A DNA stretch of 37,125 nucleotides, from assembly GCA_017883235.1 (NCBI GenBank), contig JADGNY010000067.1:1-37125 (forward strand), given 5' to 3'. Source of the stretch: Thermoanaerobaculia bacterium (lineage in GTDB: Bacteria; Acidobacteriota; Thermoanaerobaculia; Gp7-AA8). The position numbers and the translations under genes are program-made. Shown here in pieces: positions 1 to 37,125 of this stretch (positions are counted from its first letter, which is position 1; every line of letters starts with the position of its first letter). The notes under the pieces are model-generated. The model worked only from the letters and a program-made list of their open reading frames with translations. It was not told the origin of the DNA and did not search any database.

Positions 1-49
1 AGGCGCAAAACCACGGGCAGCGTAACTTGACAGGGTCACTCCATATCAG

Positions 50-219
50 CCAGGGGTGCGAGCGTTTTTTGCGAGCACCCCTGGAACCCGATGCGATCTG
101 AAATCGTGCCGCGTCAGCGGCACTGGATGGAGTCCCCGATTACTCAAGTGCCGCTGACGCGGCACAAAACCATGCATCTCGTTACCAGGGGTGCTCGCAA
201 AAAGCGCTCGCACCCCTGG
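50..219. repeat. Mirrored nested hairpin repeat upstream of glk
   Basis: Two 35-bp hairpin units, 50-84 and 185-219, are reverse complements of each other with one mismatch; each itself folds on CCAGGGGTGC/GCACCCCTGG. Between them an 18-bp unit at 106-123 is the exact reverse complement of 148-165 (both contain CGTCAGCG or its complement). The whole 170 bp is one imperfect palindrome around about 135. No gene is evident in 1-420; open frames there read through the repeats. Confidence 0.85.
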
Positions 220-256
220 CTACCGTCTTGTTGCCGCTCCGCGGCGGCGCCGCGGG

Positions 257-402
257 GCACAGACAAGAGTGTCTGTGCCAATGCCACATTGCTCCGCTTG
301 TGGGATGGGCAGAGTGTCTTGTTACATTGCCGTCCGCTTGTGGCATGGGCAGAGTGTTGCCACTTGGCAGTTCCAATGTGGCACAGACACTCTTGTCTGT
401 GC
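257..402. repeat. Inverted pair of the 23-bp dispersed hairpin, flanking a tandem repeat
   Basis: The hairpin at 257-279 (stem GCACAGACA, loop AGAG) is repeated exactly in reverse complement at 380-402. Between them a 24-bp unit containing GATGGGCAGAGTGT or CATGGGCAGAGTGT occurs twice (293-316, 333-356, one mismatch). The same hairpin recurs at 23311, 27019 and 33270. Confidence 0.85.
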
Positions 403-420
403 TTGTGCAAAACTACCCAC

Positions 421-1374
421 ATGAAGATCGTGGCCGGGGACATCGGCGGGACGAAGGTCCTGCTCCAGTTTGTCGATGCATCGCAGACGGGGCGCACCGT
501 CCTCGCGGAACAGCGATACGAGAGTCATGCGTATGCGACGTTCGACGATCTGCTCGGCGCGTTCGTGAAGGAGCAGGTGGCCGGACCGGTCGACGCGGCG
601 TGCTTCGCGGTGGCCGGACCGGTGTTCGCCGATCGCGCCGAGGTGACCAACCTGACCTGGAAGATGGACGCGATGGCGCTGGCGAAGCAGTTTTCGATCG
701 GACGCGTCTCGCTGATCAACGATTTCTATGCCGTGGCGCTGGGAGTTCCGATCCTGGCGCCGGCGGACTTCCTCATCCTCAACGCCTGCACCCGCGTTCC
801 GTTCGCGCCGATTGCCATCCTCGGCGCGGGCACCGGTCTCGGTGAGGCGAATCTGGTTCACGACGGCGTGAAGTGGAACGTCGTCCCATCCGAGGGAGGC
901 CATGCGGATTTCGCGCCGCAGGATGAGGAGCAGACGCGGCTCTTCCTCGCCCTTCACGCGAAATACGGACACGTGAGCTGGGAACGGCTGCTGTCGGGCG
1001 CGGGGCTGGTCAATATCCACAATTTCGTGTCGGGCCAAGAGAAGCCGTACGACGAGACGCTGCCGATGGAGATCGCCAAGGCGCTCGCCGGCGGCGATTC
1101 GGTGGCGGTGAAGACCTTCGCCATCTTCGTCGACATCTACGGCGCCGAGGCGGGCAACATGGCGCTGCGGCTCCTGGCACGCGGCGGCGTCTACCTCGCC
1201 GGCGGCGTGGCCGCGAAGAACATCGATCAGTTCACCGACGGCCGCTTCATCAACGCCTTTCTCCGCAAGGGCCGCTTCCAACACATCCTCGCCGCCATTC
1301 CGGTGAACCTGATCACGAATCCGAAGGTGGGACTGCTGGGAGCGGCGGAGATGGCGACGCGGTTGGGAGGGTAA
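421..1374 (+). CDS. glk: Glucokinase
   Basis: Phosphorylates glucose to glucose-6-phosphate with ATP in the cytoplasm. The 317-residue protein has the PF02685-type layout: DIGGT phosphate loop at residues 7-11, VAGPV at 64-68, LINDFYAVA with the likely catalytic Asp101, GAGTGLG at 135-141 and SEGGHADFAP at 157-166. Length matches the family (about 320). The open frame extends 330 nt further upstream, but that part is translated dispersed repeat, and the conserved N-terminus MKIVAGDIGGT fixes the start at 421. No Shine-Dalgarno is visible, and no clear -10 sits in front of it. It is followed by a 188-bp repeat-bearing spacer before ychF, so it is probably transcribed alone. Confidence 0.92.
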   Translation: MKIVAGDIGGTKVLLQFVDASQTGRTVLAEQRYESHAYATFDDLLGAFVKEQVAGPVDAACFAVAGPVFADRAEVTNLTWKMDAMALAKQFSIGRVSLINDFYAVALGVPILAPADFLILNACTRVPFAPIAILGAGTGLGEANLVHDGVKWNVVPSEGGHADFAPQDEEQTRLFLALHAKYGHVSWERLLSGAGLVNIHNFVSGQEKPYDETLPMEIAKALAGGDSVAVKTFAIFVDIYGAEAGNMALRLLARGGVYLAGGVAAKNIDQFTDGRFINAFLRKGRFQHILAAIPVNLITNPKVGLLGAAEMATRLGG

Positions 1375-1377
1375 CCG

Positions 1378-1482
1378 GGTCGCGCGGTCGCGCTGTCTCG
1401 CGGTTGCGGGGTCGGGAGGAGTCACCGTTGTCTCTCCTGCATTGAGACCGCGCAACTTCGAGACCGCGAGACCGCGAGACCC
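1378..1482. repeat. GC-rich inverted repeat spacer
   Basis: Spacer between glk and ychF. The left part (1378-1413) carries TCGCGGT-type words and the right part (1444-1482) their complements as GAGACCGC units repeated about four times; the two halves form an imperfect inverted repeat. No open frame worth calling. Confidence 0.55.
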
Positions 1483-1562
1483 GTCAAAGACGCCGCCGGT
1501 ATCGGAATGACGGTTTCCCCCCAGCCGTTCCCCCCGCCGCGGTTCAAGGAGTTCACACACGC

Positions 1563-2657
1563 ATGGGTCTTTCCGTCGGTATCGTCGGGCTGCCGAATGT
1601 CGGCAAGTCGACGATCTTCAACGCGCTCACCGCCGCGGGTGCGCAGAGCGCGAACTATCCTTTTTGTACGATCGAGCCGAACGTCGGTATCGTTCCCGTG
1701 GTCGACGCCCGGCTGGACAAGCTTGCCGGGCTGGCGCAGAGCAAACAGACGATTTACACGGATCTGAAAGTCGTCGACATCGCCGGCTTGGTGCGCGGCG
1801 CCTCGAAGGGGGAGGGACTCGGCAACCAGTTCCTCGCCAACATCCGCGAGACCGACGCGATCCTTCACGTCGTCCGCTGCTTCGATGATCCGAACGTGGT
1901 GCACGTGGAAGGTTCGGTCGATCCGGAGCGCGACATCGAAGTGGTCGAGACCGAGTTGCTGCTGGCCGATATGGATGCGGTCGGTAAGAAGCTCGATCGC
2001 GTGGCTCGCCTCGCGCGCGTCGGGCAGAAGGAGTACGTCGTCCAGGTCGAGGCCCTCGAAAAGGCGGAGGCGGCAGCGGACCAGGGGACGCCGCTGCGCG
2101 CGGTCGACTTCACCGATGAGGAGCGCGAAACCCTGAGCGAGCTGAACCTCATCACGCTCAAGCCGGTGCTCTATGTCGCGAACGTCGCGGAGTCGGACCT
2201 CGGCAACGAGACGCCGCTGCTGCAGAACGTGCGCAGGGTGGCGGCGGAGAAGAAGGGAGAGGTCGTCGTCATCTGCGGCGAGCTCGAAGCCCAGATCTCG
2301 GATCTTCCCCCTGCCGAACGGACCGACTTCCTCCAGGAGATGGGGCTGGACGAGCCAGGCCTGAACCTCCTGATCCGCGCGGCGTACAAACTCCTGGATC
2401 TCGAGACGTTCTTCACCGCCGGTCCGAAGGAAGCGCGTGCCTGGACGATTCATCACGGCTCGAAGGGGCCGCAGGCCGCCGGCAAGGTTCACAGCGATTT
2501 CGAGCGCGGCTTCATCCGCGCCGAGACCATCGCCTACGATGATTACGTTTTCCTCGGCGGCGAACAGGGAGCAAAGGCGGCCGGGAAGATGCGCAGCGAG
2601 GGGAAGGATTACGTGGTGCAGGACGGGGATGTGATTCTGTTCCGGTTCAATGTGTAG
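1563..2657 (+). CDS. ychF: Redox-regulated ATPase YchF (Obg-like)
   Basis: P-loop NTPase of the TRAFAC/Obg class that binds ribosomes and prefers ATP. The 364-residue protein has G1 GLPNVGKS at 9-16, G3 DIAGL at 72-76 and the divergent G4 NVAE at 207-210 that is diagnostic of YchF rather than of true GTPases. A predicted coiled-coil insertion (about 125-200) and a C-terminal TGS domain (about 280-364, with [19 protein letters not shown]) follow. Length equals the family norm of 363-365. An AAGGAG Shine-Dalgarno at 1546-1551 supports ATG 1563. The next gene begins 8 bp after the stop, suggesting cotranscription. Confidence 0.97.
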
Positions 2658-2665
2658 CGACAGCA

Positions 2666-3460
2666 ATGCAATTCACCATCCTCTCTGACGAGGGTCTTCC
2701 CATCCGCGGCGATCTCGATGCGCCGCCGGAAGCGAAGGCGCTCGTCGTGATCGTGCACGGGTTCAAGGGCTTCAAGGACTGGGGCTTTTTCCCGTGGCTC
2801 GCCGAAACCCTCTTCGCGCATCGGTTCGCCGTCTGCCGCTTCAACATGTCGCACGGCGGCATCGGCGAGAATCCGGAGACCTTCGACCGCCTCGATCTCT
2901 TTGCGGAGGATACGTACTCGGGACAGATCGCCGACCTGCAAAAGGTGGTGCGGTACTGCCAGCAGCGCGTCGATGCGCCGGTATTTCTGGTCGGTCATTC
3001 GCGCGGTGGCGGAGTGTCGCTGCTGGCGGCCGAGGGGATCGAGAACCTGAGTGGAATCGTCACCTGGAGCGCGATCTCTCACACCGACCGGTGGGACGAC
3101 GCCACGAAGACGATGTGGCGACGCATCGGCTACGTGGAAGTGGAGAACACGCGGACGAAGCAGATGATGCGCATGTCGCCGCGCATGCTCGACGACATCG
3201 AGGCCCACCGCGACCGTCTGGATATCCTCGAGCGCCTGACGCAGATCGAACAGCCGATCCTCGTCATCCACGGCGCCCGTGACGAGAGCGTGCCGGTCGC
3301 GGAGTCGGCCGAGATCGAGTCGTACGCCCTCGATGCCTCACGCGTCGTGATCGCCAAGGCGAGCCATACCTACAACGCCATCCATCCGCTGATCACCGTT
3401 CCGTTGGAGCTGAGCATGGCCGCCGCACTGACGGCGCGGTTCGTCAGCGTGTACGGGTGA
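2666..3460 (+). CDS. Alpha/beta hydrolase
   Basis: A 264-residue serine hydrolase of the dienelactone-hydrolase/acylaminoacyl-peptidase-like group. Visible features are HGFKGFKDWG at 31-40 (oxyanion region), nucleophile elbow GHSRGG at 110-115 with Ser112, the acid Asp206 in HGARDESVPV and the base His234 in KASHTYN, a complete catalytic triad. There is no signal peptide, so it should be cytoplasmic. The substrate cannot be read from sequence; related proteins are described as esterases or peptidases. It lies 8 bp after ychF in the same direction and is followed by a 76-bp gap. Confidence 0.85.
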   Translation: MQFTILSDEGLPIRGDLDAPPEAKALVVIVHGFKGFKDWGFFPWLAETLFAHRFAVCRFNMSHGGIGENPETFDRLDLFAEDTYSGQIADLQKVVRYCQQRVDAPVFLVGHSRGGGVSLLAAEGIENLSGIVTWSAISHTDRWDDATKTMWRRIGYVEVENTRTKQMMRMSPRMLDDIEAHRDRLDILERLTQIEQPILVIHGARDESVPVAESAEIESYALDASRVVIAKASHTYNAIHPLITVPLELSMAAALTARFVSVYG

Positions 3461-3536
3461 GCTGATCGCAGTCTTGCGCATAGTCTGGGGGTAGGGAAAA
3501 CGCGGCGCTTGTCACTCCTTCCTAGAGGAGTCAGAT

Positions 3537-4583
3537 GTGAAAGCGATCATTCCCGTTACCGCACTCGCGCTCGTGCTCTTGACGAGCTGCGAGTCAACAG
3601 GATTAGGAAAAGCGCCGCTCGACGCCTATTTACGAGCTGTTGGGCAAGAAAATGCTGAGCTGACGAAACAAGTCGCAGCATACAAAGCCCAGTCTGCTGA
3701 GGGGCAAGAGGAACTCCGCTTGATGGCCGAGGAAATCGATCGCCTTCAGAGAGACCGTCTCGCCGCCGACAATTCAGACCTGCGCGAGAAGCTCGAAGCG
3801 ATGGCGAGATTGGAGCAAGCTGGTACCAAAACCGATCCGTCGTACGTTCCGCCTGACGCAAACGACGTTGCGCTCTCTCCCGAGGTCATTGCGCAGTTGA
3901 CCAGGTCGAAGCAGTCTGAGATCGTCAAGCATCTGCATTTGATGACAGAGGGCCTTTCAAATACGAAAGGACACGGGCTCGACGCAGCTGCCTCGTACAT
4001 CACTTCACAGCTTGCAGACGCGATCGTCGCCTGGAGACCGCCGGCACAAATGGTACAGGGAACCGAGACGATCGTGAGTGCCGCAATCGCGTATGCGCCT
4101 GATCAGGCCCTGGCAAGCAGCTCAGTAGAAGGCATGGGGCCGCTGCGGTTAGCGACGCGACAGGTTACCGAAACGGTCTACGTACTATTGACAAGTGACG
4201 AGAGTGGCGCATTCAGGATTGAAAAGCTCGACGACAAGCAGCCCGATGAGCAGCTTGTTCGTTCAGGTGCGATGACATACTGGCAGTGGCGGGTCACGCC
4301 GCTCATCGAGGGCCCGCACACTCTTCGGCTTCAGCCATACCTTGTCTTTGTCCGCGAAGGGACCCGGGAAAAAAAACAACGTATCGCCGTCCCACCGGAA
4401 GTAGTATCGGTAACGATCTCTCGGCCCTATCAGATCAAACAAGTGTGGAAGGAACAGAAGCCGACGATTCTTTCGGTATTCGTCTTTCCCTTCGTCACAT
4501 GGGGAGCGCTTGCGGCATTCCGTCGGGTGCGATTGCTGTTTCGGACCAAGCCTCCTGAACCGCCGCTCATCATCACGGCTTAG
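3537..4583 (+). CDS. Lipoprotein-like protein with coiled coil, beta domain and C-terminal membrane segment
   Basis: The 348-residue protein starts with GTG 3537, preceded by AGAGGAG at 3524-3530; the nearby ATG at 3535 is followed at once by TGA. It has a signal peptide with lipobox LTSC (Cys18). A charged, coiled-coil-prone stretch (about 35-95) is followed by a domain ending with TYWQWRVTPLIEGPHTLRLQ, then one hydrophobic segment (PTILSVFVFPFVTWGALAAF) near the C-terminus. I recall the W-x-W-x-VTPL-x-x-G pattern before a terminal membrane anchor from uncharacterised bacterial proteins; no function is assigned. Composition and codon use are less GC-rich than the neighbours (TTA, AGA and AAA codons are frequent), suggesting acquisition by transfer. 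Convergent with the glycosyltransferase at 4913. Confidence 0.75.
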   Translation: MKAIIPVTALALVLLTSCESTGLGKAPLDAYLRAVGQENAELTKQVAAYKAQSAEGQEELRLMAEEIDRLQRDRLAADNSDLREKLEAMARLEQAGTKTDPSYVPPDANDVALSPEVIAQLTRSKQSEIVKHLHLMTEGLSNTKGHGLDAAASYITSQLADAIVAWRPPAQMVQGTETIVSAAIAYAPDQALASSSVEGMGPLRLATRQVTETVYVLLTSDESGAFRIEKLDDKQPDEQLVRSGAMTYWQWRVTPLIEGPHTLRLQPYLVFVREGTREKKQRIAVPPEVVSVTISRPYQIKQVWKEQKPTILSVFVFPFVTWGALAAFRRVRLLFRTKPPEPPLIITA

Positions 4584-4711
4584 CTCACCTTCACCACATC
4601 AATGGATGTCCGCAGCAGGTCGTCATCAACCGGATCGAGATTGGTATAGACGCCGGACAATGTTTCCTGGATCACGATGCGGTCGAAGCGGGAGAGAACT
4701 CTTGGATGCGG
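4580..4711 (-). pseudogene. Possible gene remnant (C-terminal fragment)
   Basis: A stop-to-stop frame of about 43 codons on the minus strand reads as plausible protein (includes SRFDRIVIQETLSG, then DPVDDDLLRTSIDVVKVS) but has no start codon and no homologous upstream part. Its stop (TTA on plus, 4580-4582) overlaps the stop of the gene at 3537. I do not recognise the family. It could equally be chance coding in GC-rich DNA; the low GC and normal amino-acid mix favour a decayed gene end. Confidence 0.3.
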
Positions 4712-4763
4712 TTACGATGACGTTCGATCAGGGTTGCCATGGAAGGGGGCAAACGAGTGCTGT

Positions 4764-4900
4764 TGCCGGCGAAGCCGGCTTAGGCCAGCTTCGCTGGCAC
4801 AAGCCGTCAGCGGCGGAGGGGACACTCATTTCCGGGAAGCTGTACTAAGTCCTTAACCGCCAGCGAGCCGCTGGCGGTCCAGCCGGCGGGCCGCCGGCGC
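4764..4900. repeat. Series of four short hairpins in a convergent spacer
   Basis: Between convergent genes lie GCCGGC-GAA-GCCGGC (4765-4779), GCCAGC-TTC-GCTGGC (4784-4798), CCGCCAGCG-AGC-CGCTGGCGG (4857-4877) and GCCGGCGG-G-CCGCCGGC (4882-4898). The first hairpin with its flanks (4764-4781) recurs at 33309-33326. None is followed by a T tract, so they are REP-like rather than classical terminators, though they may stop transcription or protect mRNA ends. Confidence 0.7.
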
Positions 4901-4912
4901 TACGCTTTGCCT

Positions 4913-6145
4913 CTACGTTGCCGGCGTATTGGGGCGTGCGCCACCGCGGCGGCGGCGGCGACGGCGCGGGCCACCGCCGGCAGCTGGTTGCGGTCCGGGG
5001 GTGTCGTCGTCATCCACCTCCGGCTCGGGCTCAGAGACGGATTCGGGCTTGACGCCGCGGTCTTGCAGCTTCTCTTCGTCGAGCAGCCAGACCCACTGGG
5101 TAGCGGCGTTTTTTGCTTCGGGGCGCTGGCGTTTCGGCTGAGGAGGACGCGTCGCCGCCGGGCGCGGCGCGCGCGCAATTCGCGGGGGTATCGGGCGGCG
5201 CTCCTCGACCGGTGCTTCCATCCGCTTGAGGCGGACCAGTACTTCTTCGCTGAGACGCCGGTTGACCGAGATCAGGTCGGCCACGAGTCCGATCAGCAGG
5301 GTCTGAAATCCGATGATGAGGAACACGGCGGCGAGAATGAGCGACTGGATATGTCCGCCGCGCTCTCCGTTGGCAAAGTGCCACAGAAACCGTACGCCGA
5401 GGGCGGAGCCGGCCAGCATCAGCACGGCGCCGATGGCAAAGAACGTTTTCAGCGGTTTATAGATCGTGTAGATCCGAAAGATCGTCGCGGTTGACTTGCG
5501 CAAATAGGTTCCCAGGCCGTGATACAGCCGCGACGGCCGCGTCGGCGCGTTCGTGCGGACCGGAACGGATTGCACGCCGAGGTTGCGGTTGCCGGCCTGA
5601 ATGACCGTTTCGAGCGTATAGGTGAAGGGGTTGAAGACGTTGATCTGCATCGCCGCATCGCGGGAGAAGGCGCGGAAGCCGCTGGTCACGTCGCTGACGC
5701 GGATCCCGGAAGCGAGGCCGACGGTGCGGCTGCCGAGGCGCTGCAGCAGGCGCTTGAACGCCGACATGTGCGGCGACTTCGATACCTCGCGGTCGCCGAT
5801 GACCACATCGGCCGAGCCGCGCATGATCGGAGCGACGAGCTTGGGGATATCGGCGCCGGCGTACTGGTTGTCGGCATCGGTGTTGACGATGATGTCGGCG
5901 CCGAGTCGGAGTGCCGCGTTGATGCCGGCCAGGAAGGCGGAGGAGAGGCCGCGATGCGTCTTGAGCTGCACGACGTGTGTCGCGCCCGCTTTGCGCGCGG
6001 CCTCGGCGGTGTTATCGGAAGAGCCGTCGTCGATGACCAGGCTTTCGATGCTGGTGATGCCGTCGATCTTCTTCGGGATGTCGCGAAGCGTCTGCGCGAT
6101 CGTCGCTTCTTCGTTGAAGGCAGGGATTTGAACGATAAGCTTCAT
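4913..6145 (-). CDS. Family 2 glycosyltransferase, dolichyl-phosphate-sugar synthase-like, membrane-anchored
   Basis: The 410-residue protein has an N-terminal GT-A fold (1 to about 225): IPAFNEEATI at 8-17, DDGSSD, NTDADNQY (the DxD nucleotide-sugar/metal site) and SDVTSGFRAFSRDA, typical of DPM1/polyprenyl-phosphate sugar transferases. Two hydrophobic segments follow (about 235-255 and 275-300), then a proline/arginine-rich tail ending in RRRRRRRGG, likely disordered and cytoplasmic. It probably loads a sugar from a nucleotide donor onto polyprenyl phosphate at the inner membrane. The start codon is 3 bp from the start of the divergent transferase at 6149, so each promoter must lie within the other gene. 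No clear Shine-Dalgarno. Confidence 0.88.
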   Translation of the reverse strand: MKLIVQIPAFNEEATIAQTLRDIPKKIDGITSIESLVIDDGSSDNTAEAARKAGATHVVQLKTHRGLSSAFLAGINAALRLGADIIVNTDADNQYAGADIPKLVAPIMRGSADVVIGDREVSKSPHMSAFKRLLQRLGSRTVGLASGIRVSDVTSGFRAFSRDAAMQINVFNPFTYTLETVIQAGNRNLGVQSVPVRTNAPTRPSRLYHGLGTYLRKSTATIFRIYTIYKPLKTFFAIGAVLMLAGSALGVRFLWHFANGERGGHIQSLILAAVFLIIGFQTLLIGLVADLISVNRRLSEEVLVRLKRMEAPVEERRPIPPRIARAPRPAATRPPQPKRQRPEAKNAATQWVWLLDEEKLQDRGVKPESVSEPEPEVDDDDTPGPQPAAGGGPRRRRRRRGGARPNTPAT

Positions 6146-6148
6146 GCG

Positions 6149-7066
6149 GTGAAAGTGTCAGTCATCATGCCTGTGGAGCGGATCGGCGGCGACGCGGAGC
6201 GCGCGATCGAATCGGTGCTGCGTCAGGATGCGCCGTTTCCCTTCGAATTGATTCTGGTCTCCGCGGCACCGTTGGTGATTGCGCTCGGGACCGGCGTACG
6301 AAACGTCATCGAGCCGAATCGTAATCCCGCAACTCGAAGAAATCGAGCCGTTTCCGAGGCCAGGGGGGAGATCCTGGCTTTCATCGATGACGACGCGGCC
6401 GCCGATACCGGCTGGCTGGCCACCGCGATTTCCTATCTCGACACCCATCCCGATGTCCTGGCTCTCGGCGGCCCCGATCCCGCGCCAGGCGACTCGACAC
6501 GGGCTGAACTGATCGCCGAAACGCTGCTGGCCACGCCGTTCATCGGCAGCGGTGTGGCCTGCCATGAGAGCCGTCCGGGGATCTTCGCCGTGGCCAGCCC
6601 GAGCGATGTGGCGCTCGTCAATCTCTTCGTCCGGAGGAAGGCTTTCCACGGATTCGATGAGTCGATCGGCTACATCGGCGAAGACACCTCGCTGATCGCG
6701 TCGCTCCTTCCGGAGGTCGTCTACCACTCGGGAGTGCGGGTGTTTCATCGCCGGCGGCCGTTTCCCGGCCCCTACCTCCGCCAGCGCTGGCGTTATCGCG
6801 TCAAGACGGGCGAGATGCTGGCGCGCGGATCGGCGCCGTACGCGAAGAACCGCAAGATCCGGGCGTTTCTCTTCGTCGGCGCCATCGCCATCATCGCCGC
6901 GCCGATTGCAATCGTCCCGTACTTCGTCACCACGTTTATCCTCGGCTCGCGCACCACGCGCCTGCCGCGACGCGATTGGATCGTGTTGCCCTTCGCTTTC
7001 GCCGCGCACCATGCGACGTACTTCGCGGGGATTGTGTGGGGATGGATTCGGGGAAGGATGCGATAG
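6149..7066 (+). CDS. Family 2 glycosyltransferase
   Basis: The 305-residue protein begins at GTG 6149 (MKVSVIMPVERIGG), chosen because the family begins with this first beta strand; the frame upstream is the shadow of the opposite gene. It has a GT-A core with NPATRRNRAVSEARGEILAF and the acidic metal site FIDDDA, then GYIGEDTSLIA as the acceptor/base region. Two hydrophobic segments near the C-terminus (FLFVGAIAIIAAPIAIV and a second around IVLPFAFAAHHATYFAGIVW) anchor it in the inner membrane. Likely adds a sugar in envelope polysaccharide or glycolipid synthesis; donor and acceptor are unknown. It ends just before a mirrored 7-bp repeat array. Confidence 0.85.
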   Translation: MKVSVIMPVERIGGDAERAIESVLRQDAPFPFELILVSAAPLVIALGTGVRNVIEPNRNPATRRNRAVSEARGEILAFIDDDAAADTGWLATAISYLDTHPDVLALGGPDPAPGDSTRAELIAETLLATPFIGSGVACHESRPGIFAVASPSDVALVNLFVRRKAFHGFDESIGYIGEDTSLIASLLPEVVYHSGVRVFHRRRPFPGPYLRQRWRYRVKTGEMLARGSAPYAKNRKIRAFLFVGAIAIIAAPIAIVPYFVTTFILGSRTTRLPRRDWIVLPFAFAAHHATYFAGIVWGWIRGRMR

Positions 7067-7072
7067 TGAGGC

Positions 7073-7192
7073 AAACCAGAAACCAGAAACCAGAAACCAG
7101 AAACCAGAAACCAGAAACCAGAAATGCCGGCGGAGCGGAGCATTCTGGTTTCTGGTTTCTGGTTTCTGGTTTGCCTTTCTGGTTTCTGGTTT
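7073..7192. repeat. Mirrored heptanucleotide tandem array
   Basis: Seven perfect head-to-tail AAACCAG units (7073-7121) are followed 23 bp later by CTGGTTT units in the opposite sense (four at 7145-7172, two at 7179-7192). Together they can form a long hairpin. It lies between a glycosyltransferase gene and a small lipoprotein gene. Confidence 0.95.
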
Positions 7193-7201
7193 TGATTCTG
7201 C

Positions 7202-7207
7202 TACGAT
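7202..7207 (+). promoter_or_regulatory. Putative -10 box of a leaderless promoter
   Basis: TACGAT lies 7 nt before ATG 7215, with no Shine-Dalgarno. A transcript would start at or next to the A of the start codon. Confidence 0.5.
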
Positions 7208-7214
7208 TTATCTC

Positions 7215-7550
7215 ATGCGCAAACTCGCCATCCTCCTTCTCTTCGCCACCGCTTGTGCTTCGACGCCACCGGCGCCGGAGGCTGTCGCCCCCGCGGAAAC
7301 CCGGCCGAACACTCCCGGCTCGGTCCCGATTGCCCCTCGGGGGATCTCCTGCGACAGCGCGGTTGTGGTCGATGGGGCGAACGGACGGGCGGCAACGATG
7401 GAGGACCAGTGGCTCGCCGAAAACTACCCCGGCGCGAAAGTGGTGAAACGATCGGTGATCGATTGCAAGGGCAAACCGGCCGAAGTGGTGGAGATCGAGA
7501 CCGCAAACGGCCAGCAGCGTTCCGTTTACTTTGCGCCTGCCACGCAGTAA
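7215..7550 (+). CDS. Small putative lipoprotein
   Basis: A 111-residue protein with signal peptide MRKLAILLLFATAC; Cys14 is the likely lipidation site although Ala at -3 is atypical. A proline/alanine-rich linker follows (about 17-45). The C-terminal half contains two cysteines (ISCDSAV and VIDCKG) that could form a disulfide in the periplasm. I do not recognise the family. The start is fixed by the signal peptide and by the -10 box 7 nt upstream. The radical SAM gene begins 42 bp downstream in the same direction and may be cotranscribed. Confidence 0.75.
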   Translation: MRKLAILLLFATACASTPPAPEAVAPAETRPNTPGSVPIAPRGISCDSAVVVDGANGRAATMEDQWLAENYPGAKVVKRSVIDCKGKPAEVVEIETANGQQRSVYFAPATQ

Positions 7551-7592
7551 AGGATTACGCGGCCCCGCCGCACCGTTGAGCGCTTTCGAGCG

Positions 7593-8675
7593 ATGAAGTT
7601 CACCGACAAGCTGCAGTACCTGCGTTACCTCGTCGACAAACGGGGGATGAAGCCCGTCTACATGATTCTCGGGCTGACGTACGACTGCAACTCGTTCTGC
7701 CGCACCTGTTTCAACTGGGAGCAGCTCCGGAAGAACAAGGAGCACGAGCTTTCGTTCGAGGAGCTGCAGAAGACATTCTCGTCGCTCGGCGATCTCCTCT
7801 TCGTGGTGATGAGCGGCGGCGAGCCGTTCCTGCGCCGCGACCTGCCGGACGTCTGCGCCATGCTGTCGTCGCAGAATCACGTCAAGCAGATCACCATCCC
7901 CACCGGCGCCATCGCCAGCGAGCTGACGGCGAGATCGACGGAGACGGCCCTCCAGCGCTGTCCCGACACGCAGATCGTCGTCAATCTGTCGATCGATCAC
8001 GTCGGCGAGAAACACGACTGGATCCGCGGCGTGCCGGGCAACTACGAGCGGGCCAGGAAGACGTACGCCGCGCTGATGCCGCTACGCGAGAAGTACGGCA
8101 ACCTGACCGTCAACGTGCATACCTGCCTGTGCAGCTACAACGCCGATGATCTCGATGAATTGTTCACCGCCGTCCGGCGCGATTTCCCGGATGTCTCCTT
8201 CCACTCGTTCGAGATGTTGCGCGGCGATCAGCCCGACAAGAACATCCAGCCGATCTCGACGGAGAAGTACCGCCAGTTGCTGCCGAAGCTCGAGGCCTAC
8301 TGGAACACCTATTCGCACTACGACAGCTTCCTGAAATTCGTGAAGATCTACACGCGCCGGCTGGAGCTGGAGATCCTCGAGCAGGAGACGCAGGTCAAGC
8401 CGTGTCACGCCGGCCGGATCTCGGGCGTGCTCGACGCGCGCGGCGAAGTGAAGATGTGCGAGCTTCGCGACGCCGTCGGCAACGTACGCGATACCGGCTA
8501 CGACTTCGGCAAGCTCTGGTTCTCGCCGGCCGCCGACGCCCAGCGCGCATCGATCAAGGCCAAGGAGTGCCACTGCACCCACTCCTGCTTCATGTCGTCG
8601 TCGCTGGTGTTCGACGTGCGGACGTGGGGCGCGTACTTTGCCTCGACGGTGGTGAATTTTCTGAGCGCGGCTTAG
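7593..8675 (+). CDS. Radical SAM protein with SPASM-like C-terminus
   Basis: The 360-residue protein carries the CxxxCxxC [4Fe-4S] motif at Cys32, Cys36 and Cys39 (TYDCNSFCRTCF) and the SAM-binding SGGEPFLR at 74-81. The C-terminal part has further cysteines (KPCHAG, VKMCEL and CHCTHSCF) as in SPASM/twitch domains that hold auxiliary Fe-S clusters. Such enzymes modify peptides, sugars or lipids; the glycosyltransferase neighbours suggest a sugar or lipid substrate, which is inference. It is convergent with hicB and overlaps its end by 4 bp. Confidence 0.9.
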   Translation: MKFTDKLQYLRYLVDKRGMKPVYMILGLTYDCNSFCRTCFNWEQLRKNKEHELSFEELQKTFSSLGDLLFVVMSGGEPFLRRDLPDVCAMLSSQNHVKQITIPTGAIASELTARSTETALQRCPDTQIVVNLSIDHVGEKHDWIRGVPGNYERARKTYAALMPLREKYGNLTVNVHTCLCSYNADDLDELFTAVRRDFPDVSFHSFEMLRGDQPDKNIQPISTEKYRQLLPKLEAYWNTYSHYDSFLKFVKIYTRRLELEILEQETQVKPCHAGRISGVLDARGEVKMCELRDAVGNVRDTGYDFGKLWFSPAADAQRASIKAKECHCTHSCFMSSSLVFDVRTWGAYFASTVVNFLSAA

Positions 8676-8887
8676 GCGTAGACCAGCCTGCGGCCTTTGG
8701 GCTGAGGAACGGTACGGCCATCTTCTTCGGCTGTCTCGATCCATAGCGAGATCGCCTCATTCGCATTGCGCAGGGCATCTTCGTGCGTGGAGCCGTGCGC
8801 CATACAACCGGGAAGCTCCGGTATGTCAGCGATGAAGGCGCGATCCTCGGCGCTCCAGAAGATGATGACCTCGTATCGATGATCCAT
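8672..8887 (-). CDS. hicB: HicB-family antitoxin
   Basis: The 71-residue protein has the HicB/UPF0150 partial RNase-H-like fold: YEVIIFWSAEDRAFIADIPELPGC (N-terminal strands, then the ELPGC turn), GSTHEDALRNANEAISLWIE (helix) and the terminal PxP region (VPQPKGRRLVYA). It should bind and neutralise HicA and may autoregulate the operon. There is no added C-terminal DNA-binding domain, so it is the short form. It starts 1 bp after the hicA stop, giving the canonical toxin-first order and translational coupling. Confidence 0.92.
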   Translation of the reverse strand: MDHRYEVIIFWSAEDRAFIADIPELPGCMAHGSTHEDALRNANEAISLWIETAEEDGRTVPQPKGRRLVYA

Positions 8888-8888
8888 G

Positions 8889-9143
8889 TCAGGGCCCTTC
8901 GAGATGGTATTTCAAGATGACCGTGCGAACCTGTTTTACCTGGTACGGCTTTGCGTGCGCGCCATCCTTCTGAAGATTGATCATCTCTTCGATGCCGGCG
9001 CGTTTGAAGATGTGATGGCTACTTCCTCGGGTCCGTTCCTCGAACCCGAGATGCAAAAGCAGTTGGCGCAGATCATCGAACCTGATGTTTGCGTCTGCTG
9101 CGCCGCGCAGCACCTGCTCGAGCGTCTTCTCTGCCCGCGACAC
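8889..9143 (-). CDS. hicA: HicA-family mRNA interferase toxin
   Basis: The 84-residue protein has the HicA double-stranded-RNA-binding-like fold. The motif GSSHHIF (40-46) supplies the catalytic histidine, and KPYQVKQVRTVILKYHL forms the C-terminal helix. It cleaves mRNA independently of ribosomes when not bound by HicB. The start GTG 9143 is the first in the frame; it lies 17 bp from the divergent glycosyltransferase start at 9161, so promoters overlap. The module sits inside an envelope-sugar cluster with no other mobile marker. Confidence 0.92.
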   Translation of the reverse strand: MSRAEKTLEQVLRGAADANIRFDDLRQLLLHLGFEERTRGSSHHIFKRAGIEEMINLQKDGAHAKPYQVKQVRTVILKYHLEGP

Positions 9144-9160
9144 GTTTTCAGCACGTTACC

Positions 9161-10264
9161 ATGCCGCCCGTGAAGGTCGCCATCGTCGGTCCCGTCTTTC
9201 CCTTCCGCGCCGGAATCGCCTACTGCACGACGCGGCTGGCGGAAGAGATGCGGAAGAGTCACGACGTCGACGTCATCTCCTTCTCCCGGCAGTTTCCAAA
9301 GCGCTTCTATCCCGGCGGGGATGACGTCGATCCGACGCTGCCACGCGTGGATGCCGCGTTCATCATCGACGTGATGAACCCGCTGACCTGGCTGCGGGCG
9401 GGTTGGCGGCTGCGGCGGTATGAGGCGGTGATCTTCGTCTGGTGGGTGTGGCTCTTTGCGCCGGCGTACCTGACGATGATCGCCCTGCTGCGTCGGAAAA
9501 CGGGTGTCATCCTGCAGTGCCACAACGTCGGCGACAAGGAGCCCGCGGCGTGGAAACGCTGGCTGACCGATCGCGTGCTCCGGCGTGCCAACGCGCTGGT
9601 GACGCATGCGCGCACGGAGGCGGACGAGGCATGGAAACGTTCGCGCGGGCGGCGCGTGGTCAGGACGTTCCTGCCGGTCCACGAGCTCGGCGGCGCCATT
9701 CCCCCGCGCGCCATTGCCCGCGCCACCCTCGGCATCGACGACGCCGCCAACGTCGCGCTCTTCTTCGGGCACGTCCGCCCGTTCAAGGGACTCGACATCG
9801 CCTTACGCGCCTGGCCGGAGCTGACGGGCGATGTGCTGCTCGTCGTAGCGGGGGAGGCGTGGTGGGAGCGGGAGAGCGAGTATCGCGTACTGGCAAAATC
9901 GCTGACGAATGTCCGTTTCGATTTCCGATTCATCCCCGACTCCGAGATCGCTACGTACTTTGCGGCGGCCGACGTCGTTCTCGCGCCGTACCGCATCGAG
10001 GCGCAGAGCGGCGTGGCGCTCACCGCGTTTCACTTCGCGCGGCCGGTCATCGCCACCACCGTCGGCGGGCTTCCGGAAATCATCGACGGCAACAACGGCA
10101 TCCTCATCCCGCCGGAAGACCCGGCGGCGCTGGCACGCGCGGTCGATGATTTCTTCACCACGCGCGACCGGGCGGCGATGGAGCGCGCGGCCGCGGCCTC
10201 CGCGCGCCGCTACTCCTGGCCGGAATACGCTGCTGTGTTCGCGGCCTTAGTGGACGGGAGATGA
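9161..10264 (+). CDS. Family 1 (GT4-like) glycosyltransferase
   Basis: A 367-residue GT-B transferase. The N-terminal Rossmann half begins VKVAIVGPVFPFRAG and the C-terminal half contains ALFFGHVRPFKGLDIA (donor-binding start) and APYRIEAQSGVALTAFHFARPVIATTVGGLPEII, the region holding the retaining-GT acceptor/donor Glu. No signal peptide; VWWVWLFAPAYLTMIALL may be a membrane-associating patch. ATG 9161 is preferred, GTG 9170 is possible. It overlaps the next gene by 4 bp (ATGA at 10261), indicating translational coupling. Probably builds the glycan handled by the surrounding enzymes. Confidence 0.9.
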   Translation: MPPVKVAIVGPVFPFRAGIAYCTTRLAEEMRKSHDVDVISFSRQFPKRFYPGGDDVDPTLPRVDAAFIIDVMNPLTWLRAGWRLRRYEAVIFVWWVWLFAPAYLTMIALLRRKTGVILQCHNVGDKEPAAWKRWLTDRVLRRANALVTHARTEADEAWKRSRGRRVVRTFLPVHELGGAIPPRAIARATLGIDDAANVALFFGHVRPFKGLDIALRAWPELTGDVLLVVAGEAWWERESEYRVLAKSLTNVRFDFRFIPDSEIATYFAAADVVLAPYRIEAQSGVALTAFHFARPVIATTVGGLPEIIDGNNGILIPPEDPAALARAVDDFFTTRDRAAMERAAAASARRYSWPEYAAVFAALVDGR

Positions 10265-11190
10265 AACTCAACCCTCGCCGCATCAAAGTCGGCCTCGAGC
10301 TGACGTCGAAGTGCAATCTTCGCTGCGGCATGTGCCCGCTGCCGGTCTTGCGCCGTCCGTATGAGGACATGGTGTGGCCGATGGTGGAGAAAGCTGAGCG
10401 CGAGATCCACGGCGCCGGGCTGAAGCTCAAGTGGCTGCACGAGATGGGGGAGCCGCTGCTCTACGCCCGCATCGACGACGCCATCCGCCTCTTCCCCGAG
10501 GCCAGCCTGTCGACGAACGGGTTGGTGCTGACGGAGGAGATCGGCGCGAAACTGCTGGCATCGCCGCTGAAGCGGATCCGCATCTGCGTCGACTCGGTCA
10601 ACCCCGAGGTCTATCCGCAACTTCGCACGGGAGGCGACTTCGACAAGCTGGTCGTGCTCACCGGCGCGTTCCTGAAACAGGCAAAAGGCCATCCGATCCG
10701 GATCGAGATTCAGAAGATGCGGTCGAGGCTCACCCTCGAGGAGACGGTCGACGACTTCCGAGCCCTGTTCGATCTGAAGAAATACCGCAATGCCCGCGTC
10801 ATCGAGAAGACCTGCGAGGCGCTCGACGTGAATGAAGAGACCGATCTGCACGGGAAGTTCTACGGCTGCGTGCAGGGGGCATTCTTCACCTGGGTGGTGA
10901 TCTTCGCCGACGGCCGGGTCACGCACTGCTGTTACGACGCGCACGGCGATCAGGTCCTCGGCGATCTGAAGACGCAGTCGCTAAACGAGATCCTCGACTC
11001 GCCCCGCTTCGCAGCTATGCAGGACGATTTCGCGCGGCGCGACTTCACCAACCTCCCGCGCTGCGCGGAGTGCTTCAAGCACGGCGGCGAGTCGCACACG
11101 TTCAATGACGTCCTCACGCGGGTGCAGAATCTGCCGGGCGTGGCCAAGGACGTCGTGCGCAAGGTGATCGACGTGCGGTACCGGACGTGA
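10261..11190 (+). CDS. Radical SAM/SPASM protein
   Basis: The 309-residue protein has CxxxCxxC at Cys18, Cys22 and Cys25 (SKCNLRCGMC) and EMGEPLL as the SAM-binding loop. The C-terminal SPASM-type segment runs from the cysteine in FYGCVQ through THCCYDAHGDQVLGDL to CAECF, fitting auxiliary cluster binding. Substrate unknown. It is translationally coupled to the upstream glycosyltransferase and to the downstream membrane protein, so the three genes form one operon; a modification of a glycosylated lipid or sugar intermediate is a reasonable inference, not shown by sequence. Confidence 0.9.
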   Translation: MKLNPRRIKVGLELTSKCNLRCGMCPLPVLRRPYEDMVWPMVEKAEREIHGAGLKLKWLHEMGEPLLYARIDDAIRLFPEASLSTNGLVLTEEIGAKLLASPLKRIRICVDSVNPEVYPQLRTGGDFDKLVVLTGAFLKQAKGHPIRIEIQKMRSRLTLEETVDDFRALFDLKKYRNARVIEKTCEALDVNEETDLHGKFYGCVQGAFFTWVVIFADGRVTHCCYDAHGDQVLGDLKTQSLNEILDSPRFAAMQDDFARRDFTNLPRCAECFKHGGESHTFNDVLTRVQNLPGVAKDVVRKVIDVRYRT

Positions 11191-11450
11191 TCCATCTTCT
11201 CAACGTCGTTTTCGGTTTGATCCCGACGCTGATCCTCGGCGCGAGCATCGCTGCCGGCGTCGATGACGATCGTAGCCACCGCCGGATGTTCCTTTTCGTC
11301 TACGGCCTCTGGTCGATCACGCTGGCGATGTGGAACTGGATGAGATCGGCGCCGATGGCCTGGATTGCGCTCTGGGTTGTGGCCGGGTTAGGCAGCCTGG
11401 CCGTCTGTGTGTACAACCGGCGCGCCGGTACCTTCACGGAGGAACCATGA
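11187..11450 (+). CDS. Small membrane protein
   Basis: An 87-residue protein with about three hydrophobic segments (LLNVVFGLIPTLILGASIAAG, MFLFVYGLWSITLAMWNW and MAWIALWVVAGLGSLAVCVY). The GTG start at 11187 overlaps the stop of the radical SAM gene (GTGA), so it belongs to that operon. Family not recognised. It may anchor or partner the enzymes encoded upstream. No conserved catalytic residues are obvious. Confidence 0.7.
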   Translation: MIHLLNVVFGLIPTLILGASIAAGVDDDRSHRRMFLFVYGLWSITLAMWNWMRSAPMAWIALWVVAGLGSLAVCVYNRRAGTFTEEP

Positions 11451-11458
11451 ATCGCATC

Positions 11459-11500
11459 GCCTCCGCGTCTCCGCGCCTCCGCGTCTCCGCGCCTCCGCGT
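11459..11500 (+). repeat. 16-bp tandem repeat
   Basis: GCCTCCGCGTCTCCGC occurs at 11459-11474 and 11475-11490 with a partial third copy to 11500. A related sequence in reverse complement lies at about 20460-20485. It fills most of the gap before lspA. A 31-codon frame from ATG 11447 runs through it and is not called. Confidence 0.85.
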
Positions 11501-11538
11501 GAGCTGAGGTCGTTCCCCGTGCTACCCTCCCGCGCCGC

Positions 11539-12036
11539 ATGAGCGTTCGCCGCCGGGTCGTACTCGCCGTCATCATCGTCCTCACGATCGCCATCGATCA
11601 GGGGACGAAGGCGATGGCGCGGGCGTCGCTGAAGAACGCCTTCCCTCGGCACTACGCCGGTGTTCTCACGCTGCTATACACCGAGAACCCCGGCGCGTTT
11701 CTTTCGATCGGCTCCAATCTGCCCGCGAACGTGCGGCATGTGGTCTTCGATGGACTGGTCTCGATCGGTCTGCTCGCCGCGGCCTTCGTCCTTTTCACCG
11801 GGCGGATGCAGCCGGGGCCGGATGACGTAGCCATCGCCTTCATCATCGGCGGCGGCGTGGGCAATCTGGTCGATCGCTTCCGCCTCGGCGGCCGCGTCAC
11901 CGACTTCATCTATCTCGAAGCCGGGCCGCTTCACACGGGAGTCTTCAACATCGCCGATATGGCCATCACCGGCGGCGTGTTGTGGCTCGCGCTTACGTGG
12001 GCGGTCGCTTCGCTGCGCAGGAAGACGGAGTCATGA
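11539..12036 (+). CDS. lspA: Lipoprotein signal peptidase (prolipoprotein signal peptidase II)
   Basis: An inner-membrane aspartyl protease that removes signal peptides from diacylglyceryl-modified prolipoproteins. The 165-residue protein carries the family blocks: IDQGTK (19-24), TENPGAFLS (48-56), [12 protein letters not shown] with catalytic Asp112, VTDFI (120-124) and FNIADMAI with catalytic Asp140. Four membrane segments are expected. Its substrates probably include the lipoprotein-like proteins encoded at 7215, 16034 and 27459. It overlaps coaA by 4 bp (ATGA at 12033). Confidence 0.97.
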
Positions 12037-12956
12037 GCGAAGCCTCCCCCTACCTGACCTTCGACCGCGCGGCGTGGGCCTCCCATCGCGGCGAAGCGGC
12101 GATGACGCTGACGCCGGACGACGTGGCCGAGCTGAGCGGAATCAACGAGGCGCTGTCGATGACGGAGGTCGAGGAGGTCTATCTTCCGCTCTCGCGCCTG
12201 CTGAACCTGCACGTCGCCGCCGTCGGGCAGCTCCATCGCGTTTCCAGCGGGTTCCTCGGGACGTCGGCGCCGAAGGTGCCGTACGTCATCGCCATCGGCG
12301 GGAGCGTGTCGGCCGGCAAGAGCACGACCGCGCGCGTTCTCCGTACGCTGCTGGCGCGCGGCCCCGGTCGTCCCCGCGTCGATCTCGTGACGACGGACGG
12401 CTTCCTCTTTCCGAATGCCGTGCTGGAAGAGCGCGGCCTCATGCAGAGGAAAGGCTTCCCCGAGAGCTATGACCGCCCGCGCCTGGTCCAATTCGTTTCG
12501 GACCTGAAGTCGGGCCTCTCCCCCCTTTCCGTGCCGCTCTACTCGCACTTGGTCTACGACATCATCGATGACCAGCATCAGGTCGTCGACCGGCCGGACA
12601 TCGTCATCCTGGAGGGCCTGAACGTTCTGCAGAGCGGCTCGGTGCACTCGGTCTTCGTGTCCGATTTCGTCGATTTCTCGATCTATGTCGATGCCTCCGA
12701 GGCCGATCTGGAGGCGTGGTTCCTCGACCGTTTCCGCAAGCTCCGCGAAACCGCCTTCCGCGATCCGGCGTCGTTCTTTCACACCTTCACGAAAATCCCG
12801 GAAGAGGAAGCGATGGCGACGGCGGCCTCGGTATGGGAGCGGATCAACCTGGCCAACCTGCGCGAGAACATCCTCCCGACCCGCGAACGCGCGCGCCTGA
12901 TCCTCGGCAAGGGAGCGAGCCATGTGGTGGAGCGGGTGATGTTGCGGAGGTTGTGA
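12033..12956 (+). CDS. coaA: Type I pantothenate kinase
   Basis: Phosphorylates pantothenate, the first step of coenzyme A synthesis. The 307-residue protein shows the type I start ([13 protein letters not shown]), the P-loop GGSVSAGKS at 89-97, [10 protein letters not shown], the GFPESYD element and [10 protein letters not shown]. Length agrees with bacterial CoaA (about 310-316). ATG 12033 overlaps the lspA stop, and the longer upstream frame is lspA shadow. It ends 2 bp from the end of the convergent nitrilase gene. Confidence 0.97.
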
Positions 12957-12958
12957 GC

Positions 12959-13888
12959 TCAGTTGCCGTCGATGAGACGATGCTGGCCGCGGTCGATGTG
13001 CAGGGCGAAGATGTCCGGCCGGGCGTAGTGGCCGGCGGTATCGAGGTCCCAGTTCGCGCCGCTGGCGGCATCGAGGTCGGCCTCGGCATAGAGGATCTCC
13101 TCGCGTCCTTCTATCGGACCAGCCACGATCGCGCCGGTGGGATCGACGATGGCGCTGCCGCCCGGGTTCACCCATTCGCGTGACGAGGGATAGAGCTTCG
13201 CAAACTCGAGCTCGGGCGGGAGCTGATCGAAGCGGAGGGCCATCGAACAGCCGACCACGAAGACGCGGCCTTCACGGGCGATGTGCCGGAGCGTGGCCAG
13301 CCAGCCATCGCCGTGGTCCCAGGTCGGGGCCAGATAGATTCGGATGCCGCCCGCGTAGAGCGCGTAACGCGCCAGCGGCATGTAATTCTCCCAGCAGATC
13401 AGCCCTCCGATGCGGCCGGCCGAGGTGTCGTGAACGCGCAGGCCGCTGGCATCGCCTTGCGCCCAGACCAGCCGTTCCCCGCCCGTCGGCACGAGCTTGC
13501 GATGGCGCCCGATCACCTCGCCATGCTCGTCGATGTACAGCAGCGTGTTGTACATCGTCGTGCCGCTGGCCTCGTCATTTCGCTCGGTGACGCCGATGGC
13601 GACGATCGTCCCGGCGTCCCGCGCTGCTTCGCCGAGCCGGCGCGTGGTATCGCTGGGGATGGTGACGGAATTGGCGAGGAGCCTGGCGTATAGATCGCGG
13701 AGGATCGCCCCCCGTCCGGCCGGCACGACCCAGACCCAATCGGGATAGCCGGGAACGAAGCTCTCCGGAAAGACGACCAGCTTCGCCCCCGCTCTGCCCG
13801 CCTCGGCGATCCGCTCGCAGGCGCGCTCGATGGTCGCGTCGCGGTCGAGGAACGCCGGGGCCGCCTGCACCGCCGCGATCTTGATCAC
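12959..13888 (-). CDS. Nitrilase (carbon-nitrogen hydrolase)
   Basis: The 309-residue protein has the complete Glu-Lys-Cys triad: Glu42 (VVFPESFVPGYP), Lys131 (HRKLVPTGGE) and Cys165 (GLICWENYMPLARYALY). CWENYMPLAR is characteristic of true nitrilases that convert nitriles to carboxylates, rather than amidases. Ser and Asn positions around NPGGSAIVDPTG also fit. GTG 13888 is chosen because it begins the first beta strand (IKIAAVQAAP) and has TATGAT 6 nt upstream; the frame extending to 14341 is translated tandem repeat. Cytoplasmic; the natural substrate is unknown. Confidence 0.93.
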   Translation of the reverse strand: MIKIAAVQAAPAFLDRDATIERACERIAEAGRAGAKLVVFPESFVPGYPDWVWVVPAGRGAILRDLYARLLANSVTIPSDTTRRLGEAARDAGTIVAIGVTERNDEASGTTMYNTLLYIDEHGEVIGRHRKLVPTGGERLVWAQGDASGLRVHDTSAGRIGGLICWENYMPLARYALYAGGIRIYLAPTWDHGDGWLATLRHIAREGRVFVVGCSMALRFDQLPPELEFAKLYPSSREWVNPGGSAIVDPTGAIVAGPIEGREEILYAEADLDAASGANWDLDTAGHYARPDIFALHIDRGQHRLIDGN

Positions 13889-13894
13889 GAGAGG

Positions 13895-13900
13895 ATCATA
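13895..13900 (-). promoter_or_regulatory. Putative -10 box of the nitrilase gene
   Basis: TATGAT on the minus strand, 6 nt before GTG 13888, no Shine-Dalgarno; implies a leaderless mRNA. Confidence 0.5.
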
Positions 13901-13919
13901 CGATGACGGCCGCGAAGGT

Positions 13920-14420
13920 GGTGCGACGGAGAGCGGGCGTCTCGCCTGCTCCCGCCGTGGCGTCTCGCCCGGCGGTGGGTCCGCGAAACGGCAGGGTTGA
14001 ACCTGAAAACGCGGGAGGGAGACGTCGCCGCCTTTGCGCAACGGTTTCGTGTGCCTTCGTCCCCACCCCCAGGCGAGACCCGTCGGAGAGCGGGCGTCCC
14101 GCCTGCTCCCGCCGTGGCGTCTCGCCCGGCGGTGGGTCTCGCCAAACTGCAGGGTTGAAACTGAAAACGCGGGTGGAGACATTGCCGTCTTTGCGCGACG
14201 GTTTCGTGTGCCTTCGTCCCCACCGCCGGGCGAGACGCCACGCCGGGAGCAGGCGAGACGCCCGCTCTCCGGCGGTGGGTCTCGCCAAACACCAGGATTG
14301 AACCTGAAAACGCAGGTGGAGACCTCGCCGTCTTTGCTCAACAGTTACGTTCGCCTTCGTCCCCACCGCCGGGCGAGACGCCCGTCGGGAGCAGGCGCGG
14401 ACGCCCGCTCTCCGTCCGTC
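13920..14420. repeat. Large tandem repeat, about 150-bp unit, three copies plus remnants
   Basis: Marker CTGAAAACGC recurs at 14003, 14161 and 14304, and TTCGTCCCCACC follows each copy. Unit lengths are therefore about 158 and 143 bp. Each unit contains GGCGTCTCGCCCGGCGG-type hairpins and a short CCGTC/GACGG stem. The outer hairpin parts flip orientation in the third copy. It occupies the divergent gap between the nitrilase and amidohydrolase genes and holds no credible gene, although long open frames run through it. Confidence 0.85.
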
Positions 14421-14429
14421 CGGTCCGGG

Positions 14430-14435
14430 TAGAAT
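14430..14435 (+). promoter_or_regulatory. Putative -10 box of the amidohydrolase gene
   Basis: TAGAAT, 6 nt before ATG 14442, with no Shine-Dalgarno; implies a leaderless mRNA. Confidence 0.5.
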
Positions 14436-14441
14436 CGCCCG

Positions 14442-16037
14442 ATGCGCAAGCTGTTGATCATCCTTCTCTTCGCCGCTGCTACCGCCGCGTTCGCCGCGCC
14501 TCCGGCCTTTGCTCCTGACCGCAAGCCGGGCGAAGGGGAGGGGCCGTGGACGCGCGTCATCATCCGCGGGGTGACGCTCGTCGACGGTACCGGCGCGCCG
14601 CCGATCGGGCCGGTCGACATCGTCATCGAAGGGAATCGCATCCGCGAGGTGCGCAGCGTCGGCTTCCCGAAGGTCCCCATCAAGCCGGAATCGCGGCCGA
14701 AGGATGCGGTGAAGGAGATCGACGGCACCGGCCTCTGGGTGCTGCCGGGGTTCGTCGACATGCACGGACACTCCGGCGGCGAGGAGCAGGGGACGACGGC
14801 GGAGTACGTCTTCAAGCTCTGGATGGCGAACGGGATCACCAGCGTTCGCGAACCGGGCTGCGGCAACGGCGTCGACTGGTGTCTCCACGAGCGCGAGCGC
14901 AGCGCGCGCAACGAGATCGTGGCCCCGCGGTTGTTTCCGTACGTCTTCACCAGCCGGCGTTCGTGGGACGGCGGACCGATCGACAGCCCCGAGCAGGCGC
15001 GCAAGTTCGTGCAGTTCGTGTCGAAGAAGGGAGCGGACGGAATCAAGATCCTCAGCTCCGGCGATCCGGTCTTCGATCCCGAGATCCTCTCCGCCCTGAT
15101 CGACGAGGCCAACAAGCTTCACCTCGGCAGCACGACGCATCTGGCGCAGATGGGCGTGGCGCGATCGAACATCGTCGATGCCGCCCGCATGGGGCTGCGC
15201 GGCATGGAGCACTGGTACGGCCTGCCGGAGTCGCTTTTCACCGACCGGACCATTCAGGACTATCCGACGGACTACAACTACAACGACGAAAGCCACCGCT
15301 TCGGCCAAGCCGGCCGGCTGTGGAAGCAGGCCGCGCCCCCGGGGAGCGAGAAGTGGAACGCCGTCATCGACGAGCTGGTGGCGAAGAAGTTCAACATCGA
15401 TCCGACGCTGACGATCTACGAGGCCAGCCGCGACCTGTCGCGGGCCATGCGCGCCGAGTGGCACGACCGCTATACCCTGCCGTCGCTGTGGCGCTGGTAC
15501 CAGCCGAGCCGCACGGCGCACGGCGCTTACTGGTTCAACTGGACCACCGCCGACGAGATCGAGTGGAAGAACAACTACCGCATCTGGATGCAGTTTCTCA
15601 ACGATTACAAGAACCGCGGCGGGCGCGTCACCACCGGCTCCGACTCCGGCTTCATCTTCAAGCTCTACGGATTCGACTACATCCGCGAGCTGGAGCTGCT
15701 GCAGGAGGCGGGCTTCCATCCGCTGGAGGTGATCCGGTCGGCGACGATGTGGGGCGCCGAGGCCATCAACGCGCCGCGCGGGACCAAGGTGGAGTTTGGG
15801 ATCGTCCGGCCGGGCATGCTGGCCGATCTCGTCATGGTCGATCAGAATCCGATCGAGAATCTCAAAGTGCTGTACGGGACCGGCTGGATGCGCGTGAACG
15901 ACACCACCGGCGCCGTCGAGCGCGTCGGCGGGATCAAGTACGTGATGAAGGACGGGATCCTGTACGACGCCAGGAAGCTGCTGCACGACGTCGAAGTGAT
16001 GGTGCAGCAGGCAAAGGCAAGGGAGGCGAAGAAGTGA
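14442..16037 (+). CDS. Secreted amidohydrolase-family protein
   Basis: The 531-residue protein has a signal peptide (MRKLLIILLFAAATAAFAAPP), a composite beta-sandwich start (VTLVDGTGAPPIGPVDIVIEGNRI), the metal-binding LPGFVDMHGHSGG with HxH at 108/110, later histidines (STTHLAQMG and GMEHWYG) and TTGSDSGF, which supplies the metal Asp. This fits imidazolonepropionase/prolidase-like amidohydrolases that act in the periplasm or outside; the substrate cannot be read. Family proteins of this exported type hydrolyse peptides, N-acyl amino acids or cyclic amides. Coupled by a 4-bp overlap (GTGA, 16034) to a lipoprotein gene. Confidence 0.9.
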   Translation: MRKLLIILLFAAATAAFAAPPAFAPDRKPGEGEGPWTRVIIRGVTLVDGTGAPPIGPVDIVIEGNRIREVRSVGFPKVPIKPESRPKDAVKEIDGTGLWVLPGFVDMHGHSGGEEQGTTAEYVFKLWMANGITSVREPGCGNGVDWCLHERERSARNEIVAPRLFPYVFTSRRSWDGGPIDSPEQARKFVQFVSKKGADGIKILSSGDPVFDPEILSALIDEANKLHLGSTTHLAQMGVARSNIVDAARMGLRGMEHWYGLPESLFTDRTIQDYPTDYNYNDESHRFGQAGRLWKQAAPPGSEKWNAVIDELVAKKFNIDPTLTIYEASRDLSRAMRAEWHDRYTLPSLWRWYQPSRTAHGAYWFNWTTADEIEWKNNYRIWMQFLNDYKNRGGRVTTGSDSGFIFKLYGFDYIRELELLQEAGFHPLEVIRSATMWGAEAINAPRGTKVEFGIVRPGMLADLVMVDQNPIENLKVLYGTGWMRVNDTTGAVERVGGIKYVMKDGILYDARKLLHDVEVMVQQAKAREAKK

Positions 16038-16654
16038 AACGCTGCATCGTATTGGCCGTTGTATTGATGTGTGCCGCGTGCGGACGCGAGGAGCCCGAAC
16101 CGACAGCCACACTGCCGAAAAACCCGCCGCCGCAGCGGACGACGGCGGTTTCCCCCGCGCCGCCGGTTACGGCGTCCGCTCCTCGGGGGCCGAACAAGTC
16201 GACGCCGCAGAAGTGCGCGGGCGACGGCAGCTACGAGCAGGCCCTCGACTGTTTCCGGATCTCGTCCGGATTCCATTTCACGCTCGCCGAGGCAAAAGGC
16301 GAGATGACGCGCCAGACTCCGGGGATGGAGCGCGTCACGTTCAAGGCCAGCGGCGCCGCGTGGACCGGCGAGGCCAAGCAGGCCGGAGTGGTCTGGAGCC
16401 GCGACGGCAAACATGAGATGTCGCCCCCCGACATCACCAACCGCGTGTGGCAGCGGACGACGATGGTGCTCGATCCCCAGAAGAAGGAAGGGACCGCGCA
16501 GCTCACCGGAGTGGAAACGATCGCCGGCGAGCCCTGCAATCACTACCACTTCACCAACGCCAACAGCGGCGAAGCCAACGACGTCTGGGTCAGCAAGAAG
16601 GACGGGCGGATTGTTAAGTGGACGGCCGGGAAGTCGACGCTCGAGCTGCGTTGA
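16034..16654 (+). CDS. Putative lipoprotein
   Basis: A 206-residue protein starting at GTG 16034, which overlaps the amidohydrolase stop. Signal peptide MKRCIVLAVVLMCAAC with lipobox CAAC (Cys16), then a proline-rich linker (about 20-58). The C-terminal domain (about 60-206) looks like an outer-membrane lipoprotein sorting/LolA-like beta fold, ending in HYHFTNANSGEANDVWVSKKDGRIVKW, which resembles domains that measure conversion of a lipid or sugar. Function not known; cotranscription suggests a role alongside the exported amidohydrolase. Followed directly by a strong hairpin. Confidence 0.75.
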   Translation: MKRCIVLAVVLMCAACGREEPEPTATLPKNPPPQRTTAVSPAPPVTASAPRGPNKSTPQKCAGDGSYEQALDCFRISSGFHFTLAEAKGEMTRQTPGMERVTFKASGAAWTGEAKQAGVVWSRDGKHEMSPPDITNRVWQRTTMVLDPQKKEGTAQLTGVETIAGEPCNHYHFTNANSGEANDVWVSKKDGRIVKWTAGKSTLELR

Positions 16655-16656
16655 CG

Positions 16657-16684
16657 GCGCTTCGCGCGTTACGGCGCGAAGCGC
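16657..16684 (+). terminator. Strong hairpin after the lipoprotein gene
   Basis: An 11-bp perfect stem GCGCTTCGCGC (16657-16667) pairs with 16674-16684 around a 6-nt loop, beginning 2 bp after the stop. There is no T tract, so it is a candidate terminator or 3'-end stabiliser rather than a proven intrinsic terminator. Confidence 0.4.
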
Positions 16685-16717
16685 GTTACCGGAGCGCCGT
16701 CCGTCTCGGCGGCTGGC

Positions 16718-16850
16718 CCGGGGGCGTCTCGCCCCCGGTCGGGCAAGACGCCCAACATTCGCTGGTAACCCTCAGCGGCGAGACCCTTCGGCTTCGCTCA
16801 GGGCAGGCTCTGCCGAGCCAGCCGGCGAGACGCCAGCGCTCCGGCCGCGC
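16718..16850. repeat. Dispersed spacer repeats, including the CCCTTCGGCT.CGCTCAGGG family
   Basis: A hairpin CCGGGGGC-GTCTC-GCCCCCGG at 16718-16738 is followed by a 31-bp block at 16777-16807 (GGCGAGACCCTTCGGCTTCG and on) that recurs at 20707-20737 and 22185-22215, each time followed by CCAGCCGGCGAGACGCCAGC. It is the same repeat pair that follows the PIG-L gene ends. Confidence 0.85.
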
Positions 16851-16862
16851 TGCGCGCAGCTT

Positions 16863-16868
16863 TACAAT
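16863..16868 (+). promoter_or_regulatory. Putative -10 box of the DUF3052 gene
   Basis: TACAAT, 6 nt before ATG 16875, no Shine-Dalgarno; implies a leaderless mRNA. Confidence 0.5.
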
Positions 16869-16874
16869 CGTCCC

Positions 16875-17279
16875 ATGGCTGGTTACTCAGACACCCCGCT
16901 TGCAACAAAGCTCGGAATCAAGCCCGGCTTCACGATCTTCACTTACGGCGCGCCAAAGAACTACGCATCCCTCCTCGCGCCACTCCCGGACGACGTGCTG
17001 TTCTTCAAGAAGTTGATCAAGGCGGTCGACCTCATTCACATCTTCACGGACTCCGCCGAGGAGCTGAACGCGAAGCTGCGAATCTGGCGCAACGTCATGA
17101 GAACCGACGCGCCGATCTGGGTTTCCTGGCCGAAGAAGACCTCGAAAGTGCCGACCGACATCACCGAGGACGTCATCCGCAGGATCGCCCTGCCGATGGG
17201 ATTCGTCGACATCAAGGTCTGCGCGGTGGACAAGACCTGGTCAGGATTGAAGCTGGTGGTGAGGAAAGGGATGCCGTAA
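16875..17279 (+). CDS. DUF3052-family protein
   Basis: A 134-residue cytoplasmic protein beginning MAGYSDTPLATKLGIKPG, the typical opening of DUF3052 proteins. IWVSWPKKTSKVPTDITEDVIR and the closing segment VCAVDKTWSGLKLVVRK also match that small family, whose function is unknown. Length is normal. It begins after a dispersed repeat block with a leaderless-type -10. Its last 43 bp and the following 96 bp are duplicated at 18114-18254, beyond the DUF1348 gene. Confidence 0.88.
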   Translation: MAGYSDTPLATKLGIKPGFTIFTYGAPKNYASLLAPLPDDVLFFKKLIKAVDLIHIFTDSAEELNAKLRIWRNVMRTDAPIWVSWPKKTSKVPTDITEDVIRRIALPMGFVDIKVCAVDKTWSGLKLVVRKGMP

Positions 17280-17375
17280 CCCCTCCCGCCGGGCATCGTG
17301 GCGTCGGAAAATACAGTGCCTTGCGCAAGCAACCCGTCTCGCGGTCGAGCGGTATCGTGCTTGCCAGCTCGCCCT
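17237..17375 (+). repeat. Direct repeat, copy 1 (end of DUF3052 gene plus spacer)
   Basis: This 139-bp segment starts inside the DUF3052 gene (CTGGTCAGGATTGAAGC) and ends GCTTGCCAGCTCGCCCT. It matches 18114-18254 with a few substitutions and small indels. The DUF1348 gene lies between the copies. Confidence 0.95.
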
Positions 17376-17414
17376 GGCCTGCCGTTGGCGCTCCGCTTGA
17401 GCGAGGGGTTAGGC
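17376..17414 (-). other. Half of an integron attC-like site
   Basis: Read on the minus strand directly after the DUF1348 stop: GCCTAAC (17408-17414, fits RYYYAAC), a 6-nt spacer, then CTCAAGCGGAGCGCC, the order R''-spacer-L'' of attC sites. A distant partner GAGGGGTTA lies at 17278-17286 (read on minus) with an imperfect GTTACGGC in place of GTTRRRY. The L' half is not convincing, so the site is partial or decayed. Confidence 0.4.
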
Positions 17415-17415
17415 G

Positions 17416-17895
17416 TCACAGGCCAAGGTCACTAAGCCCAGGATGGTCGTCAGGCCTTCGACCCAAAGGCCAGTAGTACTTTCGCTCGGCAGCAGTGATC
17501 GGGAGGTCGTTGATGCTTGCGACACGTCTCTTCATGAAGCCACGATCGTCGAACTCCCAGTTCTCGTTGCCATACGAACGGAACCAGCTTCCAGAGTCGT
17601 CGTGCCACTCGTACGCGAAGCGCACGGCGATGCGGTTGCCCGCGCAGGCCCAAAGTTCCTTGATCAGGCGATAGTCCAGCTCCTTCGCCCACTTCCGCGT
17701 GAGGAACTGCTGTATCGCTTCACGACCTGAGAGGAATTCTGCCCGATTTCTCCATACGCTATCTGGTGTGTACGCCAGTGCTACGCGGTTCGGGTCACGT
17801 GTGTTCCAGGCATCCTCTGCCATTCGAACCTTCTGGGCCGCGCCCTCGGTCGTGAATGGCGGCAACGGGGAACGAGGTTGCTCTGAGGTGGACAT
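17416..17895 (-). CDS. DUF1348 / SnoaL-like (NTF2 fold) protein
   Basis: The 159-residue protein reads [26 protein letters not shown] (first helix and strand), [47 protein letters not shown] and a terminal [15 protein letters not shown], all typical of DUF1348, a small NTF2-like family of about 150 residues without known reaction. ATG 17895 is preferred because GGAGG lies at 17904-17908. The frame continues upstream, but only through a repeat. The stop is 1 bp from an attC-like GCCTAAC, as in integron cassettes, and the gene sits between duplicated sequences, so it looks imported. Confidence 0.85.
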
Positions 17896-18009
17896 GTCAG
17901 TTGCCTCCATGCGCTTTGTGCCGCCCGACGGACCCGCTGCAGGCGCGATTTGGGCGGCATTGCCCGACGAGCTAGCAGCAAGTCGCGCGGCGGAGACGCT
18001 TCGACTGGT

Positions 18010-18099
18010 GGGGTCAGGTCGAAAGTCGAAAGTGCCGAAGGACAGTATATCGCCACTGCGACAGGCCAGCGTCGGCACTTCGACTTTCGACCCGACCCC
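18010..18099. repeat. Inverted repeat, 28 and 27 bp arms
   Basis: GGGGTCAGGTCGAAAGTCG and on (18010-18037) is almost the reverse complement of 18073-18099 (one substitution, one indel). The arms enclose 35 bp. It lies between DUF1348 and the second copy of the DUF3052 end. GGGGTCAGGTC-type arms are common in small non-autonomous elements, which is recollection rather than proof. Confidence 0.8.
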
Positions 18100-18113
18100 A
18101 CGCACACTTGACT

Positions 18114-18254
18114 CTGGTCAGGATTGAAGCCGGTGGTGAGGAAAGGGATACGTTAATCCCTCCCGCCCCGGGCATCGTGGCGTCGGAAAATACAGTGCCT
18201 TGCGCAAGCAACCCGTCTCGCGGTCGAGCGGTATCGGGCTTGCCAGCTCGCCCT
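18114..18254 (+). pseudogene. Direct repeat, copy 2: truncated 3' end of the DUF3052 gene
   Basis: It matches 17237-17375. The first codons read SGLKPVVRKGIR then stop, against SGLKLVVRKGMP in the intact gene, so only the last dozen codons are present without the rest of the gene. The spacer that follows (GTGGCGTCGGAAAATACAGT and on) is conserved. Differences between the copies show the duplication is not recent or came from a relative. Confidence 0.85.
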
Positions 18255-18388
18255 GCGATCCTGTCACCTCACCGCGGAAACGCGGAAAACCGGTAACCGG
18301 TCGAGGGATGATTCAACCAGCGCCGGCCCCGCGTAACGTGATCACCCGGCCACCGGCTCACGCGCCAGCCAATACGTCTCCTGTTCCC

Positions 18389-18743
18389 GTCAACACGTTC
18401 GGAGTTGCCGCCAACAAGTTCGCTATTGCCGTCAACAAGTTACGAGTTGGCGTCAACAAAATTTTGTTGACGCCAACACATTCGGAGTTGCCGTCAACAA
18501 GTCCGGTGCTGCCGTCAACATGGTCGACGTTGCCGTGAACAAGGCCGCAGTTGCCGTCAACACGTTCGACGTTGCCGTCAACAAATCGAGAGTTGCCGGC
18601 AATACGTTCGGAGCTGCCGCCAACAGGTTGCTTGTTGTCGTCAACAAAATCCGAGTTGGCGCCCCCAAAACTGTGTCGACGTCAACAAACAGGATGTTAC
18701 CGTCAACAAGTTTTTTGTTGAGGTCAACAAATTTTTGTTGACG
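18389..18743. repeat. 21-bp tandem array, 17 units
   Basis: Core GTCAAC (or a one-base variant such as GCCAAC, GTGAAC) starts at 18389, 18410, 18431, 18452, 18472, 18493, 18514, 18535, 18556, 18577, 18598, 18619, 18640, 18661 (degenerate), 18681, 18702 and 18723. All steps are 21 bp except two of 20. Consensus is about GCCGTCAACAAGTTCGNNGTT. Read as protein it gives heptads (VNKxxVxV type) on plus or LLTATSN type on minus, but the two 20-bp steps break either frame. Confidence 0.95.
18446..18477. repeat. Perfect 32-bp palindrome inside the 21-bp array
   Basis: The half-site GTTGGCGTCAACAAAA is followed at once by its exact reverse complement. It sits exactly at the first 20-bp step of the array. 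A weaker version (GTCAACAAAT then TTTTGTTGAC, one mismatch) occurs at 18723-18742. Confidence 0.95.
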
Positions 18744-18902
18744 CGGTCGAGGATCGAGGTTGGTTTCGGTGCGGCGGTCTGACGGGTGGCCTGGCTATCA
18801 ATAACTGATGGATTGCGATCGACCTCCGCGTTGGCCCTCACAAGTAGCTTTGTTCTCAGTCTGTAGCGGAAAGTCAAAAAACGAAGGTGTGTCCCCCGCG
18901 GA

Positions 18903-18946
18903 GAGCAGGCATCCTGCCTGCTCCCGCCGGGCGTCTCGCCCGGCGG
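18903..18946. repeat. Two adjacent hairpins
   Basis: GAGCAGGC-ATCCT-GCCTGCTC (18903-18923) is followed without a gap by CCGCCGGGC-GTCTC-GCCCGGCGG (18924-18946). The second is the hairpin also found in the tandem repeat at 13920-14420. The rest of 18744-19007 shows nothing I can call apart from the 11-bp end repeat at 18971. Confidence 0.85.
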
Positions 18947-18970
18947 TGGTTTCTGTCAACGTACCGCGTC

Positions 18971-18981
18971 TTAGGTGTCGC
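18971..18981. repeat. 11-bp inverted end repeat flanking the membrane-protein gene (left end)
   Basis: TTAGGTGTCGC here is the exact reverse complement of 19784-19794. The two bracket the gene at 19008-19736. The right copy is the end of an attC-like site, so this may be a cassette boundary with a changed core (CTTAGGT in place of GTTAGGT). Confidence 0.6.
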
Positions 18982-19007
18982 CTACTCACCCTGTGGAACA
19001 GGAATGC

Positions 19008-19736
19008 TCATAGGAACATCCCGATACACAAGCAAGAGAGGAGAAAGAGGCCAGATAAGACTCCCCTGACCTGAACCCATGTGTTCTCGTTCAAGGACTC
19101 TGGATACCTCAAGAGAATGAACATCATCATCCCGAAGACGAATACGAACGCTGGGAGCACAGTCCTGCGGAGCAGATCGTCGAAGATGATCGAGGAGGAC
19201 GCTGGGCGAACGATCAGGCGATACGGGAATACGATCAGGGCGAAGTAGGTACATGAGTAGACGAGTTCTCGCGCCAACCCTGCACCCAGGGTCGTCGGTC
19301 CCGCGGGAGGCGAGATCATCTGAGACAGCCCGACGAATCCTATAGAGGGGAACCCGTACATGAGAACGTGCGCCAGCGCGCACAGAGGCAAGACGAACAG
19401 CGCCGCGACCCAATGATTCGGGAGCGTGACCTTCTGGCGCGCGACTGCCTGATAAGCAGGCGGAATCAGGATGAGAGGGATCGTAACGGTCAAGGAGAGC
19501 GCCACGGCCGACCACCCATGCGGAAGAAGGCCGCTCCCGCCCGCTCCAAACTTCCATGAGAATACCCTCTCAGTAATAGCCCAGAGCGCGGCGTGGACCA
19601 GGGCCGCCAGGACGCCGAGTGGAAGCAGAATGCTGAAACGCGTCAGGCGTGCGTTTGGGTGGCCGCGGTCCGCGATGAGGTACCCGAGGGCAATTATGCT
19701 GGCGATTGACCCAACGAGACCTATTGCCTTCTCCAT
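19008..19736 (-). CDS. Multi-pass membrane protein, unknown function
   Basis: A 242-residue protein with about seven hydrophobic segments, including AIGLVGSIASIIALGYLIA, FSILLPLGVLAALVHAALWAI, WVAALFVLPLCALAHVLMYGF and AFVFVFGMMMFILLRYP. No family recognised and no catalytic motif seen. ATG 19736 is preceded by AAGGAGG (complement at 19744-19750), a strong Shine-Dalgarno with 7-nt spacing, which rules out the longer frame to 19790. An attC-like site lies 53 bp upstream, and an 11-bp inverted repeat brackets the gene, so it may be a mobile cassette. Confidence 0.7.
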   Translation of the reverse strand: MEKAIGLVGSIASIIALGYLIADRGHPNARLTRFSILLPLGVLAALVHAALWAITERVFSWKFGAGGSGLLPHGWSAVALSLTVTIPLILIPPAYQAVARQKVTLPNHWVAALFVLPLCALAHVLMYGFPSIGFVGLSQMISPPAGPTTLGAGLARELVYSCTYFALIVFPYRLIVRPASSSIIFDDLLRRTVLPAFVFVFGMMMFILLRYPESLNENTWVQVRGVLSGLFLLSCLCIGMFL

Positions 19737-19788
19737 CTGAATGCCTCCTTGTGGGACGAAGACGCGGATCAGCAATGTAGCACGCGAC

Positions 19789-19896
19789 ACCTAACGGATC
19801 TGCGGTTCACCCGCACGAACCGCGACGCGCTGAAGTATAGCCCCGCGATGCAGCAACGCAGCGGTTCGTGTCGGGTGCAACCGCTTGTGGGGTGGC
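19789..19896 (-). other. Integron attC-like recombination site
   Basis: Read on the minus strand. R' is GTTAGGT (19789-19795, fits GTTRRRY), then a 6-nt spacer and the L' arm at 19802-19823. The L'' arm at 19861-19884 is its reverse complement except for two unpaired bases (19871 and 19878), like the extrahelical bases of attC; the loop is 37 nt. R'' at 19889-19896 is degenerate. The length of 108 bp is within the attC range. It lies 26 bp after the stop of the HTH gene and 53 bp before the next start. Confidence 0.5.
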
Positions 19897-19921
19897 GCCG
19901 CCCATGCTCTGGTGCCTTGAG

Positions 19922-20401
19922 CTACTTCCCGAATAGAGTGATCAGATCCCAAAAGGCGACGGGTCGCAACGTCGCCGACGGATCATAATCAGCCCAATTC
20001 TTAGGATTCTCGACCTTGGATACGTAGAGACGATCAAGATCGTTGACTTGGTTGTCTCGGACGGGAATTCGAGCGGTGCGCCCATGAAGCACAAGCTCCC
20101 ATGTCCCGCCACCTGGTGCGCCACCTGCCAGCCACGTCATTTGGCCACCCATCCCTTCGATGAGGCTGCGAACGGCTTCGTACGGACGGTTATCAGTTGC
20201 TGTCGTCATGTCGCTTCTCCCTTTGATCAGCCGATAGATTGCGGTGTGATCTGTAGTGACTCCGTGCTCATTGAGAAAGCTGGCGATCTCACGCCAGCTG
20301 TAGCCCTTGTTTCGTAGGAGCTCGATCGCCTCGCGGTGGGCCTCGAGAGCTTGCTTGGTGGGAGCCGCGCGGGCGGCTTCGAGAGGTGTCAGTTGTTTCA
20401 C
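19922..20401 (-). CDS. Putative HTH-containing protein
   Basis: A 159-residue protein. Residues 22-62 (HREAIELLRNKGYSWREIAS, then FLNEHGVTTDHTAIYRLIK) form a helix-turn-helix of the kind found in resolvases and plasmid TraK-like proteins. The C-terminal half (about 70-159, with MGGQMTWLAGGAPGGGTWEL) is not recognised. GTG 20401 is supported by a near-perfect promoter placed so that transcription starts at the start codon; the frame continuing to 20620 runs through repeats. The stop is followed by an attC-like site, so it may be a gene cassette, and its HTH could regulate neighbours. Confidence 0.7.
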   Translation of the reverse strand: MKQLTPLEAARAAPTKQALEAHREAIELLRNKGYSWREIASFLNEHGVTTDHTAIYRLIKGRSDMTTATDNRPYEAVRSLIEGMGGQMTWLAGGAPGGGTWELVLHGRTARIPVRDNQVNDLDRLYVSKVENPKNWADYDPSATLRPVAFWDLITLFGK

Positions 20402-20407
20402 TGCAAC

Positions 20408-20436
20408 AATATACAACGCCACGCAACATGTGTCAA
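20408..20436 (-). promoter_or_regulatory. Sigma-70-type promoter, leaderless
   Basis: TTGACA (complement of 20431-20436), 17-bp spacer, TATATT (complement of 20408-20413), then 6 nt to GTG 20401. It is the only one of the leaderless-type promoters here with a consensus -35. Confidence 0.75.
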
Positions 20437-20535
20437 CTAAATTCAACACGTCGCGGCACGCGCGGAGGCGGGGAGACGCGGAGGAGGAGTTGGCGCTTTT
20501 CTTCTCAGCGCGGCCGCGGATCGGGGCGGTAACGC

Positions 20536-21076
20536 GAGGTGCCAGGCCTTCGTTTTTCGGCGACTCGTAACTCATTGCTAAACCAAGTACTTCAGGCAGT
20601 CGTATTTGTACAGTCGACAAGAGTCGCAGTTATTCGTATCAGAGTTCTGAAGCGCTTCTGGTACCCCCCCACCCGCCAGACTCCTGATATTTGCGCGTAA
20701 CCCGGCGGCGAGACCCTTCGGCTCCGCTCAGGGCAGGGCTACCGCCGGGCCAGCCGGCGAGACGCCAGCGCTCCGGGCGAAGTGCTTGATCGGCGGCACA
20801 GGTCACTCGCGTGCGGGACGCACGCGGTCCCAGGGAGGGGGCGATTACCGCTCCGGGTAGAGGAAGAAGAGCTCGTTCTTGCGGACGAAGGCGTTGCGGA
20901 GGAGGAAGACGTAGGGGCGCTGGCTCTTGTAGGTCATCAGCACATCCGTCTTTGTCTTCTGGACGGCGGTGGAGAGGCCGTAGGTGGTCCAGGAGAAGGA
21001 CTGCATCCGCGTCGGGGGGAGGAGGGCGCGGCGGGGCATCTTCATGAAGGCGGTGTGAATGCGGCTGCGGGTGGTG
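20536..21076. repeat. Direct repeat copy A (PIG-L 3' end and downstream spacer)
   Basis: About 540 bp closely matching 22016-22555, with scattered substitutions most frequent in 20640-20700. It contains CTTCGTTTTTC, TAACTCATTG, the CCCTTCGGCTCCGCTCAGGG block and the last 77 codons of the PIG-L gene. 20402-20535 holds a 16-bp-type repeat (about 20460-20485) and no gene. Confidence 0.95.
20845..21076 (-). pseudogene. Truncated PIG-L deacetylase 3' fragment
   Basis: It encodes the C-terminal 77 residues of the PIG-L protein at 22324-23226 (from TTRSRIHTAFMKMPRRALLP to FFLYPER) with the reading frame intact but no N-terminus and therefore no PHxDDE metal site. Homology to the intact gene stops at 21076, 2-3 bp before the stop codon of the GH18 gene. 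An internal ATG at 21045 could start a 66-residue peptide, but there is no reason to think it is made. Confidence 0.88.
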
Positions 21077-21078
21077 AG

Positions 21079-21915
21079 CTATCCGGGCGGGTTCCAGTTG
21101 CCCGGGCCGTACCAGTCGTTGACGAGCTGTCCCATCAGATCGATATTCGATTGCTCCTGGAACGCAAAGATCATCACTCCTGCGTAGCCGTTTTTCAGGA
21201 GCCACTCGACGTCCTGATCGGGAGTGGGAGACGGCTGGCCTGCCCAGAAGCCGAGCGAGACCTGACTGGGCGTGAGACTGTTGCCGGGACCGAATTGGGT
21301 ATACGGCACGAGCCTCTCCGCAGGTGGGCGGCCGTAGCTCATCTCCGACCCATAAGTGAGATTGGCGGCGATCGTATGGCCGTTCGAGTTCGACCGGAAA
21401 TACTGGTGGTCGCTCCAGAGGGCCTTCGTGATCATTTTGTCGGGAATGATCTGCTTCAGGAGCGTCGTCACCATAATGAGCGAGCAGTAGTTCGGCGTGC
21501 CCTCGCTGTATTCGTCGTCGATGTCGATTCCGTCGAGCCCGTACTTATCGACGACCTCGTCTTTCAGATATTGCGCGAAGTTCATCGCGTCCGCTTCAGA
21601 GGTGAATTCTGACCATCCGACTTGCGACCATCCGTTGCCCACCGTTAACAGAACTTTGAGGCCTTTCTGCTGGAGGTACTGCACCGATCCATCGCTCAGC
21701 ACCTGCTGGATGTTCGGGTTGAACGGTTTCGCGGTCGGAGGTTTGTTGTTGTTCGCGCGAAGGTACGGCAGCTCCGACGAGGCGTAGTTCCCGGCGAAGA
21801 TGCAGGCGACGTTGATCGCCGGCTCTCCGTTTGCCAGGGTGTATCCTGCGACGTTCCTGAGCTGCTCTGACGTTTGAGGATCGATGTACGCGGTCATCAG
21901 GCCGGGTCGTACCAT
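21079..21915 (-). CDS. GH18 family, EndoH-like endo-beta-N-acetylglucosaminidase
   Basis: The 278-residue protein has the GH18 catalytic motif DGIDIDDE at 128-135 (Glu135 acid, Asp133 assisting) in the context KYGLDGIDIDDEYSEG, closely resembling EndoH-type enzymes, which cleave between the two core GlcNAc residues of N-glycans. The preceding strand is KVLLTVGNGWSQVGW, and substrate-side features include PDQDVEWLLKNGYAGVMIF. ATG 21915 is preferred for its AGAGGAG Shine-Dalgarno (complement at 21921-21927). No signal peptide is visible, unusual for this activity. The gene sits exactly between duplicated PIG-L sequences, so it was inserted there. Confidence 0.85.
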   Translation of the reverse strand: MVRPGLMTAYIDPQTSEQLRNVAGYTLANGEPAINVACIFAGNYASSELPYLRANNNKPPTAKPFNPNIQQVLSDGSVQYLQQKGLKVLLTVGNGWSQVGWSEFTSEADAMNFAQYLKDEVVDKYGLDGIDIDDEYSEGTPNYCSLIMVTTLLKQIIPDKMITKALWSDHQYFRSNSNGHTIAANLTYGSEMSYGRPPAERLVPYTQFGPGNSLTPSQVSLGFWAGQPSPTPDQDVEWLLKNGYAGVMIFAFQEQSNIDLMGQLVNDWYGPGNWNPPG

Positions 21916-22012
21916 TGATTCTCCTCTCGCTGATGGGTAAGGAAGGGAGGATATACGATGGTCTGTCATTACGCAAGTCGGCCCACCGACTCAGGTGGTC
22001 GTAAATGCAGGC

Positions 22013-22039
22013 AAACGAAGGTGTCAGACCTTCGTTTTT
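22013..22039 (+). terminator. Hairpin with T tract
   Basis: AAACGAAGG-TGTCAGA-CCTTCGTTT followed by more T residues (22035-22039) on the plus strand. It has the form of an intrinsic terminator but no plus-strand gene needs it; similar sequences at about 20545 and 18877 suggest a dispersed REP-like element. Confidence 0.4.
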
Positions 22040-22555
22040 CACTCGTAACTCATTGCCAAACCAAGTACTTCAGGAAGTCGTATTTGTGCAGCCGACGAGC
22101 GTTGCAGTTATTCGCATCAGAGTTCTGAAGCGCTTCTAGTCCCACGCCCAACCGGCAAGCACTGACATTCCCGTGTAACCCGGCGGCGAGACCCTTCGGC
22201 TCCGCTCAGGGCAGGCTACCGCCGGGCCAGCCGGCGAGACGCCAGCGCTCCGGACAAAGTGCTTGAGCGGCGGTAGAGGTCACGGCGCGTGCGGGACGCA
22301 CGCGGTCCCAGGGAGGAGGGCGATTAACGCTCCGGGTAGAGGAAGAAGAGCTCGTTCTTGCGGACGAAGGCGTTGCGGAGGAGGAACACGTACGGGCGCT
22401 GGCTCTTGTAGGTCATCAGCACGTCCGTCTTTGTCTTCTGCACGGCGGTGGAGAGGCCGTAGGTGGTCCAGGAGAAGGATTGCATCCGCGTCGGGGGGAG
22501 GAGGGCGCGGCGGGGCATCTTCATGAAGGCAGTGTGGATGCGGCTGCGGGTGGTG
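22016..22555. repeat. Direct repeat copy B (within and after the intact PIG-L gene)
   Basis: Partner of 20536-21076. The part 22324-22555 is coding for PIG-L; 22016-22323 is the downstream spacer with the CCCTTCGGCTCCGCTCAGGG block. The stretch 21916-22323 holds no gene. Confidence 0.95.
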
Positions 22556-23226
22556 TGGACGAGATAGCCGAGTCGCGAGGGGTGGAGCTGCAGTTCGTCG
22601 AGCGCCACATCCGTGACCTCGGCGGCGGCGCTGTGATCGGGGTGCAGGTCAAAGGGGACAGGGGCGATGACCGTGGTCGGCTGGACGATGGCCATCACCT
22701 TCTTGATGTCGTTCATCAGGTTGGCGTAGGTGTACTCGGCGCGCGGTGACACGGCGTCGGCGTACGGGACGCTGTTCTCTCCGGTGGCCTTGGAGCGGAC
22801 GATGGCGCCGGGGTTGTCGACCATGGTGCGCAGTCCGCGGTCGGGATAGCCGAGGAGGAAGCAGTGATCGGGGGGGATGCCGAGGATGCTCATGGCCTTG
22901 CGGGACTCACGGATGCGCACGTTGCCGACGCTGAGGAAGTTCGCGGTGGTCGGCTCGAAGGTCTTGTACATCAGAGTCGCCGAGATACGGTTGCAGTCGC
23001 CGGCGGTGAGGAAGACGACGTAGACGTCCGCGCCGTTGGCGAGGGCGTCGATGGCGTAGCCGCCCGCACCGATCGACTCGTCGTCGATATGCGGGGCGAT
23101 GATGAGGATGCGGTCCTGCTGCCCCGCCGCCTGGAGGCGCGGATACTGCTGCATCTTCTTCGCGTCGTTGGTCCGAGCCGGATTGAGTAAAAGCATGGTG
23201 GCAAAGGCGATCAGGGTGAGAAACAT
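22324..23226 (-). CDS. PIG-L family N-acetylglucosaminyl deacetylase-like protein
   Basis: The 300-residue protein has a hydrophobic N-terminus (MFLTLIAFATMLLL, a signal or anchor). The zinc-binding PHIDDE lies at 45-50 and HPDH at 195-198, the two signatures of PIG-L/LmbE deacetylases that remove acetyl groups from GlcNAc-type sugars. Length is typical. A TATAAT box lies 15 nt before the ATG (complement at 23242-23247). Its last 77 codons are duplicated at 20845-21076. An exported position would suit modification of envelope or environmental glycans, and the neighbouring EndoH-like enzyme also acts on GlcNAc. Confidence 0.9.
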   Translation of the reverse strand: MFLTLIAFATMLLLNPARTNDAKKMQQYPRLQAAGQQDRILIIAPHIDDESIGAGGYAIDALANGADVYVVFLTAGDCNRISATLMYKTFEPTTANFLSVGNVRIRESRKAMSILGIPPDHCFLLGYPDRGLRTMVDNPGAIVRSKATGENSVPYADAVSPRAEYTYANLMNDIKKVMAIVQPTTVIAPVPFDLHPDHSAAAEVTDVALDELQLHPSRLGYLVHTTRSRIHTAFMKMPRRALLPPTRMQSFSWTTYGLSTAVQKTKTDVLMTYKSQRPYVFLLRNAFVRKNELFFLYPER

Positions 23227-23310
23227 GGGGAAGCTGCGGGGATTATACGGTTAGTGGGGTTGCTGGGTTACCAAGGCGCGTTGTCGGTAGTCGCGCGGCT
23301 GTGCCGCTGG

Positions 23311-23370
23311 GCACAGACAAGAGTGTCTGTGCCACATTCAAACCGACAACCGACAACCGATAACGCGGCG
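23311..23370. repeat. Dispersed 23-bp hairpin and CGACAAC repeats
   Basis: 23311-23333 is an exact copy of the hairpin at 257-279. It is followed by AACCGACAACCGACAACCG-type 7-bp repeats and GCGGCGAAG (23340-23371), related in reverse complement to the repeats at 30719-30780. Confidence 0.85.
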
Positions 23371-23377
23371 AAGCCGC

Positions 23378-24556
23378 TCAGAAGTTGTACCGATACTCCA
23401 GCGTAATCGTCGATCCCCCGGTGCGCGGATCGAAGCCGGAGTCTGCGAGGCCTGGCCGGTCGCCGGAGACGCGCACGTACTCGATCCCCGTGCGGGTATG
23501 CGCGTTGGCCTCGTGCATCCAGGCGAAGGTAAAGGCGTGCCCGTCCTCGCGGGCGCCATCGGGGGTGGAGTGTACGGCGTTGCGCGTGCTGAAACGTTCC
23601 ACGCGACCGCTGATGCGCTCGTGTCCGAACTTGTGCGATGCCAGCAGGTAAATGGTATCGAAATCCATCGTGAAGGTGCCGCCGGGGAACCCGACTTCGG
23701 TGGAGCCGTAGGCCCATTCCGCGGCGAGCGTGGTGTCGGAAGTCGATCCAACCTCGCCGCCGATGATGTTGAAGTTCGTCAGCCACGGCTCCTGTCCCTT
23801 CACCTTCCCCGGCGAGATCGTGGCGCGGTTGTCGATGTGCGTGAACTGAAGCAGGGCCCGCTCGGGGAGCGAGACGCGGATACGCTCGGCGTACCCGTTC
23901 TTTCCATCGAGATCCTGACCGATGGGCCGGTCCAGGGACGGCTCCGCCGTCGGCACCTTTTCGTTGTAGACAGGCAGATAGTTGCCGAACGTCCAGCCGC
24001 GTGCGGCCAGGAGCGTTCCCATCGTGTCGTTCCCGCGGAAGGCCGTGCCGCCGACGGTGACGTAGAAGTTCGGCGACCATTGCAGATCGGCGCCGATCGG
24101 GCGGACTTCCTGCGCCATCCACGAGTTCAGAGCGGAGTAGGTGATGGTGTACTTCGACGTCCAGAGAGGATCGGTGTTCTCGCGCGACGTCGGCAGAAAG
24201 AACTGGCCGGCGCGAATGCGGAAGTGGTCGTTGAAGATGTCAGCGTAGGCCTGGACGATGCCGGCGCGTTTGCCTTCCGATCCGGACTGCTCGTGCCGCG
24301 CCACGCCGTCCGCGTGCAGCAGGAACCACGTCGCCGGCGTCCAGTCGAAGCCGAGCTGCGCGCTGTCGACGTTGACGAGACGGTGGTCGTCAGGATTGTC
24401 GGCACCGACGTCGAACCGTCCGGCGCCGAACTGAAGCCACGACGGCTGGGCGTTGACATAGATCTCGCGTGCGGCGAGGTAGCCATGAAACTGCAGCGAC
24501 TGGGCGCCCGCGGTCGTTGCGGCGCTGAGGAGAAGGAACGCGAGCATTTTTCGCAT
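23378..24556 (-). CDS. Outer-membrane porin-like beta-barrel protein
   Basis: A 392-residue protein with signal peptide MRKMLAFLLLSAATTAGAQS, no membrane helices after it, alternating amphipathic strands (LQFHGYLAAREIYVNAQPSW and many others) and a terminal Phe (TITLEYRYNF), the outer-membrane beta-barrel signal. Charged turns and NTDPLWTSKYTITYSALNSW resemble phosphate/polysaccharide-type porins. ATG 24556 is fixed by the signal peptide and by TACAAT 7 nt upstream. Function as channel or assembly protein not distinguishable. Confidence 0.85.
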   Translation of the reverse strand: MRKMLAFLLLSAATTAGAQSLQFHGYLAAREIYVNAQPSWLQFGAGRFDVGADNPDDHRLVNVDSAQLGFDWTPATWFLLHADGVARHEQSGSEGKRAGIVQAYADIFNDHFRIRAGQFFLPTSRENTDPLWTSKYTITYSALNSWMAQEVRPIGADLQWSPNFYVTVGGTAFRGNDTMGTLLAARGWTFGNYLPVYNEKVPTAEPSLDRPIGQDLDGKNGYAERIRVSLPERALLQFTHIDNRATISPGKVKGQEPWLTNFNIIGGEVGSTSDTTLAAEWAYGSTEVGFPGGTFTMDFDTIYLLASHKFGHERISGRVERFSTRNAVHSTPDGAREDGHAFTFAWMHEANAHTRTGIEYVRVSGDRPGLADSGFDPRTGGSTITLEYRYNF

Positions 24557-24563
24557 GATTAAA

Positions 24564-24569
24564 ATTGTA
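24564..24569 (-). promoter_or_regulatory. Putative -10 box of the porin-like gene
   Basis: TACAAT on the minus strand, 7 nt before ATG 24556, no Shine-Dalgarno. Confidence 0.5.
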
Positions 24570-24653
24570 GTCGCTGGGAGCCTGCGCCGTAGAAACGTTC
24601 TTACGCCACTGCCGGCGGAGCCTTGGGCAACCAACGCTGCCGGCCGTGCCGGC

Positions 24654-25379
24654 CTAGTGGGTGCGAGGATCACGCCAAAGTCCAACTTCGTTTTTTCCGT
24701 AGTCGATCGTCACGAGAAATTTCGACAGGATTCGGTTGCCGACGCGCGCCTCCGCGACGTCGGCCAGAAGGAGATCGATGTCCCCGAAGTCGGTGCCGGC
24801 GAGTTGCACGCGGGCGTGCGCCCGGCCGGCCGCGGCACTTCCGCGGGGGAGGATCAGCGTATCGGGTGATGCCGTGTCGACGGCGGCCTCGACCTGTTTG
24901 CCGTCGACGGTGAGGATCACGTGCGGCTCGGCGGTGAAAGGGAAGATGGTCATCATCTCGGGGTGAATGCCTTCCTTCTGATACGTCAGAAGCCCCGAGG
25001 CGTAGTCGATCGAAATGGCGCGATTGCCCCAGACATCCGCGCCGATGATGCCGTCGGCGACTTGGTGCATGTCGAGATCGACGGGGGTGAAGCGGAGGGA
25101 TTCCTTCTCGGTGAGTTGCAGCGACCGCGCTCCTCGCCAGTCGGCCGGAGGAAGGGTGGCGGCATAGCCGCTGTCGAGGGCGGTCCGGGCATTGGCCACG
25201 GCGAGGAGGAACCGCCCGGCCTTCCCGTCGACGGTGGCCGACGGAAGGAAGATCAGATTGTCGCGGACGATGAAGGCGAGGTTCACCTCCTGGCCGAGCG
25301 GCTCGTTCGCCCACGGCGTTGCGCACATCGTGCACAACAGCAGCGTGGCGATTGCGATGAGAAGGCTTTTCGAGTACAT
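24654..25379 (-). CDS. Retropepsin-like aspartic protease-family protein
   Basis: A 241-residue protein with a signal-type N-terminus (MYSKSLLIAIATLLLCTMC) and two half-site motifs of the pepsin fold: ALDSGYAATLP (about 67-77) and AAVDTASPDTLILP (about 165-180), each placing an Asp in a D-S/T-G/A turn. GIIGADVWGNRAISIDY and the terminal NRILSKFLVTIDYGKNEVGL are typical flap and closing strands. The second motif is DTA, not DTG, so activity is uncertain. Divergent from the P5C dehydrogenase gene, 42 bp between starts. ATG 25379 fits the signal peptide. Confidence 0.8.
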   Translation of the reverse strand: MYSKSLLIAIATLLLCTMCATPWANEPLGQEVNLAFIVRDNLIFLPSATVDGKAGRFLLAVANARTALDSGYAATLPPADWRGARSLQLTEKESLRFTPVDLDMHQVADGIIGADVWGNRAISIDYASGLLTYQKEGIHPEMMTIFPFTAEPHVILTVDGKQVEAAVDTASPDTLILPRGSAAAGRAHARVQLAGTDFGDIDLLLADVAEARVGNRILSKFLVTIDYGKNEVGLWRDPRTH

Positions 25380-25421
25380 ACCGGCGGCGTTTTGACTGCA
25401 ACAGGTGGACCGGGAGGAATG

Positions 25422-27008
25422 ATGCTGAGTGAATTCAGGAACGAGCCGCTGACCGACTTTAACGCACCGGCCGAGAAAACGGCCATGGAAACGGCTTTGA
25501 AGACGGTGCGCGCCGAGTTCGGCCGCGAGTACCCCGTCGTGATCGGCGGCGAACGGATCACGGGGCTGAAGACGTACGACTCGATCAACCCCTCGCACAA
25601 GTCCCAGCTCCTGGGACGCTTCAACAAAGCGACGAAGCAGCACGTCGAGCAGGCGCTCGATGCGGCCTGGAAGGCATTCGGGTCGTGGAAGCGGCAGCCG
25701 GTCGGCGTCCGCGCCGGACTGCTGGTGAAGACCGCGGCGTTGCTGCGCGAGCGCAAGCACGAGTTCTCGGCGACGATGGTCTACGAGGTCGGCAAGACCT
25801 GGCCCGAGGCCGACGCCGATACGGCGGAGGCAATCGACTTTCTGGAGTTTTACGCCCGAGAAGCCTATCGCTGGGGAGGCGAGCAGCCGATCACGAAGAT
25901 CGCCTCGGAGGACAACGCGCTGGTCTACGTCCCGCTCGGCGTCGGCGGCGTCATCCCCCCCTGGAACTTCCCGCTGGCCATCATGGCCGGCATGACCACG
26001 GCCGCCGTGGCCACCGGCAACTGCGTGATCCTGAAGCCGTCGTCGGACGCGCCGTGGATCGCCTGGCGCTTCTTCGCGTTGCTCGAGGAGGCGGGGATGC
26101 CGCCCGGCGTCGTCAATTTCCTCAGCGGTTCCGGCGCCGAAGTCGGCGATCCGCTGGTCATGAGCCCGCGGCTTCGCTTCATCTCCTTCACCGGTTCGAA
26201 GGAAGTCGGCCTGCACATCAACGAGGAGGCAGCCAAGTCCAGGCCCGGCCAGCTCTGGATCAAGCGCGTCGTCGCGGAGATGGGCGGCAAGGACGCCATC
26301 ATCGTCGACCGCGATTACGCGAATCTCGATGATGCCGCCGCCGCCGTCGTGGCCTCGGCGTTCGGTTTCCAGGGACAGAAGTGCTCGGCCTGCTCGCGCC
26401 TCATCGTCGACGATGCCATCTACGACACGTTCGTGCCGATGGTGGTCGAGAAGACGAAGGCGCTGCGCATCGGCGCACCGGAAGAAGGATCGACGCAGAT
26501 CGGTCCGGTAGTGAGCGAGTCGGCCATGCGCAAGATCAAGGAGTTCATCGAGAAGGGGAAGAGCGAGGGAGGGAAGCTCCTGGCCGGCGGCGAAGTGCGC
26601 GACGCCGAGGGATTCTTCATCGAACCGACCGTGATCGGCGACGTGGCGCCGGAGGGAACGATCTCGCAGCAGGAGATCTTCGGGCCGGTGCTGGCCGTCA
26701 GCCGGGCCAAGGATTTCGACGACGCGCTACGGATCGCGAACGATACGGAGTTCGGACTCACCGGCGCCGTCTTCACGGACGACGAGTCGAAGCTCGACCG
26801 CGCGCGCGAGGAGTTCTTCGTCGGCAATCTCTACCTGAACCGCAAATGCACCGGCGCGCTGGTCGGCGTCCACCCGTTCGGCGGCTTCAATATGTCCGGC
26901 ACCGATTCGAAAGCCGGCGGCCGCGACTACCTCGGGCTGTTCTTGCAGGCGAAGGCGATCTCCCGCAGAAAGACCGGAGCGCCTGAGCCGTCGGGGGCGG
27001 GGGAGTAG
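25422..27008 (+). CDS. 1-pyrroline-5-carboxylate dehydrogenase
   Basis: Oxidises P5C/glutamate semialdehyde to glutamate with NAD, the second step of proline breakdown. The 528-residue aldehyde dehydrogenase has Asn182 (IPPWNFPLA), Lys205 (VILKPSSDAP), Glu286 (VAEMGGKDAII) and catalytic Cys321 (GFQGQKCSACSRL), the last a hallmark of RocA-type P5CDH. KCTGALVGVHPFGGF near the end also fits. It is monofunctional; no proline dehydrogenase is in the window. ATG 25422 has GGAGG at 25413-25417; ATG 25419 is too close to it. Confidence 0.95.
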   Translation: MLSEFRNEPLTDFNAPAEKTAMETALKTVRAEFGREYPVVIGGERITGLKTYDSINPSHKSQLLGRFNKATKQHVEQALDAAWKAFGSWKRQPVGVRAGLLVKTAALLRERKHEFSATMVYEVGKTWPEADADTAEAIDFLEFYAREAYRWGGEQPITKIASEDNALVYVPLGVGGVIPPWNFPLAIMAGMTTAAVATGNCVILKPSSDAPWIAWRFFALLEEAGMPPGVVNFLSGSGAEVGDPLVMSPRLRFISFTGSKEVGLHINEEAAKSRPGQLWIKRVVAEMGGKDAIIVDRDYANLDDAAAAVVASAFGFQGQKCSACSRLIVDDAIYDTFVPMVVEKTKALRIGAPEEGSTQIGPVVSESAMRKIKEFIEKGKSEGGKLLAGGEVRDAEGFFIEPTVIGDVAPEGTISQQEIFGPVLAVSRAKDFDDALRIANDTEFGLTGAVFTDDESKLDRAREEFFVGNLYLNRKCTGALVGVHPFGGFNMSGTDSKAGGRDYLGLFLQAKAISRRKTGAPEPSGAGE

Positions 27009-27018
27009 GGGTGAGGAG

Positions 27019-27040
27019 GCACAGACAAGAGCGTCTGTGC
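27019..27040 (+). repeat. Copy of the dispersed 23-bp hairpin
   Basis: GCACAGACAAGAGCGTCTGT and two more bases; one change from the other copies. Confidence 0.8.
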
Positions 27041-27094
27041 TCACTCCTGTCCAAATCAGCGCGGATGAACCGGCGAGAGAAGCCGGTCGCGACA

Positions 27095-27310
27095 AGCCGC
27101 GGAGCGGCGACATCTACGTAGCCCACAGCGTGAGCTGTGGGAAAAGAGGCGGTCCAGAGATCAGCCGCGGAGCGGCGACATTTCGAATCGTGCGCCGCGA
27201 TTCCCATGATTTGCTCGATTCGAGATGTCGCCGCTCCGCGGCTTGATATTCGTTCGACAAATCCCCACAGCTCACGCTGTGGGCTACGTAGATGTCGCCG
27301 CTCCGCGGCT
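27095..27310. repeat. Mirrored nested inverted repeat with 47-bp perfect arms
   Basis: 27095-27141 is the exact reverse complement of 27264-27310. Both contain the unit AGCCGCGGAGCGGCGACAT or its complement and GTAGCCCACAGCGTGAGCTG or its complement, which folds alone (CCCACAGC/GCTGTGGG). A second inner pair of the first unit lies at 27163-27181 and 27225-27243. The region 27009-27445 has no gene; 27313-27445 is AT-richer and otherwise featureless. Confidence 0.95.
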
Positions 27311-27442
27311 AAGTCACAAATGCGATGATTCCTGAAATCCATTTTCTGCCTCTCCTGATTCGTTTTCGTTTAGTTATTGAGCAATGTTGCAGCCAATAGT
27401 TCACAGACGCTTGTGCTTTGAAATGAATGGGTTAGAAGCACA

Positions 27443-27451
27443 TGCTAGAAT
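27443..27451 (+). promoter_or_regulatory. Putative extended -10 promoter
   Basis: TGCTAGAAT (extended -10) ends 7 nt before ATG 27459; no Shine-Dalgarno. Implies a leaderless mRNA for the lipoprotein-lepB-pcnB run. Confidence 0.55.
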
Positions 27452-27458
27452 GTGCGGC

Positions 27459-28556
27459 ATGCGCTGGACTGCATGGCTGTGGCTGCTCGCTCTGGTGGGG
27501 TGTAGCACCGCCTCGTTACCTCTGCCGTCGGCTTGGAAGACAGTACCGGCTGCCGCGGTGATTGGCGACTATTGTGCTCCATTCACGTGTGCAGCAAAGG
27601 CGCAGGTGCCCTCGGTCCGCATCGTCGCCAACCGCATCGTCACTGGCGACAAAACGGGCGACAAAACGGGCGACAAAACGGGCGACAAAACGGGCGACAA
27701 AACCCTCACGCCGCAGTTCGTGGCCATCGATTCCTTCGATGTCTCACTCGACCGTAAGGAGATCGTCTTCTCCGCCAAACGGAAGGACAACTTCGACATC
27801 GGTCTGGTCTCGCTCGACGGCAGCGACATCCATTGGGTCCCCGAGGATCCCGCCGACGAGGTTGGCGTGCAGTGGGCTCCGCGCGGCAACAAGGTGAGCT
27901 TTATCCTGCACACGAAGAGCGGCAGCATCGTGCGGACCGTTCACATCCCGACGGCGGCCCAGCTTTCCGTCGACTTCCCGCGGACGCAGATCGACGCCCT
28001 GGCCTGGGAGCCGAAGGCGGAACGGTTTGCCGTCGTCGCCGAGTCTCCCGATGCATCGCAGAGGCTGATATCGATGACGTATGAAGGCGAGAAGCGGCAG
28101 GAGATCGTTCCCCCCGGAGCGCGTCTCGACGTCTCCCTCGAACCGGTGGGCGGGGTGCTGGTCATGCGGCCCAACGCCATGCATTACAACGAGCGGCTGC
28201 CGCTGGTGGTCTGGCTCGACCGCAACCCCTTTGCCTGGAGTGATGCCCGCGCAGCCCTGATGCGCAATGCCCGGGTCGCCATCGCCATCGCACCGGCGGT
28301 CAGCGGCCCCTTCTGGAGCGAGATCGCCAAGGTGTCCTGGATCGACCCGAGCCGCACCTACATCGTCGGCACGGCAGCGACCCAGCAACCCAGCAACCCA
28401 GCAACCATCATCAAAGCCGACCCCTCCCTCCCTCCCGGCCGGTACGTCCGCCACGGAAACACCGTATCCGCGCCACCCGCTGTCGTACAATCGCTTGCCG
28501 CCGCGTTGATCGCGGACGACCTGAAGGGAACACCCCCGCCGAATGGCCGTCGATGA
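27459..28556 (+). CDS. TolB-like beta-propeller lipoprotein
   Basis: A 365-residue protein with signal peptide MRWTAWLWLLALVGC; lipobox LVGC, Cys15. Residues about 65-80 are a GDKT tandem repeat (five units from a 12-bp repeat at 27651-27706). After it come WD40/TolB-type strands (IVFSAKRKDNFDIGLVSLDG and VGVQWAPRGNKVSFILHT) and a region like prolyl-oligopeptidase or esterase lids (LPLVVWLDRNPFAWSDARAA), without a visible Ser-Asp-His triad. Function not known; probably in the periplasm. It overlaps lepB by 14 bp. Confidence 0.75.
   Translation: MRWTAWLWLLALVGCSTASLPLPSAWKTVPAAAVIGDYCAPFTCAAKAQVPSVRIVANRIVTGDKTGDKTGDKTGDKTGDKTLTPQFVAIDSFDVSLDRKEIVFSAKRKDNFDIGLVSLDGSDIHWVPEDPADEVGVQWAPRGNKVSFILHTKSGSIVRTVHIPTAAQLSVDFPRTQIDALAWEPKAERFAVVAESPDASQRLISMTYEGEKRQEIVPPGARLDVSLEPVGGVLVMRPNAMHYNERLPLVVWLDRNPFAWSDARAALMRNARVAIAIAPAVSGPFWSEIAKVSWIDPSRTYIVGTAATQQPSNPATIIKADPSLPPGRYVRHGNTVSAPPAVVQSLAAALIADDLKGTPPPNGRR
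27651..27706 (+). repeat. 12-bp in-frame tandem repeat
   Basis: GGCGACAAAACG repeated almost perfectly five times, coding for GDKT units. Being a multiple of three it can expand or contract without breaking the frame. Confidence 0.9.
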
Positions 28557-29301
28557 AACCGTAAAGAAATCGACTTTCCGCGAGTACTACGAAGCGCTCC
28601 TGATCGCCGTAATCTTCGTCAACTTTGCCCGCATCTTCGCCTTTCAGGCGTTCAAGATCCCTACGGGATCGATGGAAGACAACCTGAAAGTCGGCGATCA
28701 CATCGTCGTCAACAAATTCATCTATGGACCGGGCACGTCGCTCGGGGGCCTGCTGCCGCTGCGCGAGATCCGGCGCGGCGACATCATCGTCTTTCGCTAT
28801 CCGCTGCAGCCCGACACCGACTTCGTGAAGCGCGTGATCGGCCTGCCGGGCGACTCGGTGGAGGTTCACGACAAAGTCGTCTCGATCAACGGCAGGCCGA
28901 TGCCCGAGCAGTACGTGATCCACGTCGATCCGACGATCTACCCGCCGCGGCCGCAGCTTCCGGAGCCGTATCGGTCGCGCGACCAGTTCGGACCGTACAT
29001 CGTCCCCGAGGGGCAGTACTTCGCCATGGGGGACAACCGCGACCGTTCCAGCGACTCGCGCTACTGGGGAACCGTTCCGCGCTCGATGATCAAGGGCCGC
29101 GCCTTCATGGTCTATTGGTCGTACGAGGGAACGCCTCCTCCTGCTGACGCTCCGACCTCGGCGCGGATCCAGGAGCTGGCCGGAGTCATGGTCCACTTCT
29201 TCACAAAATCGCGATGGGAACGGACGTTCTTCATCGTCGACAGCAAATACCATTTCACGCCGGGTTTGACACCCGAGGGCGAGGCCGGCGAAAGTCCATG
29301 A
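28543..29301 (+). CDS. lepB: Signal peptidase I
   Basis: An inner-membrane Ser/Lys protease that cleaves exported preproteins. The 252-residue protein has one N-terminal membrane segment (LLIAVIFVNFARIFAFQAF), box B with nucleophile Ser43 (PTGSMEDNLKVGDHI), box D with Lys96 (RGDIIVFRYPLQ and DFVKRVIGLPGD) and box E MGDNRDRSSDSRYWG. The C-terminal region is typical of acidobacterial-length LepB. The start lies within the end of the upstream lipoprotein gene, and the end overlaps pcnB by 4 bp, so three genes are coupled. Confidence 0.97.
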   Translation: MAVDETVKKSTFREYYEALLIAVIFVNFARIFAFQAFKIPTGSMEDNLKVGDHIVVNKFIYGPGTSLGGLLPLREIRRGDIIVFRYPLQPDTDFVKRVIGLPGDSVEVHDKVVSINGRPMPEQYVIHVDPTIYPPRPQLPEPYRSRDQFGPYIVPEGQYFAMGDNRDRSSDSRYWGTVPRSMIKGRAFMVYWSYEGTPPPADAPTSARIQELAGVMVHFFTKSRWERTFFIVDSKYHFTPGLTPEGEAGESP

Positions 29302-30713
29302 GTGATGAGAATCGGGGGTCGGGGGTCGGGGGTCGGGAGTCGGAGATTGTTGGTTCCGATGAAACTGATCCGACGCGCTCTTTGACGTTCGACACCCAAC
29401 GATCGACTTCCGAAGACGAAGCGGAACTGGATGCCGCTCCGATCCCCGACTCCCTACTCCCGACCCTCGAGGAGAGCGGTGTCGTCATCGACCGCAGCGA
29501 CCATCCCATCTCGCGGCGGCGCATCCCGGAGAACGTCCTCAAGGTCCTCTACCGCCTGCACCGCAGCGGCTACCGGGCCTATCTCTGCGGCGGGAGCGTG
29601 CGCGATCTGTTGATGAGCGGGACGCCGAAGGATTTCGATCTGGCCACGGATGCGCATCCGGCCGAGATCCGGCGCCTGTTCCGCAACAGCCGCATCATCG
29701 GGCGACGCTTCCGGCTCGTGCACATCATCTTTCAGGACATGCTGGTGGAGGTGGCCACGTTTCGGCGCGAGCCCGAGCGCGCGGAAGACGCTGAAATGCT
29801 GATCACCGACGACAACACCTTCGGCTCGCCGCTGCAGGACGCCCGTCGGCGCGACTTCACCATCAACGCGCTCTTCTACAACATCGCCGACTTCTCGGTG
29901 ATCGACTACGTCGGCGGCCTCGAGGATCTGGAGGCGAAACGCGTTCGGGTGATCGGCGATCCCGACGTCCGTTTCCGCGAAGATCCGGTGCGGATGATGC
30001 GCGCCATCGAGTTCGCCTCGCGTCTCGACTTCGAGATCGAGCCGGCCACCTACGACGCCATCCTTCGCCACAAGAACGAGATCCTCAAGGCTTCCGCGCC
30101 GCGTGTCTCCGAGGAGATCCTGGAACTGCTGCGGCGCGGCTGGTCGCGCGGCGCGATCCATCTGATGGTGAGCACCGGCCTGCTCGATCCTCTCGTCCCC
30201 GAGGTCTACAAAGCGATCGCCGGCGACCGGGCTCCGTACTTCTGGAAAATGCTGGAAGTTCTTGATCGAACGGTCCAGGCCGGCCGAAAAATCTCCGATC
30301 CGGTGCTGCTCTCCGTCCTCTTCCTCCCCTGGATCCTTCAGGAGTTGGAGCGCGAGGAGGCGGGGCGTGAGTCACGGATGAAGATCGGCGAGGTGATCCT
30401 CTTCATCCGCGAGCTGATCCAGCCGATGTGCACGCGCATGGCGCTGGCGGCGGGGACGCGGCACCAGATCGAGACCGCCCTCGACACGCTGTGGCGCCTG
30501 CTCGAGCCGCCGGCCGACCGCCGCGCGCAGTTCAAGTTCGTTTACCGCGATCCCTTCAACGACGCTCTGGCGCTGCTGGAGCTGTACGCGCTCTCGTCAG
30601 GAAAGTACGTCGAGGTTTTTCGCCAGTGGCAGCAGTTCGCACAACGCGCGCGCCACGCTGCGGACGAGGATGCGCCCACGCCGACGGCGAAACGCCGACG
30701 ACGAAAACGGTAA
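29298..30713 (+). CDS. pcnB: Poly(A) polymerase / tRNA nucleotidyltransferase-family protein
   Basis: The 471-residue protein has a class II nucleotidyltransferase core: LCGGSVRDLLMSG, the DxD metal site in PKDFDLATDAHP and IRRLFRNSRIIGRRFRLVHI, a signature close to PcnB. DFTINALFYN, then REDPVRMMRAIEFASRL, complete the head. The C-terminal RRRRKR tail fits RNA binding. It adds 3' A tails to RNA. The first about 65 residues are low-complexity and coded by repeat (29314-29341 and 29441-29466), and no in-frame start lies after them. Coupled to lepB by ATGA. Confidence 0.9.
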   Translation: MSDENRGSGVGGRESEIVGSDETDPTRSLTFDTQRSTSEDEAELDAAPIPDSLLPTLEESGVVIDRSDHPISRRRIPENVLKVLYRLHRSGYRAYLCGGSVRDLLMSGTPKDFDLATDAHPAEIRRLFRNSRIIGRRFRLVHIIFQDMLVEVATFRREPERAEDAEMLITDDNTFGSPLQDARRRDFTINALFYNIADFSVIDYVGGLEDLEAKRVRVIGDPDVRFREDPVRMMRAIEFASRLDFEIEPATYDAILRHKNEILKASAPRVSEEILELLRRGWSRGAIHLMVSTGLLDPLVPEVYKAIAGDRAPYFWKMLEVLDRTVQAGRKISDPVLLSVLFLPWILQELEREEAGRESRMKIGEVILFIRELIQPMCTRMALAAGTRHQIETALDTLWRLLEPPADRRAQFKFVYRDPFNDALALLELYALSSGKYVEVFRQWQQFAQRARHAADEDAPTPTAKRRRRKR

Positions 30714-30718
30714 CGGCG

Positions 30719-30890
30719 CCTTCGCCGCGTTGTCGGTTGTCAGATATCTGGGCTTCGCCGCGTTGTCGGTTGTCGGTTGTCTGCGCTGCGGCGCGTGGCC
30801 GGTTGTTCAACAGTGCTTGGCAGCCGTTGGATCTCGGAGGATGCGCACCTATCTGACCACGCGCCGCAGCGCAGACAACCGAGAACCGAC
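30719..30890. repeat. Inverted and direct repeats between pcnB and the cysteine desulfurase gene
   Basis: CTTCGCCGCGTTGTCGGTTG recurs at 30719 and 30752. A 25-bp arm at 30774-30798 is the exact reverse complement of 30857-30881. The 228-bp spacer 30714-30941 holds no gene. Confidence 0.9.
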
Positions 30891-30928
30891 AACGCGCGGC
30901 CGGCGCGCAAAGCGCGCCAGTCGCGCAG

Positions 30929-30934
30929 TATCAT
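30929..30934 (+). promoter_or_regulatory. Putative -10 box of the cysteine desulfurase operon
   Basis: TATCAT, 7 nt before ATG 30942, no Shine-Dalgarno. Confidence 0.5.
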
Positions 30935-30941
30935 TTGACCG

Positions 30942-32075
30942 ATGCCCGCGCTACCCATCTACATGGATCATCACGCCACCACGCCGGTCGATCCGCGCGT
31001 GCTCGAGGCGATGCTGCCGTTCTTCACCGAGAACTTCGGCAATCCGGCCTCGCTGACGCATGAGCATGGACGCCGCGCGTCGAACGCGGTCGAGGATGCG
31101 CGCTTCGGCATCGCCCGTTTCTTCGGCGTCGCGCTGAACGAGGTCTACTTCACCGCCGGGGCGACGGAGTCGAACAACATCGCCCTCAATCTCCTTGCTC
31201 CCGGCGATCACCTCATCACCTCGGCGATGGAGCACAAGTCGATCGTCGTTCCGGCCAGGCGCCTGGAAAAACACGGCGTCGAAGCGACGCTGCTGACTCC
31301 CGACAGCGAAGGATTCATCGATCCGGACGAGCTCCGCGGTGCGCTGCGGCCGAACACGAAACTCGTTTCGGTCGAGGCGGCGAACGGCGAGATCGGGACG
31401 CTGCAGGACATCGTCGCCCTCGGCGCGATCTGCCGCGAGCGCGGCGTCCTCTTTCACAGCGACGTCACGCAGGCCGCGGGCAAGGTTCCGCTGGACATGA
31501 CGAACGTCGATCTTGCGGCCTTCTCGGCGCACAAGCTGTACGGGCCGAAGGGGATCGGCGGGATGATCGTCCGCCGCGGCATTCGCATCGAGCCGATCAT
31601 GCTCGGCGGAGGCCAGGAAAAAGGAGCACGCAGCGGAACGGTGAATGTGCCGGGCGCGGTGGGAATGGTCACGGCCTTCCGCATCCGCGGCGAGGAGATG
31701 GCTGGGGAAGCGGGGTGGTTGACCTCACTCCGCGACATCCTGTGGGATGGCATCGTCGAGGAAGTGCCGGGTGCGTCGGTCAACGGACCGAGGGCGCGGA
31801 GGCTGCCCGGCAATCTCAACGTGAGCTTCGAGCGGGTGGAATCGGACTCCGTGATGATGGCCATGCGCCATTTTTCGCTCTCGTCCGGCTCGGCGTGCAG
31901 CTCCGGAGAGCGGAGCGCGTCGCCGGTGCTGACGGCCATCGGAGTCCCGGAAGCGCTGGCGTACGGTTCGATCCGTTTCGGCCTCGGCAAGTCCAACACG
32001 AAAGAGCACGTGGCGCTGCTCGTCGACGATCTCAGGCGCAACGTCGGCCGGCTGCGGGAGATCTCAGCAGCGTGA
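30942..32075 (+). CDS. Cysteine desulfurase (NifS/IscS family)
   Basis: A PLP enzyme that takes sulfur from cysteine for Fe-S clusters and thiocofactors. The 377-residue protein shows HATTPVDPRVLEAM, His98 (AMEHKSIV), Asp174 (FHSDVTQAAG), the PLP lysine Lys198 (FSAHKLYGPKG), ARSGTVN and the persulfide Cys319 in SSGSACSSGERSAS, the IscS/NifS (group I) loop. The sulfur could serve molybdopterin synthesis, whose genes mobA and moaC lie downstream. GTGA overlap with the next gene. Confidence 0.95.
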   Translation: MPALPIYMDHHATTPVDPRVLEAMLPFFTENFGNPASLTHEHGRRASNAVEDARFGIARFFGVALNEVYFTAGATESNNIALNLLAPGDHLITSAMEHKSIVVPARRLEKHGVEATLLTPDSEGFIDPDELRGALRPNTKLVSVEAANGEIGTLQDIVALGAICRERGVLFHSDVTQAAGKVPLDMTNVDLAAFSAHKLYGPKGIGGMIVRRGIRIEPIMLGGGQEKGARSGTVNVPGAVGMVTAFRIRGEEMAGEAGWLTSLRDILWDGIVEEVPGASVNGPRARRLPGNLNVSFERVESDSVMMAMRHFSLSSGSACSSGERSASPVLTAIGVPEALAYGSIRFGLGKSNTKEHVALLVDDLRRNVGRLREISAA

Positions 32076-32776
32076 GCAAGTCCGACGCCGTCCGCATTCT
32101 TCTGGTCGACCACTCGCGCGGCTCGCTGCTCTTCCAGGAATCGATCCTCCGCCGCCGCGCGGCGGCCATCGCCACGGCACTCACCGGCACGACCGGAATC
32201 GAGATCGCGCGCAGCGACCAGCCGCAACTGATCATGTTCGCCTTCGACCTCTTCGACATGACCGCGCCGGAGTTCTGCCGGGAAGTCCGCGCGGACGCGG
32301 CGACGCGCGCCATGTCGCTGCTGCTCGTCTGCGAGCGCGAGTCGCCCGAGCACGCCGAGCTCTGCCTCTCCGCCGGCTGCAACGACGTCATCTACCGGCC
32401 CTTGCAGCGTCACGAGCTCGACTCCAAGATCGCCAGGCTGACCACGATCCCTTCGCGGCGCGAGCTCCGCACGCTCACCCGCATCGAGGTCTCGATCGAG
32501 AAGAACGGCCGCTTCATCATCGGGCGCAGCCTCAACATCTCCGCCAGCGGCATGTTTCTGGAAGTCGACCGCGTGCTGCCGGGAGAGGGAAAGCTGCGGT
32601 TGCACTTCTATCTGCCGGGCGACCCGAAGCCGCTGCAGATGGAGTGCGGCGTCTTGCGCGCCGAGTTCACGGGCGGGACGGCGAAATACGGTGTCAGCTT
32701 CAGCGCCGCCAACGACGAGGAGCGCGAGCGCATCGAGCGCTTCGTTCGCCGGCTCCGCTCCCGCGAGTTGCTCTGA
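32072..32776 (+). CDS. Degenerate receiver-PilZ protein
   Basis: A 234-residue protein. The N-terminal half (8-122) has a receiver layout (VRILLVDHSRG and AGCNDVIYRPLQRHEL) but the phosphoacceptor Asp is replaced (LIMFAFDL) and the usual Lys of KP is Arg109, so it probably cannot be phosphorylated. The C-terminal PilZ domain (about 128-230) has RRELRTLTR and NISASG, the c-di-GMP-binding RxxxR and (D/N)xSxxG boxes. It would sense c-di-GMP. Overlaps its neighbours upstream (GTGA) and downstream (TGATG). Confidence 0.88.
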   Translation: MSKSDAVRILLVDHSRGSLLFQESILRRRAAAIATALTGTTGIEIARSDQPQLIMFAFDLFDMTAPEFCREVRADAATRAMSLLLVCERESPEHAELCLSAGCNDVIYRPLQRHELDSKIARLTTIPSRRELRTLTRIEVSIEKNGRFIIGRSLNISASGMFLEVDRVLPGEGKLRLHFYLPGDPKPLQMECGVLRAEFTGGTAKYGVSFSAANDEERERIERFVRRLRSRELL

Positions 32777-33264
32777 TGAGCCGGATTCTCCAACGCATCG
32801 ACGAAGCGGTAGACCTCACGAAGCACGAGGAGTACCTCCGCGCGCTCACGATGTTTCTCGACGTCTACGGCGGCGAGGATCCGCCGTCGCCCATGCTTTC
32901 GTCGAAGACGGCCACGGGGTTGTCGTACTTCGGGCTCTGTCTGGCGCTCGTCGAGAAAAAGATCAAGCCGTCCATCGACCTCTGCAAGCGAGCCATCGAA
33001 CTGCAGTTCTACAACGTCAATCACTACGCCAATCTCGCCCGCGTCTACGCGGCGGCGGGAAACCGGAAGAAGGCGCTCGAGACCTTGGAGCAGGGATCGA
33101 AGACCCATCCGGATGATGACAGTTTGCTGGCGGTGCGGCGCGAGCTCGGCATCCGCGCGCGCCCGCCGGTCCCGTTCCTGGAACGCTCGAACCCAATCAA
33201 CGTCACCCTCGGTCAGGCCAGGCACGCGAAGAAGGTGGCCGAGAGCGAGCGGAAGAAGAAGTGA
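32776..33264 (+). CDS. Tetratricopeptide-repeat protein
   Basis: A 162-residue soluble protein of helical repeats (EYLRALTMFLDVYGG, SYFGLCLALVEKKIKPSIDLC, HYANLARVYAAAGNRKKALE), matching TPR consensus spacing. A basic tail KVAESERKKK closes it. It is likely a protein-protein adaptor. It is coupled to the PilZ protein by TGATG, so it may relay c-di-GMP binding to a partner; that is inference. Confidence 0.85.
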   Translation: MSRILQRIDEAVDLTKHEEYLRALTMFLDVYGGEDPPSPMLSSKTATGLSYFGLCLALVEKKIKPSIDLCKRAIELQFYNVNHYANLARVYAAAGNRKKALETLEQGSKTHPDDDSLLAVRRELGIRARPPVPFLERSNPINVTLGQARHAKKVAESERKKK

Positions 33265-33269
33265 GGACC

Positions 33270-33542
33270 GCACAGACAAGAGTGTCTGTGCCCTGGAGTG
33301 TGGACGTTTGCCGGCGAAGCCGGCTTGAGATCGTAGCCCCCGGTTTCAACCGGGGGGTTTCGAGGTCGCCCCGGATTGGAAGCCCGCTTTTAGCGGGCGA
33401 CAGAGCAGACAGGTGCGGACGTCCCGGCGGAATGCACTTCGGATTCTGTCGCCCGCTAAAGCGGGCTCGCAATTTCGGGGCGGCCATGAACCCCCCGGTT
33501 GAAACCGGGGGCTACGATCTCTCGCCGGCTCCGCCGGCGATC
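33270..33542. repeat. Mirrored nested hairpin cluster
   Basis: 33270-33292 is an exact copy of the 23-bp dispersed hairpin. The arm at 33327-33359 is the exact reverse complement of 33489-33521 (33 bp), and each arm folds alone (CCCCCGGTT/AACCGGGGG). Inside, 33381-33404 pairs with 33445-33467 (AGCCCGCTTTTAGCGGGCG; one loop base differs). TGCCGGCGAAGCCGGCTT (33309-33326) equals 4764-4781. No gene in 33265-33565. Confidence 0.95.
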
Positions 33543-33565
33543 GCACATACGGGTCCGTCCAGGCC

Positions 33566-34234
33566 ATGTCAGTAACGATCATCATCCCGACGCTCAACGA
33601 GGAGGACTGGATCGCTGGTGCCGTCACCTCGGCATTCGCGGCGGGAGCGGCCGAGGTGATCGTGGCCGATGGCGGGAGCGTCGACCGCACGCCGCGCCTG
33701 GCCACGAGTACCGGCGCACGCATGCTGCTGTTCGAGCCGATGCGGGCGCGGCAGTTGAACCTCGGCGCGGCTGCCGCTTCGCATGAGACGCTGATTTTTC
33801 TTCACGCCGACTCACGTTTGCCGGCGGGCGCGGCGGGCGTGGTCGAGGATGCGCTGATGAACGGCGCGGTCTTTGGCGGATTCCGAATCGCGTTCGCCGA
33901 GCCTTCGCGCAGACTTCGTGTCGCGGCCGCGATGATCAATCTGCGGACGAGCCTCACGCACTGTCCGTGGGGCGATCAGGCGCAGTTCATCCGCCGCGAG
34001 ATGTTTCTGAAGGCCGGCGGATTTCTGGAAATGCCGTTGATGGAAGACTATGAGCTCGCCCTGCGGATGAAGCGCCGCGGCCGATCCGTTCTCCTGCCGA
34101 TGACCGTCACAACCTCGGGGCGCCGCTTTCTCCGCAAGGGCGTGCTCCGCACCGCCGCCCACAACTGGCGGACCGTCATCCGCTACCGCATGGGAGCGGA
34201 CATCGATACGCTGGCGCGGAGTTACCGAAAGTGA
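33566..34234 (+). CDS. TIGR04283-type glycosyltransferase
   Basis: A 222-residue GT-A transferase: VTIIIPTLNEEDWI, DGGSVDRT, RARQLNLGA (60-68), HADSRLP (80-86) and GGFLEMPLMEDYELALRMKR. The combination matches the small family called rSAM/selenodomain-associated transferase 2, which I recall from arsenosugar and related clusters. No membrane segment. The usual TIGR04282 partner is absent; the next gene, overlapping at GTGA 34231, is mobA-like. The product cannot be stated. Confidence 0.85.
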   Translation: MSVTIIIPTLNEEDWIAGAVTSAFAAGAAEVIVADGGSVDRTPRLATSTGARMLLFEPMRARQLNLGAAAASHETLIFLHADSRLPAGAAGVVEDALMNGAVFGGFRIAFAEPSRRLRVAAAMINLRTSLTHCPWGDQAQFIRREMFLKAGGFLEMPLMEDYELALRMKRRGRSVLLPMTVTTSGRRFLRKGVLRTAAHNWRTVIRYRMGADIDTLARSYRK

Positions 34235-34776
34235 ACTGCTACATCCTCATCGGGGGCCAATCGCGCAGGATGGGACGTCCGAAGGCGGAGCTGTTCCTCG
34301 ATCGCGTCGCCCGTGCGGCATCCGAAGTCTTCGAAGAAGTGATCGCGGTGCAACGGCACGAGGGAGTGGCGGCATCGATTCCGACGATTTACGAAAGTCC
34401 GCACGACGATCAGGCGCCGGTCTTCGGCGTCGCCTGCGCGCTTGCCCACGCGGGGGAGCGTTGTTTCATCCTCGCGGTCGACTATCCGCTCATCACCGCG
34501 GCGGTCCTGCGTCATCTGCGCGAGCGATTCGAGCGTTCGCGTGCCCTCCTGGCCGCCCCGGTCTGGAGCGGCAAGACGCAGATGCTCTGCGGAGGCTATG
34601 CGCCAGAGCTGCTGGTGCGGATCGAGCAGCGCCTCGCCGCAGGGCGTTACGATCTGCGCGGTCTGGCCGGCGGCGACGACGCGGACATCATCCCGGAAGA
34701 GGAATTGCGAGCGACCTTCGCGGGCGAGCCGTTGATGAATGTGAATACGCCGGAGGAATTGCCCCCCCCATCCTGA
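34231..34776 (+). CDS. mobA: Molybdenum cofactor guanylyltransferase
   Basis: Transfers GMP from GTP to molybdopterin to make the guanine dinucleotide cofactor. The 181-residue protein shows LIGGQSRRMGRPKAEL (6-21, nucleotide-binding signature), the metal Asp in AVDYPLI and the closing NVNTPEEL. It starts at GTG 34231, overlapping the previous stop. It is at the short end of the MobA range, and its last residues (PPPS) and stop are encoded in the following repeat. moaC follows, supporting the assignment. Confidence 0.88.
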   Translation: MNCYILIGGQSRRMGRPKAELFLDRVARAASEVFEEVIAVQRHEGVAASIPTIYESPHDDQAPVFGVACALAHAGERCFILAVDYPLITAAVLRHLRERFERSRALLAAPVWSGKTQMLCGGYAPELLVRIEQRLAAGRYDLRGLAGGDDADIIPEEELRATFAGEPLMNVNTPEELPPPS

Positions 34777-34955
34777 CGTGGAGCGCAGCGACACCATCCT
34801 GACGCGGAGCGCAGCGACGCCGTCAGGATCTCCGGTGCGGCCACGCAGGCCCTGACGATGGTCAACTACCGAGCGGTCGCACCGGAGATCCTGACATTGT
34901 CGCTGCGCTCCACGTCAGGATGGGGCGTCGCTGCGCTCCGCGTCAGGATGGGGAA
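34766..34955. repeat. Mirrored repeat between mobA and moaC
   Basis: Two tandem 26-bp units CCATCCTGACG(T/C)GGAGCGC and on (34769-34794, 34795-34820) face two reverse-complement units (34898-34923, 34926-34951). GATCTCCGGTGCG and its complement form the inner stem. Confidence 0.9.
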
Positions 34956-34960
34956 TCCAC

Positions 34961-34966
34961 TAATCT
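34961..34966 (+). promoter_or_regulatory. Putative -10 box of moaC
   Basis: TAATCT, 6 nt before ATG 34973, no Shine-Dalgarno. The hexamer deviates at its last two positions, so it is the weakest of the set. Confidence 0.4.
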
Positions 34967-34972
34967 ACTCAC

Positions 34973-35452
34973 ATGACCAACAACTTCTCCCACCTCGACG
35001 ATACCGGCGGCATCTCCATGGTCGACGTCGGCGCGAAGCGCAGCACCATGCGCGAAGCGGTGGCGCTGGCGACGGTGCGGATGTCTCCTGAGACACTCCG
35101 CAAGCTCGTTGAACAGGCGCTGCCGAAGGGCGACGTCCTGACGACGGCCAAAGTGGCGGGAGTCCTGGCGGCGAAGCAGACGCCGAATCTGATCCCGCTC
35201 GCTCATCCCCTGGCCATCACCTCGGTGGACATCACGTTCGACCTCGACCAGCAGGCGGGGACGATCGAAGTCCGTTCCATCGTTCGTTGCGAAGGAAAGA
35301 CCGGCGTGGAGATGGAAGCGATGACCGCCTGCGCCGTGGCCGCGCTGACGATCTACGACATGTGCAAGAGTGCCGAGAAAGGGATCAGCATCGAATCGCT
35401 GCAGCTCGTCCGCAAATCGGGCGGCAAGAGCGGGACGTGGGAGCGAAGCTGA
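34973..35452 (+). CDS. moaC: Cyclic pyranopterin monophosphate synthase
   Basis: Completes the first stage of molybdenum cofactor synthesis, converting the MoaA product into cyclic pyranopterin monophosphate. The 159-residue protein has MVDVGAKRSTMREAVA near the start, PNLIPLAHPL, CEGKTGVEMEAMTA with the catalytic Lys and TIYDMCK with the catalytic Asp. Length matches MoaC. MoaA is not in the window. Start after a repeat block with a leaderless-type hexamer. Confidence 0.97.
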   Translation: MTNNFSHLDDTGGISMVDVGAKRSTMREAVALATVRMSPETLRKLVEQALPKGDVLTTAKVAGVLAAKQTPNLIPLAHPLAITSVDITFDLDQQAGTIEVRSIVRCEGKTGVEMEAMTACAVAALTIYDMCKSAEKGISIESLQLVRKSGGKSGTWERS

Positions 35453-35598
35453 TCGTCCGCTACGCGTGACGTTCTGTCCCGCGCGCGTGACGGAAGTGTT
35501 GCCTCGCCCGCGCCCATGTGAGAGAACGGATGTGGCACACTCCCGGCAGGCAGCAGGGCGGGCTCCAGGTTGCAACCGATTCGAGGAGGATCTTATCG

Positions 35599-37125
35599 AT
35601 GCGTTTCTCCCGCGTGCTCCTTCCCGCCATTCTCATTCTCGCCACCACACCCATCACCTACGCGGTCCCGCAGCATCGTGAGACCACGACCGTCGAGGTC
35701 GTGCAGATCCCCGTTTACGTCACCGCCTCGGGCGCCTCGGTGCGCGGGCTGACGCGAGACGATTTCAAGTTACGCGTCAATGGCCGAGCGCAGAAGATCG
35801 ATTACTTCGACGTCGTCGATTTCAGCTCTCTCTCCTCCGAACAGATGCGCGACCCGCGGCAGCGCCGCCTCTATGTGCTGACCTTCGATCTGGCCAACAT
35901 GTCGCCGTTCGCCATGCTTCGTGCCCAACGTGCGGCCGAGGAGTATCTCGCCGCCGCGCAGCCGAGCGATTCCTTCGCCGTCACCCTGCTCAATCACGAC
36001 AACCAGATCGAGTTCATCGTCCCGTTCACGCGCGACCGGGCCACGCTGCGGCGGGCGGTGGCCAGCTTCCGCGTGGCGTCGCCCGGCGATCCGCTGCGGC
36101 TGACGCTGGCGTCGCGTGAGCGAACGGCGCTGATCAACGACGACGCGGCAGAGCTCCTGGACCTGCGGCGGATGGGAGCGGGTGTGACCGCGGAGCTCGC
36201 GGCCGATAGAGCGCGTCGCCGCGTCGACGAGCAATTCGAGACTCTCGGCGATCTGGCGAAGCGGCTGGCGCCGCTGGAGGGCTTCAAACATGTCGTCCTC
36301 CTGTCGAGGGGATTCGATAGCGTTCTGCTCAGGACTGGCAATTCGACCGTGACGCGCCCCTCACCCATTGGGGGACCCCTTCTTGCGGGAGGAGGGCCGC
36401 AGCAGGCCAACGCCATCCACGCGCAGCAGGGGAGCCAGTGGCAGGGCGGTTCGGGGTTGCGCTCGTTCAATGGATTTGATTCGTATCTTCCCGAATCACA
36501 GCGCCGGATGCAGAAAGTATTCGCCGCCGCCGGTGTGTTCCTCGACGCCATCGACATCGAAGGAGTGCGTGGCTTCGGCCTGCCTTCCAACGATTCGTTG
36601 CACTTCCTCGTCTCCGACACCGGAGGCCAGGTGGTCGAGCATCGCAACGATCTCAAGGCCGCGATCCAGCGGCTCACCGACTCGCAGCAGGTGGTCTACG
36701 TCCTCGGCTTCCATGCCGAGGATACGGGACACAAGCAGAACACTGTCTCCGTCGACGTCGCCGGCGCGCCGCGTGGCTCCTACGTGTCCTACCGCGAGTC
36801 CTACGCGACGATTGCGGACACGCCATCGACGAGCGATGGTCTCCGTCTCGCCGACATCGTGACCAACGACATCCCGCAGAACGGAATCACCATGACGACC
36901 ACCGTAACCACCGCTCCGAAGACGGCCGCGGTGAGCGTCGTGTTGCCGGGCCAGGAGTTGCTTGCGATCGCGGGCAATGACCTGGACGTGAAGGGCGAGG
37001 CGCTGTTCTACGTCTTCGCGGGACAAACGTCGGTTTCGTTCGCGCGGAAGGGAATCGACGTCGACGTGACGCGCGCACGAACGAGTGGTCTCGACGGCGG
37101 CAATGTCGAGATCTCGCAGTCATTC
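35599..37125 (+). CDS. VWFA-related (acidobacterial) protein, truncated by the window end
   Basis: A continuous frame of 509 codons that runs off the right edge. Signal peptide MRFSRVLLPAILILATTPITYA, then TTTVEVVQIPVYVTASGASV and RGLTRDDFKLRVNG, the N-terminal pattern of VWFA-related proteins widespread in Acidobacteriota. YVLTFDLANMS and HVVLLSRGFD are VWA-like strands, though the classic DxSxS is not clear. VVYVLGFH is another conserved strand. Probably exported, binding partner unknown. AGGAGGAT at 35584-35591 supports ATG 35599. Confidence 0.88.
   Translation, partial: MRFSRVLLPAILILATTPITYAVPQHRETTTVEVVQIPVYVTASGASVRGLTRDDFKLRVNGRAQKIDYFDVVDFSSLSSEQMRDPRQRRLYVLTFDLANMSPFAMLRAQRAAEEYLAAAQPSDSFAVTLLNHDNQIEFIVPFTRDRATLRRAVASFRVASPGDPLRLTLASRERTALINDDAAELLDLRRMGAGVTAELAADRARRRVDEQFETLGDLAKRLAPLEGFKHVVLLSRGFDSVLLRTGNSTVTRPSPIGGPLLAGGGPQQANAIHAQQGSQWQGGSGLRSFNGFDSYLPESQRRMQKVFAAAGVFLDAIDIEGVRGFGLPSNDSLHFLVSDTGGQVVEHRNDLKAAIQRLTDSQQVVYVLGFHAEDTGHKQNTVSVDVAGAPRGSYVSYRESYATIADTPSTSDGLRLADIVTNDIPQNGITMTTTVTTAPKTAAVSVVLPGQELLAIAGNDLDVKGEALFYVFAGQTSVSFARKGIDVDVTRARTSGLDGGNVEISQSF

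Follow-up and report, generated by a model that had tools for sequence, protein, structure and literature searches.

Gene-end duplications around a GH18 gene and other added genes in a Thermoanaerobaculia draft genome: candidate traces of integration by single crossover

The end of a gene for a PIG-L family deacetylase is duplicated, in register and as a direct repeat of about 540 bp (20537-21076 and 22019-22555), on the two sides of a GH18 endo-beta-N-acetylglucosaminidase-like gene of the EndoH type. The window in which the two genes lie, 37,125 nucleotides long, is the entire contig C99 of an assembly of 6.92 Mb in 246 contigs. The repeat is real and beyond chance. With about as much confidence as doubt, we suggest that the arrangement arose when a donor fragment with joined ends recombined into the shared gene tail by a single crossover.

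The two copies align end-to-end over 543 columns with 91.7% identity, repeat families D3, D4, D6, D7, D9 and D11 making up the pair at offsets of 1477-1482. This alignment bears out the initial annotation, which had placed about 540 bp (77 PIG-L codons plus spacer) on both flanks of the GH18 gene and had described one copy as part of the intact PIG-L gene and the other as headless. Copy B (22019-22555, minus strand) consists of the final 77 codons of the intact gene (22324-23226, minus strand, 300 aa) and about 305 bp of downstream spacer, and copy A (20537-21076, minus strand) is a PIG-L tail and spacer without the head. Within the 77 repeated codons, stop included, eight sites differ, all eight of them synonymous, and there are no indels; the tail in copy A encodes a protein sequence 100% identical to PIG-L residues 225-300. 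The spacers differ at 28 of 302 ungapped sites (about 9%) and by six small indels. Between the copies lie 942 bp, made up of a single gene, GH18, and a 103-bp leader (21916-22018, minus strand) that has a Shine-Dalgarno AGGAG, 52% GC and no homology to the PIG-L spacer. The GH18 stop codon (TAG, minus strand, 21079-21081) is separated by two bases from the repeat edge. The position of this edge, 21076, was correctly given in the initial annotation, and its description of the junction as exact was slightly too strong: past the junction there is a degenerate likeness in 8 of 10 bases (CGGATAGCTC in copy A and CGGCTATCTC in copy B), and the position of the join is therefore known to about 10 bp only.

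The full 540-bp unit has no further copy in the 6.92-Mb genome, where the dispersed repeats are pieces of the spacer only; the end motif has 65 matches genome-wide (at most two mismatches) and its reversed control has none. A mobile dispersed element was considered as the cause and rejected, the whole unit being confined to the PIG-L/GH18 locus.

PIG-L orthologues in genomes of the same family adjoin the same porin-like and aldehyde dehydrogenase genes, and on the downstream side of PIG-L synteny between genomes is absent. Neither the GH18 gene nor a second PIG-L tail is present in G001 (84% protein identity), G002 (76%) or the other same-family genomes. The initial annotation had proposed looking for strains with PIG-L that lack the GH18 insert, and in all of these genomes, which like all those compared are draft assemblies, the target is single and uninterrupted; the protein identities to G001 and G002, 84% and 76%, lie beyond strain level.

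A second insertion with the same anatomy is found 4 kb away at 17237-18255. Here, a DUF1348 (SnoaL-like) gene (17416-17976, minus strand; Pfam PF07080, E=8e-67) lies between direct repeats, of which the first (17237-17376, plus strand) holds the final 14 codons of the gene at 16875-17279 together with 97 bp downstream, and the second (18114-18255, plus strand), 94% identical, is a headless tail plus spacer. The target gene, which has no Pfam match, is one that we take to be DUF3052-like. Beside its orthologues in G001 and G002 the DUF1348 gene is absent. The initial annotation missed both this instance and the genome-wide pattern of which it is part.

The genome was scanned for non-dispersed repeats 100 bp or longer and at least 80% identical, separated by a gap of 200 bp or more and spaced no more than 6 kb apart. 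The scan covered 1.25 of the 6.92 Mb and returned 18 pairs of direct repeats at 14 loci and, by the same criteria, no inverted repeats. The resulting density is about 11 loci per Mb, about 6 per Mb being clear coding cases, and both values are approximate, some of the sampled contigs having been picked for spacer-repeat matches. At the clear coding loci the repeat is the 3' end of the intact gene in eight of eight cases and the 5' end in none. Their targets are PIG-L, the DUF3052-like gene, an ABC transporter, an aminotransferase, an S41/tricorn-type protease, an MFS transporter, a Xer-like recombinase and UvrA; where Pfam gave no call, the target is named from its translation. The weaker loci (L049, L065, L067, L068 with 5.5 kb, L074 and L111) are non-coding, repeat-protein or whole-gene duplications. 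Repeat lengths range from about 120 to 540 bp.

The cargo is varied (SnoaL-like DUF1348, ParE/Phd, Mrr-NACHT and Schlafen AlbA_2 proteins, among others) and unrelated to the target genes. Integrase or excision genes are absent from the inserts examined, and cargo GC is lower than target gene GC at PIG-L (64% against 58% for GH18) as well as at the ABC, aminotransferase, S41, MFS, Xer and UvrA loci. The UvrA gene (L109 1-6000; G000 contig C44) is accompanied by two headless tails, one lying behind a ParE/Phd toxin-antitoxin pair and the other behind a gene for a 565-aa protein; the two scars apparently stem from sequential insertions at one gene end. At the aminotransferase locus (L066 13605-17974; G000 contig C1) the repeated gene end is 368 bp long and the inserted gene encodes a 1022-aa Mrr_cat-NACHT protein, possibly an uncharacterised defence gene; a defence-system search of the cargo proteins gave no PADLOC matches. 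Similar arrangements occur in other genomes: in G002, which belongs to the same genus, a methyltransferase 3' region is present in three copies at one locus, and in G009, an assembly of 50 contigs, a 219-bp repeat of gene end plus spacer surrounds about three small genes. The 155 kb of G010 and 132 kb of G012 that were scanned gave no convincing case, and for the methyltransferase locus of G002 and the aminotransferase locus no insert shared with its scars was found in relatives.

The differences between the copies bear on how the repeats were formed. If copy A of PIG-L had evolved neutrally since the split, about 41% of the differences would be expected to be synonymous. The PIG-L tails, with 8 synonymous and 0 nonsynonymous differences, depart from this expectation (P=8e-4 for a neutral copy A). 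The corresponding test gives P=1.6e-3 at the ABC locus (15/4), P=1.4e-8 at the aminotransferase (38/9), P=6e-4 at the Xer-like gene (18/5) and P=4e-5 at UvrA (19/3); at short coding overlaps the test is weak or negative (DUF3052-like 1/3, S41 3/1, MFS 2/0). At PIG-L, derived changes fall on both tail copies by a rough polarisation against outgroups that are 82% identical, and spacer divergence (28/302) agrees with synonymous divergence (about 0.15). From the synonymous-only differences, the changes on both copies and the agreement of spacer and synonymous divergence we infer that for most of the time since they separated both tails were probably parts of working genes, and that the headless state arose recently; the copies resemble alleles of diverged lineages. 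Across loci, synonymous divergence ranges from 0.06 to 0.6, as expected for separate events.

These data speak to a first alternative, insertion with long target duplication, which has been described for Helicobacter pylori restriction-modification genes (Nobusato et al. 2000, as cited in PMC1643837 and PMC4978471). In the Helicobacter cases, as far as these citing accounts describe them, one or a few genes likewise lie between long direct target repeats, and at PIG-L a long direct repeat of the target similarly flanks the added gene. In its strict form, this reading has 100-550 bp of the target copied at insertion, giving copies that are initially identical. The anatomy matches the Helicobacter reports, but the headless copy should then decay neutrally, yet at five loci most of the differences are synonymous and the divergence is constrained and allele-like; on the strength of the codon test we consider strict long target duplication improbable. 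Unlike in the Helicobacter cases, the cargo here is diverse, there are many loci per genome, the copies are allele-like and all clear coding cases are 3' ends; moreover, the empty site here is known from related genomes rather than at strain level.

Alternatively, PIG-L may once have had a complete tandem duplicate, the first 224 codons of which were lately replaced by GH18. Such a history accounts for purifying selection on the copy A tail, but we regard it as quite improbable: a second PIG-L was found in no relative, no remnant of the PIG-L head or its upstream region is present near GH18, and the replacement would have to recur at UvrA, ABC, aminotransferase and other loci, with the 3' end spared each time. 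A translated fusion between GH18 and the PIG-L tail, in which the tail would have been under selection until the TAG arose, draws on the same synonymous-only differences and on the agreement of the reading frames (GH18 ...PPG-TAG-LTTRSR and PIG-L ...GYLVHTTRSR). Frames agree by chance in one case out of three, however, the stop sits outside the firm repeat and the other loci are left unexplained, and we judge this fusion very improbable.

The main rival is an assembly artefact, in which sequences of two coexisting strains, only one of them carrying the insert, were joined such that the insert arm runs into the tail and spacer of the other strain. The PIG-L copies behave like strain alleles, the source genome is a 246-contig draft, and two alleles could make a graph bubble at the repeat boundary; donor and recipient alleles in one genome and two strain alleles joined by an assembler give a similar trace. 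Several features of the data point the other way. There is no N at the joins in the 1.25 Mb, the insert end and the tail start share no sequence of k-mer length, and divergence is very uneven among loci. Three strains would be required at UvrA, and three copies are present at two loci. Coding gene ends in bare tandem, which would be expected just as often, are not prominent, the near-tandem pairs being mostly non-coding, and the same anatomy is seen in the assemblies of G002 and G009, the latter with its 50 contigs. We consider an artefact of this kind unlikely overall; if it were the cause, the pattern would be a warning about the whole class of duplications that flank genes in drafts assembled from mixed communities.

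In the model that we prefer, integration by a single crossover, (i) a donor fragment from a related lineage would carry the 3' portion of that lineage's PIG-L gene, the spacer behind it and GH18, (ii) the fragment ends would be joined, GH18 end to PIG-L middle, and (iii) one homologous crossover would put the joined fragment into the recipient PIG-L tail, restoring an intact PIG-L gene with GH18 behind it and leaving a headless tail plus spacer on the far side. The donor allele would already have diverged before integration, and for this reason the differences between the copies would be those between alleles of a functional gene. A homologous join combined with an illegitimate one would have an equal outcome. 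We infer circularisation of the fragment (or an equivalent join), the uptake route and the PIG-L-spacer-GH18 order in the donor; the source genome has two Ku loci and ComEC, which make end joining and DNA uptake possible and are proof of neither. The single-crossover signature is present, i.e. a direct repeat of the homologous segment with an intact gene on one side and a truncated copy on the other, and the divergence of the PIG-L copies would fit donor and recipient alleles. Two features are not accounted for by the crossover itself. With random fragment ends, an illegitimate join two bases past the GH18 stop codon would be a coincidence. The strict 3'-end bias does not follow from the mechanism and presupposes selection against products of the 5' type; such selection could operate if a repeated 5' end were to express a truncated protein. 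The initial annotation had named single crossover through a shared gene end next to tandem duplication with replacement, and the former is the better supported of the two by the empty relatives, the synonymous-only tail and the recurrence, the latter being less economical.

The arrangement has parallels in known systems. In tRNA-type islands at gene 3' ends, the intact gene at one end of the island is matched by a displaced 3' fragment at the other. The loci described here share this layout, whereas the inserts are without integrase or excision genes and repeat length is variable; the 942-bp insert, with only GH18 and its leader, holds no integrase gene and is not an integrase island. Integration of circularised linear DNA by single crossover is documented in E. 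coli (Amarir-Bouhram et al. 2011, PMC3240628), and in its product the target gene end is likewise partly duplicated, over 109-950 bp, around the added DNA; unlike here, this was a laboratory conjugation with a plasmid, and the copies came from identical DNA. Homology-facilitated illegitimate recombination in competent bacteria also combines one homologous anchor with one non-homologous join, but its predicted product deletes chromosomal DNA (PMC3240628), whereas here there is a duplication.

The recurrence at many unrelated genes of this uncultured bacterium points to a general way of adding single genes downstream of conserved ones. Tentatively, and regarding it as possible but doubtful, we propose that this lineage gains accessory genes behind conserved genes by recurrent, integrase-free recombination with the 3' end of a related allele, each event leaving a headless tail as a scar that would record donor divergence. 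If so, headless tails would be dated scars giving the entry site, the donor divergence and, at multi-scar sites, the order of events, and gene gain without mobile-element enzymes would be directly countable in a genome.

By sequence, the PIG-L protein is assigned to Pfam PF02585 (E=9e-25; 88 bits against a gathering score of 28.2), and it scores far under the BshB and Mca/MshB cut-offs. The GH18 gene (21079-21915, minus strand) is predicted to encode 278 aa. Its open reading frame was first drawn at 21079-21969, a start that is probably wrong; the ATG at 21915 is preferred because AGGAG lies five bases upstream and the homology of the relatives begins there. The protein aligns full-length with the EndoH profile NF045482 (NCBIfam, E=5e-32) at 111 bits, under the cut-off of 300, and lies above the gathering score of the GH18 family PF00704, consistent with a GH18 member that is EndoH-like only. 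Its putative catalytic motif DGIDIDDE (residues 128-135), which has the DxDxE pattern, aligns with DGVDFDDE of EndoH, PDB entries of EndoH are matched by sequence, and the predicted fold (mean pLDDT 78, from an alignment of three sequences only) gives a TM of 0.75 to 6ve1/1c90. The protein is predicted, from sequence and fold, to be like Streptomyces endo-beta-N-acetylglucosaminidase H, also of GH18, in fold and DGxDxDxE motif, at an identity of 26-27% and below the NCBIfam cut-off. The closest relatives in a species-representative collection are found at two loci only, in an Acidobacteriaceae MAG (66%) and a Fluviicola MAG (55%), and at both the PIG-L tail is absent beside GH18; a search of the 100 nearest genomes and of 396 genomes from the phylum gave no equally close homologue. 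These two relatives and a paralogue in the same genome (C46) have an N-terminal domain of about 85 aa that the GH18 protein lacks. This domain (GADWSxFIxxVPNCTxEAKRIALxNP...FFFCR...GSAPQCDSY; L039 3589-3840, L040 5752-6000 and L028 4845-5100) is conserved on EndoH-like GH18 proteins and has no Pfam match. A phage, plasmid or viral origin of GH18 was considered and rejected, the matches being weak, partial and under 40% identity, without a relative on a viral contig. With regard to GH18 as a possible integron cassette, a scan of 20500-22400 with strict R-box criteria gave no attC-like site; these criteria also miss a degenerate attC at 19783-19905.

The initial annotation had suggested that GH18 and PIG-L may form a functional pair. 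This is unsupported: unrelated cargo has the same anatomy and PIG-L stands alone in relatives. Given the same construction with unrelated cargo elsewhere, the adjacency of the two genes is a by-product of gene arrival, and GH18 is tied to PIG-L by position only. Both genes are on the same strand, and read-through expression of GH18 from PIG-L is possible judging from this layout.

Other elements in this part of the window include a palindromic GGGGTCAGGTCGAAAGTCGAA element at 18008-18101, with 96% complementary arms and a 48-bp loop, which is dispersed in the genus and REP-type-like, and a 21-bp tandem array (GTTGCCGTCAACAnnn) at 18362-18760, which has inverted arms and is related to sequences at other places in the genome. 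The attC-type integron recombination site at 19783-19905, behind an HTH gene (19922-20401), has a long stem, an extrahelical base and one degenerate R box. Several near-identical attC sequences lie on contig C45 of G002, and others are found on contig C165 of the source genome together with broken pieces of an integron integrase.
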